DNA of 63,024 nucleotides. Origin: Pedobacter sp. Its GTDB lineage: Bacteria > Bacteroidota > Bacteroidia > Sphingobacteriales > Sphingobacteriaceae. Position 1 is the first letter of the stretch, and each line of letters starts with the position of its first letter. Below are positions 1-63,024 of the stretch, in pieces. Made by a program: the position numbers and the translations under genes. The notes under the pieces were generated by a model, which was not told the DNA's origin, ran no database searches, and worked only from the letters and a program-made list of their open reading frames with translations. The DNA lies in assembly GCA_014378705.1 (NCBI GenBank), contig JACMND010000047.1:1-63024 (forward strand). Reading direction: 5' to 3'.

Positions 1-1
1 A

Positions 2-337
2 TACTTTCAGGGAATTAGAAATCAATTTACCTTCGTTTTTAAACAGAATGGAACAGATTTTCAGCAAACAGTATGGAGTGAACTATTGACTATTGAAGCT
101 GGAAAGCCGATAAGTTATTTGACTTTGTCGAAGAAAATGAAAAACCGTTTAGCAATCCGTGCGATTGCATCCGCAAATGGAAAGAATAACATTATGATTG
201 TAATTCCCTGTCACAGGGTAATTGGCAGTAACGGTTATTTGGTTGGCTATTCCGGGGGTTTATGGCGTAAAAAGTGGCTGCTTGAACATGAGGCCCGGAT
301 GATGAAAACTGGCCAGACAACATTAACACTACACTAA
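2..337 (+). CDS. Methylated-DNA--protein-cysteine methyltransferase, C-terminal part (cut by window edge)
   Basis: The reading frame is already open at base 2 and runs to the TAA at 335-337, so the gene begins left of the window. The visible 111 residues are the C-terminal DNA-binding and active-site domain of the MGMT/Ogt/Ada family. FQQTVWSELL is followed by KPISYLTLSKK and the active-site motif IPCHRVIGSNG, whose Cys takes the alkyl group from O6-alkylguanine. The end WRKKWLLEHEA is also typical of the family. Whether the missing N-terminal part carries an Ada-type domain cannot be seen. Its stop overlaps the ATG of the next gene by one base (TAATG), so the two are probably translated together. 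Confidence 0.9.
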   Translation, partial: YFQGIRNQFTFVFKQNGTDFQQTVWSELLTIEAGKPISYLTLSKKMKNRLAIRAIASANGKNNIMIVIPCHRVIGSNGYLVGYSGGLWRKKWLLEHEARMMKTGQTTLTLH

Positions 338-861
338 TGGGAATAGATTCTACCCTGGAAATTATACTTCGTACTTCTTCAGTTTATCTGTTTTTAATTG
401 TGGCAATCAGGCTGTTTGGTAAAAAAGAGTTGTCTCAGTTATCTACCACCGACCTGGTTTTTATTGTTTTGATCAGTAATGCCGTACAAAATGCTATGGT
501 TGGTGCCAATACCAGTTTGTACGGTGGGATTGTTGCCGCAAGCGTTTTATTTATAATGACCTACATTTTAAAGTTGATTATCTACCGGTATCCCAAACTA
601 AGGGATTTTATAGAAACGAAGGCTGTAATTCTTGTTCATAACGGAAAGCTAAATGTTGATCATCTTCATCAGGAAAGTATCAGCATGGACGAACTTGAAC
701 AGGCAATAAGGGAACATGGGGTTGACTCTTACAAAAAGGTTGTACTGGCTGTTTTAGAAATTGATGGGAATATCAGTGTTATATCGGGAGACGACAATAA
801 GCTTAAACAAACATCCCACAAAACAAGGCGGAAAAGAAAAGACCTTACCCGTATGAGCTAA
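337..861 (+). CDS. DUF421 (YetF-type) membrane protein
   Basis: 174 residues. Two to three hydrophobic helices occupy roughly residues 10-85, followed by a small soluble domain. The text RLFGKKELSQLSTTDLVFIVLISNAVQNAM is the hallmark of DUF421/YetF proteins, and VDSYKKVVLAVLEIDGNISVI belongs to their C-terminal YetF domain. The biochemical role of the family is not settled. The start codon overlaps the stop of the upstream MGMT gene, which suggests one transcript. The last 20 residues are very basic (KTRRKRKD). Confidence 0.85.
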   Translation: MGIDSTLEIILRTSSVYLFLIVAIRLFGKKELSQLSTTDLVFIVLISNAVQNAMVGANTSLYGGIVAASVLFIMTYILKLIIYRYPKLRDFIETKAVILVHNGKLNVDHLHQESISMDELEQAIREHGVDSYKKVVLAVLEIDGNISVISGDDNKLKQTSHKTRRKRKDLTRMS

Positions 862-1266
862 TCAAGCTTTATTTCTTTGTTTACCGGAGAAAAAAATCAT
901 GATAAGGGAGCCGCAAATGATGGTTGTCCAGCCTATCCACTTATAATGTACCATGCCTGATGCAATCCTGGCGAGCTTTTTAAGTGGAATAAAGTTGAAA
1001 TAATCATGAACCTTAAAATAAACCGCTACAAGCGTAAATAAAAGAACAATTAAAATACCCCATCCCGTAAAATTTACCAACCATAATTTTTTAAGTATAG
1101 CTGCCACGATGCCAACCGCGGCGAAGGTAAAAACAATGCTGGCAAGAACAGTATCTATGTCCCAATAATTCCAATTGCCAATTATCGGGATCCTGAGCAT
1201 TGGGCTCATACCACCAGCAATAACCATTACAGAACCAATAAGGCCCAAGGTGTTTCTAAATCGCAT
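862..1266 (-). CDS. Small four-helix membrane protein, function unknown
   Basis: 134 residues with four predicted membrane segments (about 8-25, 40-60, 68-85 and 108-128). I do not recognise a named family. It ends one base from the convergent DUF421 gene. It starts 8 bp after the end of gldC, which is transcribed in the same direction, so it is probably the second gene of a gldC transcript. A short basic tail (GKQRNKA) is presumably cytoplasmic. Confidence 0.6.
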   Translation of the reverse strand: MRFRNTLGLIGSVMVIAGGMSPMLRIPIIGNWNYWDIDTVLASIVFTFAAVGIVAAILKKLWLVNFTGWGILIVLLFTLVAVYFKVHDYFNFIPLKKLARIASGMVHYKWIGWTTIICGSLIMIFFSGKQRNKA

Positions 1267-1274
1267 TTTAAAGT

Positions 1275-1634
1275 CTAACTTTTAATAACGGGTGGAGGAA
1301 TTCCGCCTTCTGATAACTGCATTTTATCGGCGAAATGAGCGCAGTAATCCCTGAGATCTTCTACAATATCTTTTTCGCCGGTAGCCCGCAAAAAACTGTC
1401 ACCCATCGTTTGTAAGGTTTCATAAAAAAAACGTTTCATTTCATCTGCAGGCATGTCATTCGTCCAAAGATCAATACGTAACGCGTTTTTATAATGATGG
1501 TCCCATAAAGCCAGGAACATGGATTTTACAGGTAAAGCTTCTTTAGTCGCGTTATCTGTACTTTCCCAAAGTATATTTTGAGGTACATTCTGATCGTCAA
1601 GTTCTATAGTTAATTTTATTTCTGCTTTTTTCAT
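1275..1634 (-). CDS. gldC: Gliding motility-associated protein GldC
   Basis: 119 residues. It matches GldC from gliding Bacteroidota in length and in its core: IKLTIELDDQNVPQNILW near the N-terminus, then LRIDLWTNDMPADEMKRFFYETLQ and MGDSF in the middle. GldC is a small soluble protein found widely in Bacteroidota, including non-gliding species, and is known from Flavobacterium johnsoniae genetics to support gliding. No signal peptide is visible. No other gld or spr genes lie in the window, so this gene alone does not show that the organism glides. Confidence 0.85.
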   Translation of the reverse strand: MKKAEIKLTIELDDQNVPQNILWESTDNATKEALPVKSMFLALWDHHYKNALRIDLWTNDMPADEMKRFFYETLQTMGDSFLRATGEKDIVEDLRDYCAHFADKMQLSEGGIPPPVIKS

Positions 1635-1718
1635 GGTAAGAAATTGTATTACAAGGTTTGTATTGAGATTGCCATACAGGTATGGATTAAAATCTAAGTT
1701 GTTGTTGAATCTTAATTT

Positions 1719-1982
1719 TTACTTTAAAATAGCCTGTATGAGGACGATTAGTGCGGCCACAAAGATGATAAATATGGATTGTACTAACCAAAGTTTTATG
1801 TTGCTTGAATAAGGGATAACGATTCTAAAAATCAGGTCGACTATAACTAAAATTCCTGCAAACACTAATAAAAAAACGGAAATAATGCTATTAGATTTTG
1901 TTGAAACCTGAAATATAAGAAAACAAAAATATCCAATTAAAACGGCTGTTAATATATTTAAGGGTGTTAAGCGAAATTTCAT
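1719..1982 (-). CDS. Small hydrophobic membrane protein, unknown
   Basis: 87 residues made almost entirely of three hydrophobic segments (about 8-25, 32-53 and 63-85). No family was recognised. Its ATG overlaps the stop codon of the upstream DEAD-box helicase gene in an ATGA arrangement at 1979-1982, so its translation is probably coupled to the helicase. The overlap and the sensible membrane profile are the main support for it being a real gene. Confidence 0.5.
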   Translation of the reverse strand: MKFRLTPLNILTAVLIGYFCFLIFQVSTKSNSIISVFLLVFAGILVIVDLIFRIVIPYSSNIKLWLVQSIFIIFVAALIVLIQAILK

Positions 1983-3349
1983 TTTCTCTTGCGGTCCTTT
2001 TTAGGGACCGCATCAAATTTAATGCTCTTTTTTCTTCTGGTTACGCCCGGTTTGTTATTCTTGACGGCCGCCAATTTTGCGGGTTTGGAATTACCAATAT
2101 TTTTTACTTTTTTTTCATGAAAAGCACCCATAAAATCAGGGTCGCTTTTACGCTTTTGCAAATCAATATCTTTGGCTATCGCCTGCCGTTCTTCGTATGG
2201 TGTTTCTTCAATGAACACTCCTTCCGGAATACTGGTAACCGGAATTTTCTGCCGAATCAATTTTTCAATTTTGTAGATATAATGCTCCTCCGCCGGGTTA
2301 CAAAAGGTTATCGCATCGCCCGTTTGAAAAGCACGGCCTGTACGCCCAATCCGGTGAACGTAATCTTCAATAATAATGGGAACATCAAAATTAATTACGT
2401 GGCTGACCTTACTTACATCCAAACCCCTGGAAGCCACGTCGGTAGCAACCAGGATACGCACCTCTCCTTCTTTAAATGCGTTAATAGAATTGATTCGCGT
2501 GTTTTGTCCTTTGTTGGCATGTATAACCCGAACCTCGTTAGCACCATACCGCTTTTCCAGAAAATGGAAAATATTGTCGGCTACTGTTTTGGTCTTGCAA
2601 AAAATAATAAGCCTTTTAACCTCTTCATCCTGCTTGAGCAATTGCTGTAACAGGTTAAGTTTAGTTTTTAAATTAGGAACATAGTACAATACCTGGTTAA
2701 CGGTTTGGGCAGGGGTTGCTTGTGTACTTACTTCTATGATGGTGGGATTTTTTAAAAAATCGCCGGAAATTTTATGCACCAGCTCACCCATCGTAGCAGA
2801 AAACAAAAGGTTTTGTCGCTTTCGCGGAACAACTTCCAATATGCGGTGTATAGATCCTATAAATCCCATATCCATCATTTTATCAGCTTCGTCCATTACC
2901 ATAAAATGAATATGCTGCGTTACAATATGGCCTGTAAGATATAAATCTAAAAAGCGGCCCGGAGTAGCAACCAAAATATCAACACCTTTTTTTAATTCGG
3001 CTATTTGGGTTTTAGGACCCAGCCCACCGTAAATAACTACGGTCCGGAGATCGGTATTTTTTGAAAAGGTTCGAATATTCTCCCCTATCTGCATAGCCAA
3101 CTCACGGGTTGGAGCAATAATCAATGCCCGGGCTTCCATTCCCTGGGCATATTTAAGCTTCATTAAAATCGGCAAAACAAAGGCGGCGGTTTTACCTGTG
3201 CCCGTTTGTGCCACACCCATAATATCCTGGCCGGATAATATCGGCATAATTGCTTTTTGCTGGATCGGTGTAGGCATTGTGTATCCAGCATCAGCAACCG
3301 CATTTAAAATCTGTGGATTTAGCTTAAAGTCTGCAAAAGTATGAGGCAT
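1979..3349 (-). CDS. DEAD-box ATP-dependent RNA helicase
   Basis: 456 residues with all core helicase motifs in order: Q motif (FADFKL..., PTPIQ), motif I AQTGTGKT at 47-54, PTRELA at 80-85, DEAD at 153-156, SAT at 184-186, then ATDVASRGLD and HRIGRTGRA. A basic tail of about 70 residues (QKRKSDPD..., RRKKSIKF...) follows. Such RhlE/DbpA-like enzymes unwind RNA in ribosome assembly, mRNA turnover or cold adaptation. Which role applies cannot be told from sequence. The start is fixed by the Q-motif Phe only a few residues in. A TAnnTTTG box lies immediately upstream of the ATG. Confidence 0.93.
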   Translation of the reverse strand: MPHTFADFKLNPQILNAVADAGYTMPTPIQQKAIMPILSGQDIMGVAQTGTGKTAAFVLPILMKLKYAQGMEARALIIAPTRELAMQIGENIRTFSKNTDLRTVVIYGGLGPKTQIAELKKGVDILVATPGRFLDLYLTGHIVTQHIHFMVMDEADKMMDMGFIGSIHRILEVVPRKRQNLLFSATMGELVHKISGDFLKNPTIIEVSTQATPAQTVNQVLYYVPNLKTKLNLLQQLLKQDEEVKRLIIFCKTKTVADNIFHFLEKRYGANEVRVIHANKGQNTRINSINAFKEGEVRILVATDVASRGLDVSKVSHVINFDVPIIIEDYVHRIGRTGRAFQTGDAITFCNPAEEHYIYKIEKLIRQKIPVTSIPEGVFIEETPYEERQAIAKDIDLQKRKSDPDFMGAFHEKKVKNIGNSKPAKLAAVKNNKPGVTRRKKSIKFDAVPKKDRKRK

Positions 3350-3353
3350 GCGG

Positions 3354-3361
3354 CAAAGATA
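3354..3361 (-). promoter_or_regulatory. Bacteroidota -7 box (TATCTTTG) abutting the helicase start
   Basis: On the minus strand the sequence TATCTTTG fits the Bacteroidota -7 consensus TAnnTTTG. No TTTG is seen at the usual 19-21 nt upstream. The box ends only about four bases before the helicase ATG, so a transcript starting here would be leaderless or nearly so. Confidence 0.4.
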
Positions 3362-3415
3362 TGGTTTCTGAATTTGGAAGAATAGCCGGGACTAATATTC
3401 AAATTCTAAAGCAGG

Positions 3416-4408
3416 CTATCCAATCAAACCTTTTTTAAGTAGATACTCTGCAATCTGAACCGCATTGGTTGCGGCCCCTTTCCTTAAATTGTCTGCTACA
3501 ATCCAAAGGTTCAATGCATTTTCCTGAGATTCATCTCTCCGGATCCGTCCTACGAAAACTTCATCTTTTTCATGAGCGTCTTTAGGCATCGGGTATTTTA
3601 AATTAGCCGGATCGTCAACAACTATAATTCCTGCCTCTTTTTCCAGAATTGAACGTACTTCTGAAAGATCAAAATCATTTTCAAACTCAATGTTTACAGA
3701 TTCTGAATGTCCTCCCATAACTGGAATACGAACAGTTGTTGCCGTTAGCCGGATTGAATCATCACCCATGATCTTCTTGGTCTCAAGAATCATTTTCATC
3801 TCTTCTTTGGTATACCCGTTATCCTGAAAAACATCTATTTGTGGTATAACATTCAAATCTATCGGGTAAGGATAAGCCATTTCACCAACAATTCCTTTGC
3901 GTTCGTTCATCATTTGTTCAACCGCTTTTACACCTGTTCCGGTTACAGACTGATAAGTTGAAACAACCACTCTTTTAATTTTATATCGGTCATGCAATGG
4001 TTTTAACACCACAACCATCTGAATAGTTGAGCAATTCGGGTTGGCGATGATTTTGTCATCGTTAGTCAAAACACTGGCGTTAACTTCCGGAACTACCAGT
4101 TTTTTATCAGGGTCCATCCTCCATGCCGATGAGTTATCAATCACTGTTGTACCAACTTCAGCAAATCTTGGCGCATCTTTTAATGAAATACTTCCTCCTG
4201 CAGAAAATAAAGCTACGTTAGGTTTCATAGAAATAGCCTCATCTACGGTAACTACCGTATAATTATTTCCCATAAATTCCACCTGTTTGCCAGCACTCTT
4301 TGCTGATGCTACCGGTATTAATTGTGTAACCGGGAAATTGCGCTCCGCCAAGACTTTTAACATTACCGATCCCACTAAACCGGTAGCACCTACTACTGCA
4401 ACTTTCAT
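3416..4408 (-). CDS. asd: Aspartate-semialdehyde dehydrogenase
   Basis: 330 residues, normal for the family. It reduces aspartyl-4-phosphate to aspartate-4-semialdehyde with NADPH, the branch point to lysine/diaminopimelate, threonine and methionine. The N-terminal MKVAVVGATGLVGSVML is the NADP-binding loop. NPNCSTIQ holds the catalytic Cys126, and RIPVMGGHSESV holds the catalytic His. It stands alone between the helicase (same strand) and a divergently transcribed secreted protein. Confidence 0.95.
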   Translation of the reverse strand: MKVAVVGATGLVGSVMLKVLAERNFPVTQLIPVASAKSAGKQVEFMGNNYTVVTVDEAISMKPNVALFSAGGSISLKDAPRFAEVGTTVIDNSSAWRMDPDKKLVVPEVNASVLTNDDKIIANPNCSTIQMVVVLKPLHDRYKIKRVVVSTYQSVTGTGVKAVEQMMNERKGIVGEMAYPYPIDLNVIPQIDVFQDNGYTKEEMKMILETKKIMGDDSIRLTATTVRIPVMGGHSESVNIEFENDFDLSEVRSILEKEAGIIVVDDPANLKYPMPKDAHEKDEVFVGRIRRDESQENALNLWIVADNLRKGAATNAVQIAEYLLKKGLIG

Positions 4409-4545
4409 CTAATATTTATTAAAAAATTTCTTTTAAGAATTTAACACCAAGCTAATTACACCTGCTTACTCAATTTACCATTACTAAACCATTTAAGTAT
4501 ATTGTATAATGATTTTTGGAAATTGATTTTATGTTTCAGGCAAAT

Positions 4546-6264
4546 ATGAAAATTTGTTTACTCATTTTAATTTTATTTGTGGGTAAATCTGCCTTTACTC
4601 AAATAAACAATCCCGTTAAAATTAAAGATGTGGTTATTAATGAGATTTTTGCCGACCCAAATCCTTCGGTTGGTTTACCACCAATTGAATTTGTGGAATT
4701 ATGGAACACCACCAAAAAAAGTATCAGCCTAAAAAACTGGACTTATAATGACGAAAATACAGAGTTTAAATTTTTTGGGGATACCATTCAAGCCAATGAA
4801 TTTTTAATACTGTGTGCACGTAACGATACAAATTACTTTAAAAAATACGGACGAGTACTCGGACTTTCACCCTGGCCGTCGCTGAATAACTCTGCAGATA
4901 ACCTCACGTTAAAAAGTGATTCTGGCCTAATCGTTCATAAAGTAGATTACACAGACGGCTGGTATCAGGATCCTAAAAAAAAAATTGGAGGCTACACGCT
5001 TGAATTAGTTGATCATAATTCAATTTGTGAAGGAATAAGAAACTGGACCGCTAGTACAGACTCAACAGGGGGCACACCTGGAAGTCAAAACTCAAATTTT
5101 AATATTCATGCAAATTTAACACCATTACAGTTACTGAAAGCAACTTTGGTTGATAGTGTAACTTTAAATCTGGTTTTTAATCGGTTTATTGATAGTGTTC
5201 AAGCCGTAATTTTAAAAAACTTTCGAGTTAATAATGGTGTGGGAAATCCAGTTCTAATTGTGTTTGATGGTGATGACGCTTTAAGCATTACTTTAAAATT
5301 TGATTTGCCGCTATCATCAGGTAAGATGTATAAAATTGATGCAACTCAGATATCAGATTGCAATGGCACCATTATTTTGCCCATGAACAGTTCAACAGAA
5401 TTTTATTTTCCGAAAAAAATCACAATCGGTGACATATTAATTAGCGAAATTCTTTTTAATCCAAGGGCCAGCGGTGTTGATTTTGTTGAGATCTATAATA
5501 ATTCAGACCAGGTTTTGGATATGCAAAACTTGTATTTAAACAATATCACTTTCCCCGATTCATTAAAAAAGGCCAAACGTTTAAGCAATATAGAAACCCT
5601 TTTAAAGGCAGGAGAATATTTGGTTTTAACTTCAGATCCTGCTAAAATTAAAGCAGAATATCGTACAGAAAAACCAGATTCATTTTTAAAGTTGGTATCA
5701 TTTCCATCCTACAATAACGATAAAGGGATTGTTAGCCTCTCAAACAATAATAAGTTGATTGACGAGGTTTCCTATACTGAAAAAATGCATCAAACAATTA
5801 TCAAAAATGCAGAAGGAATTTCATTGGAAAGAACAAGCTTCGTGAAGCCGGGAAATGAGACAGGAAATTTTAAATCTGCGGCCGCTTCCGTGGGATTTGC
5901 TACGCCGGGTTATAAAAATTCGCAGTTTTTTAATGATATTCCAGGAAACGAATTTAATCTTATATCTGCAAGTTTTTCACCTGATAACGATGGATCAGAT
6001 GACCTGATGCAGATTATGTACAAACTTAACCAACCCGGATTTGTGGCCAATATTACCATTTACAACACATCTGGAAAGATAATCCGCAAATTATATCAGA
6101 ATATAACACTCGGGACACATGGTTTGGTAGAATGGGACGGAAAAGATGAATCCGACAATATTAATCCTGTGGGTATATATTTGCTTACCGCTGAGTTTTT
6201 TAATGCAGAAGGAACTGTTAAAAAATATCGAAAAACCATAATTCTGGCCGCCAAATTAAATTAG
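4546..6264 (+). CDS. Secreted lamin-tail-domain protein with FlgD-like C-terminal module
   Basis: About 572 residues from the chosen start. The frame stays open upstream (ATG at 4531, TTG at 4516), but the ATG at 4546 gives a clean signal peptide, MKICLLILILFVGKSAFTQ. Two lamin-tail-like domains are visible: one begins VVINEIFADPNPSVG...IEFVELWN soon after the signal peptide, the other begins ILISEILFNPRASGVDFVEIYN in the middle. The last 100 residues (FSPDNDGSDD..., GLVEWDGKDESDNINPVGIYLL) form an Ig-like module of the FlgD/type-B C-terminal kind often seen in Bacteroidota surface proteins. It is probably exported to the cell surface, but its function is unknown. No enzyme domain is visible. 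Confidence 0.75.
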   Translation: MKICLLILILFVGKSAFTQINNPVKIKDVVINEIFADPNPSVGLPPIEFVELWNTTKKSISLKNWTYNDENTEFKFFGDTIQANEFLILCARNDTNYFKKYGRVLGLSPWPSLNNSADNLTLKSDSGLIVHKVDYTDGWYQDPKKKIGGYTLELVDHNSICEGIRNWTASTDSTGGTPGSQNSNFNIHANLTPLQLLKATLVDSVTLNLVFNRFIDSVQAVILKNFRVNNGVGNPVLIVFDGDDALSITLKFDLPLSSGKMYKIDATQISDCNGTIILPMNSSTEFYFPKKITIGDILISEILFNPRASGVDFVEIYNNSDQVLDMQNLYLNNITFPDSLKKAKRLSNIETLLKAGEYLVLTSDPAKIKAEYRTEKPDSFLKLVSFPSYNNDKGIVSLSNNNKLIDEVSYTEKMHQTIIKNAEGISLERTSFVKPGNETGNFKSAAASVGFATPGYKNSQFFNDIPGNEFNLISASFSPDNDGSDDLMQIMYKLNQPGFVANITIYNTSGKIIRKLYQNITLGTHGLVEWDGKDESDNINPVGIYLLTAEFFNAEGTVKKYRKTIILAAKLN

Positions 6265-6281
6265 TGTTATTCATAAAATTT

Positions 6282-6289
6282 TACCTTTG
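6282..6289 (+). promoter_or_regulatory. -7 box (TACCTTTG) upstream of tdh
   Basis: TACCTTTG matches the Bacteroidota -7 consensus TAnnTTTG and lies 20 bases before the tdh ATG, giving a leader of roughly 15 nt. No convincing -33 TTTG is present. Confidence 0.45.
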
Positions 6290-6308
6290 AAAAAAATTAA
6301 ACCTGTGC

Positions 6309-7253
6309 ATGAAAGAATCTATTTTGGTAATCGGATCCAACGGTCAGATCGGAACAGAATTAGTTACGGAATTAAGGAAGATATACGGTGAAGATGTAGT
6401 TATTGCATGTGATATACGTCGCCCAGATTACGATATCAAAAATGCAGGCCCGTTTGAATTTGTAAATGTTCTTGAAAAAGAGATTTTAAATAACACTTTT
6501 AAAAAGTACAAACCAACGCAGGTTTATTTATTGGCTGCCCTACTTTCAGCCACCGGAGAGCAAAATCCCAAACTTGCCTGGGATCTGAATATGAATGGTT
6601 TGTTAAATATATTAGACCTTGCCATAGAATATCAAACCTATAAAGTTTACTGGCCAAGTTCAATCGCGGCCTTCGGGGTTAATTCTCCAAAATTAAACAC
6701 GCCACAGTATTGCATCATGGATCCGAATACGGTTTATGGCATTAGTAAACTTGCCGGTGAAAGATGGTGCGAATACTATTTTCAAAAGTATGGTTTAGAT
6801 GTAAGAAGTATTCGGTATCCTGGCTTGATTAGCTGGAAAGCTGCACCAGGAGGGGGTACAACAGATTATGCGATCCATATTTTTCATGACGCACTTAAAA
6901 AAGGAAGTTACACATCCTTTTTATCTGCAGAAACCAAATTGCCGATGATGTATATGGACGACGCCATACGGGGTACCATCGAATTGATGGACTCACCTGC
7001 TGACCGGATCAGTATTCGTTCGAGTTATAATTTTGCCGGAACTAGTTTTACACCTGAGGATTTGGCAACCGAAATAAGAAAACACATTCCAGGCTTTGAA
7101 TTAAAATACCAGGAAAATGACCCACGGCAGGCGATAGCAAGCAGCTGGCCTCAATCTATTGATGACAAACAGGCCAGGCAGGATTGGAATTGGAAGCCGG
7201 AGTTTAACCTGACAAAAATTACGGAAGACATGCTGGGGAATTTGAAAAGATAA
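6309..7253 (+). CDS. tdh: L-threonine 3-dehydrogenase, SDR (epimerase-like) type
   Basis: 314 residues of the extended short-chain dehydrogenase fold. It has the NAD-binding loop VIGSNGQIGTEL at 7-18 and a catalytic YxxxK (Tyr143, Lys147). The stretch YPGLISWKAAPGGGTTDYA identifies the SDR-type threonine dehydrogenase known from Flavobacterium and animals, rather than a UDP-sugar epimerase. It oxidises threonine to 2-amino-3-oxobutyrate, which Kbl (encoded at 27 kb here) splits to glycine and acetyl-CoA. It has its own TAnnTTTG box and no co-directional partner gene close by. Confidence 0.87.
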   Translation: MKESILVIGSNGQIGTELVTELRKIYGEDVVIACDIRRPDYDIKNAGPFEFVNVLEKEILNNTFKKYKPTQVYLLAALLSATGEQNPKLAWDLNMNGLLNILDLAIEYQTYKVYWPSSIAAFGVNSPKLNTPQYCIMDPNTVYGISKLAGERWCEYYFQKYGLDVRSIRYPGLISWKAAPGGGTTDYAIHIFHDALKKGSYTSFLSAETKLPMMYMDDAIRGTIELMDSPADRISIRSSYNFAGTSFTPEDLATEIRKHIPGFELKYQENDPRQAIASSWPQSIDDKQARQDWNWKPEFNLTKITEDMLGNLKR

Positions 7254-7326
7254 AATCAGGATCAACATGGAGGGACTTGAACAGACTGTTAAAAATTATC
7301 AAACACTCATTTAAAATATCAGAGAT

Positions 7327-7725
7327 ATGAAGGGAATGCACGATAATGAAATTGCGGTTTTTTCATGGGATTCAAACAAAAGCTATAAAGCAACAGGTTA
7401 AAAGAAATATGGCCTGTTTTCCGGATGATTTTATGTTTGTGCTAACAACTACAAAATTTGAAAGTTTGAGAACAAAAATTGTGGCCACATACCGCGAGGA
7501 TTCGCGTTATTTGCCAATGGCTTCTTCAAATACTGAAATCATACGTGTGTTTTTAAAATACAGTCTATCACTACGTGGAAATGAGGTTCTAAATCAAGAG
7601 ATTAAAAACCTTAACGCGAAATTAGACCACCCCGCTCAATTCACGTTAATAAAATTGATTTGCTGAGTAAAAAAGACGAAAACGAAAAGCCGGAACCGGT
7701 TGGCTATAAAATCACAAAGAAATAA
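7327..7725 (+). pseudogene. Decayed ORF6N-domain (KilA-N-like) gene
   Basis: The fragment around 7346-7666 reads GIQTKAIKQQVKRN followed by FPDDFMFVLTTTKFESLRTKIV, the core of the ORF6N domain found in phage antirepressor-like proteins. The usual middle part with the VFTEQGVAMLS segment is missing. After a stop at 7664-7666, a different frame gives KPEPVGYKITKK and ends with TAA at 7723-7725, which resembles the normal C-terminus of this family. The N-terminal RGxKVMLDxDLAELYG part is also gone or out of frame. I read this as a gene broken by frameshift and internal deletion. Intact relatives are common accessory genes in Bacteroidota, so this may mark an old mobile-element insertion. Confidence 0.65.
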
Positions 7726-7763
7726 TCATATTTATATTAATCTTAAATAATAGTAAGACAAGA

Positions 7764-8489
7764 ATGGGAAGAGCATTTGAATTCAGGAAAGAAAGAAAAT
7801 TTAAACGCTGGGCAAAAATGGCGGTACAGTTTACCCGTTTGGGTAAAGAAATTGTAATGGCTGTAAAATCAGGAGGTGGAAACCCTGACACAAATTCATG
7901 GCTACGGACGGTAATGCAGAATGCGAAGGCTGTAAATATGCCTAAAGACCGGGTTGAAGCTGCTATAAAAAGAGCTTCAAACAAAGACGAAAGCAATTAT
8001 GAAGAGATTGTTTATGAAGGTTATGCGCCTCATGGTGTTGCCATTCTCGTTGAAACCGCCACGGATAATACCAACAGAACGGTGGCCAATGTGAGAAGTT
8101 ATTTTACAAAAACGGGCGGTTCATTAGGAAAAACCGGCTCTTTGGATTTTATTTTCAGCAGAAAATCGGTTTTTCGCTTTGAGCCAGGTGATCTTGAATT
8201 GGAAGAACTGGAATTTGAACTGATTGATGCTGGTTTAGAAGATTTATATATAGAAGAAAATGCGGAAGGAAAGGATACTGGCGTAATTCATACATCTTTT
8301 GAAGATTTTGGTAAGATGCAAAAAGCATTGGAAGAAAAAGGAATTACAACCATCAGCGCCAAACTGGAACGTGTTCCGCAATCTACTACCGCGGCCACCG
8401 AAGAGCAAACTGCCGATGTTTTAAAATTGCTTGATAAGATGGAAGATGATGATGATGTTCAGGCGGTTTATCATAATATGGCGGATTAG
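7764..8489 (+). CDS. YebC/PmpR-family regulatory protein
   Basis: 241 residues with the YebC/TACO1 layout: MGRAFEFRKERKFKRWAKMA at the start, NMPKDRVEAAIKRAS in the helical domain, and YEGYAPHGVAILVETATDNTNRT in the middle domain. Family members have been reported as DNA-binding regulators and, more recently, as ribosome-associated factors that help translate difficult sequences. The sequence does not decide between these. The acidic C-terminus (MEDDDDVQAVYHNM) is normal for the family. It appears monocistronic. Confidence 0.93.
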   Translation: MGRAFEFRKERKFKRWAKMAVQFTRLGKEIVMAVKSGGGNPDTNSWLRTVMQNAKAVNMPKDRVEAAIKRASNKDESNYEEIVYEGYAPHGVAILVETATDNTNRTVANVRSYFTKTGGSLGKTGSLDFIFSRKSVFRFEPGDLELEELEFELIDAGLEDLYIEENAEGKDTGVIHTSFEDFGKMQKALEEKGITTISAKLERVPQSTTAATEEQTADVLKLLDKMEDDDDVQAVYHNMAD

Positions 8490-8542
8490 AGTAGGTGCAG
8501 ATGTGCTAGTTGATAATTGATTTACAAATAATAAAATAATTT

Positions 8543-8764
8543 ATGGCCTTATTTACATCGCGAAAGCAACAAAAACCAGTTGAGGTTAAATTTCAGAAAG
8601 GCTTACTTTTTGTTAAAATGGATAACGGGAAAGAAATTGCCTACCCGCTGGATTTTCAACCTAAGTTACTTCAGGCAAATGATGAGGAAAAGGCTGACTG
8701 GCTGGTTAAGCCGGATGGTTCAGGGATTCGGTGGAATAAATTGGATGTGGAGATCGATTTCTGA
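8543..8764 (+). CDS. DUF2442 domain-containing small protein
   Basis: 73 residues, cytoplasmic, with no signal peptide. The pattern GKEIAYPLDFQPKLLQA...W...GSGIRWNKLDVEIDF is that of DUF2442, a small domain of unknown function often found near toxin-antitoxin genes. No toxin partner is visible next to it. Translating the frame from 8580 gives a longer alternative ORF, but only this frame reads as a known domain. Confidence 0.7.
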   Translation: MALFTSRKQQKPVEVKFQKGLLFVKMDNGKEIAYPLDFQPKLLQANDEEKADWLVKPDGSGIRWNKLDVEIDF

Positions 8765-8779
8765 GCATAATCACCATAA

Positions 8780-9559
8780 TTATTTTTTGTGGTGTGAAAA
8801 TAACCAACTTAATAATTCCGGTTCAGCAAAAGCCAAATCCCAACTGTTGTGATTTGCTTCAGGATACAATGTAAATTTTACATCAGCTCCTTTAGCTTTT
8901 AAAGCATCTACAACTATTTGTGAATTTTCAGGCACGACCACATCGTCTTTGGCACCATGAAATATCCACAACGGAACATTTTTATACTTTTTAACGTTTT
9001 TAGGATTATCTCCGCCACATATCGCGATTGCCGCTGCGAAATCACCACGCATCCGGCGTATTATTTCAAAAGTTCCCATTCCTCCCATTGATAAACCGGC
9101 CGAGTAAAATCGGTTATTATCAGTGTAAGGCAAATCTTTAACGGTTTCCATCAAGTTGATCAGCAACTTCATGGCTTTGGTTGGTTTGCCACTCGTGGCA
9201 AAATCAAAACTCCGTTTACCCTCAATATTGGATGATTTCACATTTGACCAATAACTAGTAGACGGACATTGCGGGAAAATAACAATAGCCGGAAAATTTC
9301 TTCTGACTTCCGGCTGTAGAAATAGTTTACTGCCATGAGTCAGTTGAATTTCGTTATCATTTCCACGTTCACCAGCACCATGTAAAAATAAAAGTACAGG
9401 GTACTTTTTGGCAGGATCAAAGTTCTCTGGCATAAGAATCCGATACAATAAAGTATCTGTTCCTTCAATAAATTTATCTGCCTTGTACTCATTATTTTCC
9501 TGGGCATTGGCCGAAGTTAGAATAGTCATTAATAAAATAATTGGGATAACTGATCTCAT
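8780..9559 (-). CDS. Secreted alpha/beta-hydrolase esterase, last gene of the PUL
   Basis: 259 residues. A signal peptide (MRSVIPIILLMTILTSANAQ) sends it to the periplasm or beyond. The fold is an alpha/beta hydrolase of the phospholipase/carboxylesterase or PHB-depolymerase type: LFLHGAGERG oxyanion region, nucleophile elbow GLSMGG with Ser157, likely acid Asp205 or Asp206 in GAKDDVVVP, and His237 in PEANHNSW. Its ATG overlaps the stop of the GH3 gene (ATGA), so it belongs to the PUL operon. The probable job is to remove an acyl decoration from the glycan. The actual ester is unknown. Confidence 0.8.
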   Translation of the reverse strand: MRSVIPIILLMTILTSANAQENNEYKADKFIEGTDTLLYRILMPENFDPAKKYPVLLFLHGAGERGNDNEIQLTHGSKLFLQPEVRRNFPAIVIFPQCPSTSYWSNVKSSNIEGKRSFDFATSGKPTKAMKLLINLMETVKDLPYTDNNRFYSAGLSMGGMGTFEIIRRMRGDFAAAIAICGGDNPKNVKKYKNVPLWIFHGAKDDVVVPENSQIVVDALKAKGADVKFTLYPEANHNSWDLAFAEPELLSWLFSHHKK

Positions 9560-11835
9560 GGATTTAATTTAAAGTTTGAGGTTTTTACGTCACGTGAATT
9601 TCCACCGATAAATACTTTAAATTCTCCGGGTTCTGAGGCATATTTAAGGTTGGCGTTATAAAATTTTAGGTCATCATTGCTAATCGTAAAAGTTATTGCT
9701 TTACTCTCACCTGCTTTTAAAAATACCTTCTTAAATCCTTTTAACTCCTTAACAGGCCTGGTGATAGAACCTACTACATCTTGAATATAAAACTGAACAA
9801 CTTCTTCTCCATCATATTTGCCAGTGTTGCTTAAAGTAATACTGGCTTCAATTTTTTGACCGGGTTTTATTTCTTTTTGATCCAAACTGATTCCGCTGTA
9901 CGTAAAATTAGTGTAGCTCAAGCCAAAACCAAAAGGATATAAAGGATCATTTGGCACATCCAGATATTTAGAAGTGTATTTTTGATTTACATCCAGAGGC
10001 CGACCCGTGTTTTTCGAGTTGTAATAAATCGGAATCTGACCCACGTTTCTGGGAAAACTCATCGTAATCTTGCCTGAAGGATTTGCGTTGCCGAATAACA
10101 CATCAGCAATTGCAGGACCTGCATTGGTACCGCTAAACCAAGTCTCTAATATCGCATCCAAATTTTTATCTTCCCACTCCAAAGTTAAAGGTCTGCCATT
10201 CATCAGCACCAAAATAATTGGTTTTCCGGTTGCTTTTAAAGCTCTAAGAAGTTCTGCCTGATTATCCAATAAACCGATCATACTCCGGCTAGCCGCTTCA
10301 CCACTCATACCGAATGGCTCACCCAAAACCGCAACAATGACACTCGAACGATTGGCTACTTTAACCGCTTCGTCAATCATTTTTTCCGGTGATCTTTCAT
10401 CCGCTACCAGTTCTGCACCGTGCGGATTTAATTTTTTCATTAACTCTTCGTCATCAACTAAATTGCAACCTTTGGCAAACAGCAATTTATCAGAACCAAA
10501 TTTATTTTCAAGCGCAGACCACAAGCTTACCGCTTTTTTCCAGTCGCCGGCACCACTCCAGCTTCCAAGCAGATCTCGTTGATTTTTTACAAGCGGGCCA
10601 ATAAAAGCTATTTTTTGATTCGCATTGAGTGGTAAAATCTGACCGGCATTTTTTAATAAAACCATACTCTTTATAGCAGCTTCTTTACTTAAATTAAGTT
10701 TTTGCTGGTTCATCATCTCCTGTGCATTTCTCTCTTCGCTAACAAAGCGGTACGGATCATCAAATAATCCAAGGTCAAATTTAGCTTCAAGTATTCTGCG
10801 ACAAGCGGCATCGATTTGCGCTTGTTTAACAATTTTAGACTTTACGAGCTCCGCACCATGTTTTAAAAGCAACTCTCCAACCATATCCATGTCCACACCG
10901 GCGTTTAAAGTTAGTTCGGCCACTTTTCTCTCATCTCCAACACCATGATTAATCATTTCATTAATGGCTGTGTAATCTGTTACTATTAACCCCGCAAAGC
11001 CCCATTGTTTGCGCAATACTTCTTCCATTAGCCACTTGTTTCCTGATGCGGGAACTCCTTCGATCTCATTAAATGAGGTCATTACAGATTTAACTCCTGC
11101 CTCTAAAGCAGCCTTGTAGGGAGGGAAATATTCATTATACATACGCAAACGGCTCATATCTACTGTGTTGTAATCACGGCCTGCTTCCCCCGCACCATAT
11201 AATGCAAAATGCTTAACGCATGCCATTATGGTATTATTTTTATCAAAATTATCACCCTGATACCCTTTTACCATGGCCTTAGCTATCAGTGAACCCAGAT
11301 AAGGATCTTCTCCGGCTCCTTCACTTACCCTTCCCCAACGTGGGTCGCGGGCAATATCAACCATCGGAGAAAAAGTCCAGTTTAAACCATCTGCACTAGC
11401 TTCCTCGGCAGCGGCCCTCGCCGTGCGTTCAATTAAGCTAAGATCCCACGAAGCTGACAATCCGAGGGCGATAGGAAAAATGGTGCGATGCCCATGAATT
11501 ACATCGTATCCAAAAAGCAGCGGTATTTTTAAACGGGTTTCGTTTACCGCCATTTCTTGTAATTTTCGAACAGCGATTGGGGTAAACGTGTTAAAAACAC
11601 CACCTACCAAACCCTTTTTTATTTTTTCTTCTACACCCTGACTAACAATCGGGCCGGTAACATCAAAACCTACGGATGGAAGATTTAATTGACCCACCTT
11701 TTCTTCTAAGGTCATTTTGGACATTAGTTTAGTTACGAATGTGTTTCTTTTAGAATTTACAGCTTGTTTTTTGGTTTGGCCTTCAACTAAACTGAGACTA
11801 AAAACAAGAAGTAATGAGAGTGAGAGTAATTTCAT
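9556..11835 (-). CDS. Periplasmic GH3 beta-glucosidase (BglX-like)
   Basis: 759 residues with a signal peptide (MKLLSLSLLLVFSLSLVEGQ). GH3 hallmarks are all present: SPMVDIARDPRWGR at 156-169, KHF at 208-210, the nucleophile Asp287 in VTDYTAINE, the likely acid/base Glu513 in GMSGEAASRS, and a fibronectin-III-like C-terminal domain from about 670. GH3 enzymes of this layout release glucose from the non-reducing end of beta-gluco-oligosaccharides. Next to two GH144-like glucanases, a preference for beta-1,2 oligosaccharides such as sophorose is likely, but this is inferred from context. It is translationally coupled to the esterase downstream. Confidence 0.9.
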   Translation of the reverse strand: MKLLSLSLLLVFSLSLVEGQTKKQAVNSKRNTFVTKLMSKMTLEEKVGQLNLPSVGFDVTGPIVSQGVEEKIKKGLVGGVFNTFTPIAVRKLQEMAVNETRLKIPLLFGYDVIHGHRTIFPIALGLSASWDLSLIERTARAAAEEASADGLNWTFSPMVDIARDPRWGRVSEGAGEDPYLGSLIAKAMVKGYQGDNFDKNNTIMACVKHFALYGAGEAGRDYNTVDMSRLRMYNEYFPPYKAALEAGVKSVMTSFNEIEGVPASGNKWLMEEVLRKQWGFAGLIVTDYTAINEMINHGVGDERKVAELTLNAGVDMDMVGELLLKHGAELVKSKIVKQAQIDAACRRILEAKFDLGLFDDPYRFVSEERNAQEMMNQQKLNLSKEAAIKSMVLLKNAGQILPLNANQKIAFIGPLVKNQRDLLGSWSGAGDWKKAVSLWSALENKFGSDKLLFAKGCNLVDDEELMKKLNPHGAELVADERSPEKMIDEAVKVANRSSVIVAVLGEPFGMSGEAASRSMIGLLDNQAELLRALKATGKPIILVLMNGRPLTLEWEDKNLDAILETWFSGTNAGPAIADVLFGNANPSGKITMSFPRNVGQIPIYYNSKNTGRPLDVNQKYTSKYLDVPNDPLYPFGFGLSYTNFTYSGISLDQKEIKPGQKIEASITLSNTGKYDGEEVVQFYIQDVVGSITRPVKELKGFKKVFLKAGESKAITFTISNDDLKFYNANLKYASEPGEFKVFIGGNSRDVKTSNFKLNP

Positions 11836-11857
11836 AGGATTTTAATTTATTAACAAG

Positions 11858-13219
11858 TTAAGGTTTTTTTATAGCCGGGCTTTTAAAACCGAGCCTGTTC
11901 AAACCCCGTTGAACATCCGGCGAACTCATAAACAAATTCCATAATAATCCGCTGCGATAATTTTCTATCATGACAATAATAGGGCCCTGATCAATAGCTA
12001 AATGTGATTTTGCATACCAGTTTTTTGACTCGCTGAACGCATCTATAAAGCCATATTCACTCCATAGTTTATCTCCAAGATCATAATAAAAACTTCTGAG
12101 TGCTTCCATTGAATATTCAGGAGTATAGGGCATTGATGATAATGCGGCCGTTGGTGTTATTACCCCGAGATCTTCTGAGGGAGAATGCGCCGCATAACCA
12201 ACATAACTGTCGCTTGCTGTTAAACCCCAGCGTTTAGCAGAATAGCCTTTAAATTTTTTCGGATTATCAATAACATAGGCCCTGTTAATTAATGTGTGAT
12301 TTTTGTTTTGTTGCCAGTAATCAGCATACTGATCTTTTAATCCACGGGGATCTAATCCTAAAAAAGAATAATGCGCAAAAAACAACGGACCTCCGTAATC
12401 AAAACCTAAAGGCAATTTAAAATTATAAAAAGTACGATCGTTTCTAAAAAATGTACTGCTCGTCCATCCCTGGTGATACACTTTTGGATCAATCGCATGT
12501 TCCGGGGAAGAGGCCGCTAAAACATAGGTTATCAGGCACTCGTTAAATCCGCGAATCTGGTGATTCATGCTCCATCCGTTGTTCGGGCTCCAATGCCAGT
12601 AAAGCACATTTTGCCCACCCTGCGTGTGCCAATCCCATTCAACACCTTCCCACATCCCTAAAATTTTATTTCTTAGTTCCTGTTCGGCAGGAGTATTTTT
12701 TGTAAAATATTGCCGGGCGCATATCAGCCCCTGAAATAAGAACGAAGTTTCTACCAGATCTGCTCCGTCATCTTTAAGGCTAAAACGAATAACTTTTCCT
12801 GTTTCACCGTTTAGCCAATGCGGAAAAACGCCGTGGAACATATCGGCTCGCCATAAAAAATTGACGATTTTTTGAACTCTTTGGGCGGCTTGCTCCCTGG
12901 TAATCCATCCACGTTCGGATGCTACTATAATCGCCATGATTCCAAAACCTGTTCCGCCCGTTGTTACTACTTCACTGCCATAATCAAATCCTACATTGCT
13001 TCGTTCGCGGGCCATCCCACTTACCGGATGGCCAAAATCCCAAAAATAACGAAAGGTTTGTTTTTGTACCTGGTCAAGTAAAGCGCTATCTGAAAGATTT
13101 TTTAATACGCCTGAAGGCTTGATTAAAATGCGCTCGCCAGTTTTAAAACCTACATTCTGCGCCTGAACTTCCGTTACAAAAAGCAAGGTTAAAAACAGTA
13201 TAGTTAAAGTCCGTTTCAT
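11858..13219 (-). CDS. GH144-like glucanase ('glucoamylase family'), secreted form
   Basis: 453 residues from the ATG at 13217-13219, chosen because it gives a proper signal peptide (MKRTLTILFLTLLFVTEVQAQ). The frame is open for 31 more codons upstream. The body (KQTFRYFWDFGHPVSGMARER, GGTGFGIMAIIVASERGW, FPHWLNGETGKVI, KDDGADLVETSFL, FAHYSFLGLDPRG, IDQGPIIVMIENYRSGLLW) is the alpha/alpha-barrel family formerly annotated as glucoamylase. This is the group that holds the endo-beta-1,2-glucanases of GH144. The predicted role is to cut beta-1,2-glucan into short oligosaccharides. It lacks a lipobox, so it is probably periplasmic, unlike its paralogue at 15.4-17.1 kb. Confidence 0.85.
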   Translation of the reverse strand: MKRTLTILFLTLLFVTEVQAQNVGFKTGERILIKPSGVLKNLSDSALLDQVQKQTFRYFWDFGHPVSGMARERSNVGFDYGSEVVTTGGTGFGIMAIIVASERGWITREQAAQRVQKIVNFLWRADMFHGVFPHWLNGETGKVIRFSLKDDGADLVETSFLFQGLICARQYFTKNTPAEQELRNKILGMWEGVEWDWHTQGGQNVLYWHWSPNNGWSMNHQIRGFNECLITYVLAASSPEHAIDPKVYHQGWTSSTFFRNDRTFYNFKLPLGFDYGGPLFFAHYSFLGLDPRGLKDQYADYWQQNKNHTLINRAYVIDNPKKFKGYSAKRWGLTASDSYVGYAAHSPSEDLGVITPTAALSSMPYTPEYSMEALRSFYYDLGDKLWSEYGFIDAFSESKNWYAKSHLAIDQGPIIVMIENYRSGLLWNLFMSSPDVQRGLNRLGFKSPAIKKP

Positions 13220-13403
13220 GTTTGTTTTAATTTGGGTGTGCCACCGGATTATTCCCTTGTCTTTGATGTACAATGTTAAGTTCCCTAAAAGCATTAAATA
13301 ATTTTTTTCCAAAATAAGTATTTACTGTCATCATTGTTCATTGCCATAAGATTATAGTATTTGCAATGAATAAAATATTAAAACGCTTTATATAGTTAAA
13401 GGA

Positions 13404-15383
13404 TTATTTTTTAAATATTCTGATTACACTCCCACCTCCGGCGGCTAACTTAATTGTAATAATATCTGATTTATTAATTGTTTGAAATTCCATTTTTAAA
13501 TGATTGGGATTATCAGAATTTAAGTCATCTCTATAAATTTTCGCACTATAGTTACCTGTGGATAAAAAATCTAATGAAACTTTTACTATCCGGGCTTTAT
13601 TGTTGTTGATACTTCCAACATACCAATCGGTTCCTTTTCGCCGGGCTACAGTTACGTACTCTCCTACTTCCGCGGCCGGAACAATAGTCTCGTCCCATGT
13701 TGTTGGAATTTCTTTTAATAAATCAAAACCTGGTTGACCTTCATACGCTTCTGGATAATCCGCAACCATCCCTAAATAACTTTCCAGAACTACATACATG
13801 GCCAGCATGTGGCATCGCGTCCCGGTCATAAGCGGACGCGTATATTGTGGTTTGAAATTTGCATCCTGAACAGCCCTGAAACCACCTAAATGATAATCTG
13901 TAGGCCCAGCTAGCATTCTTGTAAAAATAATGTCCAAATCGTGATCGGCACTTACCGCTTTATTGCTCATTTTATTATGCTCATAGTTATGAGCTCCTTC
14001 CCTGGTAAATTCATTTGGGTAAGTACGATGTAAACCAGTGGGTTTAAAGACTCCGTGAAACTGAATAAACAATTTGTGTTCTGCGGCTCTTTTCAATATT
14101 TCTTCCTGTATGTTCACCATTTCCTGATCATCGCGATCCATAAAATCAACCATTAATCCTTTGATACCCCATTTTTCGAATTGTGAAAACGCTTCTTCAA
14201 GCTTTGGGTACAGCGCTTTCCAGTTTACCCAAACATGAATTCCAACCCCTTTTTCCTTTGCGTAATCACAAACTTGTTTCATATCCAGACTGAGAACAGT
14301 TTTGGTAACGTCTGTATTTGGGCCTATCTCACCATATCCGGCCGCATCACTTTTGTACCATGCAAAACCCCCGTAACCGATTACAGAATGATATTCTATT
14401 TTATTGCGGGCGCAGAAATCAATGTAATATTTGTTCGTTTCAAAGTTGATTCCCGGTGCGAATGATGTATCCGGGGTAACGTCGCCATTCCACCAATGAA
14501 AGGATGTTTTACCTGGTTTCAGCCAGGAAAGATCTTTTATTTTGGAGGGCTCGCTCAGGCTGGTTATTATATTGGATTCAATCAATGACCCGACCCGATC
14601 ACCGATCAGCATTACCCGCCATGGTGTATGGTGTGGCAAAATTGCTTTCACCTTTACTTCCATTTGTCCTTGTAGTGGCGAAAGCTGACTCTTTAAAATT
14701 CCATTTTTTTTTGTTAAATACATTCCGGCATAATCACGCAAATTTGCTTCGGTAATAGCCATGTATATATTTTGCGGAAATTCAAACAGCGTAGGAATAT
14801 CCATTAACGTGTCTGTTTTAATTTTGCTTAAAAGAATTTTATCATAAAAGCCCTCGTGGCTGGTATTAAAGTTTTCCCTAAAAAGTGTTCGAACTTTAGG
14901 GTTACCAACCATTTTAAATGTGCTGTTTTCATCAGTCAGCGTGTAGGATGTCCAATTTTTTTGTTTCGGAAATTCATATCTGAACGCCAGACCGTCATTA
15001 AAAGCACGGATAACAAGATTAATCTGACGTTTTGCACCGGTTCGTTCCTCAAGGCCAATAGAAACTTCATTGTGCTGGTCTCTTACTGATTTTGCTTTTC
15101 CTACCACTAACTCATAAATTTCATCCGCTTTGCGGAAAATGGGAACAGAAATTTTAAGATTGGCACCAAACACGCCGCCTTCTTTAAATGAAAGACTTAG
15201 TTTAGAATTTTCAATGAGCGTTTTTCCCTTGTAACCCACACTATAAACAGGGGCGTTTTGGGTTAATTTAAATGAGAATAGAATGTTACCATCCGGCGAT
15301 TTTAAAGAAATTTTTTTTTGAGAAAATGCAGGTTCCGCAACTATAACTACAAAAAAGATCAATAGCTTTTGAAAAGCATTCAT
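13404..15383 (-). CDS. GH97 glycoside hydrolase, retaining type
   Basis: 659 residues with a signal peptide (cleavage near AFSQ, residue 21). It has an N-terminal beta-sandwich, a central barrel and a C-terminal beta domain, as in GH97. Key text: AFNDGLAFRYEFP, MVDFMDRDDQ at 411-420, HGVFKPTGLHRTYPNEFTREGA at about 443-464, and TRMLAGPTDYHLGGF. GH97 contains inverting alpha-glucosidases (SusB) and retaining enzymes characterised as alpha-galactosidases. Asp413 in VDFMDRDDQ lies where the retaining members carry their nucleophile, so a retaining mechanism is likely. Substrate is unknown. Within this PUL it should act on an alpha-linked sugar of the glycan. Confidence 0.88.
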   Translation of the reverse strand: MNAFQKLLIFFVVIVAEPAFSQKKISLKSPDGNILFSFKLTQNAPVYSVGYKGKTLIENSKLSLSFKEGGVFGANLKISVPIFRKADEIYELVVGKAKSVRDQHNEVSIGLEERTGAKRQINLVIRAFNDGLAFRYEFPKQKNWTSYTLTDENSTFKMVGNPKVRTLFRENFNTSHEGFYDKILLSKIKTDTLMDIPTLFEFPQNIYMAITEANLRDYAGMYLTKKNGILKSQLSPLQGQMEVKVKAILPHHTPWRVMLIGDRVGSLIESNIITSLSEPSKIKDLSWLKPGKTSFHWWNGDVTPDTSFAPGINFETNKYYIDFCARNKIEYHSVIGYGGFAWYKSDAAGYGEIGPNTDVTKTVLSLDMKQVCDYAKEKGVGIHVWVNWKALYPKLEEAFSQFEKWGIKGLMVDFMDRDDQEMVNIQEEILKRAAEHKLFIQFHGVFKPTGLHRTYPNEFTREGAHNYEHNKMSNKAVSADHDLDIIFTRMLAGPTDYHLGGFRAVQDANFKPQYTRPLMTGTRCHMLAMYVVLESYLGMVADYPEAYEGQPGFDLLKEIPTTWDETIVPAAEVGEYVTVARRKGTDWYVGSINNNKARIVKVSLDFLSTGNYSAKIYRDDLNSDNPNHLKMEFQTINKSDIITIKLAAGGGSVIRIFKK

Positions 15384-15417
15384 TTAAGTTGTGTTAAATA
15401 AAACCTAAGTAAGGTAT

Positions 15418-17076
15418 TTATAAATTTGGGCTTTGAAACCCTAAGTTTTTCATCCCCGCTTTAACTTCCGGGCAACTCATAAACAGGTTCCATAACAATC
15501 CGCTTCGATGATTTTCTATCATGATAATTATAGGACCCTGGTCTATGGCTAAAAAAGATTGAGCAAACCAGGGTTCAGACATGGAAAACGCATCTGTAAA
15601 ACCATATTCCTTAAATATACGGTCTCCAAGTTTATAATAAAAAAATTTTAGCGCTGCCATGGATTTATCCGGCGTGTAGGGGAAGGATGACAAAGCAGCA
15701 GTTGGAGAAATAACACCGTTATCATTCGCCGGATCGTGTACCCGATAACCAATTATATCATCGCTGGAAGTTAATCCCCAGCAATTTTCACTATACCCGG
15801 CATACCCTTTTGGATTTGCTTTGCAATAGTTATAATTAATTAAAGCATGAGCCAGGTTTTGGATTTCATAATTAGCATATGCATCTGATAAGCCTGTGGG
15901 GTTGATCCCAAGAAAAGAATAATGAGCAAAAAATAAGGGCCCGCCCTGCGCCGGACCTAAAGGAAGTTGTTCTCCAAAATAAATTTCTCCGTTTTTCATG
16001 GCCCCGTTTCTAGCCCAGCCAGTATCGTAAACGGATCTGGAAATGGCTGATGTATTCGAAGAAGCTGCCAAAACATAGGTGATCAAAGCCTCGTTCCAGC
16101 CTGACACCTGAAGGTTAATTTCCCAATTATATTGCGGACTCCAATGCCAATAAAGCACATCTTCGCCATTTTTTCTAAACCAGTTCCATTCAACCGCGTT
16201 CCATAAAACATTAATATTATTGCGAAGTGCTGTTTCATCTGCATCAGCACCATTAAAATATTGACGGGCAGTAAGCAACCCCTGAATTAAATAAGCGGTT
16301 TCAACCAAATCTGCCCCATCATCTTTCTGGCCGAAAGGTATTGATTCCCCTGTTGCGCCGTTCAACCAGTGAGGGTACGCCCCATGAAATTTTTGAGTAT
16401 TGTTTTGCAGGAAACCAACTATTTTTTGAATTCTGGCGAGACCATCAGCCCTCGTTACAAACTGCCTGTGAATACCAACAATGATAGACATGATCCCAAA
16501 ACCGGAGCCACCGGAAGTAACCAGATCACCGGAAGTTTCCCTTTCCCTTGATAATCCACTTACCGGATGGCCGAAATCCCAAAAATATTTAAAGGTTTGC
16601 TTTTGGACAATGTCTAATAGTTGATCATCTGTTACAATAGGGAATTTATCGACAGGATTAAAACCGGTTGTCAATTTAACAATTGCCGGAAACTTAAGCG
16701 TTCCACCTTGCGGGGATTGAATGTTTGATATATTAATTGTAAATGAAGTAAACGGATTTAAAGAAGACAAAGGTTTGACAACCAAAAATGTAGCGTTTTC
16801 AATAACAGCAGTAAATGGAAGAGCTGCATTGGTATTTGAGCTGAATTTAATAAAGCTTTTTAGGTTTTCTGAACTAACTGGTTTGGAAAAGGAAAACCGT
16901 ATTTCAGGATTTAAGGCTACTCCAGAAAAAACATTGCCCGCTTTAACAACTCCATCAACTGTGGCTGTTAAAAATACAGGACCAGCTTGTGTGGATGGAA
17001 TAACATCTTCGCTACTTCTTTTACAGGATGTAGTCAACAATAAAAGCACAAAAAATGCATTACGAAAAACATTCAT
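15418..17076 (-). CDS. GH144-like glucanase, lipoprotein form with N-terminal Ig-like domain
   Basis: 552 residues. A lipoprotein signal ends at Cys18 (LLTTSCKRSS). Residues about 30-140 form a bacterial Ig-like domain (GVALNPEIRFSFSKPVS, FTSFTINISNIQSPQGG). The catalytic part from about 150 (KQTFKYFWDFGHPVSGLSRERE, GGSGFGIMSIIVGIHRQ, YPHWLNGATGES, KDDGADLVETAYLIQGLL, GPIIIMIENHRSGLLW) is a clear paralogue of the downstream secreted GH144-like enzyme. The lipid anchor and spacer domain suggest it sits at the outer membrane, probably facing outward, and makes the first cut in the polymer. Confidence 0.85.
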   Translation of the reverse strand: MNVFRNAFFVLLLLTTSCKRSSEDVIPSTQAGPVFLTATVDGVVKAGNVFSGVALNPEIRFSFSKPVSSENLKSFIKFSSNTNAALPFTAVIENATFLVVKPLSSLNPFTSFTINISNIQSPQGGTLKFPAIVKLTTGFNPVDKFPIVTDDQLLDIVQKQTFKYFWDFGHPVSGLSRERETSGDLVTSGGSGFGIMSIIVGIHRQFVTRADGLARIQKIVGFLQNNTQKFHGAYPHWLNGATGESIPFGQKDDGADLVETAYLIQGLLTARQYFNGADADETALRNNINVLWNAVEWNWFRKNGEDVLYWHWSPQYNWEINLQVSGWNEALITYVLAASSNTSAISRSVYDTGWARNGAMKNGEIYFGEQLPLGPAQGGPLFFAHYSFLGINPTGLSDAYANYEIQNLAHALINYNYCKANPKGYAGYSENCWGLTSSDDIIGYRVHDPANDNGVISPTAALSSFPYTPDKSMAALKFFYYKLGDRIFKEYGFTDAFSMSEPWFAQSFLAIDQGPIIIMIENHRSGLLWNLFMSCPEVKAGMKNLGFQSPNL

Positions 17077-17150
17077 TTATGAAAAGAGGTGCGTGGTTAT
17101 AAAAAATTGAGCTTCGAATTAAAAACCGCCAGTATTTCTGGCGGTTAACT

Positions 17151-18047
17151 CTATCTTCCCTGGCGTTCAAGTATTTGCAATGCCGAAATTTCCTGGGCTG
17201 TTAAAGCACTGTTGTAAATTCTAAATTCATCGAGCTTACCTGTATAATTCAACATCCAGACTTCGGGAGCGTTAAAAGGTGCACCTAAGTGATTTTGCAT
17301 TCCGCCGATAATAAATTTAGTAGGATTTTTAAAATTTAAAGGACCTAAAGGGCTTGTGTCATTGGCTTTGCGATCCTCTACACCAGTTGGCAATACTCTT
17401 TTTTGACCATTTACGTATAGGGCAACCTTTGAAGTTGTCGCATCATAGGTTAAGGCGAGATGGCGCCAGCCGTTGTACATATCATCCGGACGGAAATCAC
17501 CGCCAGGTTCAATCCAATGCTCTACAAAAGTGGCCAGGTTATTTTCGAAATGAAACTTCATGAACATTTTATTTTCAGGGGAGTTATTTCCTTCAATCAT
17601 CATAAAAAAATTACCCCAAAAACTTCCGTCTTCTTTTGCCAATGCGAAAACACCCTGAGCTCCTCCGTCATGTTTGGTGGTATTGATCCAGTAACTTACT
17701 GTAAAGCTGGTTAAAGCGGCCAGCGGGCCCGGGTTTGAATAGCCGATAAACCCATTTGGAGAACCTTGATATGCCAGGCCTTTTCGACCTTCCACAAAAC
17801 TGGTTGTACCGGATGCCACACCACCTGTCACACCGTTTTTGACATCATTCACATCCCCATCAAAGGGAAAGTGCGCTACCAAATTTGCGGAGGCGATTTC
17901 ATTGGAATTTACAAATCCACCTTCTACAGGAGGTGGATCGCCGGCAGAAAAATTATCATCGGTTTCAGTTTTAGTACAAAATGAAAATGAAATTATTATA
18001 AATGTTGCCAGTGTAACTAATCGAAATTTGTCTTTGTTCGTTTTCAT
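17151..18047 (-). CDS. LamG-domain lipoprotein, probable surface glycan-binding protein
   Basis: 298 residues. The lipobox ends at Cys24 (ISFSFCTKTE) and is followed by an acidic, Pro/Gly-rich linker, as in surface-exposed Bacteroidota lipoproteins. The rest is a concanavalin-like LamG/jelly-roll domain: LVAHFPFDGDVND, FTVSYWINTTKHDGGAQ, WRHLALTYDATTSKVALYVNGQK, GKLDEFRIYNSALTAQEI. No catalytic residues are evident. It sits directly after susD, where surface glycan-binding proteins are usually encoded, so it most likely helps capture the glucan. Confidence 0.8.
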   Translation of the reverse strand: MKTNKDKFRLVTLATFIIISFSFCTKTETDDNFSAGDPPPVEGGFVNSNEIASANLVAHFPFDGDVNDVKNGVTGGVASGTTSFVEGRKGLAYQGSPNGFIGYSNPGPLAALTSFTVSYWINTTKHDGGAQGVFALAKEDGSFWGNFFMMIEGNNSPENKMFMKFHFENNLATFVEHWIEPGGDFRPDDMYNGWRHLALTYDATTSKVALYVNGQKRVLPTGVEDRKANDTSPLGPLNFKNPTKFIIGGMQNHLGAPFNAPEVWMLNYTGKLDEFRIYNSALTAQEISALQILERQGR

Positions 18048-18063
18048 AATCCTGAATTTTTAA

Positions 18064-19590
18064 TTAATAGAACGGATTTTGTGTTAACCTTCCGCCGCTT
18101 AAATCTATCTGAGCCTGAGGAATGGGAAATACCTCATTTTTATTATCGGCGAAAGCTTTTCCATGAGCTTTTAAAATTGTTCCGGCCCGGCCCTGTCTTA
18201 CAAGATCAAAGAAACGATCCCGCTCCAATGCTAACTCAACCCGTCTTTCTTTCCAAATATTTTCTATGGTTCCTGTGGACGCGGGCAAGTTGGCTCTTGT
18301 CCTAACCTCATTCAGACGCGTAGTGGCTTCAGCGATATTCCCTAGATTAGCAGCTGCCTCGGCATTTATTAAAAGAACCTCGGCATACCGCATCAAAGGA
18401 ATATTTTTGGGTTTGGTATCCTTGTTATTTGATAACTGAGGCGATTCTCTTAACGGGCTATGATAAGCCTTGTAATTATAACGCGGGTTTTCAACTGAAT
18501 CCTGTGAAGGAATGCGAAACCCATCCCATAACACCGTTCCGACATTTAAATTGCCGGGTAAAGTAGGCTTGATAAAAATTATGCTTGCGTTTACGCGACT
18601 ATCGCCCGGCTCATAAGCGTTCGCTAAATCTGATGTGGGGCTGTTAAATCCAAAACCAAGATCATTCCAACCTCCGCGGCCACGTGCACCCTGTCCATTA
18701 CTAAATAGCGGACTTACCGCGTTTTCACCAACATTTATGCCGGTTTGAACTTCAAAAATAGATTCAGAATTATTATTTCCGCCTACGCCGTTAACCGCCT
18801 TTTCCCGGAAAATTAAAGAGTAATCAGGAACAAGGTTATACTTTCCGGAGTTAATTACTTCTTTAGAAAGATCAAAAGCTTGTTGAAAGTCTTTCTGATA
18901 TAAATATACTTTTGAAAGATAGCTTTGAGCAGCACCTTTTGTTGCTCTGCCTACCGGGGTCGCATCTTTTAAGGGAAGGTTCAGCGCAGCAAACTGCAAA
19001 TCATCTATAATAACCTGATATATTTCTTCTTTAGAAACCCGTGTTTGAAACTCATCGCTATTGCCTTCAGAAGGATCAGGAACACGAATCAATTTAGGCA
19101 CACCACCAAATAAACGTACCAAATTAAAGTAATAAAAAGCCCGTAAGAAACGTACTTCGCCAAGCAGCTTGTTTTTAATTGATTCTTCAAAAGTACTTTT
19201 CTCTAAGATATCAATAGACCTGTTTACCCTGGCTATAGCGGCATAATGGCCGTTCCAAAGATTGTTAAAAACAAAATTGTTAGGATTAACTGTAAAATTA
19301 TCAATTTCTGCAGCAGGCGGAAAATCAGAAGGCGAACTTCCTTTATCGCTATCATCTGAGGCTATGTCAGTAGCGATAGTAAATAAAAACCCAACAGTGG
19401 TATTTCCAAAACCTCCCAAATACAAAGTATTGTAGGCCCCTCCTACCAACTTTTCGGCGGCATCCGGGTCTGTTAATGCCTGAACTTCTGTTAATTGACC
19501 CTGCGGATTGACTTCAAGAAATTCTTTTTTACAACTGCTCACAATTGTTATAGCAGATATTATGATTATAAATCGTTTTAAACTCATCAT
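18064..19590 (-). CDS. SusD/RagB-family outer-membrane lipoprotein
   Basis: 508 residues with a lipobox at Cys20 (ITIVSSCKKEFLEVNPQGQ). The SusD fold is recognisable by VRFLRAFYYFNLVRLFGGVP (TPR part), GAAQSYLSKVYLYQKDFQQA and the C-terminal LMRYAEVLLINAEAAANLG, WKERRVELALERDRFFDLVRQ. SusD proteins form a lid over the SusC pore and bind the incoming oligosaccharide. It follows susC after 20 bp and has the normal length. The numbered susD symbol is not given because the substrate is not starch. Confidence 0.93.
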   Translation of the reverse strand: MMSLKRFIIIISAITIVSSCKKEFLEVNPQGQLTEVQALTDPDAAEKLVGGAYNTLYLGGFGNTTVGFLFTIATDIASDDSDKGSSPSDFPPAAEIDNFTVNPNNFVFNNLWNGHYAAIARVNRSIDILEKSTFEESIKNKLLGEVRFLRAFYYFNLVRLFGGVPKLIRVPDPSEGNSDEFQTRVSKEEIYQVIIDDLQFAALNLPLKDATPVGRATKGAAQSYLSKVYLYQKDFQQAFDLSKEVINSGKYNLVPDYSLIFREKAVNGVGGNNNSESIFEVQTGINVGENAVSPLFSNGQGARGRGGWNDLGFGFNSPTSDLANAYEPGDSRVNASIIFIKPTLPGNLNVGTVLWDGFRIPSQDSVENPRYNYKAYHSPLRESPQLSNNKDTKPKNIPLMRYAEVLLINAEAAANLGNIAEATTRLNEVRTRANLPASTGTIENIWKERRVELALERDRFFDLVRQGRAGTILKAHGKAFADNKNEVFPIPQAQIDLSGGRLTQNPFY

Positions 19591-19610
19591 GATCGTGATA
19601 ATTAAATTAT

Positions 19611-22600
19611 TTAAAAACCAACATTAACACCAAATGCGTAGGTGCGGGTTGTAGGATAAATACTAGATTCTAAACCTCCGCTTAAAGCACTTCCACCAGA
19701 AATTTCAGGGGTAAATCCACTATAACCCGTAAAAGTAGCCAGGTTTTGCGCCTGAATGAATGCCCTGATTTTTCCTATGTTATACTTTGTCAAAAAAGTT
19801 TTTGGTAAGGTATATCCGAGTGTTATATTGTTGATCCTAAAAAAATCACCCTTTTCTATAAAGTAGGTTGAAGCCGGGAGAGGATCAAGGTTTGCCCTTG
19901 GGATACCGGTTTGAGTATTATTTGGTGTCCACCGATTTTGGGCAATATCCGTTTCTATGTTATCTTTTGAATCAGATCTTGCAGCTCTTTTGGCATTGTA
20001 AATTTTTCCGCCTGCTGTTCCATAAGTTGAGACACTGATATCAAAAACACTGTAATTAGCAGTTCCGTTAATACCATAGGTAAACTTAGGCTGATAAGAG
20101 CCTGCAAAATCTCTATCATCGTCGGTAATGTTTCCATCACCGTTTAAATCCTTATACCTTAAATCACCCGGCTTGGCATCTTTTTGTGCTGATGCGGCAA
20201 TTTCTTCTGCGGTTTGAAATATACCATCAGCCTGTCTCACAAAAAAACTACCGATTGGCTGATTATTATCTGATTTTGTAACAAGACCCTGACTGGCCAC
20301 ACCCCCATCAAATAATGCCTGTCCGCCATTGAGTCCTGTTATTTCATTTTTATTGTACGCTCCGTTAATACCAATGCTATATCCCCAGACAGTGCTGGAT
20401 TTGGTATTCCAGTTTAGCCCAAGTTCAACGCCACGGTTACTAAAATTAGATGCGTTTGTTGTAAAAAGGTTATCTGCGTCACCCAAAATACCGGGTATAA
20501 GAATATTAATGAGTGCATCTTCAGTTTTCTTGTTATAATAATCAACCGTACCAGTCAAGCGGTTGTTTAAGAATCCGAAATCAATTCCGAAATCGTATTC
20601 TTTTGTGGTCTCCCATTTTACGTTCTTATCCGGCAATTGATCAAAAGAAATACCCAAATATTCAGAACCATTAAAAATATAAGGCTGATTAATGGATGCC
20701 AAAGGGAAATAAGTAGATGTAGGGATTTGGTCATTTCCAACCTGGCCGTAGCTTCCGCGAAGTTTTAACGCGGTAATTGTGTTTTGATTTTTCAAAAAAC
20801 TTTCGTTGATCAGGTTCCAGCCCAAACCAACAGAAGGGAAATAACCCCAGCGGTTTTGGCTTGGAAAGCGTGATGTTCCGTCAGCACGGAAAGTTGCAGT
20901 TAACAAATAACGGTCAGCAAAGGAATAGTTTAAACGGCTGATGTAAGAGTTACGGGTAGCTTTGTCCCCTGTATTATTATTATTTGCCCCTTGTGGGGAA
21001 CCGGCACCTAAAAACCATTGATCTCTGTTTTCCGGAACATTTATTCTGGTACCGCTTAAACTGTTAAATTCAAATCTTTCTGCGGTAGTTCCAACTAATA
21101 GGCTGAAGGTGTGATCGCCAAAAGTTTTGTTTGCAGTGGCTGTATTATCCCAAACCCACCTGTTAGAATTGTTATTCGTAACTCCCAATCCGCTATTAGT
21201 GCGCAACTGGTTTCCGCCTTCTGTTATAAATACGTTGTTTTCTCCGGTATTTAAAAAACGGTAGCCATAAACCTGGTTTTTGTAAAAATCCAAATCCACG
21301 CCAAAGCTAGATCTTAAAGAAAGCCATTTTAATGGAGTAAGGTCCAGTGCAAAAGTACCCTGAATACGATTACCTAACCCTTGGTCATGGTTTTTTTCCA
21401 GATTAAGCAAGGGGTTACCAACGTTGTTTGATAAAGAAGTATTACCGTATAAATCGCCAATTTTGGATGCGACGTAGGGGGCAGCACGATAAGCAACATT
21501 AAATGCATCTAAATTCACTTCTCTAACATTGAAACGGCTAAAAGAAGCCAGGCCAGAAAACTTAAGCCATTCTTTAACCTGATATTCGTTATTCGCACGA
21601 AGGGTAAACCTGTCAAAATCATTTGTTTTTATAATTCCGGCATCCGTAAAATAACCGGCGCTGAAAAAGTAGGTATTCTTTTCACCTCCGCCAGACAAGG
21701 ATATATTGTGGTTCTGCTGAAATCCGGTTTTTAAAATGGCATTGTACCAGTCTGTGTTGGCACCTGATTGCAAAAGAGCCGGTGTAATCAGCACATCGCC
21801 ATTCCCATAAAAAACATTCGCCTCATTAATATATCCTGCATATTGATTTGCACCCGCCATATTAACCAAATTAGAAGCTTGTTTGAGTCCGGTTGTACCA
21901 TTATATTCAATAACCATAGCACCCGATTTCCCTTTTTTGGTAGTAATGAGTAGTACACCATTTGCGGCCCGCATTCCATAAATCGCGGTAGCTGAGGCAT
22001 CTTTGAGAATATCCATCGTGACAATATCCGAGGAATTTATATTGCGGATGTCATCTGTAATCACACCATCCACAACGTACAAAGGGTTCGCTCCTGCCAG
22101 CATAGTTCCTGTTCCGCGTACTCTTACAGTAGGATTGCTGTTTGGTGCACCAGAACTAATGATCTGAACACCCGCAACTTTACCCTGGATAGCCTGAGTT
22201 GGCGAAAGTACGGGCTCACGGGCAATATCTTCGCCCTTTACCTGCCCTACAGATCCGGTTACATCTTTTCTTCTTTGTGTGCCATAACCCACAACAACAA
22301 CCTGTTCAAGCATTTCTGATGAAGTTTTAAGCTTAACATCTAAAACTGTGCGATTGTTAACGGGTACATCCAATGAGGTGTAGCCAAGATAAGAAAATGT
22401 TAAAGTTGCATTTGCAGGTGCCTTAATTGTGTAGGCGCCCTCAACATTTGTGGTTACTCCCTGCGTTGAACCTTTAACAACTACAGTAACACCAATTAAG
22501 GTTTCGCTTGTAGCCACATCAGTAGCTTTGCCAGAAATGACAATGATTTCCTGAGCTACAAGCACATTGGTTGTAAAAATTAAGAGGAGGACCGCAGACG

Positions 22601-22625
22601 AAATGAAAGTAAATAATCTCTTCAT
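19611..22625 (-). CDS. SusC/RagA-family TonB-dependent outer-membrane transporter
   Basis: 1004 residues. A signal peptide ends near residue 24 (LVAQ). A carboxypeptidase-regulatory-like domain (ISGKATDVATSETLIGVTVVVKGSTQGVTTN) follows, then the TonB-box region and SusC motif (VVVGYGTQRRKDVTGSVGQV), the plug and a 22-strand-type barrel ending in YAFGVNVGF with a terminal Phe. There is no extra N-terminal STN domain, so it should not signal through an ECF sigma/anti-sigma pair. It is the first gene of the PUL, imports glucan oligosaccharides and is preceded by a good promoter match. Confidence 0.95.
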   Translation of the reverse strand: MKRLFTFISSAVLLLIFTTNVLVAQEIIVISGKATDVATSETLIGVTVVVKGSTQGVTTNVEGAYTIKAPANATLTFSYLGYTSLDVPVNNRTVLDVKLKTSSEMLEQVVVVGYGTQRRKDVTGSVGQVKGEDIAREPVLSPTQAIQGKVAGVQIISSGAPNSNPTVRVRGTGTMLAGANPLYVVDGVITDDIRNINSSDIVTMDILKDASATAIYGMRAANGVLLITTKKGKSGAMVIEYNGTTGLKQASNLVNMAGANQYAGYINEANVFYGNGDVLITPALLQSGANTDWYNAILKTGFQQNHNISLSGGGEKNTYFFSAGYFTDAGIIKTNDFDRFTLRANNEYQVKEWLKFSGLASFSRFNVREVNLDAFNVAYRAAPYVASKIGDLYGNTSLSNNVGNPLLNLEKNHDQGLGNRIQGTFALDLTPLKWLSLRSSFGVDLDFYKNQVYGYRFLNTGENNVFITEGGNQLRTNSGLGVTNNNSNRWVWDNTATANKTFGDHTFSLLVGTTAERFEFNSLSGTRINVPENRDQWFLGAGSPQGANNNNTGDKATRNSYISRLNYSFADRYLLTATFRADGTSRFPSQNRWGYFPSVGLGWNLINESFLKNQNTITALKLRGSYGQVGNDQIPTSTYFPLASINQPYIFNGSEYLGISFDQLPDKNVKWETTKEYDFGIDFGFLNNRLTGTVDYYNKKTEDALINILIPGILGDADNLFTTNASNFSNRGVELGLNWNTKSSTVWGYSIGINGAYNKNEITGLNGGQALFDGGVASQGLVTKSDNNQPIGSFFVRQADGIFQTAEEIAASAQKDAKPGDLRYKDLNGDGNITDDDRDFAGSYQPKFTYGINGTANYSVFDISVSTYGTAGGKIYNAKRAARSDSKDNIETDIAQNRWTPNNTQTGIPRANLDPLPASTYFIEKGDFFRINNITLGYTLPKTFLTKYNIGKIRAFIQAQNLATFTGYSGFTPEISGGSALSGGLESSIYPTTRTYAFGVNVGF

Positions 22626-22704
22626 ACCGATTGGTTTTGGTTAGTGTTTACTTAAAATTAAAAAAATTTTACACGGATTTATCCGCTTCTTCATAAGGTA
22701 AAAA

Positions 22705-22735
22705 CAAAGATTTTGTTTGAAATTTATATCGCAAA
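22705..22735 (-). promoter_or_regulatory. Probable PUL promoter upstream of susC
   Basis: Reading the minus strand, TTTG (-33 box) is followed by 19 nt and then AATCTTTG, one mismatch from the -7 consensus TAnnTTTG. Spacing and boxes fit the Bacteroidota vegetative sigma factor. The susC leader would be about 75 nt. No regulator gene is found beside the PUL. Confidence 0.5.
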
Positions 22736-22967
22736 TCCATTTTCAGGAATTAAAAAAATTACAACAGACAAGCACTCTATTATGATTTAAATATATCTGG
22801 TGGAAAATTCTAAAATTGAATTTTGTACTTACTTTAAAATGAACAATTTACAAAAAACTTTAGAGAAAAACACAGCAATGAAATTCTTAACAAGTCAGTT
22901 TTTTAATTGGGTTAACAGCTATTGAACCAATAAACAAATTAAAACAACAGTACTTCGTGAACTTGAC

Positions 22968-23222
22968 AAATAATTTACTCTCCACAAAAAGAAGGGGAAC
23001 ATGAATGTTTTATTCATAAATTTTGAAAGAATGGGTTCATTGATCGTGCCTGCCAAAGGCTTCTCCATAATCACCCACGATAACTAATAAAGTTGACTGT
23101 TCTAATCCGTGTTTTTTGCTGAAGCCACCAGTTTTCCAAGGGTCTGATCACTGTGTTCAAGCGCATTTAAATAGCGGTTTAAGTCCGCATTATTACCTGG
23201 TAATCTTTTTCTTGCCTGAATA
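22968..23222 (-). pseudogene. Remnant of a sulfatase/phosphoglycerol-transferase-fold enzyme
   Basis: On the minus strand, LNRYLNALEHSDQTLGKLVASAK is followed, after a one-base frameshift, by STLLVIVGDYGEAFGRHDQ. The VIVGDYGEAFG part is at 23052-23084. An in-frame TGA, then THSFKIYE, a TAA and NIHVPLLFVESK follow. This is the C-terminal metal-site region of the alkaline-phosphatase/sulfatase superfamily (usual form VVxxDHGE.F). With one frameshift and two stops it cannot be expressed. No N-terminal half with the CxPSR-type or Thr nucleophile is found between here and trhO. The rest of the 22626-23318 gap shows only the PUL promoter. Confidence 0.6.
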
Positions 23223-23318
23223 AAAATAAGGATTATGCATTTAACAGTCTTATTGACCGTACCAGATTTAAGAGAATAAAATTAAATGGGTTAGGCGAGT
23301 TTAAAAATATTTATGCAT

Positions 23319-24257
23319 TTACAATTTCCCTTTTACCTCTACCGGCTGTGGAACTTTAACATAATAACCTGAACCATCATAAATTCGCTTTCGCGGATGA
23401 GACTGGCAATCTAAAGAACAGGTGCCTTCCAACTCCACCCCGCATTCATCGCATTGGGTAAAATGTTCATTACACACGGGGTTAGCACAATTGATCATCT
23501 TCGATGTTACGCTTCCGCAATTTCGGCAAAAAGAAATAATCGCAGGATTAACAGAGTTCACATCAACTGTTAAACGATTATCAAAAACGTAACACTTTCC
23601 TTCAAAATCCTTACCGCCGGCTTCTTTTCCATATTTTACAATGCCTCCATGAAGCTGGTAAACATTTTTAAATCCCTCATGCAAAAGCAATGCTGAAGCT
23701 TTTTCGCATTTAATACCACCCGTACAATACGTAACGATTTTTTTGTCTTTGTACCGAGCCAATTCATCCAACTTTTCAGGAAATTCCCTGAAGTTTTCCA
23801 TATCCAGTGTAACTGCATTTTTAAACCTGCCCAGCAAATGTTCATAGTTAGAACGCACATCCAGAATAACGACGTCTTCCCCATCCTTCATTTTTAAAAA
23901 TTCTTCAGGCTCCAGATAAGTGCCGGTTTTCTGCTGTGGATTGATAACATTTGGGTTACGTAAGCCTGAATAAACGATTTCGGACTTATAACGGCAATGC
24001 ATTTTAATAAAGGAGGGCTTCTCAACGTCGTCGATCTTGAAATCAGTTTTACTAAATCGCGGATCAGACAAAATCGTATTCATATACGTTTGGCAGGATT
24101 TATTGCTGCCAGAAACTGTTCCATTTATTCCTTCCTCAGCTATGATAATTCGACCGACAAGGTTAAGCGATTTACAAAATTCAAGGTGTTCAGCGGTGAA
24201 ATTTTGCGCATTCTCAATCGTACTGTAACAATAGTAAAGTAAGGTTTGATATTTCAT
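23319..24257 (-). CDS. trhO: tRNA uridine(34) hydroxylase TrhO (YceA, rhodanese domain)
   Basis: 312 residues. It has an N-terminal acylphosphatase-like part (IIAEEGINGTVSGS), a rhodanese domain with the active loop CTGGIKCEKAS (Cys178), and a C-terminal Cys-rich segment (CRNCGSV, CANPVCNEHFTQCDECG, CSLDCQSHPRKR). This is the normal layout of TrhO/YceA, which makes 5-hydroxyuridine at position 34 of several tRNAs using prephenate. The window also encodes MnmH, another wobble-uridine enzyme with a rhodanese domain. The gene seems to be transcribed alone, with a TATATTTG box about 40 nt before the start. Confidence 0.92.
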   Translation of the reverse strand: MKYQTLLYYCYSTIENAQNFTAEHLEFCKSLNLVGRIIIAEEGINGTVSGSNKSCQTYMNTILSDPRFSKTDFKIDDVEKPSFIKMHCRYKSEIVYSGLRNPNVINPQQKTGTYLEPEEFLKMKDGEDVVILDVRSNYEHLLGRFKNAVTLDMENFREFPEKLDELARYKDKKIVTYCTGGIKCEKASALLLHEGFKNVYQLHGGIVKYGKEAGGKDFEGKCYVFDNRLTVDVNSVNPAIISFCRNCGSVTSKMINCANPVCNEHFTQCDECGVELEGTCSLDCQSHPRKRIYDGSGYYVKVPQPVEVKGKL

Positions 24258-24298
24258 AAGATCATTGATACTGTTGCAAACAGCGTTTAATGCAGACG

Positions 24299-24306
24299 CA
24301 AATATA
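24299..24306 (-). promoter_or_regulatory. -7 box (TATATTTG) upstream of trhO
   Basis: TATATTTG on the minus strand matches TAnnTTTG and lies 41 bases upstream of the trhO start codon. A TTTG-like -33 box at the proper distance is not seen. Confidence 0.35.
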
Positions 24307-24478
24307 CAGCTGAAAGCTGCAAAAAGGTTAACCCAGGAATTTTTTGGGTTTTACCGGATAGATAATACCAACGGAGATTATAGAAAGCAAAAAATATTCC
24401 TGTCTTTCTATGATCAGAACTTAAATTAACTGCAATAAATATTAAATTAGAAGTAACACCTCATATTAATCAGAGCAG

Positions 24479-26935
24479 CTAAAAACCGTAAGCAACGCGA
24501 AAGCCTTTGTCGGCCTGTTTACCACGTTGAAAAGAAATCCCGTACAAACCCTTAAAATTTAAGTATTGCAAACCGAAATAAACCTCGTTGTAGTTTTTAA
24601 AGGAAGATGTTCCCAGATGATTAAATCCTGCCAATTCCTGTAATTTTAACTTACGCAACAGCGGAAGCTTATTGGTTATAAAGCCGGAGAAGTTGTGCTC
24701 AACGTGGCCTTCAAAATATTTATCCGCAGTACTGAACCGATAATAATCCAGAAACAAAAATGTGTTGATTTTTGATACAAACCCCAAACTTTGCGTACCA
24801 ATAAAATGCTTATAATCCGGATAATAAAGCTGATCACTATTTAAAAATTTACCTGCTCCAAGCCAAAAAGCAGTTTTACCGTATAAGCCAAGTTTAATGT
24901 CCTTTTTGGTTAAATCAAAAGAGAGGTAATCAAACCGGGTGTCAGACCCAAAAACATTTTTAAAAGAACGGGAATAGTTTAATCCTATTAAGGGATATTT
25001 TGACGGAAGATAAACCCGGCCCTCGGGATATGTCGCATAGGCTTTACCAAATTCATAAGTTGCCCGTAAACCTATTTTAAAAGATTGGTTTTCTGTAAAA
25101 AGGGCCAGGTCATTTACCGGATTTAATGGATTATTAGAAGTAAAAACAAGATTTTTATCATCAATAAAAGTAAAGTTTGTTAGGTTGTATAGATTTTTCC
25201 GGTTTGCCCATTCGGTTGTAGCTGTAGCCACTAAACCACTGCTTAACCTTCGTGATGCTGAAAGATTGATAAATTTTTTCTCATATAATTTCAACAGGTT
25301 ACGTTCATAAAACAATGAGTTTACAGAGTTGCCAAATGCGGTGATAGAACCAAGATTATTTAGGTCAAGAACATCAGTTCCTATATTAAAGCCGTAATCA
25401 ATTTTGCCATAAGGCCTGTTTCCGGTCATGCTGGCATAAAACTTTTCACTTGCAAATCCATATCTGATGTTACCAGTTAAAGAAAGAAATTTGCTGCTTA
25501 CAGAATCTGTTTGTTTTCGGTAGGATGCCGTGTAATTAAACCCAAAACCTTCAACTGTATTGTAAAAAATAGCGTTGCGCAGTGAACTAAAATTATAATA
25601 CTCTTTTTTAAATCTGTTCCGTGGATTGTATCCGGAACCTATTAAAAAAGGAAGTGGCTTAAATTTATTATTTGCCTTGTCGAGCGAATCAAGATAAGGC
25701 CTGGATTCACGTTTTGCCGCAAGTGTATCTTTTTTACGGTAATCGGTTTTTTCTTCTTCAGTTAATGGTATAGGCCTTGCCAAAAGCCAATAAGCCGAAT
25801 CTTTTTTATTTACTTCTTTGGTGATGCGCAAAACTTCGGCAAAATCCTGAAGGTTAAGTTTTGGATTTAAATCATAATTTTTATAAACCGCTAAAAAGTA
25901 TCCGCCAAAGCGAAAACCTAACAAACCGCCGGTAAAATCAAATTTTACTGATGAAGGCATCCACCCTTTATTGCCGGCAGGAAAAAACTCCTGATTAATT
26001 TTAAGCGTGTCAACAAAATTAATGTTGGCTTCCTTGGTCAGAAATAAATCTACACTATGAAGCCGCCAACTATTTTCTAAAATGTAAATATTGCCCCGGA
26101 AAACAGGATCGGCACTTCGCCTCGGGATAACCTGAATCTTATTAATTGACTGTCCATTTTCTACAGCAGAGCCTAAATATTTATAACGATAATAAAATAA
26201 GGCATTATCTGCCAGAGGCGATATAATTGGCCGGTTACTTAAACCTTCCCAATCCTGAAAATTTTCGTAAAAATTTACCTTAATATCCGAAGCCCGATTA
26301 AAACTAAAAGCCCGGTTACTGCCTGAAACTTTAGATGAGATCATCTCTTCTTTAAAGTGATCCGGTTGTATGTAACTCAGCTTTGATTCAGATTCAGACA
26401 AATAAATAATTCCCTGCCGGTTTGAATCCAAGCCAATCTCCCGGCCAATCTTATTCATGTCGCGTCCAAGAAATTTTTTGGGGGCAGCCAATAGTTTTTG
26501 CATGCCCTTAATGTAAACTTCGGTAGTGTATTGATCCACCTCACGCAAGTGGCTTTTGCGTTTTGCAATAGCTTTTCTTATAATCTCATAAGCCGCGTCT
26601 TCACCATCAGAACGTATAATTACATCGTTTAATGTATATATTTCCGGTATAAGTTTGACGTTTAAACTTGTATCTGAACTAATATTCAGGTTAACTATTT
26701 GCTGACGGTATCCGATCGTCTTAAAAACCAAATCGTATATGCCTGCCTCAAACCTTAACCGATATATTCCTTCGCTGTTAGCAGATGTGCCTTTACTGGT
26801 ATTTTTGATGTAAACACTTGCAAACGGTACCACGTCTCCCTTGTCATCGGTTACCTTACCATTTAAATTAAACTTTTGGGCTGCTGCGTTTATAGAGAAA
26901 AATATAAAAATGAATAAAATAGCAACTGGTTTCAT
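24479..26935 (-). CDS. DUF5686 / carboxypeptidase-regulatory-like outer-membrane protein
   Basis: 818 residues from the ATG at 26933-26935, which gives the signal peptide MKPVAILFIFIFFSINAAAQ. The frame is open for 17 codons upstream. An N-terminal carboxypeptidase-regulatory-like domain (LNGKVTDDKGDVVPFASVYIKNTSKGTS) is followed by the DUF5686 segment (AYEIIRKAIAKRKSHLREVDQYTTEVYIKGMQKL) and a long C-terminal half rich in alternating aromatic/polar residues, ending in RVAYGF, typical of a beta-barrel. Such proteins are widespread in Bacteroidota outer membranes and their role is unknown. It stands alone, with no SusD partner. Confidence 0.8.
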   Translation of the reverse strand: MKPVAILFIFIFFSINAAAQKFNLNGKVTDDKGDVVPFASVYIKNTSKGTSANSEGIYRLRFEAGIYDLVFKTIGYRQQIVNLNISSDTSLNVKLIPEIYTLNDVIIRSDGEDAAYEIIRKAIAKRKSHLREVDQYTTEVYIKGMQKLLAAPKKFLGRDMNKIGREIGLDSNRQGIIYLSESESKLSYIQPDHFKEEMISSKVSGSNRAFSFNRASDIKVNFYENFQDWEGLSNRPIISPLADNALFYYRYKYLGSAVENGQSINKIQVIPRRSADPVFRGNIYILENSWRLHSVDLFLTKEANINFVDTLKINQEFFPAGNKGWMPSSVKFDFTGGLLGFRFGGYFLAVYKNYDLNPKLNLQDFAEVLRITKEVNKKDSAYWLLARPIPLTEEEKTDYRKKDTLAAKRESRPYLDSLDKANNKFKPLPFLIGSGYNPRNRFKKEYYNFSSLRNAIFYNTVEGFGFNYTASYRKQTDSVSSKFLSLTGNIRYGFASEKFYASMTGNRPYGKIDYGFNIGTDVLDLNNLGSITAFGNSVNSLFYERNLLKLYEKKFINLSASRRLSSGLVATATTEWANRKNLYNLTNFTFIDDKNLVFTSNNPLNPVNDLALFTENQSFKIGLRATYEFGKAYATYPEGRVYLPSKYPLIGLNYSRSFKNVFGSDTRFDYLSFDLTKKDIKLGLYGKTAFWLGAGKFLNSDQLYYPDYKHFIGTQSLGFVSKINTFLFLDYYRFSTADKYFEGHVEHNFSGFITNKLPLLRKLKLQELAGFNHLGTSSFKNYNEVYFGLQYLNFKGLYGISFQRGKQADKGFRVAYGF

Positions 26936-27090
26936 ATAGGTTATTTCGGTAAAGATGTGTATTATCTCAAACAGGTTATCAGGCAAAAAAGTTAAATAGT
27001 GTTATTATTTTTTTTAATAGCTATTGTTCTGTATTTGCTTTTGCCTGGGTTCAATTTTATCTATAAAATGAAACACTATAATACCTTCAA

Positions 27091-27165
27091 TAAACCCAAT
27101 TGGAGCGTAAAGCTATTCCTTATCGGGAAACTTGTAACGGAAAGCGGAACTGAAATAAGCAAAAA
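27091..27165 (-). repeat. Dispersed palindromic repeat, copy A (inverted)
   Basis: Read on the minus strand, GCTTTCCGTT...CCCGATAAGGAATAGC...CTCCAATTGGGTTTA resembles copy B at 27240-27308 and copy C at 41535-41606. Copies A and B face each other, which makes 27091-27308 a loose inverted structure. The gene-free stretch 26936-27422 otherwise holds only the kbl promoter. The 63-codon open frame at 26999-27190 overlaps the repeat and is not taken as a gene. Confidence 0.4.
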
Positions 27166-27239
27166 GCGTAGGATTTGCTTTTCAAATTAAACTCAAAGTG
27201 TTTTTTGGTAAAGCAAAGCTTAATTTCCAATCCGCGGTG

Positions 27240-27308
27240 GTCCCGCTATCTGCTTTAGCCCCGATTAAAAAATTGGAGGCTACCGCTCCTATCGGGTTTG
27301 TTTAATTC
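27240..27308 (+). repeat. Dispersed palindromic repeat, copy B
   Basis: The sequence GCTTTAGCCCCGATTAAAAA...GGAG...CTCCTATCGGGTTTG forms a hairpin: CCCGAT pairs with ATCGGG, and an inner GGAG pairs with CTCC. The same ordered blocks recur in copies A and C, with point differences, so this is a repeat family rather than a single terminator. Confidence 0.45.
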
Positions 27309-27396
27309 AGGGCATTCGGCTTTTTTAATAAGTTTGCGCTCTTTTAAAATGGCTTAGAAAAAACGGTGTGTTAAACCGGCAATCGTGGGGAAATGC

Positions 27397-27404
27397 TAAT
27401 TTTG
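27397..27404 (+). promoter_or_regulatory. -7 box (TAATTTTG) upstream of kbl
   Basis: TAATTTTG matches TAnnTTTG exactly and lies 18 bases before the kbl ATG at 27423, so a leader of about 15 nt is expected. No clear -33 TTTG was found. Confidence 0.45.
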
Positions 27405-27422
27405 CATTTCAAATTAAACATT

Positions 27423-28613
27423 ATGTACAAAACCTTAAAGCCGGTTTTAGAAAATGAACTGACTGAAATTGAAAATGCCGGATTATATAAGCGGGAAAGA
27501 ATAATTACATCACCACAAGGTGCGGATATTAACGTTCAGGGCGGCCAGCATGTAATAAATTTTTGCGCCAATAACTACCTCGGACTTTCATCACATCCAA
27601 AAGTAATTGAAGCCGCAAAGAATGCTATTGATACACACGGTTTTGGATTGTCGTCTGTTCGTTTTATTTGCGGGACTCAGGATATTCATAAAAAACTAGA
27701 AAAAAAGATATCCAAATTTTTAGGTACAGATGATACCATTCTATATGCCGCGGCGTTTGATGCCAACGGCGGGCTTTTTGAACCTTTATTTAATGAGCAG
27801 GATGCAATCATTTCTGATGCGTTAAATCATGCTTCTATAATAGACGGGGTTCGTTTATGTAAAGCACAGCGCTACCGTTACAATCATAATGATATGGCCG
27901 ATCTGGAAGAAAAGCTGAAAGAAAGCCGGCATTTACGTCACCGGGTTATTGTTACCGATGGTTCATTTTCTATGGACGGAACAATTGCCCAATTAGATCA
28001 GATTTGCGACCTGGCCGATAAATATGAGGCTTTGGTGATGATAGATGAATGTCATTCATCAGGTTTCATCGGTAAAACCGGTCGCGGAACTCACGAACAT
28101 CATCACGTTATGGGCCGCGTGGATATCATTACCGGAACATTAGGAAAGGCACTCGGCGGTGCCTCCGGAGGATTCACATCCGGACCAAAAGAAGTGATCG
28201 ATATTTTACGTCAGCGTTCCCGCCCATATTTATTTTCAAATACCCTGGCCCCGTCCATTGTTGGCGCATCCATAGCGGTTTTGGATATGCTCAGCGAAAC
28301 TTCTGAACTACGCGATAAGCTTGAACAAAATACAATGTACTTCAGGGAGAAAATGACCGAAGCAGGGTTCGATATTAAACCAGGCGTTCATCCAATTGTG
28401 CCGATCATGTTATATGATGCTAAATTGGCACAAGATTTTGCAGCCAGATTACTTGAGGAAGGAATTTATGTAATTGGGTTTTATTTCCCTGTAGTAGCCA
28501 AAGGGCAGGCCAGAATAAGGGTGCAACTCTCTGCGGCACATGAACAACATCATCTTGAAAAAGCAATTGAAGCATTTATCAAAGTGGGGAAAGAGCTTGG
28601 CGTTTTAAAATAG
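27423..28613 (+). CDS. kbl: Glycine C-acetyltransferase (2-amino-3-oxobutyrate CoA ligase)
   Basis: 396 residues from ATG 27423. An upstream TTG at 27393 lies in front of the promoter box and is rejected. It is a PLP enzyme of the alpha-oxoamine synthase family: [13 protein letters not shown] at 47-59, [23 protein letters not shown] at 205-217, and the PLP lysine Lys242 in [10 protein letters not shown]. It splits 2-amino-3-oxobutyrate with CoA into glycine and acetyl-CoA, completing the Tdh step. Serine palmitoyltransferase is a paralogue in Bacteroidota, but the motif set and length fit Kbl better. It is not next to tdh, which lies 20 kb away in this window. Confidence 0.9.
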
Positions 28614-28644
28614 CACGTATAGCTTTCGTATATTCGCACGTATA
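28613..28644 (+). promoter_or_regulatory. Three phased CGTATA repeats upstream of the toxin-antitoxin remnant
   Basis: CGTATA occurs at 28616, 28627 and 28639. The first and last are part of the longer repeat GCACGTATA. The 11-12 bp spacing places them on one face of the helix, just before the decayed antitoxin's ATG at 28655. This is what an autoregulatory operator of a toxin-antitoxin operon would look like, but no binding protein is known here. Confidence 0.3.
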
Positions 28645-28654
28645 ATTTAACGTC

Positions 28655-28916
28655 ATGGTATCTTCCAAACTTACTTTGAGTATGGAACCAGAAGTGGTTT
28701 ATTAAGCAAAAAATTGCTTAAGAGAAAAATATTAGCTTATCAAAAATGGTTGATAACTATTTACGAGCTACATCCAATTAAAAAAAACTATCGAAGGTTG
28801 ATTCTATTGAGATTTCAGACTGGGTAAAGAGCTTAGTAGCGGCTGATAAACCGACGTCTGATTTTGATCACAAGGCGGAGTTTTATAAACATTTAGAAGA
28901 AAAATACGGTCAATGA
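28655..28916 (+). pseudogene. Decayed antitoxin gene (DUF6364-like)
   Basis: The start VSSKLTLSMEPEVVY is followed by TAA. After a frameshift, EKNISLSKMVDNYLRATSN appears, with TAA just before it and another after it. The same frame then continues with SIEISDWVKSLVAADKPTSDFDHKAEFYKHLEEKYGQ and ends in TGA at 28914-28916. This is the shape of the short DUF6364-type antitoxin that precedes PIN toxins in Bacteroidota: ribbon-helix-helix-like N-terminus and C-terminal toxin-binding tail. At least three stops (probable CAA or AAA to TAA changes) and one frameshift destroy it. Its end overlaps the PIN gene as ATGA, as in an intact operon. Confidence 0.65.
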
Positions 28917-29329
28917 AATCAATTTTCCTTGACAGCGATGTATTATTGGATGCCTTGTTAAATCGGGCACCGTTTAATAAAGAAGCCATTGCTATACTTG
29001 AATTATTGCATAATAAAACACTGTTGGGTTTTACATCTTCAATAGCCTTTATTAACATTCATTATTTTCTTGGCAAAAAAGTACTATTAGGTCAAGGTGA
29101 ATTAGATATTATGAAAAAACTTAAAAAAGATATTTCTACAATCAGTATTGATGAACGGATAATTGATTATTCTCTGGAATCTAGATTTTCTGATTTTGAA
29201 GTTGCTGTCCAATATTACGCTGCTAAAAGTGTGGGATGCGAATGCATAGTCACAAGAAATTCGAAACATTATAAACATGCAAAAATTCCCGTTTTAAACG
29301 CAGAACAACTAATAAACTTATCTTTCTAA
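28913..29329 (+). CDS. PIN-domain (VapC-like) protein with degenerate active site
   Basis: 138 residues, PIN domain of the kind paired with DUF6364 antitoxins. VapC toxins are Mg-dependent RNases. The first acidic motif is present (FLDSDVLLDALLNRAPF: Asp7, Asp9). The usual DFEDA reads DFEVA (Val97), and the usual KDF of TRNxKDF reads KHY (His119), so two expected acidic residues are lost. The antitoxin before it is broken. The gene therefore probably no longer makes an active RNase. Its frame is intact and its stop overlaps the pheS ATG (TAATG), so it may be kept to carry ribosomes into pheS. The absence of these residues is judged from memory of the family. Confidence 0.8.
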   Translation: MKSIFLDSDVLLDALLNRAPFNKEAIAILELLHNKTLLGFTSSIAFINIHYFLGKKVLLGQGELDIMKKLKKDISTISIDERIIDYSLESRFSDFEVAVQYYAAKSVGCECIVTRNSKHYKHAKIPVLNAEQLINLSF

Positions 29330-30381
29330 TGCAAAATAAAATATCCCAATACACTGCAGAAATAAATGCCTTTCAATCCGCCCATGCAGAAGAAATTGAA
29401 ACTTTCCGTATTCGGTTTTTGGGAAGCAAAGGCATTATAAAAGATCTTTTTGAAGAATTTAAAACAGTATCGTCCGAAGAAAAGCGGATCATGGGGAAAG
29501 TATTAAATGAACTTAAGCAGCTTACAGAGGCTAAATACCAATCTTTGAAAGAAGGTTTGAATACGGTTACTGAAACTTTTAAAACAGAAGCGGATCTTAC
29601 ATTGCCCGGGCAGGGAATTGAATTAGGTTCACGTCATCCAATCTCATTAGTACGGAAAGAGATCATTGAGATATTTAAAAAATTAGGTTTTAACGTTACA
29701 GAAGGCCCTGAAATTGAAGATGACTGGCATAATTTTTCCGCTTTAAACTTTCCGGAAGAACATCCGGCGAGGGATATGCAGGATACTTTTTTTGTGAGCC
29801 TCAACCCAACCCTCTCCAAAGGAGAGGGAGAGGAAGCTTTTGCCTTACGTACCCATACCTCATCGGTTCAGGTACGAATGATGGAAAACGGCCAACCACC
29901 CTTTCGTGCGATCATGCCGGGCAGGGTTTACCGGAATGAAGCGATTTCTGCCCGTGCCCATTGTTTTTTTCATCAGGTAGAAGGATTGTATATCGATGAA
30001 AATGTATCTTTTGCGGATTTAAAACAAACCTTGTTTTACTTCGTAAAGGAATTATTTGGTGATGATACCAAAGTCCGTTTCAGACCATCTTACTTTCCGT
30101 TTACAGAACCATCTGCCGAGATGGATATTTCCTGTACAATTTGTAAAGGAACAGGCTGCCCCTTATGTAAACAAAGTGGATGGGTAGAGATTCTGGGTTG
30201 CGGAATGGTAGATCCCAATGTGCTTGAAAATTGCAAAATCGACAGTCAAAAATATACAGGTTTTGCATTTGGGATGGGTATTGAACGCATTACAAATCTT
30301 AAATATCAAATAAAAGATCTTCGTTTATTTTCGGAAAATGACATCAGGTTTTTACAGCAATTTCAATCCGAGCTGATCTGA
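29329..30381 (+). CDS. pheS: Phenylalanine--tRNA ligase alpha subunit
   Basis: 350 residues. It has an N-terminal coiled coil (about 1-85, with RIRFLGSKGIIKDLF), then the class II aminoacyl-tRNA synthetase core: HPISLVRKEIIEIFKKLGF, GPEIEDDWHNFSALNFPEEHPARDMQDTFF, RTHTSSVQVRMM (motif 2 region), PSYFPFTEPSAEMDI and GFAFGMGIERI (motif 3). PheT is not in the window. Residues about 158-170 (LNPTLSKGEGEEA) are an unusual insert encoded by a perfect DNA palindrome. CTICKGTGCPLCKQSGW adds a cysteine cluster common in the family. It is translated in overlap with both the PIN gene before it and the lipoprotein gene after it. Confidence 0.95.
   Translation: MQNKISQYTAEINAFQSAHAEEIETFRIRFLGSKGIIKDLFEEFKTVSSEEKRIMGKVLNELKQLTEAKYQSLKEGLNTVTETFKTEADLTLPGQGIELGSRHPISLVRKEIIEIFKKLGFNVTEGPEIEDDWHNFSALNFPEEHPARDMQDTFFVSLNPTLSKGEGEEAFALRTHTSSVQVRMMENGQPPFRAIMPGRVYRNEAISARAHCFFHQVEGLYIDENVSFADLKQTLFYFVKELFGDDTKVRFRPSYFPFTEPSAEMDISCTICKGTGCPLCKQSGWVEILGCGMVDPNVLENCKIDSQKYTGFAFGMGIERITNLKYQIKDLRLFSENDIRFLQQFQSELI
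29810..29828. repeat. Perfect palindrome inserted inside pheS
   Basis: CCCTCTCC, AAA, GGAGAGGG: an 8-bp perfect inverted repeat with a 3-base loop, within the pheS frame. It encodes part of the extra LNPTLSKGEGEEA peptide, which does not belong to normal PheS. The same CTCTCC/GGAGAG type of hairpin is common between genes in related Bacteroidota. Confidence 0.65.
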
Positions 30382-30797
30382 TGAAGTCAATTTTACCATT
30401 TCTTTTAATCAGTATTGCCATACTAAGTTGTAATAAAGACCAGGAAGGACGAATACCAGAAGTGCCGGTTAATTTCAGGGCACCGTTAAATGATCCAAAG
30501 TTAACCCGCCTTAACAGTGCCGGAGGTGTTGTGGTTATAAATGGTTATGGTGTAGCCGGAATTATTATTTATCGGCGACCGGATAATGCGTATGTTGCAT
30601 ATGACCGTTGCAGCTCTGTTAATCCGGAACAAATTTGTGCTGTAGAACCAGACGACCCTAGTTTAACGGCAACAGATCCATGCAGTGGTGCTAAATTTTC
30701 TTTATACGATGGAATGCCCGTTAAAGCACCTGCAAAACGGCCATTAAAAAAATACGATGTGATTATAACCAACTTTGAAATTTCGGTAATTAACTAA
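30381..30797 (+). CDS. Rieske-fold lipoprotein without cluster ligands
   Basis: 138 residues. A lipoprotein signal ends at Cys17 (LISIAILSCNKDQEG). The middle and C-terminal parts (VAYDRCSSVNPEQICAVEPDD, DPCSGAKFSLYDGMPVKAPAKRPLKKYDV) follow the layout of a Rieske [2Fe-2S] domain, including the closing PAKRPLKKYDV strand. The required CxH and CxxH ligand pairs are not there: only single cysteines (YDRC, DPCSG) remain and there is no His. It is probably a structural descendant that binds no cluster. Its role is unknown. The start overlaps the pheS stop (TGATG). Confidence 0.7.
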   Translation: MKSILPFLLISIAILSCNKDQEGRIPEVPVNFRAPLNDPKLTRLNSAGGVVVINGYGVAGIIIYRRPDNAYVAYDRCSSVNPEQICAVEPDDPSLTATDPCSGAKFSLYDGMPVKAPAKRPLKKYDVIITNFEISVIN

Positions 30798-30798
30798 A

Positions 30799-31374
30799 AT
30801 GGAAATTGATAAAATTAAGGAGAGCATAAAGAAGGCGGCCAGAGAGCTATTTCGTAAATACGGTTATCATAAAACGAGTGTAAATGAAATTGCTAAAAAA
30901 GCCAAAATCGCGAAAGCTACCATCTATAAATATTTTGAGAGCAAAGAAATGCTCCTTCAGGTTATTCTGATGGATTATATCCGTTACAGCATTCATGAGA
31001 TCATACAAAACCAAACCGAGGAAATAAACCAGGAAACTTATTTAAGCAACATTATTTTACGAACAAGCCGTTTGTCTTATACCGTTTGTAATGAATTTAT
31101 AGGCTGGGAATTTATTCGCGAATCAACAAATTCGCAGGAATTTTTAAAAATCTTATCAGATGAACTTGAAAAGTTGCTGATTCAATCTTTTAATGAAGAA
31201 CCATTATTCCAGGCGGAAGATTATTCAGAAAGACTTCGTTTTCTGATAAAGGCCAGCAAAAGCATTGTCTTTTCATTTGCCTTTATCTCAGTGACGGATT
31301 CGGATGTTCGCAAAAATTTTGTTTCTTTTCAAAAAGAAATCCTTCCCTATCTGGTGAAAGCAGCTGTTAAATAA
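30799..31374 (+). CDS. TetR/AcrR-family transcriptional regulator
   Basis: 191 residues. The N-terminal helix-turn-helix (about residues 8-55) reads KAARELFRKYGYHKTSVNEIAKKAKIAKATIYKYFESKEMLL, typical of TetR repressors. The C-terminal ligand-binding part is not diagnostic. It starts 1 bp after the Rieske-like lipoprotein gene, so it is in the PIN-pheS-lipoprotein transcript. No transporter or enzyme gene that it could obviously regulate lies next to it. Confidence 0.9.
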   Translation: MEIDKIKESIKKAARELFRKYGYHKTSVNEIAKKAKIAKATIYKYFESKEMLLQVILMDYIRYSIHEIIQNQTEEINQETYLSNIILRTSRLSYTVCNEFIGWEFIRESTNSQEFLKILSDELEKLLIQSFNEEPLFQAEDYSERLRFLIKASKSIVFSFAFISVTDSDVRKNFVSFQKEILPYLVKAAVK

Positions 31375-31461
31375 ATATTAAGGTAGGGATAGATTAAAAT
31401 TTTGTACTAACTTGGTTTTGTTGTAACTAATCCTTGTTTATCAATCATATCATATTTTATT

Positions 31462-31569
31462 ATGAACAACGAACTAACAGATTTTTCTAACTTAATTGAC
31501 CAGCAGTTTAATTTTACTGAAGAACCGGTAAAGGGATTTTTAGAATTCATCTTAAGCTTTTTTAGATAG
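31462..31569 (+). CDS. Possible small protein of 35 residues
   Basis: A short open frame starts MNNELTDFSNLI and ends GFLEFILSFFR. It is the only sensible frame in the otherwise gene-free stretch 31375-31922. No homology was recognised and there is no strong ribosome-binding signal. The stretch also holds an AT-rich part with ATCTGCG-type phrases, the rlmD promoter box and the heptamer array. It may be noise. Confidence 0.15.
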   Translation: MNNELTDFSNLIDQQFNFTEEPVKGFLEFILSFFR

Positions 31570-31793
31570 TCATTCCAGTTAATTTTGTTATCTGCCAAGC
31601 TGTAGATTTCCGCAGATATTCGCAGATTAAGACTGGATATTCTCATTGAACAGGTCTTTCTTTAAACACGCATCCTTTTGCGTAAATCTGTTCAGCTTAC
31701 TATCGCCTATTTTGTAAAAAAAGAAAATACGTTCTCACCTTTCTGATCTGCTTATTTCTCTTTTTTTAAAAAAAATACACAAATCATTAAATG

Positions 31794-31801
31794 TATTTTT
31801 G
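31794..31801 (+). promoter_or_regulatory. -7 box (TATTTTTG) upstream of rlmD and the heptamer array
   Basis: TATTTTTG fits TAnnTTTG. Transcription would begin near 31805, which places the whole heptamer array in the 5' untranslated leader of rlmD. No clear -33 TTTG was found at 19-21 nt. Confidence 0.4.
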
Positions 31802-31812
31802 CGCCTTAATTT

Positions 31813-31900
31813 TTGCTAATTGCTAATTGCTAATTGCTAATTGCTAATTGCTAATTGCTAATTGCTAATTGCTAATTGCTAATTGCTAATTGCTAATTGC
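31813..31900 (+). repeat. Heptanucleotide tandem repeat, 12 perfect copies of TTGCTAA
   Basis: Twelve uninterrupted copies of the 7-base unit TTGCTAA run from 31813 to 31896, with a partial thirteenth after them. The array ends 22 bases before the rlmD ATG. The unit contains TTG, so artificial start codons appear in every third copy of each frame, and TAA stops lie in another frame. Perfect identity suggests recent slippage and a variable copy number. Confidence 0.95.
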
Positions 31901-31922
31901 TCAAACTTCAAACCTGATCCCA

Positions 31923-33377
31923 ATGAAATTCTCTGCTGATAAAAAATTTTTACAAAATATTCAGGTGGTTGATATTGCCGAAGAGGGCAAAGGGATCGGC
32001 AGATTTGATGATATGGTTATTTTTATTGATAATGCCGTTCCCGGAGATGTTTTGGATGTTGAGATCATGCGACGTAAAAAAAAATTTTACGAAGCCCGCA
32101 TTCAATTAATTGTTAAACCTTCTGAATATCGCAATGAACCGTTTTGTCAGCATTTTGGCGCTTGTGGCGGATGCAAATGGCAGCACATGGATTATGCGGC
32201 ACAGTTAATCTTTAAACAGAAAAGCGTTTCCGATGCCTTGCAGCGACTTGCTAAAGTAGATGTTAGTGGCATGGAACCGATTTTGCCATCAACAGCCACA
32301 CGTTATTACCGTAATAAACTGGAATATACCTTTTCAAATAAGCGCTGGCTTACGGATGAGGATATGTTAAACCGCGATGAAAGCGCAACGGAAATGAACG
32401 CCCTTGGCTATCACATTTCCGGCCGTTTTGATAAAATTTTGGATATTGTCCATTGTCATTTACAAGCTGATCCTTCAAATGATATCCGCAACTCTTTAAA
32501 AGATTTTGCACTCACTAATGGAATAAGCTTTTACGATTTAAGAGCACATCAGGGCGCTTTACGAAACCTGATTATCCGTAATTCAACTACCGGTGAAATG
32601 ATGGTGATTGTAGTTTTCGCTTTTGCGGATGAAGCACAGATTAAAATGGTAATGGAATTTTTAAAAGAAAGCTTTCCGCAGATCACCTCCCTGCTTTACA
32701 TCCAAAACCAAAAGAAAAACGATACTATTTTTGATCAGCAAGTTTTAATTTACAGTGGACCGGACCATATTTTTGAGAGTATGCCCGCCGGAAAGCCCGA
32801 AAATCCAACCTTAAAGTTTAAGATCGGAGCAAAATCTTTCTATCAGACCAACTCTGCACAGGCTCACGAGCTTTATAAAATAGCCCGGGATTTTGCGGAT
32901 TTTGAGGGAGGTGAACTGGTTTATGATCTGTATACAGGAGCCGGAACAATTGCCAATTTCATTGCCGCTGATGTTAAAGAAGTTATTGGTATAGAATACG
33001 TGCCAACAGCCATTGAAGATGCATATATCAATTCTGAAATTAATAATATCAGCAATACAAAATTCTTTGCGGGCGATATGAAAGACGTGTTGAACGCAGG
33101 GTTTATTCAGCTTCACGGTAAACCGGATGTGGTTATCACAGATCCGCCAAGAGCTGGAATGCATACAAATGTGATTGAGCGTTTATTGGAAATGGAAGCT
33201 CTTAAAATTGTTTATGTAAGTTGTAACGCCGCAACACAGGCAAGGGATATTGCTTTGTTAAAAGAGAAATATGCAGTAACCCGCATTAAACCGGTTGATA
33301 TGTTTCCACATACTCAGCACGTAGAAAATGTTGTTCTGCTGACATTAATTGCTAATTCTTCAGCAAAAACAATTTAA
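31923..33377 (+). CDS. rlmD: 23S rRNA (uracil-C5)-methyltransferase, RlmD/TrmA family
   Basis: 484 residues from ATG 31923. The frame is open further up into the heptamer repeat (TTG at 31890), but the TRAM domain starts properly here. Domains: TRAM (about 1-65, AEEGKGIGRFDDMVIFIDNAVPGD), a [4Fe-4S] cysteine cluster CQHFGACGGC (Cys75, 81, 84, with a fourth Cys in IVHCHLQ), and a Rossmann SAM-binding core (VYDLYTGAGTIANF, ITDPPRAGMH). The catalytic Cys is in YVSCNAATQARD. The family methylates U1939 or related uridines of 23S rRNA; RlmD is the best guess, and RlmCD is possible. Confidence 0.88.
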   Translation: MKFSADKKFLQNIQVVDIAEEGKGIGRFDDMVIFIDNAVPGDVLDVEIMRRKKKFYEARIQLIVKPSEYRNEPFCQHFGACGGCKWQHMDYAAQLIFKQKSVSDALQRLAKVDVSGMEPILPSTATRYYRNKLEYTFSNKRWLTDEDMLNRDESATEMNALGYHISGRFDKILDIVHCHLQADPSNDIRNSLKDFALTNGISFYDLRAHQGALRNLIIRNSTTGEMMVIVVFAFADEAQIKMVMEFLKESFPQITSLLYIQNQKKNDTIFDQQVLIYSGPDHIFESMPAGKPENPTLKFKIGAKSFYQTNSAQAHELYKIARDFADFEGGELVYDLYTGAGTIANFIAADVKEVIGIEYVPTAIEDAYINSEINNISNTKFFAGDMKDVLNAGFIQLHGKPDVVITDPPRAGMHTNVIERLLEMEALKIVYVSCNAATQARDIALLKEKYAVTRIKPVDMFPHTQHVENVVLLTLIANSSAKTI

Positions 33378-33382
33378 TTTTG
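33375..33382 (+). promoter_or_regulatory. -7 box (TAATTTTG) for the gene at 33416
   Basis: TAATTTTG matches TAnnTTTG. It overlaps the rlmD stop codon and lies 33 bases upstream of the next ATG, suggesting separate transcription of the small downstream gene. Confidence 0.35.
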
Positions 33383-33415
33383 CATCACCAAACGGTAAAT
33401 ATTACAAGCACGGTT

Positions 33416-33814
33416 ATGGAAATAAAAGATCTATTAGATCAGGAAAATAACAACAGGGAAAATAATGAGGCAAAAGAAAGCCCCCTCAAAAGTCTTGAAG
33501 CAGACATTAAAATTTACAGCGAATCTTTAAAAGAAGTGGCTATTGAAATAATGGCCGAAGGTATTTCTCTGTATCCTATTTTTGTCGCTCATCAGCATGA
33601 GGTTAAACTGGGTGAAATAATTCTCGACAAAGATGATTTGAGTACCAACTGGACGATTCAGGCTTCCACTATAGAAGAGTTTGTTGAACGTGGGATAATC
33701 CATCCCGAAAAAAAAGAAAAGTTTGTTAAGCAATTTAAAAATCCATCTGAATTTATGTGCCTTTTTGTGGTAGTTCCTGAAGGTGCCAATTTTATTTTCT
33801 TCCCCTATAATTAA
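33416..33814 (+). CDS. Conserved-looking hypothetical protein, 132 residues
   Basis: The ATG at 33416 is preferred over the TTG at 33380, which lies inside a promoter box. The protein is soluble and acidic at the N-terminus (DLLDQENNNRENNEAKESPLK), then has an ordered domain: SLKEVAIEIMAEGISLYPIFVAHQHEVKLGEIILDK, WTIQASTIEEFVERGII, and VVVPEGANFIFFPYN at the end. No family or signal peptide was recognised. Coding character looks genuine. It follows rlmD on the same strand. Confidence 0.65.
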   Translation: MEIKDLLDQENNNRENNEAKESPLKSLEADIKIYSESLKEVAIEIMAEGISLYPIFVAHQHEVKLGEIILDKDDLSTNWTIQASTIEEFVERGIIHPEKKEKFVKQFKNPSEFMCLFVVVPEGANFIFFPYN

Positions 33815-33870
33815 GTTTCATTACCTGTTTTTACATACTAAGGAATTTAATAACCCAAACAAAACTTCTT

Positions 33871-34274
33871 CACCCGACGAAAGGAAGGACCTCATTCAAA
33901 TATTACTGAGAGGCGTATGCAAAGGAACACGGAGATTTCTCCTCCCAAGGGGTCGTCGGAATGACGATGAATTATCTGGCCTTATTAACCGAAAATACTT
34001 TACAACCCTAACCCAACTGCCGTGACCCCGACATTGGGAGGGGTCTCATTCATATACAACTGAGGGGATTGTGGAAAGGAACACAGAGATTTCTCCTCCC
34101 AAGGGGTCGTCGGAATGACGATGAATTATCTGGCCTTATTAACCGAAAATACTTTACAACCCTAACCCAACTGCCGTCACCCCGACATTAGGAGGGGTCT
34201 CATTCATATACAACTGAGGGGATTGTGGAAAGGAACACAGAGATTTCTCCTCCCAAGGGGTCGTCGGAATGACG
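33871..34274 (+). repeat. 154-bp tandem repeat, about 2.6 copies, internally palindromic
   Basis: The marker AAAGGAACAC begins at 33921 (first, diverged copy), 34075 and 34229, giving a period of 154 bp. Copies 2 and 3 are nearly identical; copy 1 differs at its left end. Within each unit, CGTCACCCCGACATT...GGAGGGGTCTC is an imperfect inverse of GAGATTTCTCCTCCC...GTCGGAATGACG. No gene is supported between 33815 and 34368; open frames here come from the repeat. Confidence 0.9.
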
Positions 34275-34368
34275 GTTTGTTAACGGATAAACAACACTCC
34301 AACACATAAATCAACCTTAATTGTCCTTTGTGTTTACGTATATTGCTGATCAAATCTTAACACTTAAT

Positions 34369-34878
34369 ATGTCCAATCGTAAACTACTTATTCTAAATAA
34401 AAAACAGATTAGTCAGAAAATTGATCGTATGGCTTACCAGGTTCTTGAAGACAATTTGAATGAGACTGAAATTGTTATCGCCGGAATAGTTGAAACCGGC
34501 TACACAATTGCAATAAGGCTTAAAACGGTGCTTGAAAAGATTTCTCAAATCAAGATAATACTAATGAAAATTGAACTGGATAAAACCAGTAAACACTTAA
34601 AAGCCAACACGGATATAGAAATTGACTCCGTTAAAAACAAGGTGATTATTTTGGTTGATGACGTGCTGAACAGCGGCCGTACATTGGCTTACGGACTTGG
34701 GATTTTCCTTGATGTGCCTCTTAAAAAATTAAGGACTTTGGTACTGGTAGATCGTAACCACCGTATTTTTCCGGTGTCCCCTGACTTTACAGGGCTGGAA
34801 CTGGCTACAGTTTTAAAAGAACATGTAGAAGTAGTTTTAAATATTAAGGGAGAAGATGATGCTGTGTATTTGAGTTGA
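34369..34878 (+). CDS. PyrR-type phosphoribosyltransferase
   Basis: 169 residues from ATG 34369 (a TTG at 34321 is in frame but adds 16 non-family residues). The PRPP-binding motif VIILVDDVLNSGRTL is at about 96-110 and the N-terminal IVIAGIVETGYTIAIRL is typical. Type I phosphoribosyltransferases of this shape are annotated as PyrR-like or uracil/hypoxanthine phosphoribosyltransferases. In Bacteroidota they occur without a pyr operon attenuator, and no pyrimidine genes are nearby, so the substrate is uncertain. Confidence 0.8.
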   Translation: MSNRKLLILNKKQISQKIDRMAYQVLEDNLNETEIVIAGIVETGYTIAIRLKTVLEKISQIKIILMKIELDKTSKHLKANTDIEIDSVKNKVIILVDDVLNSGRTLAYGLGIFLDVPLKKLRTLVLVDRNHRIFPVSPDFTGLELATVLKEHVEVVLNIKGEDDAVYLS

Positions 34879-35226
34879 TTTTATTTATTCTGTCTTAATT
34901 AAAATTTAATTTTATCCTCATTAATCAATCCACATTTAAATTTAGATTTATCAGGAAAAACTACCCTGAACACTTAAAACTCTATTATTTCCCTTAGCCG
35001 TTGTATTTTAAAATTCTTGCCAAAAAGAATCGGAAAGCAAGAACAATATCGAAGATACAAATAGGAAATTATCAAGATGGGCACGCTTTGGTTTCTGATG
35101 ATTTCCGGCATTCTTTTTCTTGCGTTGCAGGAATGTCTTACTTACATTTTAATATGAACTGGGGCTGAGGAGGTTAACATAACGGTGATTATCCCAGCTT
35201 TGAGCTGATGAAATAGTTTGGAAAAT

Positions 35227-35253
35227 AGCTGGCAATAATACATTCTGCCAGCT
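35227..35253. terminator. Hairpin between phosphoribosyltransferase and aroK
   Basis: AGCTGGCA pairs perfectly with TGCCAGCT over an 11-base loop. It lies about 35 bp past the aroK stop and 350 bp past the phosphoribosyltransferase stop, so it could end either convergent gene. The T-run is weak on both sides. The rest of 34879-35290 shows nothing recognisable. Confidence 0.35.
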
Positions 35254-35290
35254 ATAACAATAATTTTATAGCTTTAAAACTCATTTCCAT

Positions 35291-35803
35291 TTATCCCACA
35301 GGAGAAATCCCCAGATACCCGGCCAGTTTCTCCGCCGTCATATCCGTACCGCTTACCATAAATTGGGCCTGGCGATAATACACTTCTCTTCCCTCCAGTT
35401 TAGTTTTAATATAGTTTACCAATTCTTCATGATTAAAGCCTTGAATAAGCGGCCGTTCCCTTTTAGAGTTTATTAAGCGGTCAGCCAAAGATGCTGCTTT
35501 CATAGAGAGATAAACCGTTTTTCCCTGTTGGTTCATCCAGTTTATATTGTCAAAATAACAGGGAGAGCCACCGCCGGTTGCGATGATTGTGTTTACTCCA
35601 TATTCAGAACTTTGTAGCACATCTTTCTCCAATTGGCGAAAGCTACCTTCTCCATACAATGCAAAATATTCAGCAATGGTCATTTGTACTTTTGCTTCAA
35701 TCAGTTTATCAAGATCTAAAAAATGATAGTTTATGTAGTGGGCCAATTTGCGGCCTAAACTGCTTTTTCCACTTCCCATAAAACCAACCAGGAATATCTT
35801 CAT
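35291..35803 (-). CDS. aroK: Shikimate kinase
   Basis: 170 residues, usual size. Walker A is GFMGSGKSSLG at 7-17. The shikimate-binding acid is in HFLDLDKLIE, GGGSPCY holds the glycine-rich loop, and RERPLIQGF is the LID region. It phosphorylates shikimate at the 3-OH in aromatic amino acid synthesis. It has no other aro genes nearby, and its promoter region (35804-35887) is short and AT-rich. Confidence 0.93.
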   Translation of the reverse strand: MKIFLVGFMGSGKSSLGRKLAHYINYHFLDLDKLIEAKVQMTIAEYFALYGEGSFRQLEKDVLQSSEYGVNTIIATGGGSPCYFDNINWMNQQGKTVYLSMKAASLADRLINSKRERPLIQGFNHEELVNYIKTKLEGREVYYRQAQFMVSGTDMTAEKLAGYLGISPVG

Positions 35804-35887
35804 CAGAATACAAGTTGGAGGTTAAAAATTGTTAGTTGGAAATTGGAGACATGTGATAAACAAATTTGATTTTTCATTTAAAATATT

Positions 35888-36331
35888 TTATATGAGCCCT
35901 TCCCGTTTTAGAATAATATAATCCGTAACGGGGGGCATAATTCCCGCGGATTTAAATAAGGTTGCGATTTGACCACGGTGATACGTCGAATGATTGACCA
36001 CATGCACAAAAATATCACTCACCTTACAGGTATATTTTAATCCCAATGAATTTTGATACATTATATTTTCTTCAGGATTTACCTCCTTAAAAATCTTAAC
36101 GATGAGCAGAAAATTCTCCAGATGAATTCTTTCAAACAATTTACGGTCATGAATCTGCCAGGCAAAATACGATGTGTGTTCATAAATAATTCGCTTCATC
36201 CAAATATGCTGTGCATTTAAAACATGGCTGAATACTTTTTCTGCTTCCGGCATTTGTTTATCAGACTGATCGAAAATTTCAATTATCTTCTGGTCGGCCG
36301 TTTGTGAATACCTAATCAGTTCAGCAATCAT
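35888..36331 (-). CDS. DinB-like four-helix protein
   Basis: 148 residues from the ATG at 36329-36331. A longer frame from 36367 would overlap the permease gene by 35 bases, so the shorter start is chosen. It has the DinB/DUF664 pattern of metal-binding histidines: FSHVLNAQHIWMKRII near residue 33 and VHVVNHSTYHRGQIATLFKSAG in the last third. The family includes DNA-damage-induced proteins and bacillithiol-dependent transferases. The specific role is unknown. Almost no gap to the permease suggests a shared transcript. Confidence 0.82.
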   Translation of the reverse strand: MIAELIRYSQTADQKIIEIFDQSDKQMPEAEKVFSHVLNAQHIWMKRIIYEHTSYFAWQIHDRKLFERIHLENFLLIVKIFKEVNPEENIMYQNSLGLKYTCKVSDIFVHVVNHSTYHRGQIATLFKSAGIMPPVTDYIILKREGLI

Positions 36332-36332
36332 A

Positions 36333-37391
36333 TCAAACAAGTTTAACCCGGGGGTCAATAAATGCATAAGCGATATCCACCAGGATATTGATGATCACAA
36401 AAATAAACGCCACAAAAAGGATTGAGCCCATCACTACCGGAAAGTCAGAAAGTTCAAGCGCATCAACCGTAGCTTTTCCTAAGCCATTGTACCCGAAAAT
36501 ATACTCTACAAAAAAAGAACCTGCCAGCAGGGAAGCAAACCAACCGGAAATGGCGGTTATAACCGGATTTAACGCATTTTTTAAGGCATGGCCGTAAATT
36601 ACCTGGCGGTTGCTTAAGCCTTTTGCTCTCGCGGTACGGATGTAATCCTGGCTTAAAACATCTAGCATGGCGCTTCGCGTAAGCTGAACAATAATTGCCA
36701 GTGGGCGTAATCCCAGGGTGATCATTGGCAAAACAAGGTTTTTCCACGTCATCACCTCTCCCCGGAAGGGATCATAATTGTATAAGCTGCCAGACATATT
36801 TAAACCGGTGTAATCTCCTAACACAAACCCGAAAAGCCATGCGATAATAATGCCCGCAAAAAACGAAGGCGATGAAATGCCAAGTATGGCAAACGCGTTT
36901 GCCGACCGGTCTATCCAGGTATCCTTGTTTACAGCAGAGGTAATGCCCAGAAAAATACCGATTACTGTAGCGAAGATCATGGCAGTAGTTGCTAAAATAA
37001 ATGTATTCGGTATGGTTTCTGCCAGAATATTACTTACATCCCTTTTGGTTTGGTAAGACCGGCGCAGATACGGCCATTTTAAAACTAGAGCCTTTTCTTT
37101 TCCCACTGAAAAAACCTTTATATATTGATATTTGGCTTTGCTTACAGAATCACTTTGGTGGATAGAAAGAGGCAACAGATCGTTTACATAATATACAAAC
37201 TGAACTGGAATCGGCTTATCCAAACCAAATTCCTTTCTCACTGCTTCAAGGGATTGAACATCAGATCGTTGACCTTGCGTCATCCGGGCAGGATCGCCGG
37301 GCAAAATATTAAACAGAAAAAAAACTACGACCGTTATACCGGCTAAAACAGCCAGACCGTAAGAAACTTTCCGTAACGCGTAACCTAACAT
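36333..37391 (-). CDS. ABC transporter permease, oligopeptide/dipeptide (DppB/OppB) type
   Basis: 352 residues, about six membrane helices. The start MLGYALRKVSYGLAVLAGITVVVFFLFNILPGDPAR and the EAA-type loop DYIRTARAKGLSNRQVIYGHALKNALNP identify the DppB/OppB permease. An insertion of about 50 soluble residues (ISIHQ... to RRSYQTKRD) in the first periplasmic loop is seen in Bacteroidota members. The matching second permease, ATPases and binding protein are not in the neighbourhood, so these must be encoded elsewhere. Confidence 0.9.
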   Translation of the reverse strand: MLGYALRKVSYGLAVLAGITVVVFFLFNILPGDPARMTQGQRSDVQSLEAVRKEFGLDKPIPVQFVYYVNDLLPLSIHQSDSVSKAKYQYIKVFSVGKEKALVLKWPYLRRSYQTKRDVSNILAETIPNTFILATTAMIFATVIGIFLGITSAVNKDTWIDRSANAFAILGISSPSFFAGIIIAWLFGFVLGDYTGLNMSGSLYNYDPFRGEVMTWKNLVLPMITLGLRPLAIIVQLTRSAMLDVLSQDYIRTARAKGLSNRQVIYGHALKNALNPVITAISGWFASLLAGSFFVEYIFGYNGLGKATVDALELSDFPVVMGSILFVAFIFVIINILVDIAYAFIDPRVKLV

Positions 37392-37393
37392 GC

Positions 37394-38548
37394 TTAATAT
37401 TTTTCGAAATAAGTTTTTGCCAGTTGGTTATAGGAGGGCATAGAATGGAAATGCCACTTGTCTATCACCGTACCATTCTTCATCAAAATCAAACCAGGGT
37501 TTGCACGCACCATACTTTTAAGGGGAATGGCATCAGCATAAAATATTTCCATAATCAGTTTATTTGTTTTGCCAAATTCTTCAGCACCTGATGCTGACGC
37601 TGATGTGAGCAGAACAGTGCGGATGTTGAAATTTTCAGATGCGTTCATGGCAATGGCGTTCAGATTTCCAATAGCCCGTTTATCGGTATGATCCAAATCG
37701 TATGCTACAATTACCAAATTGTAATATGGATTTTCTATAATTTCTGTAGTGTAATCTGTTCCTTGCGAATCACTAATTTTCAAATCTTTAATCTTAACCT
37801 CGAAACCCTTTTGTATCAGTTTACTTTTTGAATCGCCAAAAATTTCCCAGTTAGTATCTTTCCAAATTTCTGTTTTTAAATACTCTTTGTCGGTCATTGA
37901 TTTAGTTACGCCCGTACTTTTATTTTTTAAGGTATAAGTGATTTGATACACATCAGGTTGCGCACCCGCAGGCATTACCATTAAAGAGGGCAGATTATTG
38001 CCTTTTTTATAAGGCAGAAAATCAAGTACCGGAAGAAAATTATAGGTAAATAAACCAAATCCTAGGGAAATAAAAATAATGAAAACCATCATAACCTGTT
38101 GCGCTTTCACTTGAGGAACTACTGGTTTGATGTGCTGGCGATTGAGGAATATAAAGACAATTAAAACCAGAAGAACAAGATCCTTACTAAAAGATTGCCA
38201 TGGAGTTAGCGGAATGGCATCGCCAAAACAACCGCATGAGGTAACTACTTCAAAAAAAGCAGAATAAAACGTAAGGAAAGTAAAAAATATAATCAAACTT
38301 AATAACCCTAAGGTTACTATTCTTACAAAAAACCCGAGCAGAAGCAAAGCACCCAAAACAATTTCTATGGTACAAAGCAAAATGGCAATCGATGTGGCGT
38401 AATCATGCAGGAAAGAAATATGAAAAACTTCAAAATATTCCTGCAGCTTATAACCGAAACCCAACGGATCATTGGCTTTAATAAGGCCTGAAAAAATAAA
38501 AAGTATCCCTACAAAATAGCGGCTAATTTTAGGTAAAAAATTCTTCAT
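37394..38548 (-). CDS. DoxX-type membrane protein of the BT_3928 family
   Basis: 384 residues. The N-terminal third has four helices of the DoxX/MauE kind (ISRYFVGILFIFSGLIKANDPLGFGYKL, IEIVLGALLLLGFF, then SCGCFGDAIPLTPWQSFSKDLVLL). A fifth helix is near residues 150-170, followed by a periplasmic domain of about 200 residues that ends with a thioredoxin-like strand pattern (NPGLILMKNGTVIDKWHFHSMPSY). The CGCFGD motif is shared with redox-linked MauE proteins. Function unknown; it may handle electrons or thiols at the membrane. It ends 2 bp before the permease start. Confidence 0.8.
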   Translation of the reverse strand: MKNFLPKISRYFVGILFIFSGLIKANDPLGFGYKLQEYFEVFHISFLHDYATSIAILLCTIEIVLGALLLLGFFVRIVTLGLLSLIIFFTFLTFYSAFFEVVTSCGCFGDAIPLTPWQSFSKDLVLLVLIVFIFLNRQHIKPVVPQVKAQQVMMVFIIFISLGFGLFTYNFLPVLDFLPYKKGNNLPSLMVMPAGAQPDVYQITYTLKNKSTGVTKSMTDKEYLKTEIWKDTNWEIFGDSKSKLIQKGFEVKIKDLKISDSQGTDYTTEIIENPYYNLVIVAYDLDHTDKRAIGNLNAIAMNASENFNIRTVLLTSASASGAEEFGKTNKLIMEIFYADAIPLKSMVRANPGLILMKNGTVIDKWHFHSMPSYNQLAKTYFEKY

Positions 38549-38566
38549 AACAAATATTACAACCAG

Positions 38567-39109
38567 CTATTTTAATCCCAATTTAATCAACGCAAAAACA
38601 GCGTAATTAAGCATATCCTGATAGTTTGCTTTTACTCCTTCTGAAGCGAGTGTTTGACCGCTGTTATCTTCAATTTGCTTTACGCGTAGCAATTTCATAA
38701 GGATCAGATCTGTTAAAGAACTGATGCGCATATCACGCCAAGCCTCGCCGTAGTCATGATTCTTTGCGTACATTAACTCGGTGGTTTCTTTAATTTTTTC
38801 GTCATAAATCCTGCTGACGATGTCTTCTGAAATTTCATTGGCAACCATCGGGTCCAGTTCCATTTGCATCATCGCGATGACGCAATAATTAACGATTCCA
38901 ATATATTCTGAGGTGATACTTTCACCTACTTTAGAAATTTTTTTTTCTTCCAGTGTCCTGATCCTTTGAGCTTTAATAAAAATCTGATCTGTAATGGATG
39001 AGATTCTAAGTATGCGCCACGCGGTTCCGTAATCCGCTGTTTTTTTTATGAAAAGTGCTTTACAGATTTGGATTACTGATTGGTACTCTGTAGAAGTATG
39101 ATTAGCCAA
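38567..39109 (-). CDS. DUF1599 protein (internal duplication)
   Basis: 180 residues built from two similar halves: TADYGTAWRILRISSITDQIFIKAQRIRTLEE near residue 23 and NHDYGEAWRDMRISSLTDLILMKLLRVKQIED near residue 118. This is the DUF1599 family of Bacteroidota, whose function is not known. It lies divergent to folP, and its downstream neighbour is the BT_3928-type gene with an 18-bp gap; this DUF1599-folP-cdaA grouping is a familiar arrangement in the phylum. Confidence 0.85.
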   Translation of the reverse strand: MANHTSTEYQSVIQICKALFIKKTADYGTAWRILRISSITDQIFIKAQRIRTLEEKKISKVGESITSEYIGIVNYCVIAMMQMELDPMVANEISEDIVSRIYDEKIKETTELMYAKNHDYGEAWRDMRISSLTDLILMKLLRVKQIEDNSGQTLASEGVKANYQDMLNYAVFALIKLGLK

Positions 39110-39160
39110 AACGATGGATTATTTGTTTAAAAGATGAATTAATCAGTATTTTGCTTGCTT

Positions 39161-40024
39161 ATGACCGATAAAAATACATTTTTATATCAAAAGTCAACAC
39201 TTAATGTTGGAGGCCGGCTTTTAGATCTTAGCCAACCGAAAGTGATGGGGATATTAAATTTGACACCCGATTCTTTTTACGATGGAGGAAGAAATAGTAC
39301 GCTTAACACCATACTGAAGCAAACGGGGAAAATGCTTGAAGAGGGAGCGGCAATTATTGATTTGGGAGCTTATTCTTCACGTCCAAACGCTGAACATATT
39401 TCAACCGAAGAGGAACTGAAAAGATTAATTCCTGCTTTAAACGCTGTTACAAACGAATATCCCCATGTCATGATTTCCATCGATACATTTCGGGCCGATA
39501 TCGCAAATGCTGCAATAGAGAACGGGGCGCATATTATTAATGATATTTCTGGCGGCCAAATGGATCAACAGATGTTTAAAACCGTGGCCAGGCTAAAAGT
39601 TCCGTACATATTAATGCACATGAAGGGATCTCCGCAGACGATGATTAAAGAATCAAACTACGATGATATTTTTAAAGAAGTAATTCAATATTTTGTTGAA
39701 AAATTAAGCCAACTCAAAGAGCTCGGGGTAACGGATGTAATTCTTGATCCGGGTTTTGGATTTGCTAAAACATCCGCACAAAGCTATGAGCTTCTTAATA
39801 AATTAGATCAGTTCAAAATGATCGGATTACCAGTTTTAGCGGGTTTATCCAGAAAATCAATGATTTGCAAAGCCCTGGATATAACCCCGGAATTTGCTTT
39901 AAACGGAACAACGGTTGCCAACACCATTGCCTTAACAAAAGGCGCAAAAATACTTCGTGTTCACGATGTTAAAGCAGCAATTGAAGCCATAAAAATAGTA
40001 GCCGAATTAAAGAAAAAAGATTAA
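39161..40024 (+). CDS. folP: Dihydropteroate synthase
   Basis: 287 residues from the ATG at 39161 (an upstream in-frame TTG is less likely). Conserved text: PKVMGILNLTPDSFYDGGR, IIDLGAYSSRPNA, MISIDTFRADIANAAIENGAHIINDISGG, ILMHMKGSPQTM, ILDPGFGFAKT, LAGLSRKSM and ILRVHDVKAA. It joins p-aminobenzoate to the pterin diphosphate in folate synthesis and is the target of sulfonamides. It is followed 94 bp later by cdaA. Confidence 0.95.
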   Translation: MTDKNTFLYQKSTLNVGGRLLDLSQPKVMGILNLTPDSFYDGGRNSTLNTILKQTGKMLEEGAAIIDLGAYSSRPNAEHISTEEELKRLIPALNAVTNEYPHVMISIDTFRADIANAAIENGAHIINDISGGQMDQQMFKTVARLKVPYILMHMKGSPQTMIKESNYDDIFKEVIQYFVEKLSQLKELGVTDVILDPGFGFAKTSAQSYELLNKLDQFKMIGLPVLAGLSRKSMICKALDITPEFALNGTTVANTIALTKGAKILRVHDVKAAIEAIKIVAELKKKD

Positions 40025-40091
40025 GTAGTAAGAATAGAGGATAAACTATTTAATCTTCGGTTATTTAATCCTCATTCTTTATTACCTACTG
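40023..40091 (+). repeat. Imperfect inverted repeat between folP and cdaA
   Basis: AGTAGTAAGAATAGAGGAT near the folP stop is an imperfect inverse of ATCCTCATTCTTTATTACCT at 40068-40087. The RNA could fold into a long hairpin and weaken read-through from folP to cdaA. There is no strong T-run. Confidence 0.4.
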
Positions 40092-40118
40092 CGAATTCAA
40101 TTTTGTACTTTTCGGCTT

Positions 40119-40910
40119 ATGGAAGGATTTGATTTCAGTTTCCTCAACCTACGTTTCCTGGATGTTGTGGATATCCTGCTTGTTGCCATCATTATATACT
40201 ATATTTTCAACCTCATCCGCGGAACCATTGCGTTAAACATTCTTTTAGGCTTGGCGATTATCTATGTGGTTTACCTGGTTGTAAAACAAGCACACATGCG
40301 CCTTCTTACAGAAATTTTAGGCGGTTTTGTTAGTGTTGGATTTATTGCCCTTATCGTTGTATTTCAGCAGGAGATCAGGCGTTTTTTATTGCTGATCGGT
40401 AAAAACGCGTTCATTCAAAAAGATAAAGCGTGGTGGTCATTTTTGTTCGGGCGTAAAGAAATAGAGAAAAACAATTTATCCCGCATTAAGCCCATTATCG
40501 ATGCTTGTAAAAGCATGCAAAAAAGTCGTACAGGTGCTTTACTGGTGTTTGCCAAATATTTTGATGAACAATATTATCAAAATAGTGGGGAACTTATTGA
40601 AGCAAAAATATCCAAGCGTTTGATAGAAAGTATTTTTCAAAAACACAGTCCGTTACACGATGGTGCTGTAATTATTTCTGAAAATAAAATTCGTTGCGCC
40701 AGTTGTATTTTGCCACTAACCGAAAATGATCAGCTACCCCCACAATTCGGTTTACGACACAGGGCCGGAATAGGTATTTCTGAAATGAGTGATGCTGTAG
40801 CGGTGATCGTATCAGAAGAAACAGGCGAAATTGCTTATGCGAAGCAGGGAAGAGTAAGAATGAATTTAAGTTTTATCGAACTAGAAAAACTGCTAAACAG
40901 GGATTATTAG
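40119..40910 (+). CDS. cdaA: Diadenylate cyclase CdaA
   Basis: 263 residues. Three N-terminal membrane helices (about 15-90) are followed by the DAC domain, with the catalytic motifs DGAVII (HSPLHDGAVIISENK) and RHRAGIGISE. It makes cyclic di-AMP from two ATP, controlling osmotic and cell-wall balance. The single regulator partner CdaR found in Firmicutes is not present. The folP-cdaA pairing is conserved in many Bacteroidota. Confidence 0.93.
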   Translation: MEGFDFSFLNLRFLDVVDILLVAIIIYYIFNLIRGTIALNILLGLAIIYVVYLVVKQAHMRLLTEILGGFVSVGFIALIVVFQQEIRRFLLLIGKNAFIQKDKAWWSFLFGRKEIEKNNLSRIKPIIDACKSMQKSRTGALLVFAKYFDEQYYQNSGELIEAKISKRLIESIFQKHSPLHDGAVIISENKIRCASCILPLTENDQLPPQFGLRHRAGIGISEMSDAVAVIVSEETGEIAYAKQGRVRMNLSFIELEKLLNRDY

Positions 40911-40914
40911 GAAA

Positions 40915-40950
40915 AATTACACCGATTAATTCTTAAAAATCGGTGTAATT
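40915..40950. terminator. Bidirectional terminator hairpin between cdaA and bacilliredoxin gene
   Basis: AATTACACCGATT pairs with AATCGGTGTAATT (13 bp, 10-base loop), directly after the cdaA stop and before the convergent gene's stop. A-rich sequence on the left and TTTCTTT on the right let it work on both strands. Confidence 0.75.
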
Positions 40951-40972
40951 TCTTTAAAATCTTTTAAATTAA

Positions 40973-41383
40973 TTAGCAATATTGTTCAAACGCCTGGATC
41001 AGGTTATCAGCAATCATTTGAGCTGGACGGCCTTCTATCTGGTGACGCTCGATAATATGAACCAATTTTCCGTCTTTAAACAAAGCCATAGAAGGCGAAG
41101 AAGGTGGATAAGGCAACATTAATGATCGAGCCTGATCTACCGCTTCTTTTTCCATTCCGGCAAAAACAGTAACGAACTTATCAGGTCTTTTATCTTGCTG
41201 AGAAGCGATTTTTGCAGCCGGCCGGGCATTTGCCGCAGCACAACCACAAACTGAATTTACCATCACAAAAACAGTTCCGTCTGCTTTTATTGCGGTATTA
41301 ACATCATCAGCGGTTCTCAAATCTTCGAAACCTGCGTTAGTTAATTCTTGACGCATAGGCGCCACTAAATATTCTGGGTACAT
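40973..41383 (-). CDS. BrxA/BrxB-type bacilliredoxin
   Basis: 136 residues of the YphP/YqiW (DUF1094) family. The active site NSVCGCAAANARPA holds the CGC motif. The thioredoxin-like fold shows in FVTVFAGMEKEAVDQARSLMLPYPPSSPSMALFKDGKLVHIIERHQIEG. These proteins reduce mixed disulfides between proteins and bacillithiol, so the organism may use bacillithiol; the DinB-type protein at 36 kb would fit but is not proof. Confidence 0.9.
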   Translation of the reverse strand: MYPEYLVAPMRQELTNAGFEDLRTADDVNTAIKADGTVFVMVNSVCGCAAANARPAAKIASQQDKRPDKFVTVFAGMEKEAVDQARSLMLPYPPSSPSMALFKDGKLVHIIERHQIEGRPAQMIADNLIQAFEQYC

Positions 41384-41534
41384 TCTATTTTTTAAGTTTT
41401 GGTTCTACAAAAATACAATTTATAAAAACCATCTTACAAATGCATAATCAAATCATTGTCACAATAGGCTGGTTTGATTTATTCATATTTGCCGGCAAAT
41501 TCTATTTAAAGCAAGGGTCCACTGCATTCAAGTA

Positions 41535-41606
41535 ATTTCTGTTTCGCTTTCCGTTTTAAGCCCTAATAAAAAATCGGAAGATTCCCACTTCAATCTGGTT
41601 TATTTT
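41535..41606 (+). repeat. Dispersed palindromic repeat, copy C
   Basis: GCTTTCCGTTTTAAGCCCTAATAAAAAATCGGAAG followed by CACTTCAATCTGGTTTA has the same blocks as copies A and B near 27.1-27.3 kb. It is more diverged, so the hairpin is weak. The remainder of 41384-41747 is AT-rich and featureless. Confidence 0.4.
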
Positions 41607-41747
41607 GTTCTATCTAACATTATTTAACATGAAATATCATAAACAAAATAGTGCATTTTTAGTTATTATAAGAGTAAAATTATGACGTCACTGCAGGTAG
41701 TTTTAACCAAAAAAATTTAATAATTCTTCCCACTTCAACTAAATTTT

Positions 41748-42986
41748 ATGCAAGTTTTAAAATCCATTACTCGGGCAAAACGGCGCCAAATTCTTTGTCA
41801 GGTGCGTAATTTATCGATGACGCTATTCATTCTTTCTTCTGTTTCAACTTTTGCACAAGACACTACGAGCAGCGTGATTCAAACAAAGTCTGGTCCTGTT
41901 AAAGTTGAAAAGCTTGCGTCCTTAGTTGAGCCTTGGGGTATGGCTTTCTTACCTGATGGAAGTTTACTCGTTACTGAAAAACCAGGACGGTTGCGAATTT
42001 ATAATAAGGGTAAATTATCTGAACCAATAGTTGGTCTTCCGAAAATTGATTACCACGGTCAGGGAGGATTATTAGACGTTGAAATTGATCCGAAATTCCC
42101 GGAAAACAAATTTGTATATTTTTATTTTGTAGAGGCTGATTTAAAGCAACCGGATATAAAACGTGACAATGGTGATCCACGACTAGGCACATATCAGGAT
42201 TATGATGATGCTACTTTAAAGGGAGGTGCGGTTGCCCGTGGCAGGTTAGATGGAAACAAGTTAACAGATACAAAAGTCATTTGGCGCCAGTTTCCAAAGA
42301 TGATTGGCCGGGGACACTTTGGCGGCAGACTAGTATTCGCACCTGACGGAAAACTGCTAATTACATCCGGTGAACGACAGCGATTTGAGCCTGCACAAAA
42401 CATGACCAATAATCTTGGTAAAATTATACGGATCAACCCCGATGGTTCCATCCCAAAAGACAACCCTTTTTTAAATAATAAAGCGGCACGCCCTGATATT
42501 TATACCCTTGGTCATCGTAACCCACTTGGTGCTGCCATAAACCCTACATCAAAACAGTTATGGATCCACGAAATGGGGCCAATGCATGGCGATGAATTAA
42601 ACATTATTGTAGCAGGAAAAAACTATGGCTGGCCGGTTGTAAGTAATGGTGATAATTATGATGGCAGCCCTATTCCCGATCATGAAATGAAACCTGAATT
42701 TGCCGCTCCACTTTTTTATTGGCATCCAGCAATTTCCCCTTCCGGATTTATATTTTATACAGGTAGCCTTTTTAATAAATGGAACGGAAACGCTTTAATT
42801 GGTAGCTTTAATTCAGAAGCATTGGTTAGAATAAAGCTTGAAGGCAATAAAGTCTTAGAAGAAGAACGTATTTGGCTTAATCGTAGAATACGGGATTTGA
42901 TTCAGGCACCTGATGGTTCGGTTTGGATGATAACTGATTCTAAGGAGGGAGAACTTTTGCGCATGACACCTGTTGCTGCCAAATAA
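41748..42986 (+). CDS. PQQ-dependent sugar dehydrogenase (YliI/Asd type)
   Basis: 412 residues. A basic N-terminus (KSITRAKRRQILCQVR) precedes a hydrophobic stretch ending SSVSTFAQ, probably a signal peptide with a long n-region; an internal ATG at 41817 would give a shorter, cleaner signal. The six-bladed propeller is recognisable by LVEPWGMAFLPDGSLLVTEKPGRLRI, YHGQGGLLDVEIDPKFPENKFVYF, GRGHFGGRLVFAPDGKLLITSGER, YTLGHRNPLGAAINP, HEMGPMHGDELNII and YWHPAISPSG. Family enzymes oxidise aldose sugars in the periplasm with PQQ. Few have known substrates. Confidence 0.87.
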   Translation: MQVLKSITRAKRRQILCQVRNLSMTLFILSSVSTFAQDTTSSVIQTKSGPVKVEKLASLVEPWGMAFLPDGSLLVTEKPGRLRIYNKGKLSEPIVGLPKIDYHGQGGLLDVEIDPKFPENKFVYFYFVEADLKQPDIKRDNGDPRLGTYQDYDDATLKGGAVARGRLDGNKLTDTKVIWRQFPKMIGRGHFGGRLVFAPDGKLLITSGERQRFEPAQNMTNNLGKIIRINPDGSIPKDNPFLNNKAARPDIYTLGHRNPLGAAINPTSKQLWIHEMGPMHGDELNIIVAGKNYGWPVVSNGDNYDGSPIPDHEMKPEFAAPLFYWHPAISPSGFIFYTGSLFNKWNGNALIGSFNSEALVRIKLEGNKVLEEERIWLNRRIRDLIQAPDGSVWMITDSKEGELLRMTPVAAK

Positions 42987-43088
42987 TATCTTAATTTATT
43001 CTAAAGGCTGGTAAAACATCCCAAACAAAAAATCTGCAAAGCATAGATAGTAATGCTAATCTCATTTATCGGCAAACCACATTAAGGC

Positions 43089-43120
43089 TTTGAATTTGGA
43101 CAAACTATTAGTTAATTTTG
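43089..43120 (+). promoter_or_regulatory. ahcY promoter (TTTG, 20 nt, TAATTTTG)
   Basis: TTTG at 43089-43092, 20 nt of spacer, and TAATTTTG at 43113-43120 match both boxes of the Bacteroidota promoter at the right spacing. The leader to the ahcY ATG is about 90 nt and holds no structure that I recognise. Confidence 0.65.
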
Positions 43121-43216
43121 TCATGTAATTTAAGTTATTATTAAACTGCATCTACAAATTGCTGTTTCAACTTATATAAAATTAACTTTAAAAATAAGCA
43201 AATTAAATAAACTCAA

Positions 43217-44533
43217 ATGTCATCAGTAGAGACAACGTATCTTCCTTACAAAGTTAAGGACATTACCCTGGCCGAATGGGGGCGCAAAGAAATTGAACTG
43301 GCGGAGGCAGAAATGCCAGGCTTGATGTCGCTTCGTGCGGAATTTGGTCCTGCAAAACCATTAAACGGTGCCCGCATTGCCGGATGTTTGCACATGACTG
43401 TACAAACTGCGGTTCTTATTGAGACGTTGATCGAATTGGGCGCAGAAGTAACCTGGTCGTCATGTAACATTTTTTCAACTCAGGATCATGCTGCTGCGGC
43501 GATTGCTGCGGCTGGTATTCAAGTCTACGCCTGGAAAGGTTTGAATGAGGAAGATTTTGATTGGTGTATTGAGCAAACCTTATTCTTCGGCGAAGACCGT
43601 AAGCCTTTAAACATGATTTTGGATGATGGTGGTGACCTGACCAATATGGTTTTTGATAAATTTCCTGAACTAATTGCACAAATCAAAGGTCTCTCAGAAG
43701 AAACCACTACTGGCGTTCATCGTTTGCATGAGCGGATGAAAAACGGAACATTACACGTTCCGGCAATCAATGTTAATGACTCTGTTACCAAGTCTAAATT
43801 TGACAATAAATATGGATGCCGCGAGTCGCTGGTTGACGCGATTCGTCGTGCAACTGACGTAATGATGGCCGGTAAGGTTGGAGTAGTTTGTGGTTATGGA
43901 GATGTAGGCAAAGGTTCGGCAGATTCGTTAAAAAACGCGGGTGTTCGTGTGATTGTAACCGAAATTGATCCTATTTGTGCTTTGCAGGCCGCTATGGAAG
44001 GTTTTGAAGTTAAAAAACTGAACACAGCTATTAAAGAAGCTGATATTGTCGTAACAGCAACCGGAAATTGTAACATCGTTCGGGGGGAGCATTTTAAAGC
44101 TCTGAAAGATAAAGCGATTGTTTGTAACATAGGCCACTTTGATAATGAAATTGATATGGCCTGGCTAAACGGGAATTACGGCGATACTAAAATTGAAATC
44201 AAACCTCAGGTAGATAAATACACTATTGATGGAAAAGATGTTATTGTTTTAGCTGAAGGCAGGCTTGTTAATTTAGGCTGTGCAACAGGTCATCCATCTT
44301 TTGTAATGTCTGCCTCGTTTACAAACCAAACACTAGCGCAGTTAGAATTGTGGAACAATACCGGTGAGTATGAAAACAAGGTTTATACTTTGCCCAAGCA
44401 TCTGGATGAGAAAGTTGCCCGTTTGCATTTAGCTAAAATCGGGGTTGAACTGGAGGTATTGGATGATTATCAGGCAGATTACATCGGAGTTAAAGTTGAA
44501 GGCCCTTTCAAACCAGAAACATATCGCTATTAA
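43217..44533 (+). CDS. ahcY: Adenosylhomocysteinase
   Basis: 438 residues. The conserved sequence is complete: [70 protein letters not shown], the NAD-binding loop [29 protein letters not shown] and the C-terminal [13 protein letters not shown] with its family-typical Lys/Tyr end. It hydrolyses S-adenosylhomocysteine to adenosine and homocysteine in the activated methyl cycle. It has a strong promoter match and terminator, so it is its own transcription unit. Confidence 0.97.
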
Positions 44534-44551
44534 TCTGCAACTATAAATTTT

Positions 44552-44583
44552 AAAAAGCCGATCTTACAAAGAGCGGCTTTTTT
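44552..44583 (+). terminator. Rho-independent terminator after ahcY
   Basis: AAAAAGCCG with TCTT pairs with AAGA and CGGCTTTTT around a 3-base loop, and the T-run continues to six T. It lies 18 bases past the ahcY stop. The A-stretch before it may allow function in both directions. Confidence 0.88.
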
Positions 44584-44599
44584 GCTTCAATTTTAAGCT

Positions 44600-44962
44600 A
44601 TGAAAATTTTACTTTTTAATTTAATGTTCCTGGTATATGGATTTGGTGTTGAAGCCCAGCAAAAACCAAATGTTGCAGCACCTAAAAAACTAGAGTTAAT
44701 TAAGCAAGTTGTAGAAACCTCATGCGGTCAATGCAAATTTAATATGAAAGGCGAAGAATGTAATCTTGCTGTCAGGATAAATGGTAAAGCTTACTTTGTG
44801 GATGGAGTGAATATTGACGATCATGGTGATGCACACGCAAAAGACGGTTTTTGCCAAAGAGTAAGAAAAGCCGAAGTTTCAGGACTGATTGTTGGCAATC
44901 GTTTTAAAGCAACCTCGTTTCGGCTCTTGCCTGAAACAAAGGGTACAAAAACATTGCTATAA
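44600..44962 (+). CDS. DUF6370 secreted protein
   Basis: 120 residues with a signal peptide (MKILLFNLMFLVYGFGVEAQ). Two cysteine-containing motifs, VETSCGQCKFNMKGEECNLAV and AKDGFCQRVRKAEVSG, surround GKAYFVDGVNIDDHGDAHA. This is the DUF6370 pattern. The paired CxxC and His residues suggest metal binding in the periplasm, but this is inferred. It sits between ahcY's terminator and the pdxJ operon, with its own transcription likely. Confidence 0.75.
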   Translation: MKILLFNLMFLVYGFGVEAQQKPNVAAPKKLELIKQVVETSCGQCKFNMKGEECNLAVRINGKAYFVDGVNIDDHGDAHAKDGFCQRVRKAEVSGLIVGNRFKATSFRLLPETKGTKTLL

Positions 44963-45168
44963 ATTTTAAAGAAATTATTTCAATTTTATTGTAAAAAACC
45001 ATTATTCATGAGGAGAAGCTCCACTATTTATTTTTTTAAATAGAGAAACTATATAAAAAGACAATAAATTTTTTTATTGCAAAAATTTAAAAAAGGAATT
45101 TTTAACCAATACACATTGTGGTAGTAATTTAAAGGATCTATCCTAATTTAAGCTCCGCTATTTTCTTA

Positions 45169-45891
45169 ATGACAAATCTTTCTATTAACATAAATAAAAT
45201 AGCCACTCTACGAAATTCACGCGGAGGCAATAACCCCAATCTGGTTAAAGTTGCATTGGATGCTGAACGTTTCGGTGCACAAGGAATAACGGTGCATCCA
45301 CGGCCTGATGAGCGGCACATCCGATACCAGGATGTATTTGATCTTAAAAAAGCAATTTTAACGGAATTTAATATTGAGGGTAATCCCAACGAAAAAAAAT
45401 TTATTGACCTTGTTTTAGCCAATAAGCCAGCCCAGGTAACGTTGGTTCCCGATGCTGAAGGCCAGTTAACCAGTAACCATGGCTGGGATACAATAAAAAA
45501 TCAGTCTTACCTTAAGGACATCATTACTGAGTTTAAAAATGCCGGGATCCGTGTTTCTATTTTTGTTGATCCCGCAAAGGAAATGATAGAAGCTGCCGTC
45601 GCAACCGGATCAGACCGCATTGAACTTTACACAGAAGCTTATGCTTTCGGTTTTCATCAAAATAAAGAAAAAGCGATAAAACCGTATATAGAGGCTGCGG
45701 AAATTGCCGCTAAATCAGGCTTGGGCTTAAACGCCGGCCATGACCTTGATTTGCAAAATTTGAAATATTTCGCACACAACATACCCACATTGCTCGAAGT
45801 TTCAATTGGCCATGCTTTAATCTGCGACAGTCTCTATTATGGATTGGAAAATACTATTCAAATGTATCTGAGGCAATTAAATCCCCATTAA
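45169..45891 (+). CDS. pdxJ: Pyridoxine 5'-phosphate synthase
   Basis: 240 residues. Motifs: [79 protein letters not shown] and [15 protein letters not shown]. PdxJ condenses 1-deoxy-xylulose 5-phosphate with 3-amino-2-oxopropyl phosphate to make pyridoxine 5'-phosphate, the last ring-forming step of vitamin B6 synthesis. It is the first gene of a three-gene cluster with mnmH and selD, 11 bp before mnmH. Confidence 0.96.
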
Positions 45892-45902
45892 TTTTTTCGG
45901 CA

Positions 45903-46943
45903 ATGATTAAACCTCTTGATATTTCCGATTTCATAAATCTTGAAAAAAATATTCCGGTAATTGATGTTCGCACACCTCTTGAATTTGAACATGCCCATAT
46001 TCCCCGAGCTTTTAATATTCCTATATTTTCCAATGAAGAACGGGTACAGGTTGGAACAACTTACAAACAGAAGGGCCGGGAACAGGCTATTTTATTGGGA
46101 TTTGATTTTACCGGTCCTAAATGGTCTGCATTTATCAGACAGGCCTTAGAGATTGCACCTGAAAAAAAAATTGCTTTGCATTGCTGGCGGGGCGGTATGC
46201 GTAGCGGAGCAATGGCTTGGGCGCTTGATATGTATGGTTTTGAAGTGTATCTGCTGGAAGGTGGTTATAAAAAGTTTCGTAACTGGGTGCTCGGTAAGTT
46301 TACAGAGCATTACCAGATATTTATCCTTGGTGGGATGACAGGTTCAGGGAAAACTCAGGTCTTAAAGGAATTAAAAATAAAAAAGCAGCAGGTTGTTGAT
46401 CTTGAAGCTTTAGCTGATCATCAGGGATCAAGTTATGGTTCGATGGGTAAAACCTCTCAACCAAGTCAGGAATATTTTGAAAATTTATTAGCCGTAGAAT
46501 TACATTCGGTAAATAACAATCAAACAGTATGGCTTGAAGATGAAAGCTTAACTATTGGAAAACGGTTTATACCAACTGGAATATGGCAACAGATGCGCAT
46601 TGCATCAGTATTAAAAATGATTGTTCCGGCAGAAGAACGTATTGAATTTCTTGCTAAAGAATACGGTGAATTAAACCAGCAGTTTTTAATAGAAAGTACG
46701 CAACGCATTGCAAAACGCTTGGGTCCTGAACAAACCCGCCATGCGGTTGAAGCCATAAACGACAATCGTATAGTTGATTTTGTGAGACAGGTCTTAGTCT
46801 ATTATGACAAAACTTATGCCTTAGGTTTGAACAAACGTGACCCGAAAACAATTATACCGCTTTATTGCGATGGAACCGAACCGCTAACAAATGCTACAAT
46901 GGTTTTAAATCATTTTAAAATGATGCAGCCTTCAGTAGTATAA
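45903..46943 (+). CDS. mnmH: tRNA 2-selenouridine synthase
   Basis: 346 residues. The N-terminal rhodanese domain carries the catalytic Cys94 in [11 protein letters not shown], and the C-terminal P-loop domain has GGMTGSGKT at 143-151. This fusion is MnmH/SelU. It first adds a geranyl group to 2-thiouridine at tRNA position 34, then exchanges it for selenium using selenophosphate. The gene immediately downstream is selD, the selenophosphate maker, which supports the function. Confidence 0.95.
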
Positions 46944-46959
46944 TACATTATTTCAAAAA

Positions 46960-48009
46960 ATGATTTTAGAAAATATTAAACTTACCCAGTATTCTCATGG
47001 TGCCGGTTGCGGATGTAAAATAAGCCCTGCTACATTAGATCAAATATTAACAAGTACAAAAATTAATAAACCTGATAAAAATCTTTTAGTTGGAAATGAT
47101 ACCCGGGATGATGCTGCAGTTTACAGCTTAGGCAATGGCACTGCCCTGATATCCACTACCGATTTTTTTATGCCAATTGTTGATGATCCGTACGATTTTG
47201 GCCGGATTGCTTCTGCAAACGCCATCAGCGATGTGTATGCGATGGGCGGAAAACCTATTTTGGCGATCGCAATTTTAGGTTGGCCTATTGACAAACTTTC
47301 AGCGGAAGTTGCGCAAAAAGTATTGGAGGGAGCTCGTGCGATTTGCGCAGAAGCAGGAATTTCTCTTGCCGGCGGTCATAGCATTGATTGTCCGGAACCA
47401 GTATTTGGTTTATCAGTAAATGGAATAATAGAATTAAAGCACCTCAAACGAAATTCTACTGCTATAGCAGGAAACAAACTATATCTTACAAAAGCTCTTG
47501 GTGTAGGGATATTAACTACCGCACAAAAAAAGGGAATTCTAGATATAAAGCATGCATTTGTGGCACCCGAAAGTATGGCCTTGCTCAACAAGATCGGCGA
47601 AAGCCTGGGCAAATTGGAATACGTAGAAGCCATGACGGATGTAACCGGATTTGGCTTGCTGGGACATTTATCAGAAATGTGCGAAGGAAGTAATTTACAG
47701 GCGGTAATTAAATTTGACAAAGTGCCAAAAATTGACATCATAAACGACTATCTGAAACAAGGTTGCATTCCGGGTGGCACAAACAGAAATTGGGAAAGTT
47801 ATGGTCATAAAATTAGCACGATCAGCACAATTCAAAAAAACATTTTAGCAGATCCGCAAACAAGCGGCGGTTTACTGGTAGCCGTTGAGGAATCGAAAAC
47901 TGAAGAATTTGAAACTATTCTACGGAATAACGGCATTCCAGAAAAAAATATCGTTTCATTTGGATGGCTGGAAGAACGACAGAATGAAAATTTGATCCGA
48001 GTTATTTAA
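46960..48009 (+). CDS. selD: Selenide, water dikinase (selenophosphate synthetase)
   Basis: 349 residues. The N-terminal active loop is GAGCGCK with Cys17 (cysteine rather than selenocysteine form) and Lys20. Further conserved text: [64 protein letters not shown] and [10 protein letters not shown]. It makes selenophosphate from selenide and ATP. No selA, selB or tRNA-Sec gene is seen in this window, so the product here most simply feeds MnmH. Confidence 0.96.
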
Positions 48010-48100
48010 TAAGGCCCTTAAGTATTATTATGATAAGATAATGCTTCTGTAATATTCTGCTTATACACTTTAAAGCGTCCTGATTTAGTACGAAAAATCT

Positions 48101-48108
48101 TACTTTTG
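48101..48108 (+). promoter_or_regulatory. -7 box (TACTTTTG) upstream of gcvP
   Basis: TACTTTTG matches TAnnTTTG, 24 bases before the gcvP ATG at 48133. The TTG in this box had been a candidate start, which is another reason to prefer the ATG. No good -33 box is seen. Confidence 0.45.
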
Positions 48109-48132
48109 CAGAATAAATATATCCTCATTTTA

Positions 48133-51018
48133 ATGAAGTTAAATATAGATTATAAAGAAAGATTTGAAGAGCGGCATATCGCTACCAATGAGAGTGATAC
48201 TCTTGAAATGCTAAAAGTGATTGGCGTTCAATCCCTTGATCAGCTAATTGATGAAACAGTTCCGTTTCAAATCCGGTTAAAAAAACCTTTAAATCTTCCA
48301 GCGGCAAAAAGCGAGTTCGACTACTTAAATAACCTGAAACAAACCGCTTCTAAAAATAAAGTATTTAAATCCTATATCGGCCAGGGCTATCATGATGTAA
48401 TCGTTCCTGGAGTGATTCAAAGGAATATATTAGAAAATCCGGGCTGGTATACCCAATATACTCCTTACCAGGCAGAAATTGCGCAGGGCCGCTTACAGGC
48501 ATTATTAAATTTCCAAACCATGGTTGTAGATCTTACCGGAATGGAAATTGCAAACGCATCTTTACTTGATGAGGGTACAGCCGCAGCGGAAGCCATGTTT
48601 ATGCAATACAGCCTTCGTAAAAAAGCCGACGCCAATATCTTTTTTGTTTCCAACGAAGTATTTCCTCAAACCATAGATATTTTAAGAACCCGTTCTGCTC
48701 CTTACGGGATAGAACTCTTAATAGGCAATCACGAAAAGATTGATCTTACTGATAACATGTTTGGAGCAATTGTTCAGTATCCGGCAGGGAACGGCGCTAT
48801 TTATGATTACACTGATTTCGCTGGTAAAGCACATGAAAAGGGAATTAAATTAACTGTAGTTGCCGACATTATGAGCTTAACCTTATTAACTCCTCCCGGA
48901 GAATGGGGTGCTGATATTGTTGTTGGAACTACCCAGCGCTTTGGGGTACCAATGGGATTTGGAGGACCGCACGCCGCTTTTTTTGCTACAAAAGATGAGT
49001 ACAAACGATCTATCCCAGGTCGTATTATAGGGGTTACAATTGATAACGCTGGGAATTATGCTTTACGTATGGCACTTCAAACTCGCGAACAACATATCCG
49101 TCGCGACAAAGCCACCTCAAATATTTGTACGGCCCAAGCACTTTTAGCAATTATGGCCGGTATGTACGCCGCTTATCATGGCCCAAAAGGTTTAAAACGT
49201 ATTTCGTCGCAAATTCATGCCCTAACGGTTCTCTTAGCTAACTGTCTGGAGAAATTAGGATATAAACAAGAAAACGATTTTTTCTTTGACACCCTAAAAT
49301 TTAATCTTCAAAATCTTTCAGGTTCTATTCATGCGGAAGCTGTTAATAATGAGTTTAATTTAAATTTTAGCGATAAAGAAGTTACCATTTCTTTAGATGA
49401 AACTACGTCTTTAGAAGACATCAAAGCGATTATTCGTGTTTTTGCTAAAGTAAAGGGAAAAACAATAGGAGACTTAAGTATGGATAGTTTAGTTTCAGAT
49501 ATTTACTCCAGGATACCAGATACATTATCCAGAAAATCAGAATACTTAACCCATCCGGTTTTTAACTCATATCATTCTGAGCATGAAATGCTTCGTTACA
49601 TTAAATCTTTAGAAACAAAAGATCTTTCGCTTACGCATTCCATGATCCCATTAGGCTCATGTACCATGAAGTTGAACGCGACTACAGAAATGGTCCCTGT
49701 TACCTGGCCGGAATTTAGTAAGATGCACCCTTTTGCACCCTCAGATCAGGTTGGCGGATACATGCAGATATTTACTGAATTAAATGACTGGTTAAGTGAA
49801 ATCACCGGTTTTGCAGCCATGGGCTTACAGCCAAATGCCGGTGCTCAGGGTGAATACACCGGTTTAATGGTCATCCGGGCTTACCATTTAGACCGTGAAG
49901 ACAAGCATCGCAACGTAGCTTTAATTCCTTCTTCAGCTCATGGTACCAATCCTGCGTCAGCAGCTATGGCCGGAATGAAAGTTGTTGTGGTTAAGTGCGA
50001 TGAAAGCGGAAATGTAGATGTTTCTGATCTTCGGGCGAAAGCCGAACAACATAAAACCGACCTCTCCTGTTTAATGGTAACCTATCCGTCAACTCATGGA
50101 GTATTTGAAGAAAACATCATTGAAATCTGCCAGATAATTCATGAATACGGTGGCCAGGTTTATATGGATGGGGCAAACATGAATGCTCAGGTAGGATTAA
50201 CAAGTCCGGCAAGGATTGGTGCCGATGTTTGCCATCTTAATCTTCATAAAACATTCTGCATCCCCCACGGTGGTGGCGGCCCGGGTATGGGCCCCATCGG
50301 TGTAGCAAAGCATCTGGTAAAGTTCCTTCCCGGTCACAGCATTGTTAACATAAGCAAGGATAAGTCAATAAACGCTGTTTCTTCGGCACCCTGGGGTTCT
50401 GCTTCTATCTTAATTATTTCTCACGCTTATATTGCCATGATGGGAGGCATCGGATTAACAAATGCGACACGTTATGCCATCTTAAATGCTAATTACATTA
50501 AAGCACGATTGGAAAGTCACTACCCTGTATTATATTCTGGCAGTAAAAACCGATGTGCACACGAGATGATTCTGGATTGCCGTGCATTCAAACAATTTGG
50601 AATTGAAGTAATAGATATAGCTAAAAGGCTTATGGATTATGGCTTTCATGCCCCAACTGTTTCATTTCCTGTTGCCGGAACATTAATGATAGAGCCAACC
50701 GAGTCAGAGCCAAAACATGAAATAGATCGCTTTTGTGATGCCATGATCGCCATTCGTAAGGAAATAGAAAACATTGAAAATTCAATTTCAGAAATGACCG
50801 ACAACCCCCTTAAAAACGCACCGCACACTGCTGCAGTTGTTACAGATAGTGAGTGGAACCATTCTTATTCTCGTAAAACAGCTGCTTTTCCACTAGAATA
50901 TGTTGCTTCGTTTAAATTTTGGCCGTCAGTTGGCAGGGTAAACGATACACATGGCGACCGCACGTTAATTTGTTCTTGTCCTCCTATTGAGAGCTATGCG
51001 GATGAAGTATTGAATTAA
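48133..51018 (+). CDS. gcvP: Glycine dehydrogenase (decarboxylating), P-protein
   Basis: 961 residues from ATG 48133, the single-chain form with an N-terminal pseudo-subunit and a C-terminal catalytic half. It has [42 protein letters not shown], then in the second half [36 protein letters not shown] and the PLP lysine in [20 protein letters not shown]. It decarboxylates glycine as part of the glycine cleavage system. GcvT, GcvH and Lpd are not in the window. With tdh and kbl it can drain threonine through glycine. Confidence 0.97.
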
Positions 51019-51240
51019 AAAACTTTAATATTTAAGGATTTGCATGTGTTTGAAATCAAGCTTAAACAATGTTTAATGTCAATTCCATGATTTGATTAAT
51101 TTTTATAACATCTTATTAATTTTGCCGTATAGGTAACACTAATATGACACTATAATCATTTTGATTAAAAATCGTAACTAAAAATCAAATACTTATATTA
51201 TTTTTAGACCACCTTAAAAATAAGTTAGTATCTTTTTACA

Positions 51241-53487
51241 ATGCGCAAAAGTTTTACCTCAAACCTTATATTTTATTTCATTTTAATTTCAACTGTTTAC
51301 ACACATACAGCTTCCGCTCAACAAACCAAATTGAGATTACAGCTAAAATGGACACATCAGTTTCAATTTGCGGGATATTATGCCGCACAGCAAAAAAATT
51401 TTTATAAAGACGAAGGTCTGGAAGTAACCATATTAGAAGGCGGAAAAAGTATCTCCCCTATTCAGATTGTTTCTTCAGGGAAAGCAGAATTTGGTATTTA
51501 CGATCCGGAAATATTATTTAAAAGTCCTAAGAAAAATCCGCTAATGGTGGTGTTTGCCACTCTTCAAAGTTCTCCTTATGGGATACTATCAAAACCTGAA
51601 AGCGGCATAAAAAGGCCAAGCGATCTGGTTGGTAAAACCATTCTGTCAGACGGAGACCAGGGTTGGAGCATTTTTAAAGCGATTATGCTTAAAGAAGGTT
51701 TACCAGTTAATAAAACAAAAGTTTTACCACGAGAGAGAGATTATGAGGATTTGTTAACCGGTTCTGCAGATGCGGTTGTCACTTACATTACATCCCAGCC
51801 AACTTGGTTAAGAAATAAGGGTTTAAATCCGGCCATTATGAGTCCGCTAGATTATGGTGTTGATTTTTATGGTGATGTAGTTTTTACAAGCAAGGCTTAT
51901 GCTGATGATTCACCAGAAATTGTTGAAGCGTTTAACAGGGCAACGCGTTTAGGTTGGCAATATGCTTTAGGTAATAAAGAAAGAATGGCTAACTACATAT
52001 TAAAATTGCCGGGTGTTAAAGAGCGTGGACTTACAAAACAAAATCTGCTGGACGAAGCTAATGAACTTGAAAAATTAATATTGCCCCAGTTTGTTAAAAT
52101 TGGCCACATGAATGCAGGAAGGTGGCAAAATATGTTAGTTATTTATCAGGACCTGGGGCTTGCAGATAAGACCCTCACTTTAAAAGGATTCTTGTTTAAT
52201 CCTACCGATGCGCAAAATAATAAATGGTATGACATTTTAATCTTTACGTTAATGGCAGGCGCTTCATTATTTTGTATCGCACTGTTATTAAACTGGGAGT
52301 TACGGCGCCAGGTTAGATCAAAAACAAGTGCGCTGATAAATGAAAACGAGGAAAGAGTGAAATCTGATGAAAGGCTTGAACTAGCAATTGAAGCGGCAGG
52401 GCTTGGCTTATGGGAAATAAACCTGCCTGATAAATCAGCCCATTTAAATCAGCGCTGGATATTAACTCAATTGGGTTACGATTGGAATGAGGGTACTAAA
52501 GATTTAAACCAATGGGATTCACTTATACATCCGGAAGATAAGGCCAGGGTTGAAAAAGTTAATCAGGAATTTCTTATATCTCAAGCAACCTCTAATACAA
52601 TAAGTTACCGCGTTAAAACTTTTGAAGGCGATTATAGATGGATTTTGTCTTTTAGAAAAATTTCTGCCCGCGATAAAGACGGAAAGCCCACCAATATTAC
52701 TGGTTTACATCTGGACATTGATTCTATTAAAAGAAAAGAATTTGAATTACAAGAGTTAACTAAAGAGTTACTTAAAAAGAACGGCGAACTTGAAAAGTTT
52801 GCCTACATCACCTCTCATAATTTACGGGCTCCCGTTGTAAATCTTAAAAGCTTAACAGAAATGCTTGCCGCCGGCGACCTTCCGGATGAACTTGCAGTTG
52901 AAATAAACAATAAAATTCGTCAATCTGTAAAACAACTGAATAACACCCTTAATGATTTAGTTGAGATAGTTTCCAGTAAAGCGGGAGAACAAATAACAAA
53001 AGAAAGTTTAAACCTGCCAATAGAACTGGATCAGGTAATGATCAGTATTGAAAACCAAATTCAACAATCAAAAGCTCAGGTTTTTACAGATTTTTCTGAA
53101 GTGGAGCATATCAGTTTTCCTAAAAAATATTTAACCAGTATTTTATTAAACCTGTTAACGAATGCAATAAAGTACAAATCTCCGGAAAGGCCTTTAATTA
53201 TTAACGTAAGCACACATATTGATAAAAACTTTACGATACTTAAATTTACTGACAATGGTATTGGCATCAATATGCAAAAATTTGGTCATAAGGTTTTCGG
53301 ACTTTACCAGCGTTTTCACAATAATATTGATGGTAAAGGCCTTGGTTTATATATTATAAAATCACAGGTAGAGGCCATGGACGGAAAAATTGAAGTAGAA
53401 AGTGAAGTAAACAAGGGCACAACGTTTAGTATTCATTTTTACGACCCTCATCATCAGGCTATAGAAGTAATTAATAACCCGAGGTAA
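51241..53487 (+). CDS. Sensor histidine kinase with fused NMT1/THI5-type binding domain
   Basis: 748 residues. A signal peptide ends near ASAQ (27). Residues about 28-320 form an NMT1/THI5-like periplasmic-binding domain (LRLQLKWTHQFQFAGYYAAQQKNFYKDEGLEV). A single membrane helix spans about 331-351, a PAS domain with PAC about 376-495, a HisKA-like dimerisation helix has His526 in YITSHNLRAP, and the ATPase end has NLLTNAIKYKSP, DNGIGI and GKGLGLYIIKSQVEAM. NMT1/THI5-type domains bind thiamine-pyrimidine precursors or similar small molecules, so this kinase probably senses such a nutrient outside. A receiver-only regulator lies 0.8 kb downstream. Confidence 0.88.
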   Translation: MRKSFTSNLIFYFILISTVYTHTASAQQTKLRLQLKWTHQFQFAGYYAAQQKNFYKDEGLEVTILEGGKSISPIQIVSSGKAEFGIYDPEILFKSPKKNPLMVVFATLQSSPYGILSKPESGIKRPSDLVGKTILSDGDQGWSIFKAIMLKEGLPVNKTKVLPRERDYEDLLTGSADAVVTYITSQPTWLRNKGLNPAIMSPLDYGVDFYGDVVFTSKAYADDSPEIVEAFNRATRLGWQYALGNKERMANYILKLPGVKERGLTKQNLLDEANELEKLILPQFVKIGHMNAGRWQNMLVIYQDLGLADKTLTLKGFLFNPTDAQNNKWYDILIFTLMAGASLFCIALLLNWELRRQVRSKTSALINENEERVKSDERLELAIEAAGLGLWEINLPDKSAHLNQRWILTQLGYDWNEGTKDLNQWDSLIHPEDKARVEKVNQEFLISQATSNTISYRVKTFEGDYRWILSFRKISARDKDGKPTNITGLHLDIDSIKRKEFELQELTKELLKKNGELEKFAYITSHNLRAPVVNLKSLTEMLAAGDLPDELAVEINNKIRQSVKQLNNTLNDLVEIVSSKAGEQITKESLNLPIELDQVMISIENQIQQSKAQVFTDFSEVEHISFPKKYLTSILLNLLTNAIKYKSPERPLIINVSTHIDKNFTILKFTDNGIGINMQKFGHKVFGLYQRFHNNIDGKGLGLYIIKSQVEAMDGKIEVESEVNKGTTFSIHFYDPHHQAIEVINNPR

Positions 53488-53555
53488 ATTAAAGTTTACA
53501 TTATAAGTTTAAACACTTATAACGCTATGATTGTATTAATAAATTATATCGCGTT

Positions 53556-54137
53556 ATGAACAGAATAAATTTAGCCATTACAATAATTGCAGCCGTTTTT
53601 CTACTAATGGCTTTTACCACTCCAGTTAAATTAGAAACTTATAAAGTAGATACAGAACTTTCATCTATTGATTGGATAGGACGTAAAGTAACTGGTAAGC
53701 ATAATGGCAAAATAAATATTTCATCAGGCGAGGTTTTAGTCAAAGAAAATGATGTACAGGGTGGTTCATTTACAATGGACATGAACTCGATAATTTCTGA
53801 TTCTGAGAAATTGACAAGCTATTTAAAAAATGAAGATTTTTTTTCTGTTGAAAAAAATCCTACCTCAAAGTTTGTTATCACCAAAGTTAGCTCAATAGGA
53901 AACCAACGTATTAATGTTAGCGGTGATTTAACCATAAAAGGTCATACAGAATCAATCACTTTTCCGGCAAGTGTTAAGAAAAAGGGAAACTCACTTGTCG
54001 CGATTGCAAATAAAATAATGATCAACCGTGCTAAATTTAATATCAGGTACGGATCAAAAAGTTTTTTTAACGATATTGCCAATAAGGCTATAGATGATGA
54101 GTTTGAATTGGCAATTAATTTAGTCGCGAAGAAATAG
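53556..54137 (+). CDS. YceI-family secreted lipid-binding-type protein
   Basis: 193 residues with a signal peptide (residues 1-24). The lipocalin-like YceI pattern is clear: YKVDTELSSIDWIGRKVTGKHNGKINISSGEVLVKENDVQGGSFTMDM, then LKNEDFFSVEKNPTSKFVITKVS, and VSGDLTIKGHTESITFPAS. YceI proteins bind isoprenoid-type lipids in the periplasm in characterised cases; the ligand here is unknown. It sits between the sensor kinase and the receiver protein on the same strand. Confidence 0.9.
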   Translation: MNRINLAITIIAAVFLLMAFTTPVKLETYKVDTELSSIDWIGRKVTGKHNGKINISSGEVLVKENDVQGGSFTMDMNSIISDSEKLTSYLKNEDFFSVEKNPTSKFVITKVSSIGNQRINVSGDLTIKGHTESITFPASVKKKGNSLVAIANKIMINRAKFNIRYGSKSFFNDIANKAIDDEFELAINLVAKK

Positions 54138-54312
54138 CTTTCCCTGAATAATAAAAACCTGTGAAATATATTAATTAGGTTTTATATGCCTCCACGAATT
54201 TTATTCTGAAATAAAAGAACTAATTTTAATAGGTATCGTAGGGCATAAAACTAGCCAATTCTGTACATTAGGGATTTGATATGGTTAAAACCAGAATTAT
54301 ATTATATAAGTA

Positions 54313-54723
54313 ATGATAGACGTATTTGTAGTTGATGACGATGATATCAATAATTTTCTGCTTAAGCATTTAATTACAAAAAGTGAATTCGGAGTAAATC
54401 TAAAAACTTTTAATAATCCTGTAGAAGCCGTTACTCAAATTAAAAACCATCACAACCATAACTGCAATATAGATTTGTTGTTATTAGATATAAACATGCC
54501 ATCAATGAGCGGTTGGGATGTACTTGATGAGTTAAGGATGTCTGGTGAAAGCATAATTCAATGCAGTAAAATTTACATGCTTTCCTCATCGATTTACAGC
54601 TCTGACATGGAACAGGCTGAGAATTACAAAGAAGTGTCCGGTTTCATATCAAAACCAATCGGTTTGGATCAATTAACTAACATTTTTAAGGAAATCACTA
54701 TTTCTAAACGGGAAGAAGTTTAA
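54313..54723 (+). CDS. Receiver-only response regulator
   Basis: 136 residues, one REC domain. Acidic pocket VVDDDDINNF at 7-15, phospho-acceptor Asp59 in LLLLDINMPSMSGWDVL, and SKP lysine in ISKPIGLDQL. There is no output domain. CheY-like proteins of this Bacteroidota group often serve kinases without their own receiver, and the NMT1-PAS kinase two genes upstream is a candidate partner. Its last 20 bases overlap the end of the convergent MBL hydrolase gene. Confidence 0.9.
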   Translation: MIDVFVVDDDDINNFLLKHLITKSEFGVNLKTFNNPVEAVTQIKNHHNHNCNIDLLLLDINMPSMSGWDVLDELRMSGESIIQCSKIYMLSSSIYSSDMEQAENYKEVSGFISKPIGLDQLTNIFKEITISKREEV

Positions 54724-55477
54724 ACTGTTCGGATTCAAAACTTACCTTACTTATTGAGTTTAATTTTGCATGATAAAACAAGCATGTCCAATTTTCTTTG
54801 GCAGCTTGCAATCCAAATTCCTGACGCAATTCCATAGATTTTCTACCGTCAAGATCATATTTTGCGATAAACTTTCGAATTAATTGTTCGGGTTCAGGTA
54901 AAACATCACCTCCGAAAAAAAGAATTTCAGAATCTTCTTTAATTTTAAACACCTGATGAAATTCAGAATGACCGCCGGTTAGTTCAAAGCTTATCTCATC
55001 ATTAAACTGCCCTGATCCTTCTACAAAACGAATACTTCCGCTTCGTTGAACTACATCAAATAGCTCAGTTTTATAAGATCTTGAAGGTTTACTGTAAGCC
55101 GTTTCCCACTCTCCTCTTTGAATAACATATTCCGCATTTGGAAAACTAAGCTGCAATTTTTTATTTTCATCTTCATAAACCATCCCACCCGAATGATCGA
55201 AATGAAGATGTGACATCAGCACTAATGAAACATCCTGATAATTATAACCAGCTTTGCGGATATTATTATGAATAAGTAATTCGCCCTGATCATTTTTAAA
55301 ACCTAAACCAGTATCAGCAACAATCAGGTTGTTTTTCGTTTTAATTAAAAATGGCTGAACATAAATAAATAATGATCCAGGTCTGTCTTTGGTTTGATGT
55401 AAAGCGGGATCAAAAGGTATAAACTCTTTACTAACATCTACAGAATAAGAACCCTCAGTTAACGCGTAAGCTTTCAA
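54704..55477 (-). CDS. MBL-fold metallo-hydrolase
   Basis: 257 residues with the zinc motif SHLHFDHSGGM and the downstream His in LTGGHSEFHQ, plus a late FYHAKLNSIS segment. The fold is that of metallo-beta-lactamase-like lactonases and quorum-quenching hydrolases (ALTEGSYSVD start). No signal peptide is present, so it is cytoplasmic. The substrate cannot be told. It overlaps the convergent receiver gene by 20 bases. Confidence 0.87.
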   Translation of the reverse strand: MKAYALTEGSYSVDVSKEFIPFDPALHQTKDRPGSLFIYVQPFLIKTKNNLIVADTGLGFKNDQGELLIHNNIRKAGYNYQDVSLVLMSHLHFDHSGGMVYEDENKKLQLSFPNAEYVIQRGEWETAYSKPSRSYKTELFDVVQRSGSIRFVEGSGQFNDEISFELTGGHSEFHQVFKIKEDSEILFFGGDVLPEPEQLIRKFIAKYDLDGRKSMELRQEFGLQAAKENWTCLFYHAKLNSISKVSFESEQFKLLPV

Positions 55478-55558
55478 TGTTTATTAAATAATTATTGCCT
55501 TAAATGGTTATTTTTACCCTTAGAAAAAGCCATACAGCCTGCTCTAAAAGCCAAATAT

Positions 55559-57271
55559 ATGCAAAAAAGATGGGTGGAAAAGGACGTTAATAACCCGGAA
55601 CTTGTAGCTGGTTTGCAATCTTCTTTACTTATTGACAAGGTTTTGGCCACCTTACTCGTTAAACGCGGGATCAACAGCTTTGAAGAGGCCCGTGGTTTTT
55701 TCAGGCCTGATCTTCGACAACTGCATGACCCGTTTTTAATGCAGGATATGGAAAAAGCGATCCTAAGAATTGAAAAATCAATCGCGAATTCCGAAAAGAT
55801 CCTGATTTATGGAGATTATGATGTAGATGGAACCACGTCGGTGGCATTGGTTTTTAGTTTTTTCAAAAAATACCATTCAAAAATTGAATTTTATATTCCA
55901 GACAGATATAAAGAGGGTTATGGAATTTCAACGCAAGGAATTGATTATGCCCTCCAAAACAACTTTTTATTAATTATTGCTTTGGATTGCGGCATAAAAT
56001 CTATTGATAAAATTGATTATGCCAATAGTCTGGGTATTGATTTTATTATTTGTGATCATCACCTTCCGGGAGAAACATTGCCGGCCGCTGTAGCGGTTTT
56101 AGATCCGAAAAGAACGGATTGCCAATATCCTTACAAAGAACTTTCAGGTTGTGGTATCGGGTTTAAACTGGTTCAGGCGTATTGCCAGAAGAATGAAATT
56201 TTATTTGATGAGATTATTTGTTTCCTCGATCTGGTTGTTGTAAGTATTGCTTCAGATATTGTGCCCATAACGGGTGAAAACCGTGTGCTCGCCTGGTACG
56301 GACTTAAAAGATTAAATTCAGAACCTTGTAAAGGATTATCCGCCCTGATTGATATTGCGGGAAGAAAAGGAGGCTTTTCAATTATGGATGTCGTTTTCAC
56401 AATCGGTCCTCGAATTAATGCAGCAGGCCGAATTGATGATGCGAAACATGCGGTTAACCTACTTATTGCGGACACCATCGAAACTGCCTTTTTTAGAGGG
56501 CAGGATATTAACTTAAAAAATACCGAACGCAAACTTTTTGATACTTCCATAACCGAACAAGCTTTGGCGATGATTGATCAGGATGATGTATTGATTTCAA
56601 AAAAAACAACTGTAGTTTATAATGAGGGCTGGCATAAAGGGGTGATTGGAATTGTTGCCTCGCGTTTAACAGAAAAGTATTACCGCCCCACCATCGTTCT
56701 AACTAAATCAAACGGTCATATTACTGGTTCTGCCAGATCCGTAATGGACTTTGATTTGCATGAGGCAATCAGTTCATGCAGCGATTTACTCCTGCAATTT
56801 GGTGGACATAAATATGCTGCCGGCCTCACCATGCTTCCTGAAAATTTGGTTGCCTTTCAAAAAAAATTTGAAGAGGTTGTTTCTTTATCAATTTCGGACG
56901 AACTGTTGATACCAGCCATACAAATTGACGCTCTTTTAAATTTAAAGCAAATAGACTCGAGGTTTTGCCGTGTACTACAACAATTCGCCCCTTTCGGTCC
57001 GCAAAATATGTCACCAATATTTATTAGCAAAAATGTTTTTGTGCAGGGAAAGGCATCAATAGTGGGAAAAAACCATATTAAACTTTGCATCAGACAAAGT
57101 GATTCTACCTATTTTGAAAGCATCGGTTTTGGTATGGCCGAATATATGGATGAAATTAACACAGGAAAGCATTTTGACGTTTGCTATACCATTGAAGAAA
57201 ATGTATTTAAAGAAAAACGTTCATTACAATTAAACATTAAAGGAATTAAGATCAAAGACGTTGAGAGTTGA
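55559..57271 (+). CDS. recJ: Single-stranded-DNA-specific exonuclease RecJ
   Basis: 570 residues. DHH-family motifs: IYGDYDVDGTTSVAL near residue 81, IIALDCGIKS, IICDHHLPGE (DHH), VLDPKRTDC, SGCGIGFKL, IGPRINAAGRIDDAKHA, and the C-terminal DHHA1 domain (ARSVMDFDLHEAI, LLQFGGHKYAAGLTM). It degrades single-stranded DNA 5' to 3' in recombination and repair. The start at 55559 is an ATG that gives the usual QKRWVEKD beginning. Confidence 0.95.
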   Translation: MQKRWVEKDVNNPELVAGLQSSLLIDKVLATLLVKRGINSFEEARGFFRPDLRQLHDPFLMQDMEKAILRIEKSIANSEKILIYGDYDVDGTTSVALVFSFFKKYHSKIEFYIPDRYKEGYGISTQGIDYALQNNFLLIIALDCGIKSIDKIDYANSLGIDFIICDHHLPGETLPAAVAVLDPKRTDCQYPYKELSGCGIGFKLVQAYCQKNEILFDEIICFLDLVVVSIASDIVPITGENRVLAWYGLKRLNSEPCKGLSALIDIAGRKGGFSIMDVVFTIGPRINAAGRIDDAKHAVNLLIADTIETAFFRGQDINLKNTERKLFDTSITEQALAMIDQDDVLISKKTTVVYNEGWHKGVIGIVASRLTEKYYRPTIVLTKSNGHITGSARSVMDFDLHEAISSCSDLLLQFGGHKYAAGLTMLPENLVAFQKKFEEVVSLSISDELLIPAIQIDALLNLKQIDSRFCRVLQQFAPFGPQNMSPIFISKNVFVQGKASIVGKNHIKLCIRQSDSTYFESIGFGMAEYMDEINTGKHFDVCYTIEENVFKEKRSLQLNIKGIKIKDVES

Positions 57272-57436
57272 CAGTTGTCAATATGTATAAAGCAGAAAAA
57301 TGAAGTTTAATAAACGTGTGAGCAGTTGGGAATATGTAGAAAGCAGAAGAATGATGCTATTAAAACCCGATAAATGCGATTGCTCCAGCCCTTGCAGGAT
57401 TATAACTACTAGAGGGCTGCCATTCCTATAGAATGG
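57272..57436 (+). repeat. Degenerate direct repeats and a small palindrome between recJ and lptB
   Basis: Two similar 32-base stretches, starting CAGTTG at 57272 and 57323 (period 51), carry ATATGTA.AAAGCAGAA. Further on, CCATTC and GAATGG pair around CTATA at 57420-57436. The last part before lptB is low-complexity CTAACAA-type sequence. No gene is supported between 57272 and 57531. Confidence 0.5.
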
Positions 57437-57531
57437 AATATTACTTGTCAAAATATCAGCTTTAAATTCTAACAATTAATATCTAACAACTAACTACCTA
57501 ACAACTCATAAAGTAACAACCAACCAACAAC

Positions 57532-58272
57532 ATGATATTAAAGGCTGAAAACCTGATAAAAAAATACAAACAACGAACGGTTGTTGATAATGTTTCCTTT
57601 CATGTTTCGCAAGGTGAGATCGTTGGTCTGCTCGGTCCGAACGGGGCGGGAAAAACCACTTCATTTTACATGATTGTAGGATTAATAAAACCTAATGAAG
57701 GTCATGTTTTTTTGGAAGACCGGGATATAACTTCAGATCCGATGTATCGCCGGGCGCAAAAAGGAATTGGTTATTTAGCGCAGGAGGCCTCTGTTTTTCG
57801 CAAGCTTTCGGTAGAAGATAATATTCTGGCTGTTTTGGAGATGACCAAACTGAGTAAGGCAGATCAAAAAGAAAAACTGGAGCAGCTAATTGAAGAGTTC
57901 AGCCTTACAAAAGTCCGAAAGAACCGTGGAGACTTACTTTCAGGTGGAGAAAGACGGCGAACTGAAATTGCTCGTGCCCTTGCTGCAGATCCAAGTTTTA
58001 TATTGCTGGACGAGCCTTTTGCCGGCGTAGATCCGATTGCCGTAGAGGAAATACAAACCATTGTGGCTAAGCTTAAACTACGTAATATTGGGATTCTTAT
58101 TACAGATCATAACGTTCAGGAAACGCTTTCAATTACAGACAGAGCGTATTTATTAGCAGAAGGAAAGATCATGTTAACCGGAACTCCTACAGAAATTGCA
58201 GAAAACGAAATGGCGAGAAAATTTTATCTTGGCCAAAATTTTGAACTTCGAAAGAAGAGAACTTTAACCTAA
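57532..58272 (+). CDS. lptB: LPS export ABC transporter ATP-binding protein
   Basis: 246 residues. Walker [21 protein letters not shown]-loop region [18 protein letters not shown], signature [16 protein letters not shown], Walker [16 protein letters not shown] and the switch His in [11 protein letters not shown]. The sequence [36 protein letters not shown] is specific to LptB. It powers the LptFG transporter that moves lipopolysaccharide to the outer membrane. It is followed 13 bp later by the GH3-auxin-type gene, a pairing common in Bacteroidota. Confidence 0.95.
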
Positions 58273-58285
58273 GTATACTACCAGA

Positions 58286-59800
58286 ATGACGATAGTAAAT
58301 TCCATTTTTACATGGATCATGAAAAAGCGGATGCATCAGATTGAGTTGTTTGTAAAATACCCGCATGATGTTCAGGAGGAATGGTTTCAAAGCTTAATTT
58401 CATCAGCCCAACATACAGAATGGGGAAAAGAACACGGCTATTCGTCTATTTACAACCGTTCGCAATATAAGGAGAGAGTAAAAATTCAGAACTATGACAC
58501 ACTGAAACCTTACATTGAAAAAATGCTATCCGGCAAGCAAAATGTACTTTGGCCATCAGAAATAAAATGGTTCGCAAAATCATCTGGAACCACCAGCGAC
58601 CGCAGTAAGTTTATCCCTGTTAGCGAAGAATCTTTAGAAGAATGCCACTTTAAAGGAGGCAAAGACCTGCTTACACTTTATTGCAATAATCGCCCGGAGA
58701 CCAGAATATTCACTGGCAAATGCCTGGTTCTTGGTGGAAGCCACCAAATTAATCAGCTTAATTCAGAATCTTCTTATGGCGACCTTTCAGCTGTTTTAAT
58801 AAAAAACCTTCCGTTTTGGGCGGAGTTTTACCGTACCCCGGATATGTCCATCACACTGATGGATAATTTTGAAGAAAAAGTAGAAAAAATGGCCAGAGCA
58901 ACCATTGATGTTAACGTAACCAACCTTTCGGGGGTTCCAACATGGAACATCGTTCTGGCAAAAAGAATCCTGGAAATTACCGGTAAAAGTAATCTGCTTG
59001 AAGTTTGGCCTAATCTGGAATTATATTTTCACGGTGCGGTTAATTTTACGCCTTACCGTGAACAATTTAAAAATTTGATCCCATCTGATAAAATGTATTA
59101 CCTGGAAACTTATAACGCTTCCGAAGGTTTTTTTGGAATTCAAGATCAGTCAAATTCAGAAGAAATGCTGTTGATGTTGGATTACGGCATCTATTATGAG
59201 TTTTTGCCAATGGAACATTTTAGCGATGAAAATCCAAAAACATTGGAATTGGATGAAGTTGAACTAAATAAAAACTATGCGATAATCATTTCTACAAATG
59301 CTGGTTTATGGCGTTACATGATCGGCGACACGGTTAAATTTACTTCCCTCACACCTTACAGAATTCAGATAACCGGGCGTACCAAACATTTTATCAATGC
59401 ATTTGGAGAAGAACTAATCATTGATAACGCTGAAAAAGGACTTACCAAAGCATGCCATGCAACTGGGGCAGTTATCCGGGATTATACCGCCGGGCCTATT
59501 TATTTTAAAGGAAATGAAGCCGGAGGACATGAGTGGATCATTGAATTTGTAAAACTTCCTGAAAATATAAATCTTTTTATTGATGTTCTTGATCAAACTT
59601 TGCGGGAAGTAAATTCTGATTATGATGCCAAACGATACAAAGATATGGCTTTACGCCAACCACTCTTACATACAGCCCCGGAAGGAACTTTTTATAACTG
59701 GATGAAAGGCCGTGGAAAGTTAGGCGGACAGCATAAAGTGCCTAGACTCGCCAATGACAGGATATATTTGGATGAAATTTTGAAGGGGATGAAAGCATAG
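58286..59800 (+). CDS. GH3 auxin-responsive promoter-like acyl-acid-amido synthetase family protein
   Basis: 504 residues of the plant-GH3-like superfamily (not glycoside hydrolase family 3). Adenylate-forming motifs: WFAKSSGTTSDRSKFIPVS near residue 92, LETYNASEGFFGIQDQ, and GLWRYMIGDTVKFTS...ITGRTKHFINAFGEELI. Plant members join amino acids to carboxylic hormones with ATP. The bacterial role is unknown, though the frequent position after lptB suggests envelope-linked chemistry. It is probably co-transcribed with lptB. Confidence 0.9.
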   Translation: MTIVNSIFTWIMKKRMHQIELFVKYPHDVQEEWFQSLISSAQHTEWGKEHGYSSIYNRSQYKERVKIQNYDTLKPYIEKMLSGKQNVLWPSEIKWFAKSSGTTSDRSKFIPVSEESLEECHFKGGKDLLTLYCNNRPETRIFTGKCLVLGGSHQINQLNSESSYGDLSAVLIKNLPFWAEFYRTPDMSITLMDNFEEKVEKMARATIDVNVTNLSGVPTWNIVLAKRILEITGKSNLLEVWPNLELYFHGAVNFTPYREQFKNLIPSDKMYYLETYNASEGFFGIQDQSNSEEMLLMLDYGIYYEFLPMEHFSDENPKTLELDEVELNKNYAIIISTNAGLWRYMIGDTVKFTSLTPYRIQITGRTKHFINAFGEELIIDNAEKGLTKACHATGAVIRDYTAGPIYFKGNEAGGHEWIIEFVKLPENINLFIDVLDQTLREVNSDYDAKRYKDMALRQPLLHTAPEGTFYNWMKGRGKLGGQHKVPRLANDRIYLDEILKGMKA

Positions 59801-59876
59801 TGCGCAGTAAAATTTTTTAATTATTATGTAGGAATTAGTTAAAAAGCCTTTATAGAAGAGAAACTTAATTCCCTGT

Positions 59877-60660
59877 TTACTCCCACCTCCACTCCCCTGC
59901 AATCTCTAACGCCTCTTTCAAATTATTCTTCAGCAAAAAATCTCAGGTTTGTGTATCCGTTAAATGCTTCGCTGTAATTTCTGAAACATCTGCCAGACCG
60001 TAAATTAGCATGGAGTTAAACCTTACCGTATTTTTCAAGCCCTGTTCATCAACAAGGTCAAACACATCACAATCTGCATGATAGCATCGCCCAGAGTTGT
60101 TTGGAAGTCGGCCACCTGAGGCACCCCCTGTTGGGATATCCTGTAACATAAACGGCTGATGATTACTATGCAAAAATGCAAGACTGGTAAAAAGATTCTT
60201 AAACGAAGTATCAATTGTGGATATCAAATTTCCTATTTGCTGAAAAAGTTCTTTGGATTCAGGCGAACTGGAATTAAAACCTTTCGGATCGTTGCTCATG
60301 TCATAATTAAGCATGTACCTGATCTGATCTGCTGTATCATCTTTAACGGACTTATTTACATACGCTTTCGAGCCCAGTAAGCCCTGTTCCTCGCCAATAA
60401 ACATCACAAATTCAATGGTTCGTTTTGGCCTTAATTTTAGAGCAGAAAAAGTGCGTGCCATATCCATCACAGAAAATGAACCGATACCATTGTCAATCGC
60501 ACCGGTTGCCAGATCCCGGCTATCCAGGTGCCCGCCAACTACAATCTTTTCTTTTGATGAAGAACTGCCTTTTCGACTGGCAATTACATTTCTGACTTTA
60601 CGCTACAAGCCTTAACATAGATTCTGCTTGTGTCAAACCTATCTGTTCTCCAAGTTTACT
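59877..60660 (-). pseudogene. Truncated M28-type aminopeptidase gene
   Basis: The frame from 60630 downward reads NVIASRKG, then GGHLDSRDLATGAIDNGIGSFSVMDMARTF and FVMFIGEEQGLLGSKAYV, the zinc-site motifs of M28 peptidases, and CYHADCDVFDLVDEQGL. It stops with TGA after AKHLTDTQT (59943-59945). The same frame continues with DFLLKNNLKEALEIAGEWRWE and ends at 59877-59879, the normal family C-terminus, so this TGA is premature. Upstream a TAG precedes RKVRNVIA, and only a scrap (MSKLGEQIGLTQAESMLRLVA) of the usual 200-residue N-terminal part remains. There is no signal peptide. Not functional as written, unless the core fragment is expressed. Confidence 0.75.
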
Positions 60661-60704
60661 CATGATGCGAAAATTTAAATACAATAGGCAAAAGACAATC
60701 ATTT

Positions 60705-61757
60705 TTATGGCTCAACTTTTCCCCTTTTTTTGGGAAAAATAAGCGAAGCAACTACGCTTACAGTTAATATTCCTATGATGATGAACAGGGAATGAATTGT
60801 CTGAAATCCCCAATCTTTTGCCCAGTGATGAACGAGCATTTTTAAACCGATAAAAATCAGTAAAAATGCAAGTCCGGTTTTGAGATAATGGAATTTATGG
60901 ATCACGTTAACCAACAGAAAAAACATAGAACGCAAACCAAGGATCGCAAAAATATTGGAGAAAAAAACGATGTATGGATCTTTTGTAACCGCAAAAATAG
61001 CCGGAATAGAATCTACAGCAAAAATAAGATCTGTAAATTCTACGATTAATAGAACTACAAATAATGGTGTAATGAAACGCTTTCCGTCAATTTTTATAAA
61101 AAATTTATTGCCAACAAACTCCGGATGTACTGAGAAATACTTTGAAGCAAATTTAACAACAGTATGATTTTGAGTATCTATATTGTCTTCAGCCCGCTTT
61201 AAAAGCATCATTATTCCGGTGTACAAAAGAAACGCACCAAAAATATACAGAATCCAATCAAACCTTGTAATAAGCGTAGCACCCAAAAATATGAAACTAA
61301 AACGCATCACGATTGCGCCCATAATACCCCAAACCAACACCCGGTGGTAATACTTTTCATCTACCCCAAAAGCGCTGAAAATTAATACCATAACGAAGAT
61401 ATTATCAACCGAAAGGGCATACTCTATAACGTATCCGGTTAAAAATTCTAAGGCAAGGTTTTGATTGTAGATGTTAAGACTTGCCCCAAAATTACCGGGT
61501 ACAAGCGTAATGTTATGAAAGTGTTTAGCAGTTATATCCTGTAATTGGGCAAAACTTTCAATTCCATGCAGTAACTGCCCCTCGGTTAACAAAAGAAAAT
61601 AAAAGCCCATGGCAAACGAAACCCATATAAAGCTCATAACCGCAGCTTCCTTAAAACTTACCACATGATCTTTCTTACTAAAAACCCCAAGGTCTATAGA
61701 AAGCATCAGAATTATGAAAAGCAAAAAGCTTCCAAAAAAGAGTAACTCGTTAGACAT
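60705..61757 (-). CDS. TerC/Alx-family membrane protein
   Basis: 350 residues, about nine membrane helices. TerC motifs: ALEFLTGYVIEYALSVDNIFVMVLIFSAFGV with acidic residues in the membrane, and LLIVEFTDLIFAVDSIPAIFAVTKDPYIVFFSNIFAILGLRSMFFLL. Alx/TerC proteins take part in metal-ion (notably manganese) homeostasis and tellurite or alkali responses. It ends in a basic tail. Its start is 3 bp past the end of the polyprenyl synthase gene, so the two are co-transcribed. Confidence 0.93.
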   Translation of the reverse strand: MSNELLFFGSFLLFIILMLSIDLGVFSKKDHVVSFKEAAVMSFIWVSFAMGFYFLLLTEGQLLHGIESFAQLQDITAKHFHNITLVPGNFGASLNIYNQNLALEFLTGYVIEYALSVDNIFVMVLIFSAFGVDEKYYHRVLVWGIMGAIVMRFSFIFLGATLITRFDWILYIFGAFLLYTGIMMLLKRAEDNIDTQNHTVVKFASKYFSVHPEFVGNKFFIKIDGKRFITPLFVVLLIVEFTDLIFAVDSIPAIFAVTKDPYIVFFSNIFAILGLRSMFFLLVNVIHKFHYLKTGLAFLLIFIGLKMLVHHWAKDWGFQTIHSLFIIIGILTVSVVASLIFPKKRGKVEP

Positions 61758-61760
61758 TCT

Positions 61761-62732
61761 TTATTTTTTTCGTTCGGTTGTAAAGCGTACAAGTTGCTCT
61801 AAAGCTAAACGCGATGCATGGTCAGGAAAGGTTTTTAAAATTTTAAAAGCCTGCTCCTGATAATTTAGCATTTGTGAGGTCGCATAATCCATGCCTCCGC
61901 CAGAGCGAACAAAGTTGATCACTTCGGTAACCTTATCCGGCTCATCATTGTGATTTTTAACCAGGTTTATGATGTGTCTTTTTTGCAAACGGTCCGCTTT
62001 GTTTAAAGCAAAAATCAACGGCAATGTGATCTTTTTTTCTTTAATATCCATGCCCAGCGGTTTGCCTACATCATCAGTGCCAAAATCAAAAAGGTCATCT
62101 TTTATCTGAAAAGCAATTCCTATTTTTTCACCAAATAAGCGCATCTTTTCGATAGATTCTTCGTCGGCACCAGCGGAAGCCGCACCGCAAGAACAACAAG
62201 AAGCAATAAGAGAAGCCGTTTTCTGACGGATCACATCGTAATAAATTGTTTCACTGATATCTAAATGCCTTGCCTTTTCAATTTGCAAGAGTTCGCCCTC
62301 GCTCATCTGTTCAACGGCCTGAGAAACGATCTTAAGCAAACCAAAATCCCCATGATTTATTGATAACAGCAAGCCCTTGGATAGAAGATAATCACCAACC
62401 AGAACAGCAATTTTATTTTTCCATAAAGCGTTAATAGAAAAAAAGCCGCGTCGTTCGTATGAATTATCAACTACATCATCATGTACCAGGGTAGCCGTGT
62501 GCAAAAGCTCTACAAGAGCGGCCCCACGATGGGTTGCCTCTGTTATCCCACCACATAAACTGGCGGAAAAAAAAACAAACATGGGCCTGATTTGCTTACC
62601 CTTTCGTTTAACTATGTAATGCGTTATCCGATCAAGTAGCGGAACCGAACTTTTCATAGATGCCTTAAACTTATGTTCAAAGACATCCAGTTCTGCACTG
62701 ATAGACTGTTTAATCTCGTTAAGGCTGGGCAT
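61761..62732 (-). CDS. Polyprenyl diphosphate synthase (octaprenyl/solanesyl type)
   Basis: 323 residues. The first aspartate-rich motif is LLHTATLVHDDVVDNSYERRG, the second is IAFQIKDDLFDFGTDDVGKPLG, with GKQIRPMFVFFSASLCGG at the N-terminal side and a GDYLLSKGL helix. It elongates farnesyl diphosphate with isopentenyl diphosphate. The lack of bulky residues just before the first motif (residues Leu-Leu-His-Thr) fits a long product such as the menaquinone side chain, but chain length is not certain. Confidence 0.92.
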   Translation of the reverse strand: MPSLNEIKQSISAELDVFEHKFKASMKSSVPLLDRITHYIVKRKGKQIRPMFVFFSASLCGGITEATHRGAALVELLHTATLVHDDVVDNSYERRGFFSINALWKNKIAVLVGDYLLSKGLLLSINHGDFGLLKIVSQAVEQMSEGELLQIEKARHLDISETIYYDVIRQKTASLIASCCSCGAASAGADEESIEKMRLFGEKIGIAFQIKDDLFDFGTDDVGKPLGMDIKEKKITLPLIFALNKADRLQKRHIINLVKNHNDEPDKVTEVINFVRSGGGMDYATSQMLNYQEQAFKILKTFPDHASRLALEQLVRFTTERKK

Positions 62733-62871
62733 TAATCTCTAAATGCGTATGATCAGGTTTAAAAATAATGATGCAAACATATTGAAAAAGGCTGATTTAA
62801 AATCAACGATTCACCCAACTAAACGTCATTTTAGCTATTTGAATTTAAGTTTAAAACTTATAAAATTTTAA

Positions 62872-62879
62872 TACTTTTG
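62872..62879 (+). promoter_or_regulatory. -7 box (TACTTTTG) upstream of tRNA-Ser
   Basis: TACTTTTG matches TAnnTTTG and ends 9 bases before the tRNA. A TTTG at 62838 is 30 nt away, too far for a standard -33 box. Confidence 0.4.
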
Positions 62880-62888
62880 CAATCCTCC

Positions 62889-62978
62889 GGAGAGGTGTCA
62901 GAGTGGTCGAATGAGCCAGCTTGGAAAGCTGGTGTACTGGCAACGGTACCGAGGGTTCGAATCCCTCCTTCTCCGCCA
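62889..62978 (+). tRNA. tRNA-Ser (anticodon GGA)
   Basis: A full class II tRNA with a long variable arm. The acceptor strand GGAGAGG pairs with CTTCTCC (one G-U), the discriminator is G, and CCA is encoded. The anticodon stem-loop CCAGCTTGGAAAGCTGG carries GGA, reading UCC and UCU. The T arm GAGGGTTCGAATCCCTC is perfect. Confidence 0.96.
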
Positions 62979-62992
62979 TGACAAGAGTTTAT

Positions 62993-63024
62993 ACCCTATT
63001 CTAAGCAAGAGAATAGGGTTTTTG
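62993..63024 (+). terminator. Terminator after tRNA-Ser
   Basis: ACCCTATTCT pairs with AGAATAGGGT over a 7-base loop, followed by TTTT and G at the window end. It directly follows the tRNA. Confidence 0.85.

Follow-up and report, generated by a model that had tools for sequence, protein, structure and literature searches.

A translated palindrome in Pedobacter pheS, probably the solo end of a hairpin-bounded DUF559 nuclease element

The gene encoding the alpha subunit of phenylalanine--tRNA ligase (pheS) in Pedobacter sp. contains a palindrome that is read in frame, and our data support the conclusion that this palindrome is lineage specific, is translated within a length-variable loop of PheS, and is a member of a dispersed repeat family. 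On the basis of sequence comparisons, we consider it probable that the palindrome is the solo end of a mobile element in which a DUF559 nuclease gene lies between two matching hairpins of the pyrimidine-loop-purine type. The DUF559 nuclease has a Vsr-like PD-(D/E)XK fold, and the hairpin has a conserved tail in the genus of the window (i.e., the whole stretch of 63,024 nucleotides that was analyzed). On our best reading, the pheS hairpin would be a REP-like, homing-like element end that is tolerated as translated protein.

The 350-amino-acid (aa) open reading frame (ORF) passed TIGR00468, the equivalog model for PheS, and was the sole PheS match in the genome. In agreement with an earlier note on this DNA, which placed a palindrome in frame inside pheS, positions 29810 to 29828 form a perfect 8-bp stem with a 3-nucleotide (nt) loop within this intact ORF (Table 1). 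Two strong hairpins (stem of at least 8 bp and GC fraction of at least 0.6) were found in the window, compared to a mean of 0.13 and a maximum of 2 in 30 dinucleotide shuffles of it, and none of the strong hairpins in those shuffles had an all-pyrimidine arm. The second strong hairpin of the window, at 17124 to 17146 (AACCGCCAG-TATTT-CTGGCGGTT), is not of the pyrimidine-arm type. Elsewhere in the window, a 138-aa ORF (28913 to 29329), PIN-domain-like by eye, lies directly upstream of pheS and overlaps its start, the 7-mer TTGCTAA is repeated in tandem about 12 to 13 times (31813 to 31901), and a 154-nt unit occurs three times in tandem (33873 to 34334), with copies that are 89% and 65% identical to the first.

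Table 1. Positions of pheS and of the parts of its translated hairpin unit in the window
Feature	Position	Strand	Evidence or remark
pheS (350 aa; alpha subunit of phenylalanine--tRNA ligase), which harbors the hairpin	29329..30381	+	ORF list; NCBIfam TIGR00468 (E value, 3.6e-95); solved PheS homologues
Hairpin unit read in frame (42 nt), coding in 14 codons for SLNPTLSKGEGEEA, residues 157 to 170 (S157 to A170)	29797..29838	+	Sequence; missing in most relatives' loops read
Tail AGCCTCAACCCAA	29797..29809	+	One mismatch to the consensus tail AGCCTCACCCCAA (copies of the genus and of G026)
Perfect hairpin core CCCTCTCC-AAA-GGAGAGGG (pyrimidine arm, 3-nt loop, purine arm)	29810..29828	.	

At the protein level, the loop reads FV-SLNPTLSKGEGEEA-FALR, against FI-KKGGEKGD-IALR as the commonest form in relatives. 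Extra residues thus exist, as the earlier note had claimed, but its figure of about ten was slightly high: with 14 versus 8 residues, the net gain is 6. The turn at the insertion point was shorter in the three solved PheS structures that were aligned. An AlphaFold model (mean pLDDT, 72.3) was set aside as unusable for the insert because pLDDT fell below 50 at residues 146 to 175. PheS was present in 397 of 399 genomes of the family, and the loop was read at 107 of the 110 loci retrieved and in a further 20 genomes, of which 12 had been picked for odd match length, a sample in which named and unnamed records may overlap. The inserted residues were missing from most of these loops, bearing out the lineage-specific insert that the note had predicted for a PheS alignment; the converse outcome that it had named, i.e., the same residues in most Bacteroidota PheS proteins, did not occur, and the insert is not a general feature of the phylum.

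Among the loops read, recognizable hairpin copies were found in five Sphingobacteriaceae-family genomes, which fall into four genus groups: g1 (the window genome and G114), g2 (G026), g3 (G044), and g14 (G202), the copies outside the window genome being located at L012, L021, L152, and L153 and those of G044 and G202 being partly decayed. Long loops without a hairpin were also observed (L022, L058, L150, and L156 to L159), which shows that the loop also varies by itself. The PheS loop is, in summary, a length-variable and repeated landing place; no full DUF559 element was found in any pheS gene read. These observations bear on two other explanations. First, a local low-complexity expansion might have turned the native loop, KKGGEKGD, into a palindrome by chance or slippage, a speculation favored by the A/G-rich nature of this loop and by its variable length among relatives, also where hairpins are lacking. 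We nevertheless regard it as very improbable, since the pheS copy has the family core and a 13-nt tail with one mismatch, since tail and core are both present in dispersed copies, and since four other genomes have recognizable copies in the very same loop. Second, the peptide or the RNA hairpin might have a selected function, tuning PheS or its mRNA. While the insert has been kept in an essential gene with its frame intact, its presence is sporadic, the three solved PheS structures that were aligned have only a short loop, and the RNA fold of the 56-nt surroundings of the hairpin is not unusual (z = -1.1), leaving such a function hardly credible. No Rfam match was found at the hairpin site, and the hairpin is followed by AGAGGAAGC, with no T run.

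The perfect core occurs once in the 3.3-Mb genome of the window (G000). With up to one mismatch, seven places match: one in pheS, four in leuS, one intergenic, and one in a nuoB-like gene, the last of which looks like a chance match. Across the family, the perfect core was found in 41 of 121 genomes, with up to 33 copies per genome, and a reversed control pattern gave 0 matches; other copies of the hairpin, which the earlier note had proposed to count, are therefore on record both within and beyond this genome. Its statement that such hairpins usually lie between genes holds true in relatives, where most copies look intergenic and 14 of the 63 perfect copies read in congeners and G026 had 80 or more open codons to either side, a set leaving out nine copies (four in leuS of G109 and G119 and five of G026). 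In-frame copies that are open on both sides in relatives lie in the genes for MiaB (miaB), IcmF (icmF), and a copper P-type ATPase, as well as in leuS. A tail like AGCCTCACCCCAA was present on one side in 35 of 62 copies (genus and G026) and on both sides in 2 copies and was not recognized in the remaining 25. The unit consists of AGCCTCAACCCAA plus the core, with AGCCTCACCCCAA plus the core as its consensus, and a terminal GTAG or CGTC tetranucleotide is missing. Core and nuclease co-occur: a strong DUF559 match (E value below 1e-20) was present in 34 of 41 core-bearing genomes versus 16 of 80 others (P = 4e-11, by hand tally). Seven of the 41 core-bearing genomes, e.g., G067 (9 copies) and G103 (12 copies), have no strong DUF559 match, and 16 of 50 genomes with such a match have no CCCTCTCC core.

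The leuS gene with the four near-copies also encodes a nuclease domain. On contig C180 of the same assembly, leuS is a single open frame of 1,142 codons, with DUF559 at residues 334 to 438; two near-copies of the pheS hairpin, with one mismatch each, directly follow this domain, two further near-copies lie at LeuS site 2, and hairpin-type peptides are encoded upstream of the domain and at site 3. By the strict test defined below, no perfect hairpin was detected beside the DUF559 domain of this gene (L117). The assembly comprises 209 contigs, with 3.13% contamination, and the leuS contig is tied to the window by belonging to the same assembly only. A second, partial leuS match in this assembly (G000:C164:3001-4152; model positions 490 to 842, in a 385-aa frame) may represent a strain variant, a contaminant, or a duplicate.

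Of 54 readable leuS genes, 11 had DUF559 at site 1, 5 had a hairpin peptide (doubtful in L222 and L229), 29 had a short loop, and 9 had something else, numbers that were drawn from 63 rows chosen partly for odd length and are not prevalences. Since the leuS gene of the window genome was entered twice (L117 and L148), the 54 genes correspond to 55 readable rows and the 11 DUF559 cases correspond to 12. Two hairpin peptides without a nuclease were observed at leuS sites in L227, L228, and L230, and a one-hairpin form was observed at the same sites, for instance, in G098 (L256), where the hairpin is perfect in the DNA. The nuclease-free, two-hairpin forms would fit the terminal inverted repeats that a MITE shares with an autonomous element. 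Site 2 of leuS in G021 (L231) is occupied by a 131-aa insert that is unlike DUF559, is nuclease-like by eye, and has no Pfam match.

Counting weak and partial matches (E value of 0.001 or lower), DUF559 was found in 66 of 121 family genomes and in 222 of 395 Bacteroidota genomes, and 51 of the 150 matches listed in the scan of the phylum lie in frames of at least 290 aa. We extracted 99 domains, 75 from long frames and 24 standalone; a fragment in the window genome (L118) was left out of the tree and of later counts, and three of the long-frame cases are doubtful (L282, 204 aa and probably standalone; L312, with masked bases; and L313, probably a spurious frame). Hairpins were then scored by a strict test (perfect stem of at least 7 bp, loop of 3 to 5 nt, and GC fraction of at least 0.55) in the 220-nt flanks. 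For the long-frame domains, we counted 3.48 hairpins per kb in the flanks, 0.27 farther out, and 0.09 inside the domain; for the standalone domains, the corresponding densities were 4.00, 0.09, and 0.00. At least one flank hairpin accompanied 59 of the 75 long-frame and 18 of the 24 standalone domains, and the 16 long-frame domains without one include all 6 HisF fusions. The 5' arm of the nearest hairpins was all-pyrimidine in 110 of 124 cases and all-purine in none. The left and right inner stems of one element agreed at 0.81, versus 0.59 after shuffling (n = 47; P = 2e-4), and hairpin similarity tracked DUF559 similarity across 77 elements (rho = 0.35; P = 0.0005 by permutation within taxonomic families).

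Similarly, at 20 DUF559 loci on viral contigs and named plasmids (12 of 40 plasmid hits and 8 of 15 viral loci; of the other viral loci, six resembled L355 in their match and one matched in part), hairpins with a pyrimidine arm reached 2.64 per kb in the 250-nt flanks versus 0.08 farther away, with hairpin-flanked examples in Pseudomonadota, Deinococcota, and Cyanobacteriota. Seven of these 20 loci, including those of Bacillota and E. coli, were hairpin free in both flanks, and two had a nonpyrimidine hairpin only. On two Deinococcus plasmids (L371 and L372), standalone DUF559 genes lie near hpa catabolic genes, and their pyrimidine-arm flank hairpins differ in sequence.

The arrangement of hairpins around the nuclease is relevant to two further explanations. 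One holds that the pheS palindrome is an ordinary REP- or RPE-like repeat moved by a RAYT (an IS200-like HUH transposase) or by some unknown enzyme, with an incidental link to DUF559. Intragenic, in-frame REPs are described in the literature (PMC3733652), and the shortness of the palindrome, the one-sided tail of 35 of the 62 copies, and the seven core-bearing genomes without a strong DUF559 match would all suit this explanation. It seems unlikely to us, however, with hairpins that flank DUF559, are alike at both ends, and vary with the nuclease. Mobilization by a RAYT was rejected for the window genome, the one genome tested as a host in this respect, in which Y1_Tnp (PF01797) gave 0 matches, while 5 of 14 control genomes were positive. 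According to the other explanation, DUF559 is a Vsr-like host repair enzyme or a restriction nuclease, and the hairpins are transcription terminators or mRNA stabilizers that accompany the ends of a mobile gene. VsrA of Caulobacter, a DUF559 protein, is proposed to act in very-short-patch repair (PMC12907096), and a standalone DUF559 gene lies between the operon genes sufB and sufC (L377). However, hairpins also flank DUF559 inside frames, where a terminator would shorten the host gene, and at pheS no T run follows the hairpin and the fold is unremarkable, which makes this explanation quite unlikely.

The hosts of the long-frame domains, labeled from short motifs or by reading (L124, L128, HsdM, ISP, Eco57I-type, HemF, OppA, and AddA by hand), include LeuS site 1 (16), MetH (9), the N terminus of HisF (6), IcmF (5), HsdR (5), RecG (4), the N terminus of HemF (4), and LeuS site 2 (2), among others. 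Pfam or NCBIfam models placed host and DUF559 in a single chain, with one example each, for LeuS, LeuS site 2, MetH, IcmF, RecG, HisF, TruB, HsdR, HsdM, type ISP, UvrD-like, HemF, SBP_bac_5, GATase_5, Eco57I-type, and RNase H proteins. One HsdR protein (L309:275-3499) contains a GIY-YIG domain in addition to the in-frame DUF559. Full elements reside in frame within unrelated enzymes, and their hairpins and nuclease are thereby translated together with the host protein. By eye, the junctions vary from host to host and frequently consist of peptides coded by the hairpins. The putatively catalytic D, E, and D columns of the domain are conserved in all 75 long-frame domains, and dN/dS of the domain was between 0 and 0.22 in computable pairs, which suggests purifying selection. 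Of two proteins submitted to PADLOC, one HemF fusion gave a marginal homing-endonuclease match (E value, 7.6e-4) and the LeuS fusion gave none.

Signs of movement come from the comparison of inserts with their hosts. In the four closest pairs, the insert had fewer synonymous differences than the host gene (0.03 versus 0.22 for IcmF, Fisher P = 8.7e-5; 0.03 versus 0.30 for RecG, P = 1.9e-6; and 0.16 versus 0.37 and 0.29 versus 0.55 for two LeuS pairs, P = 1.3e-3 and 2.1e-4). Judged by these sequence differences, the insert is younger than the host gene in those four pairs but not consistently beyond them: the fifth and sixth closest pairs gave 0.55 versus 0.57 and 0.76 versus 0.59, and older pairs were mixed (24 printed of 193 computed). 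On the DUF559 tree, host labels needed 27 changes, compared to 68.8 when shuffled, a value that none of 200 shuffles reached. All nine MetH inserts, which come from five families, grouped with support together with a single row of a sixth family, and 42 domains, all of them long-frame, made up a supported branch. This tree was built from 101 columns, 52 of its 95 inner branches are open, and the clustering by host partly reflects close relatives. Neither a target-site duplication nor a target motif was found for the elements.

How such an element might spread can be pictured as follows. The DUF559 nuclease would recognize its own hairpin, or a site marked by the hairpin, and make a break, the repair of which may place a copy of the element, or of a single hairpin, at an allelic or a new site, a process likened to the spread of homing endonucleases and to the spread of REPs by RAYTs. 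Insertions that keep the frame and land in tolerant loops would survive, and the insert would presumably stay in the mature host protein, no sign of splicing having been noticed. In the case of pheS, a solo hairpin may have been placed in trans (leuS of this genome does carry a DUF559 gene), or a full element may have lost its nuclease.

In-frame palindromes in housekeeping genes are already known from RPEs and from GTAG and CGTC REPs (PMC3733652), and the pheS copy on its own would add one more case to these. REPs or RPEs, as short palindromes, are likewise translated within unrelated genes, among them those for tRNA synthetases and truB (PMC3733652 and PMC10969869), and CGTC REPs, which in PMC3733652 include repeats of R. 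conorii, are said there to "apparently lack a dedicated transposase." The likeness to palindromic elements of Rickettsia drawn in the earlier note is apt for the in-frame behavior, since in-frame palindromes in unrelated genes are common to both, but it missed the tie to a nuclease: here, similar hairpins enclose a DUF559 nuclease, which is in turn translated within the host protein. REPtrons, i.e., GTAG REPs with their RAYT, share with our elements hairpins that flank a nuclease gene, repeat-specific enzyme-hairpin pairs, and many solo copies, some of them intragenic; the RAYT, however, is an HUH tyrosine transposase, whereas the enzyme here is a Vsr-like PD-(D/E)XK nuclease.

Homing endonucleases reside in inteins and group I introns, which are spliced. 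Like them, DUF559 is a nuclease found in essential genes at recurrent sites, with an insert that appears younger than its host in the closest pairs; unlike them, the domain appears to be kept as a translated insert and is bounded by hairpins, and its solo ends are scattered in the genome. Caulobacter VsrA and the solved structure 3hrl ("Endonuclease-Like Protein") share the domain or match in sequence but are described as a repair enzyme and as endonuclease-like, respectively, and not as part of a hairpin-bounded mobile element. In the literature searched, which lay outside bioRxiv and most subscription journals, no paper describing DUF559 as a mobile element that is intragenic or bounded by hairpins came to light. 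The element is set apart from RPEs, CGTC REPs, REP/RAYT systems, and the homing endonucleases of introns and inteins in that it has DUF559 as a partner, has hairpins that match, and resides in its host as a translated domain.

Whether DUF559 with paired hairpins makes up a distinct class of mobile element that crosses phyla is, in our judgment, an evenly balanced question; such a class would parallel REP/RAYT with a PD-(D/E)XK enzyme and would also home into essential enzymes in frame and without splicing, the nuclease becoming a domain of LeuS, MetH, IcmF, or RecG, and DUF559 may be the mobilizer that is missing for some of the orphan palindromic repeats found in coding genes. If true, this would provide a candidate enzyme and a mechanism for palindromic repeats that code for protein, including families for which no mobilizer is known, and nuclease genes might then have a third mode of residence inside essential genes, next to introns and inteins. 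It would also give DUF559, still of unknown function by its Pfam label, a testable role and would account for odd GEGRGEA and PSPKERG peptides and for the extra domains that synthetases, methionine synthase, and helicases contain.
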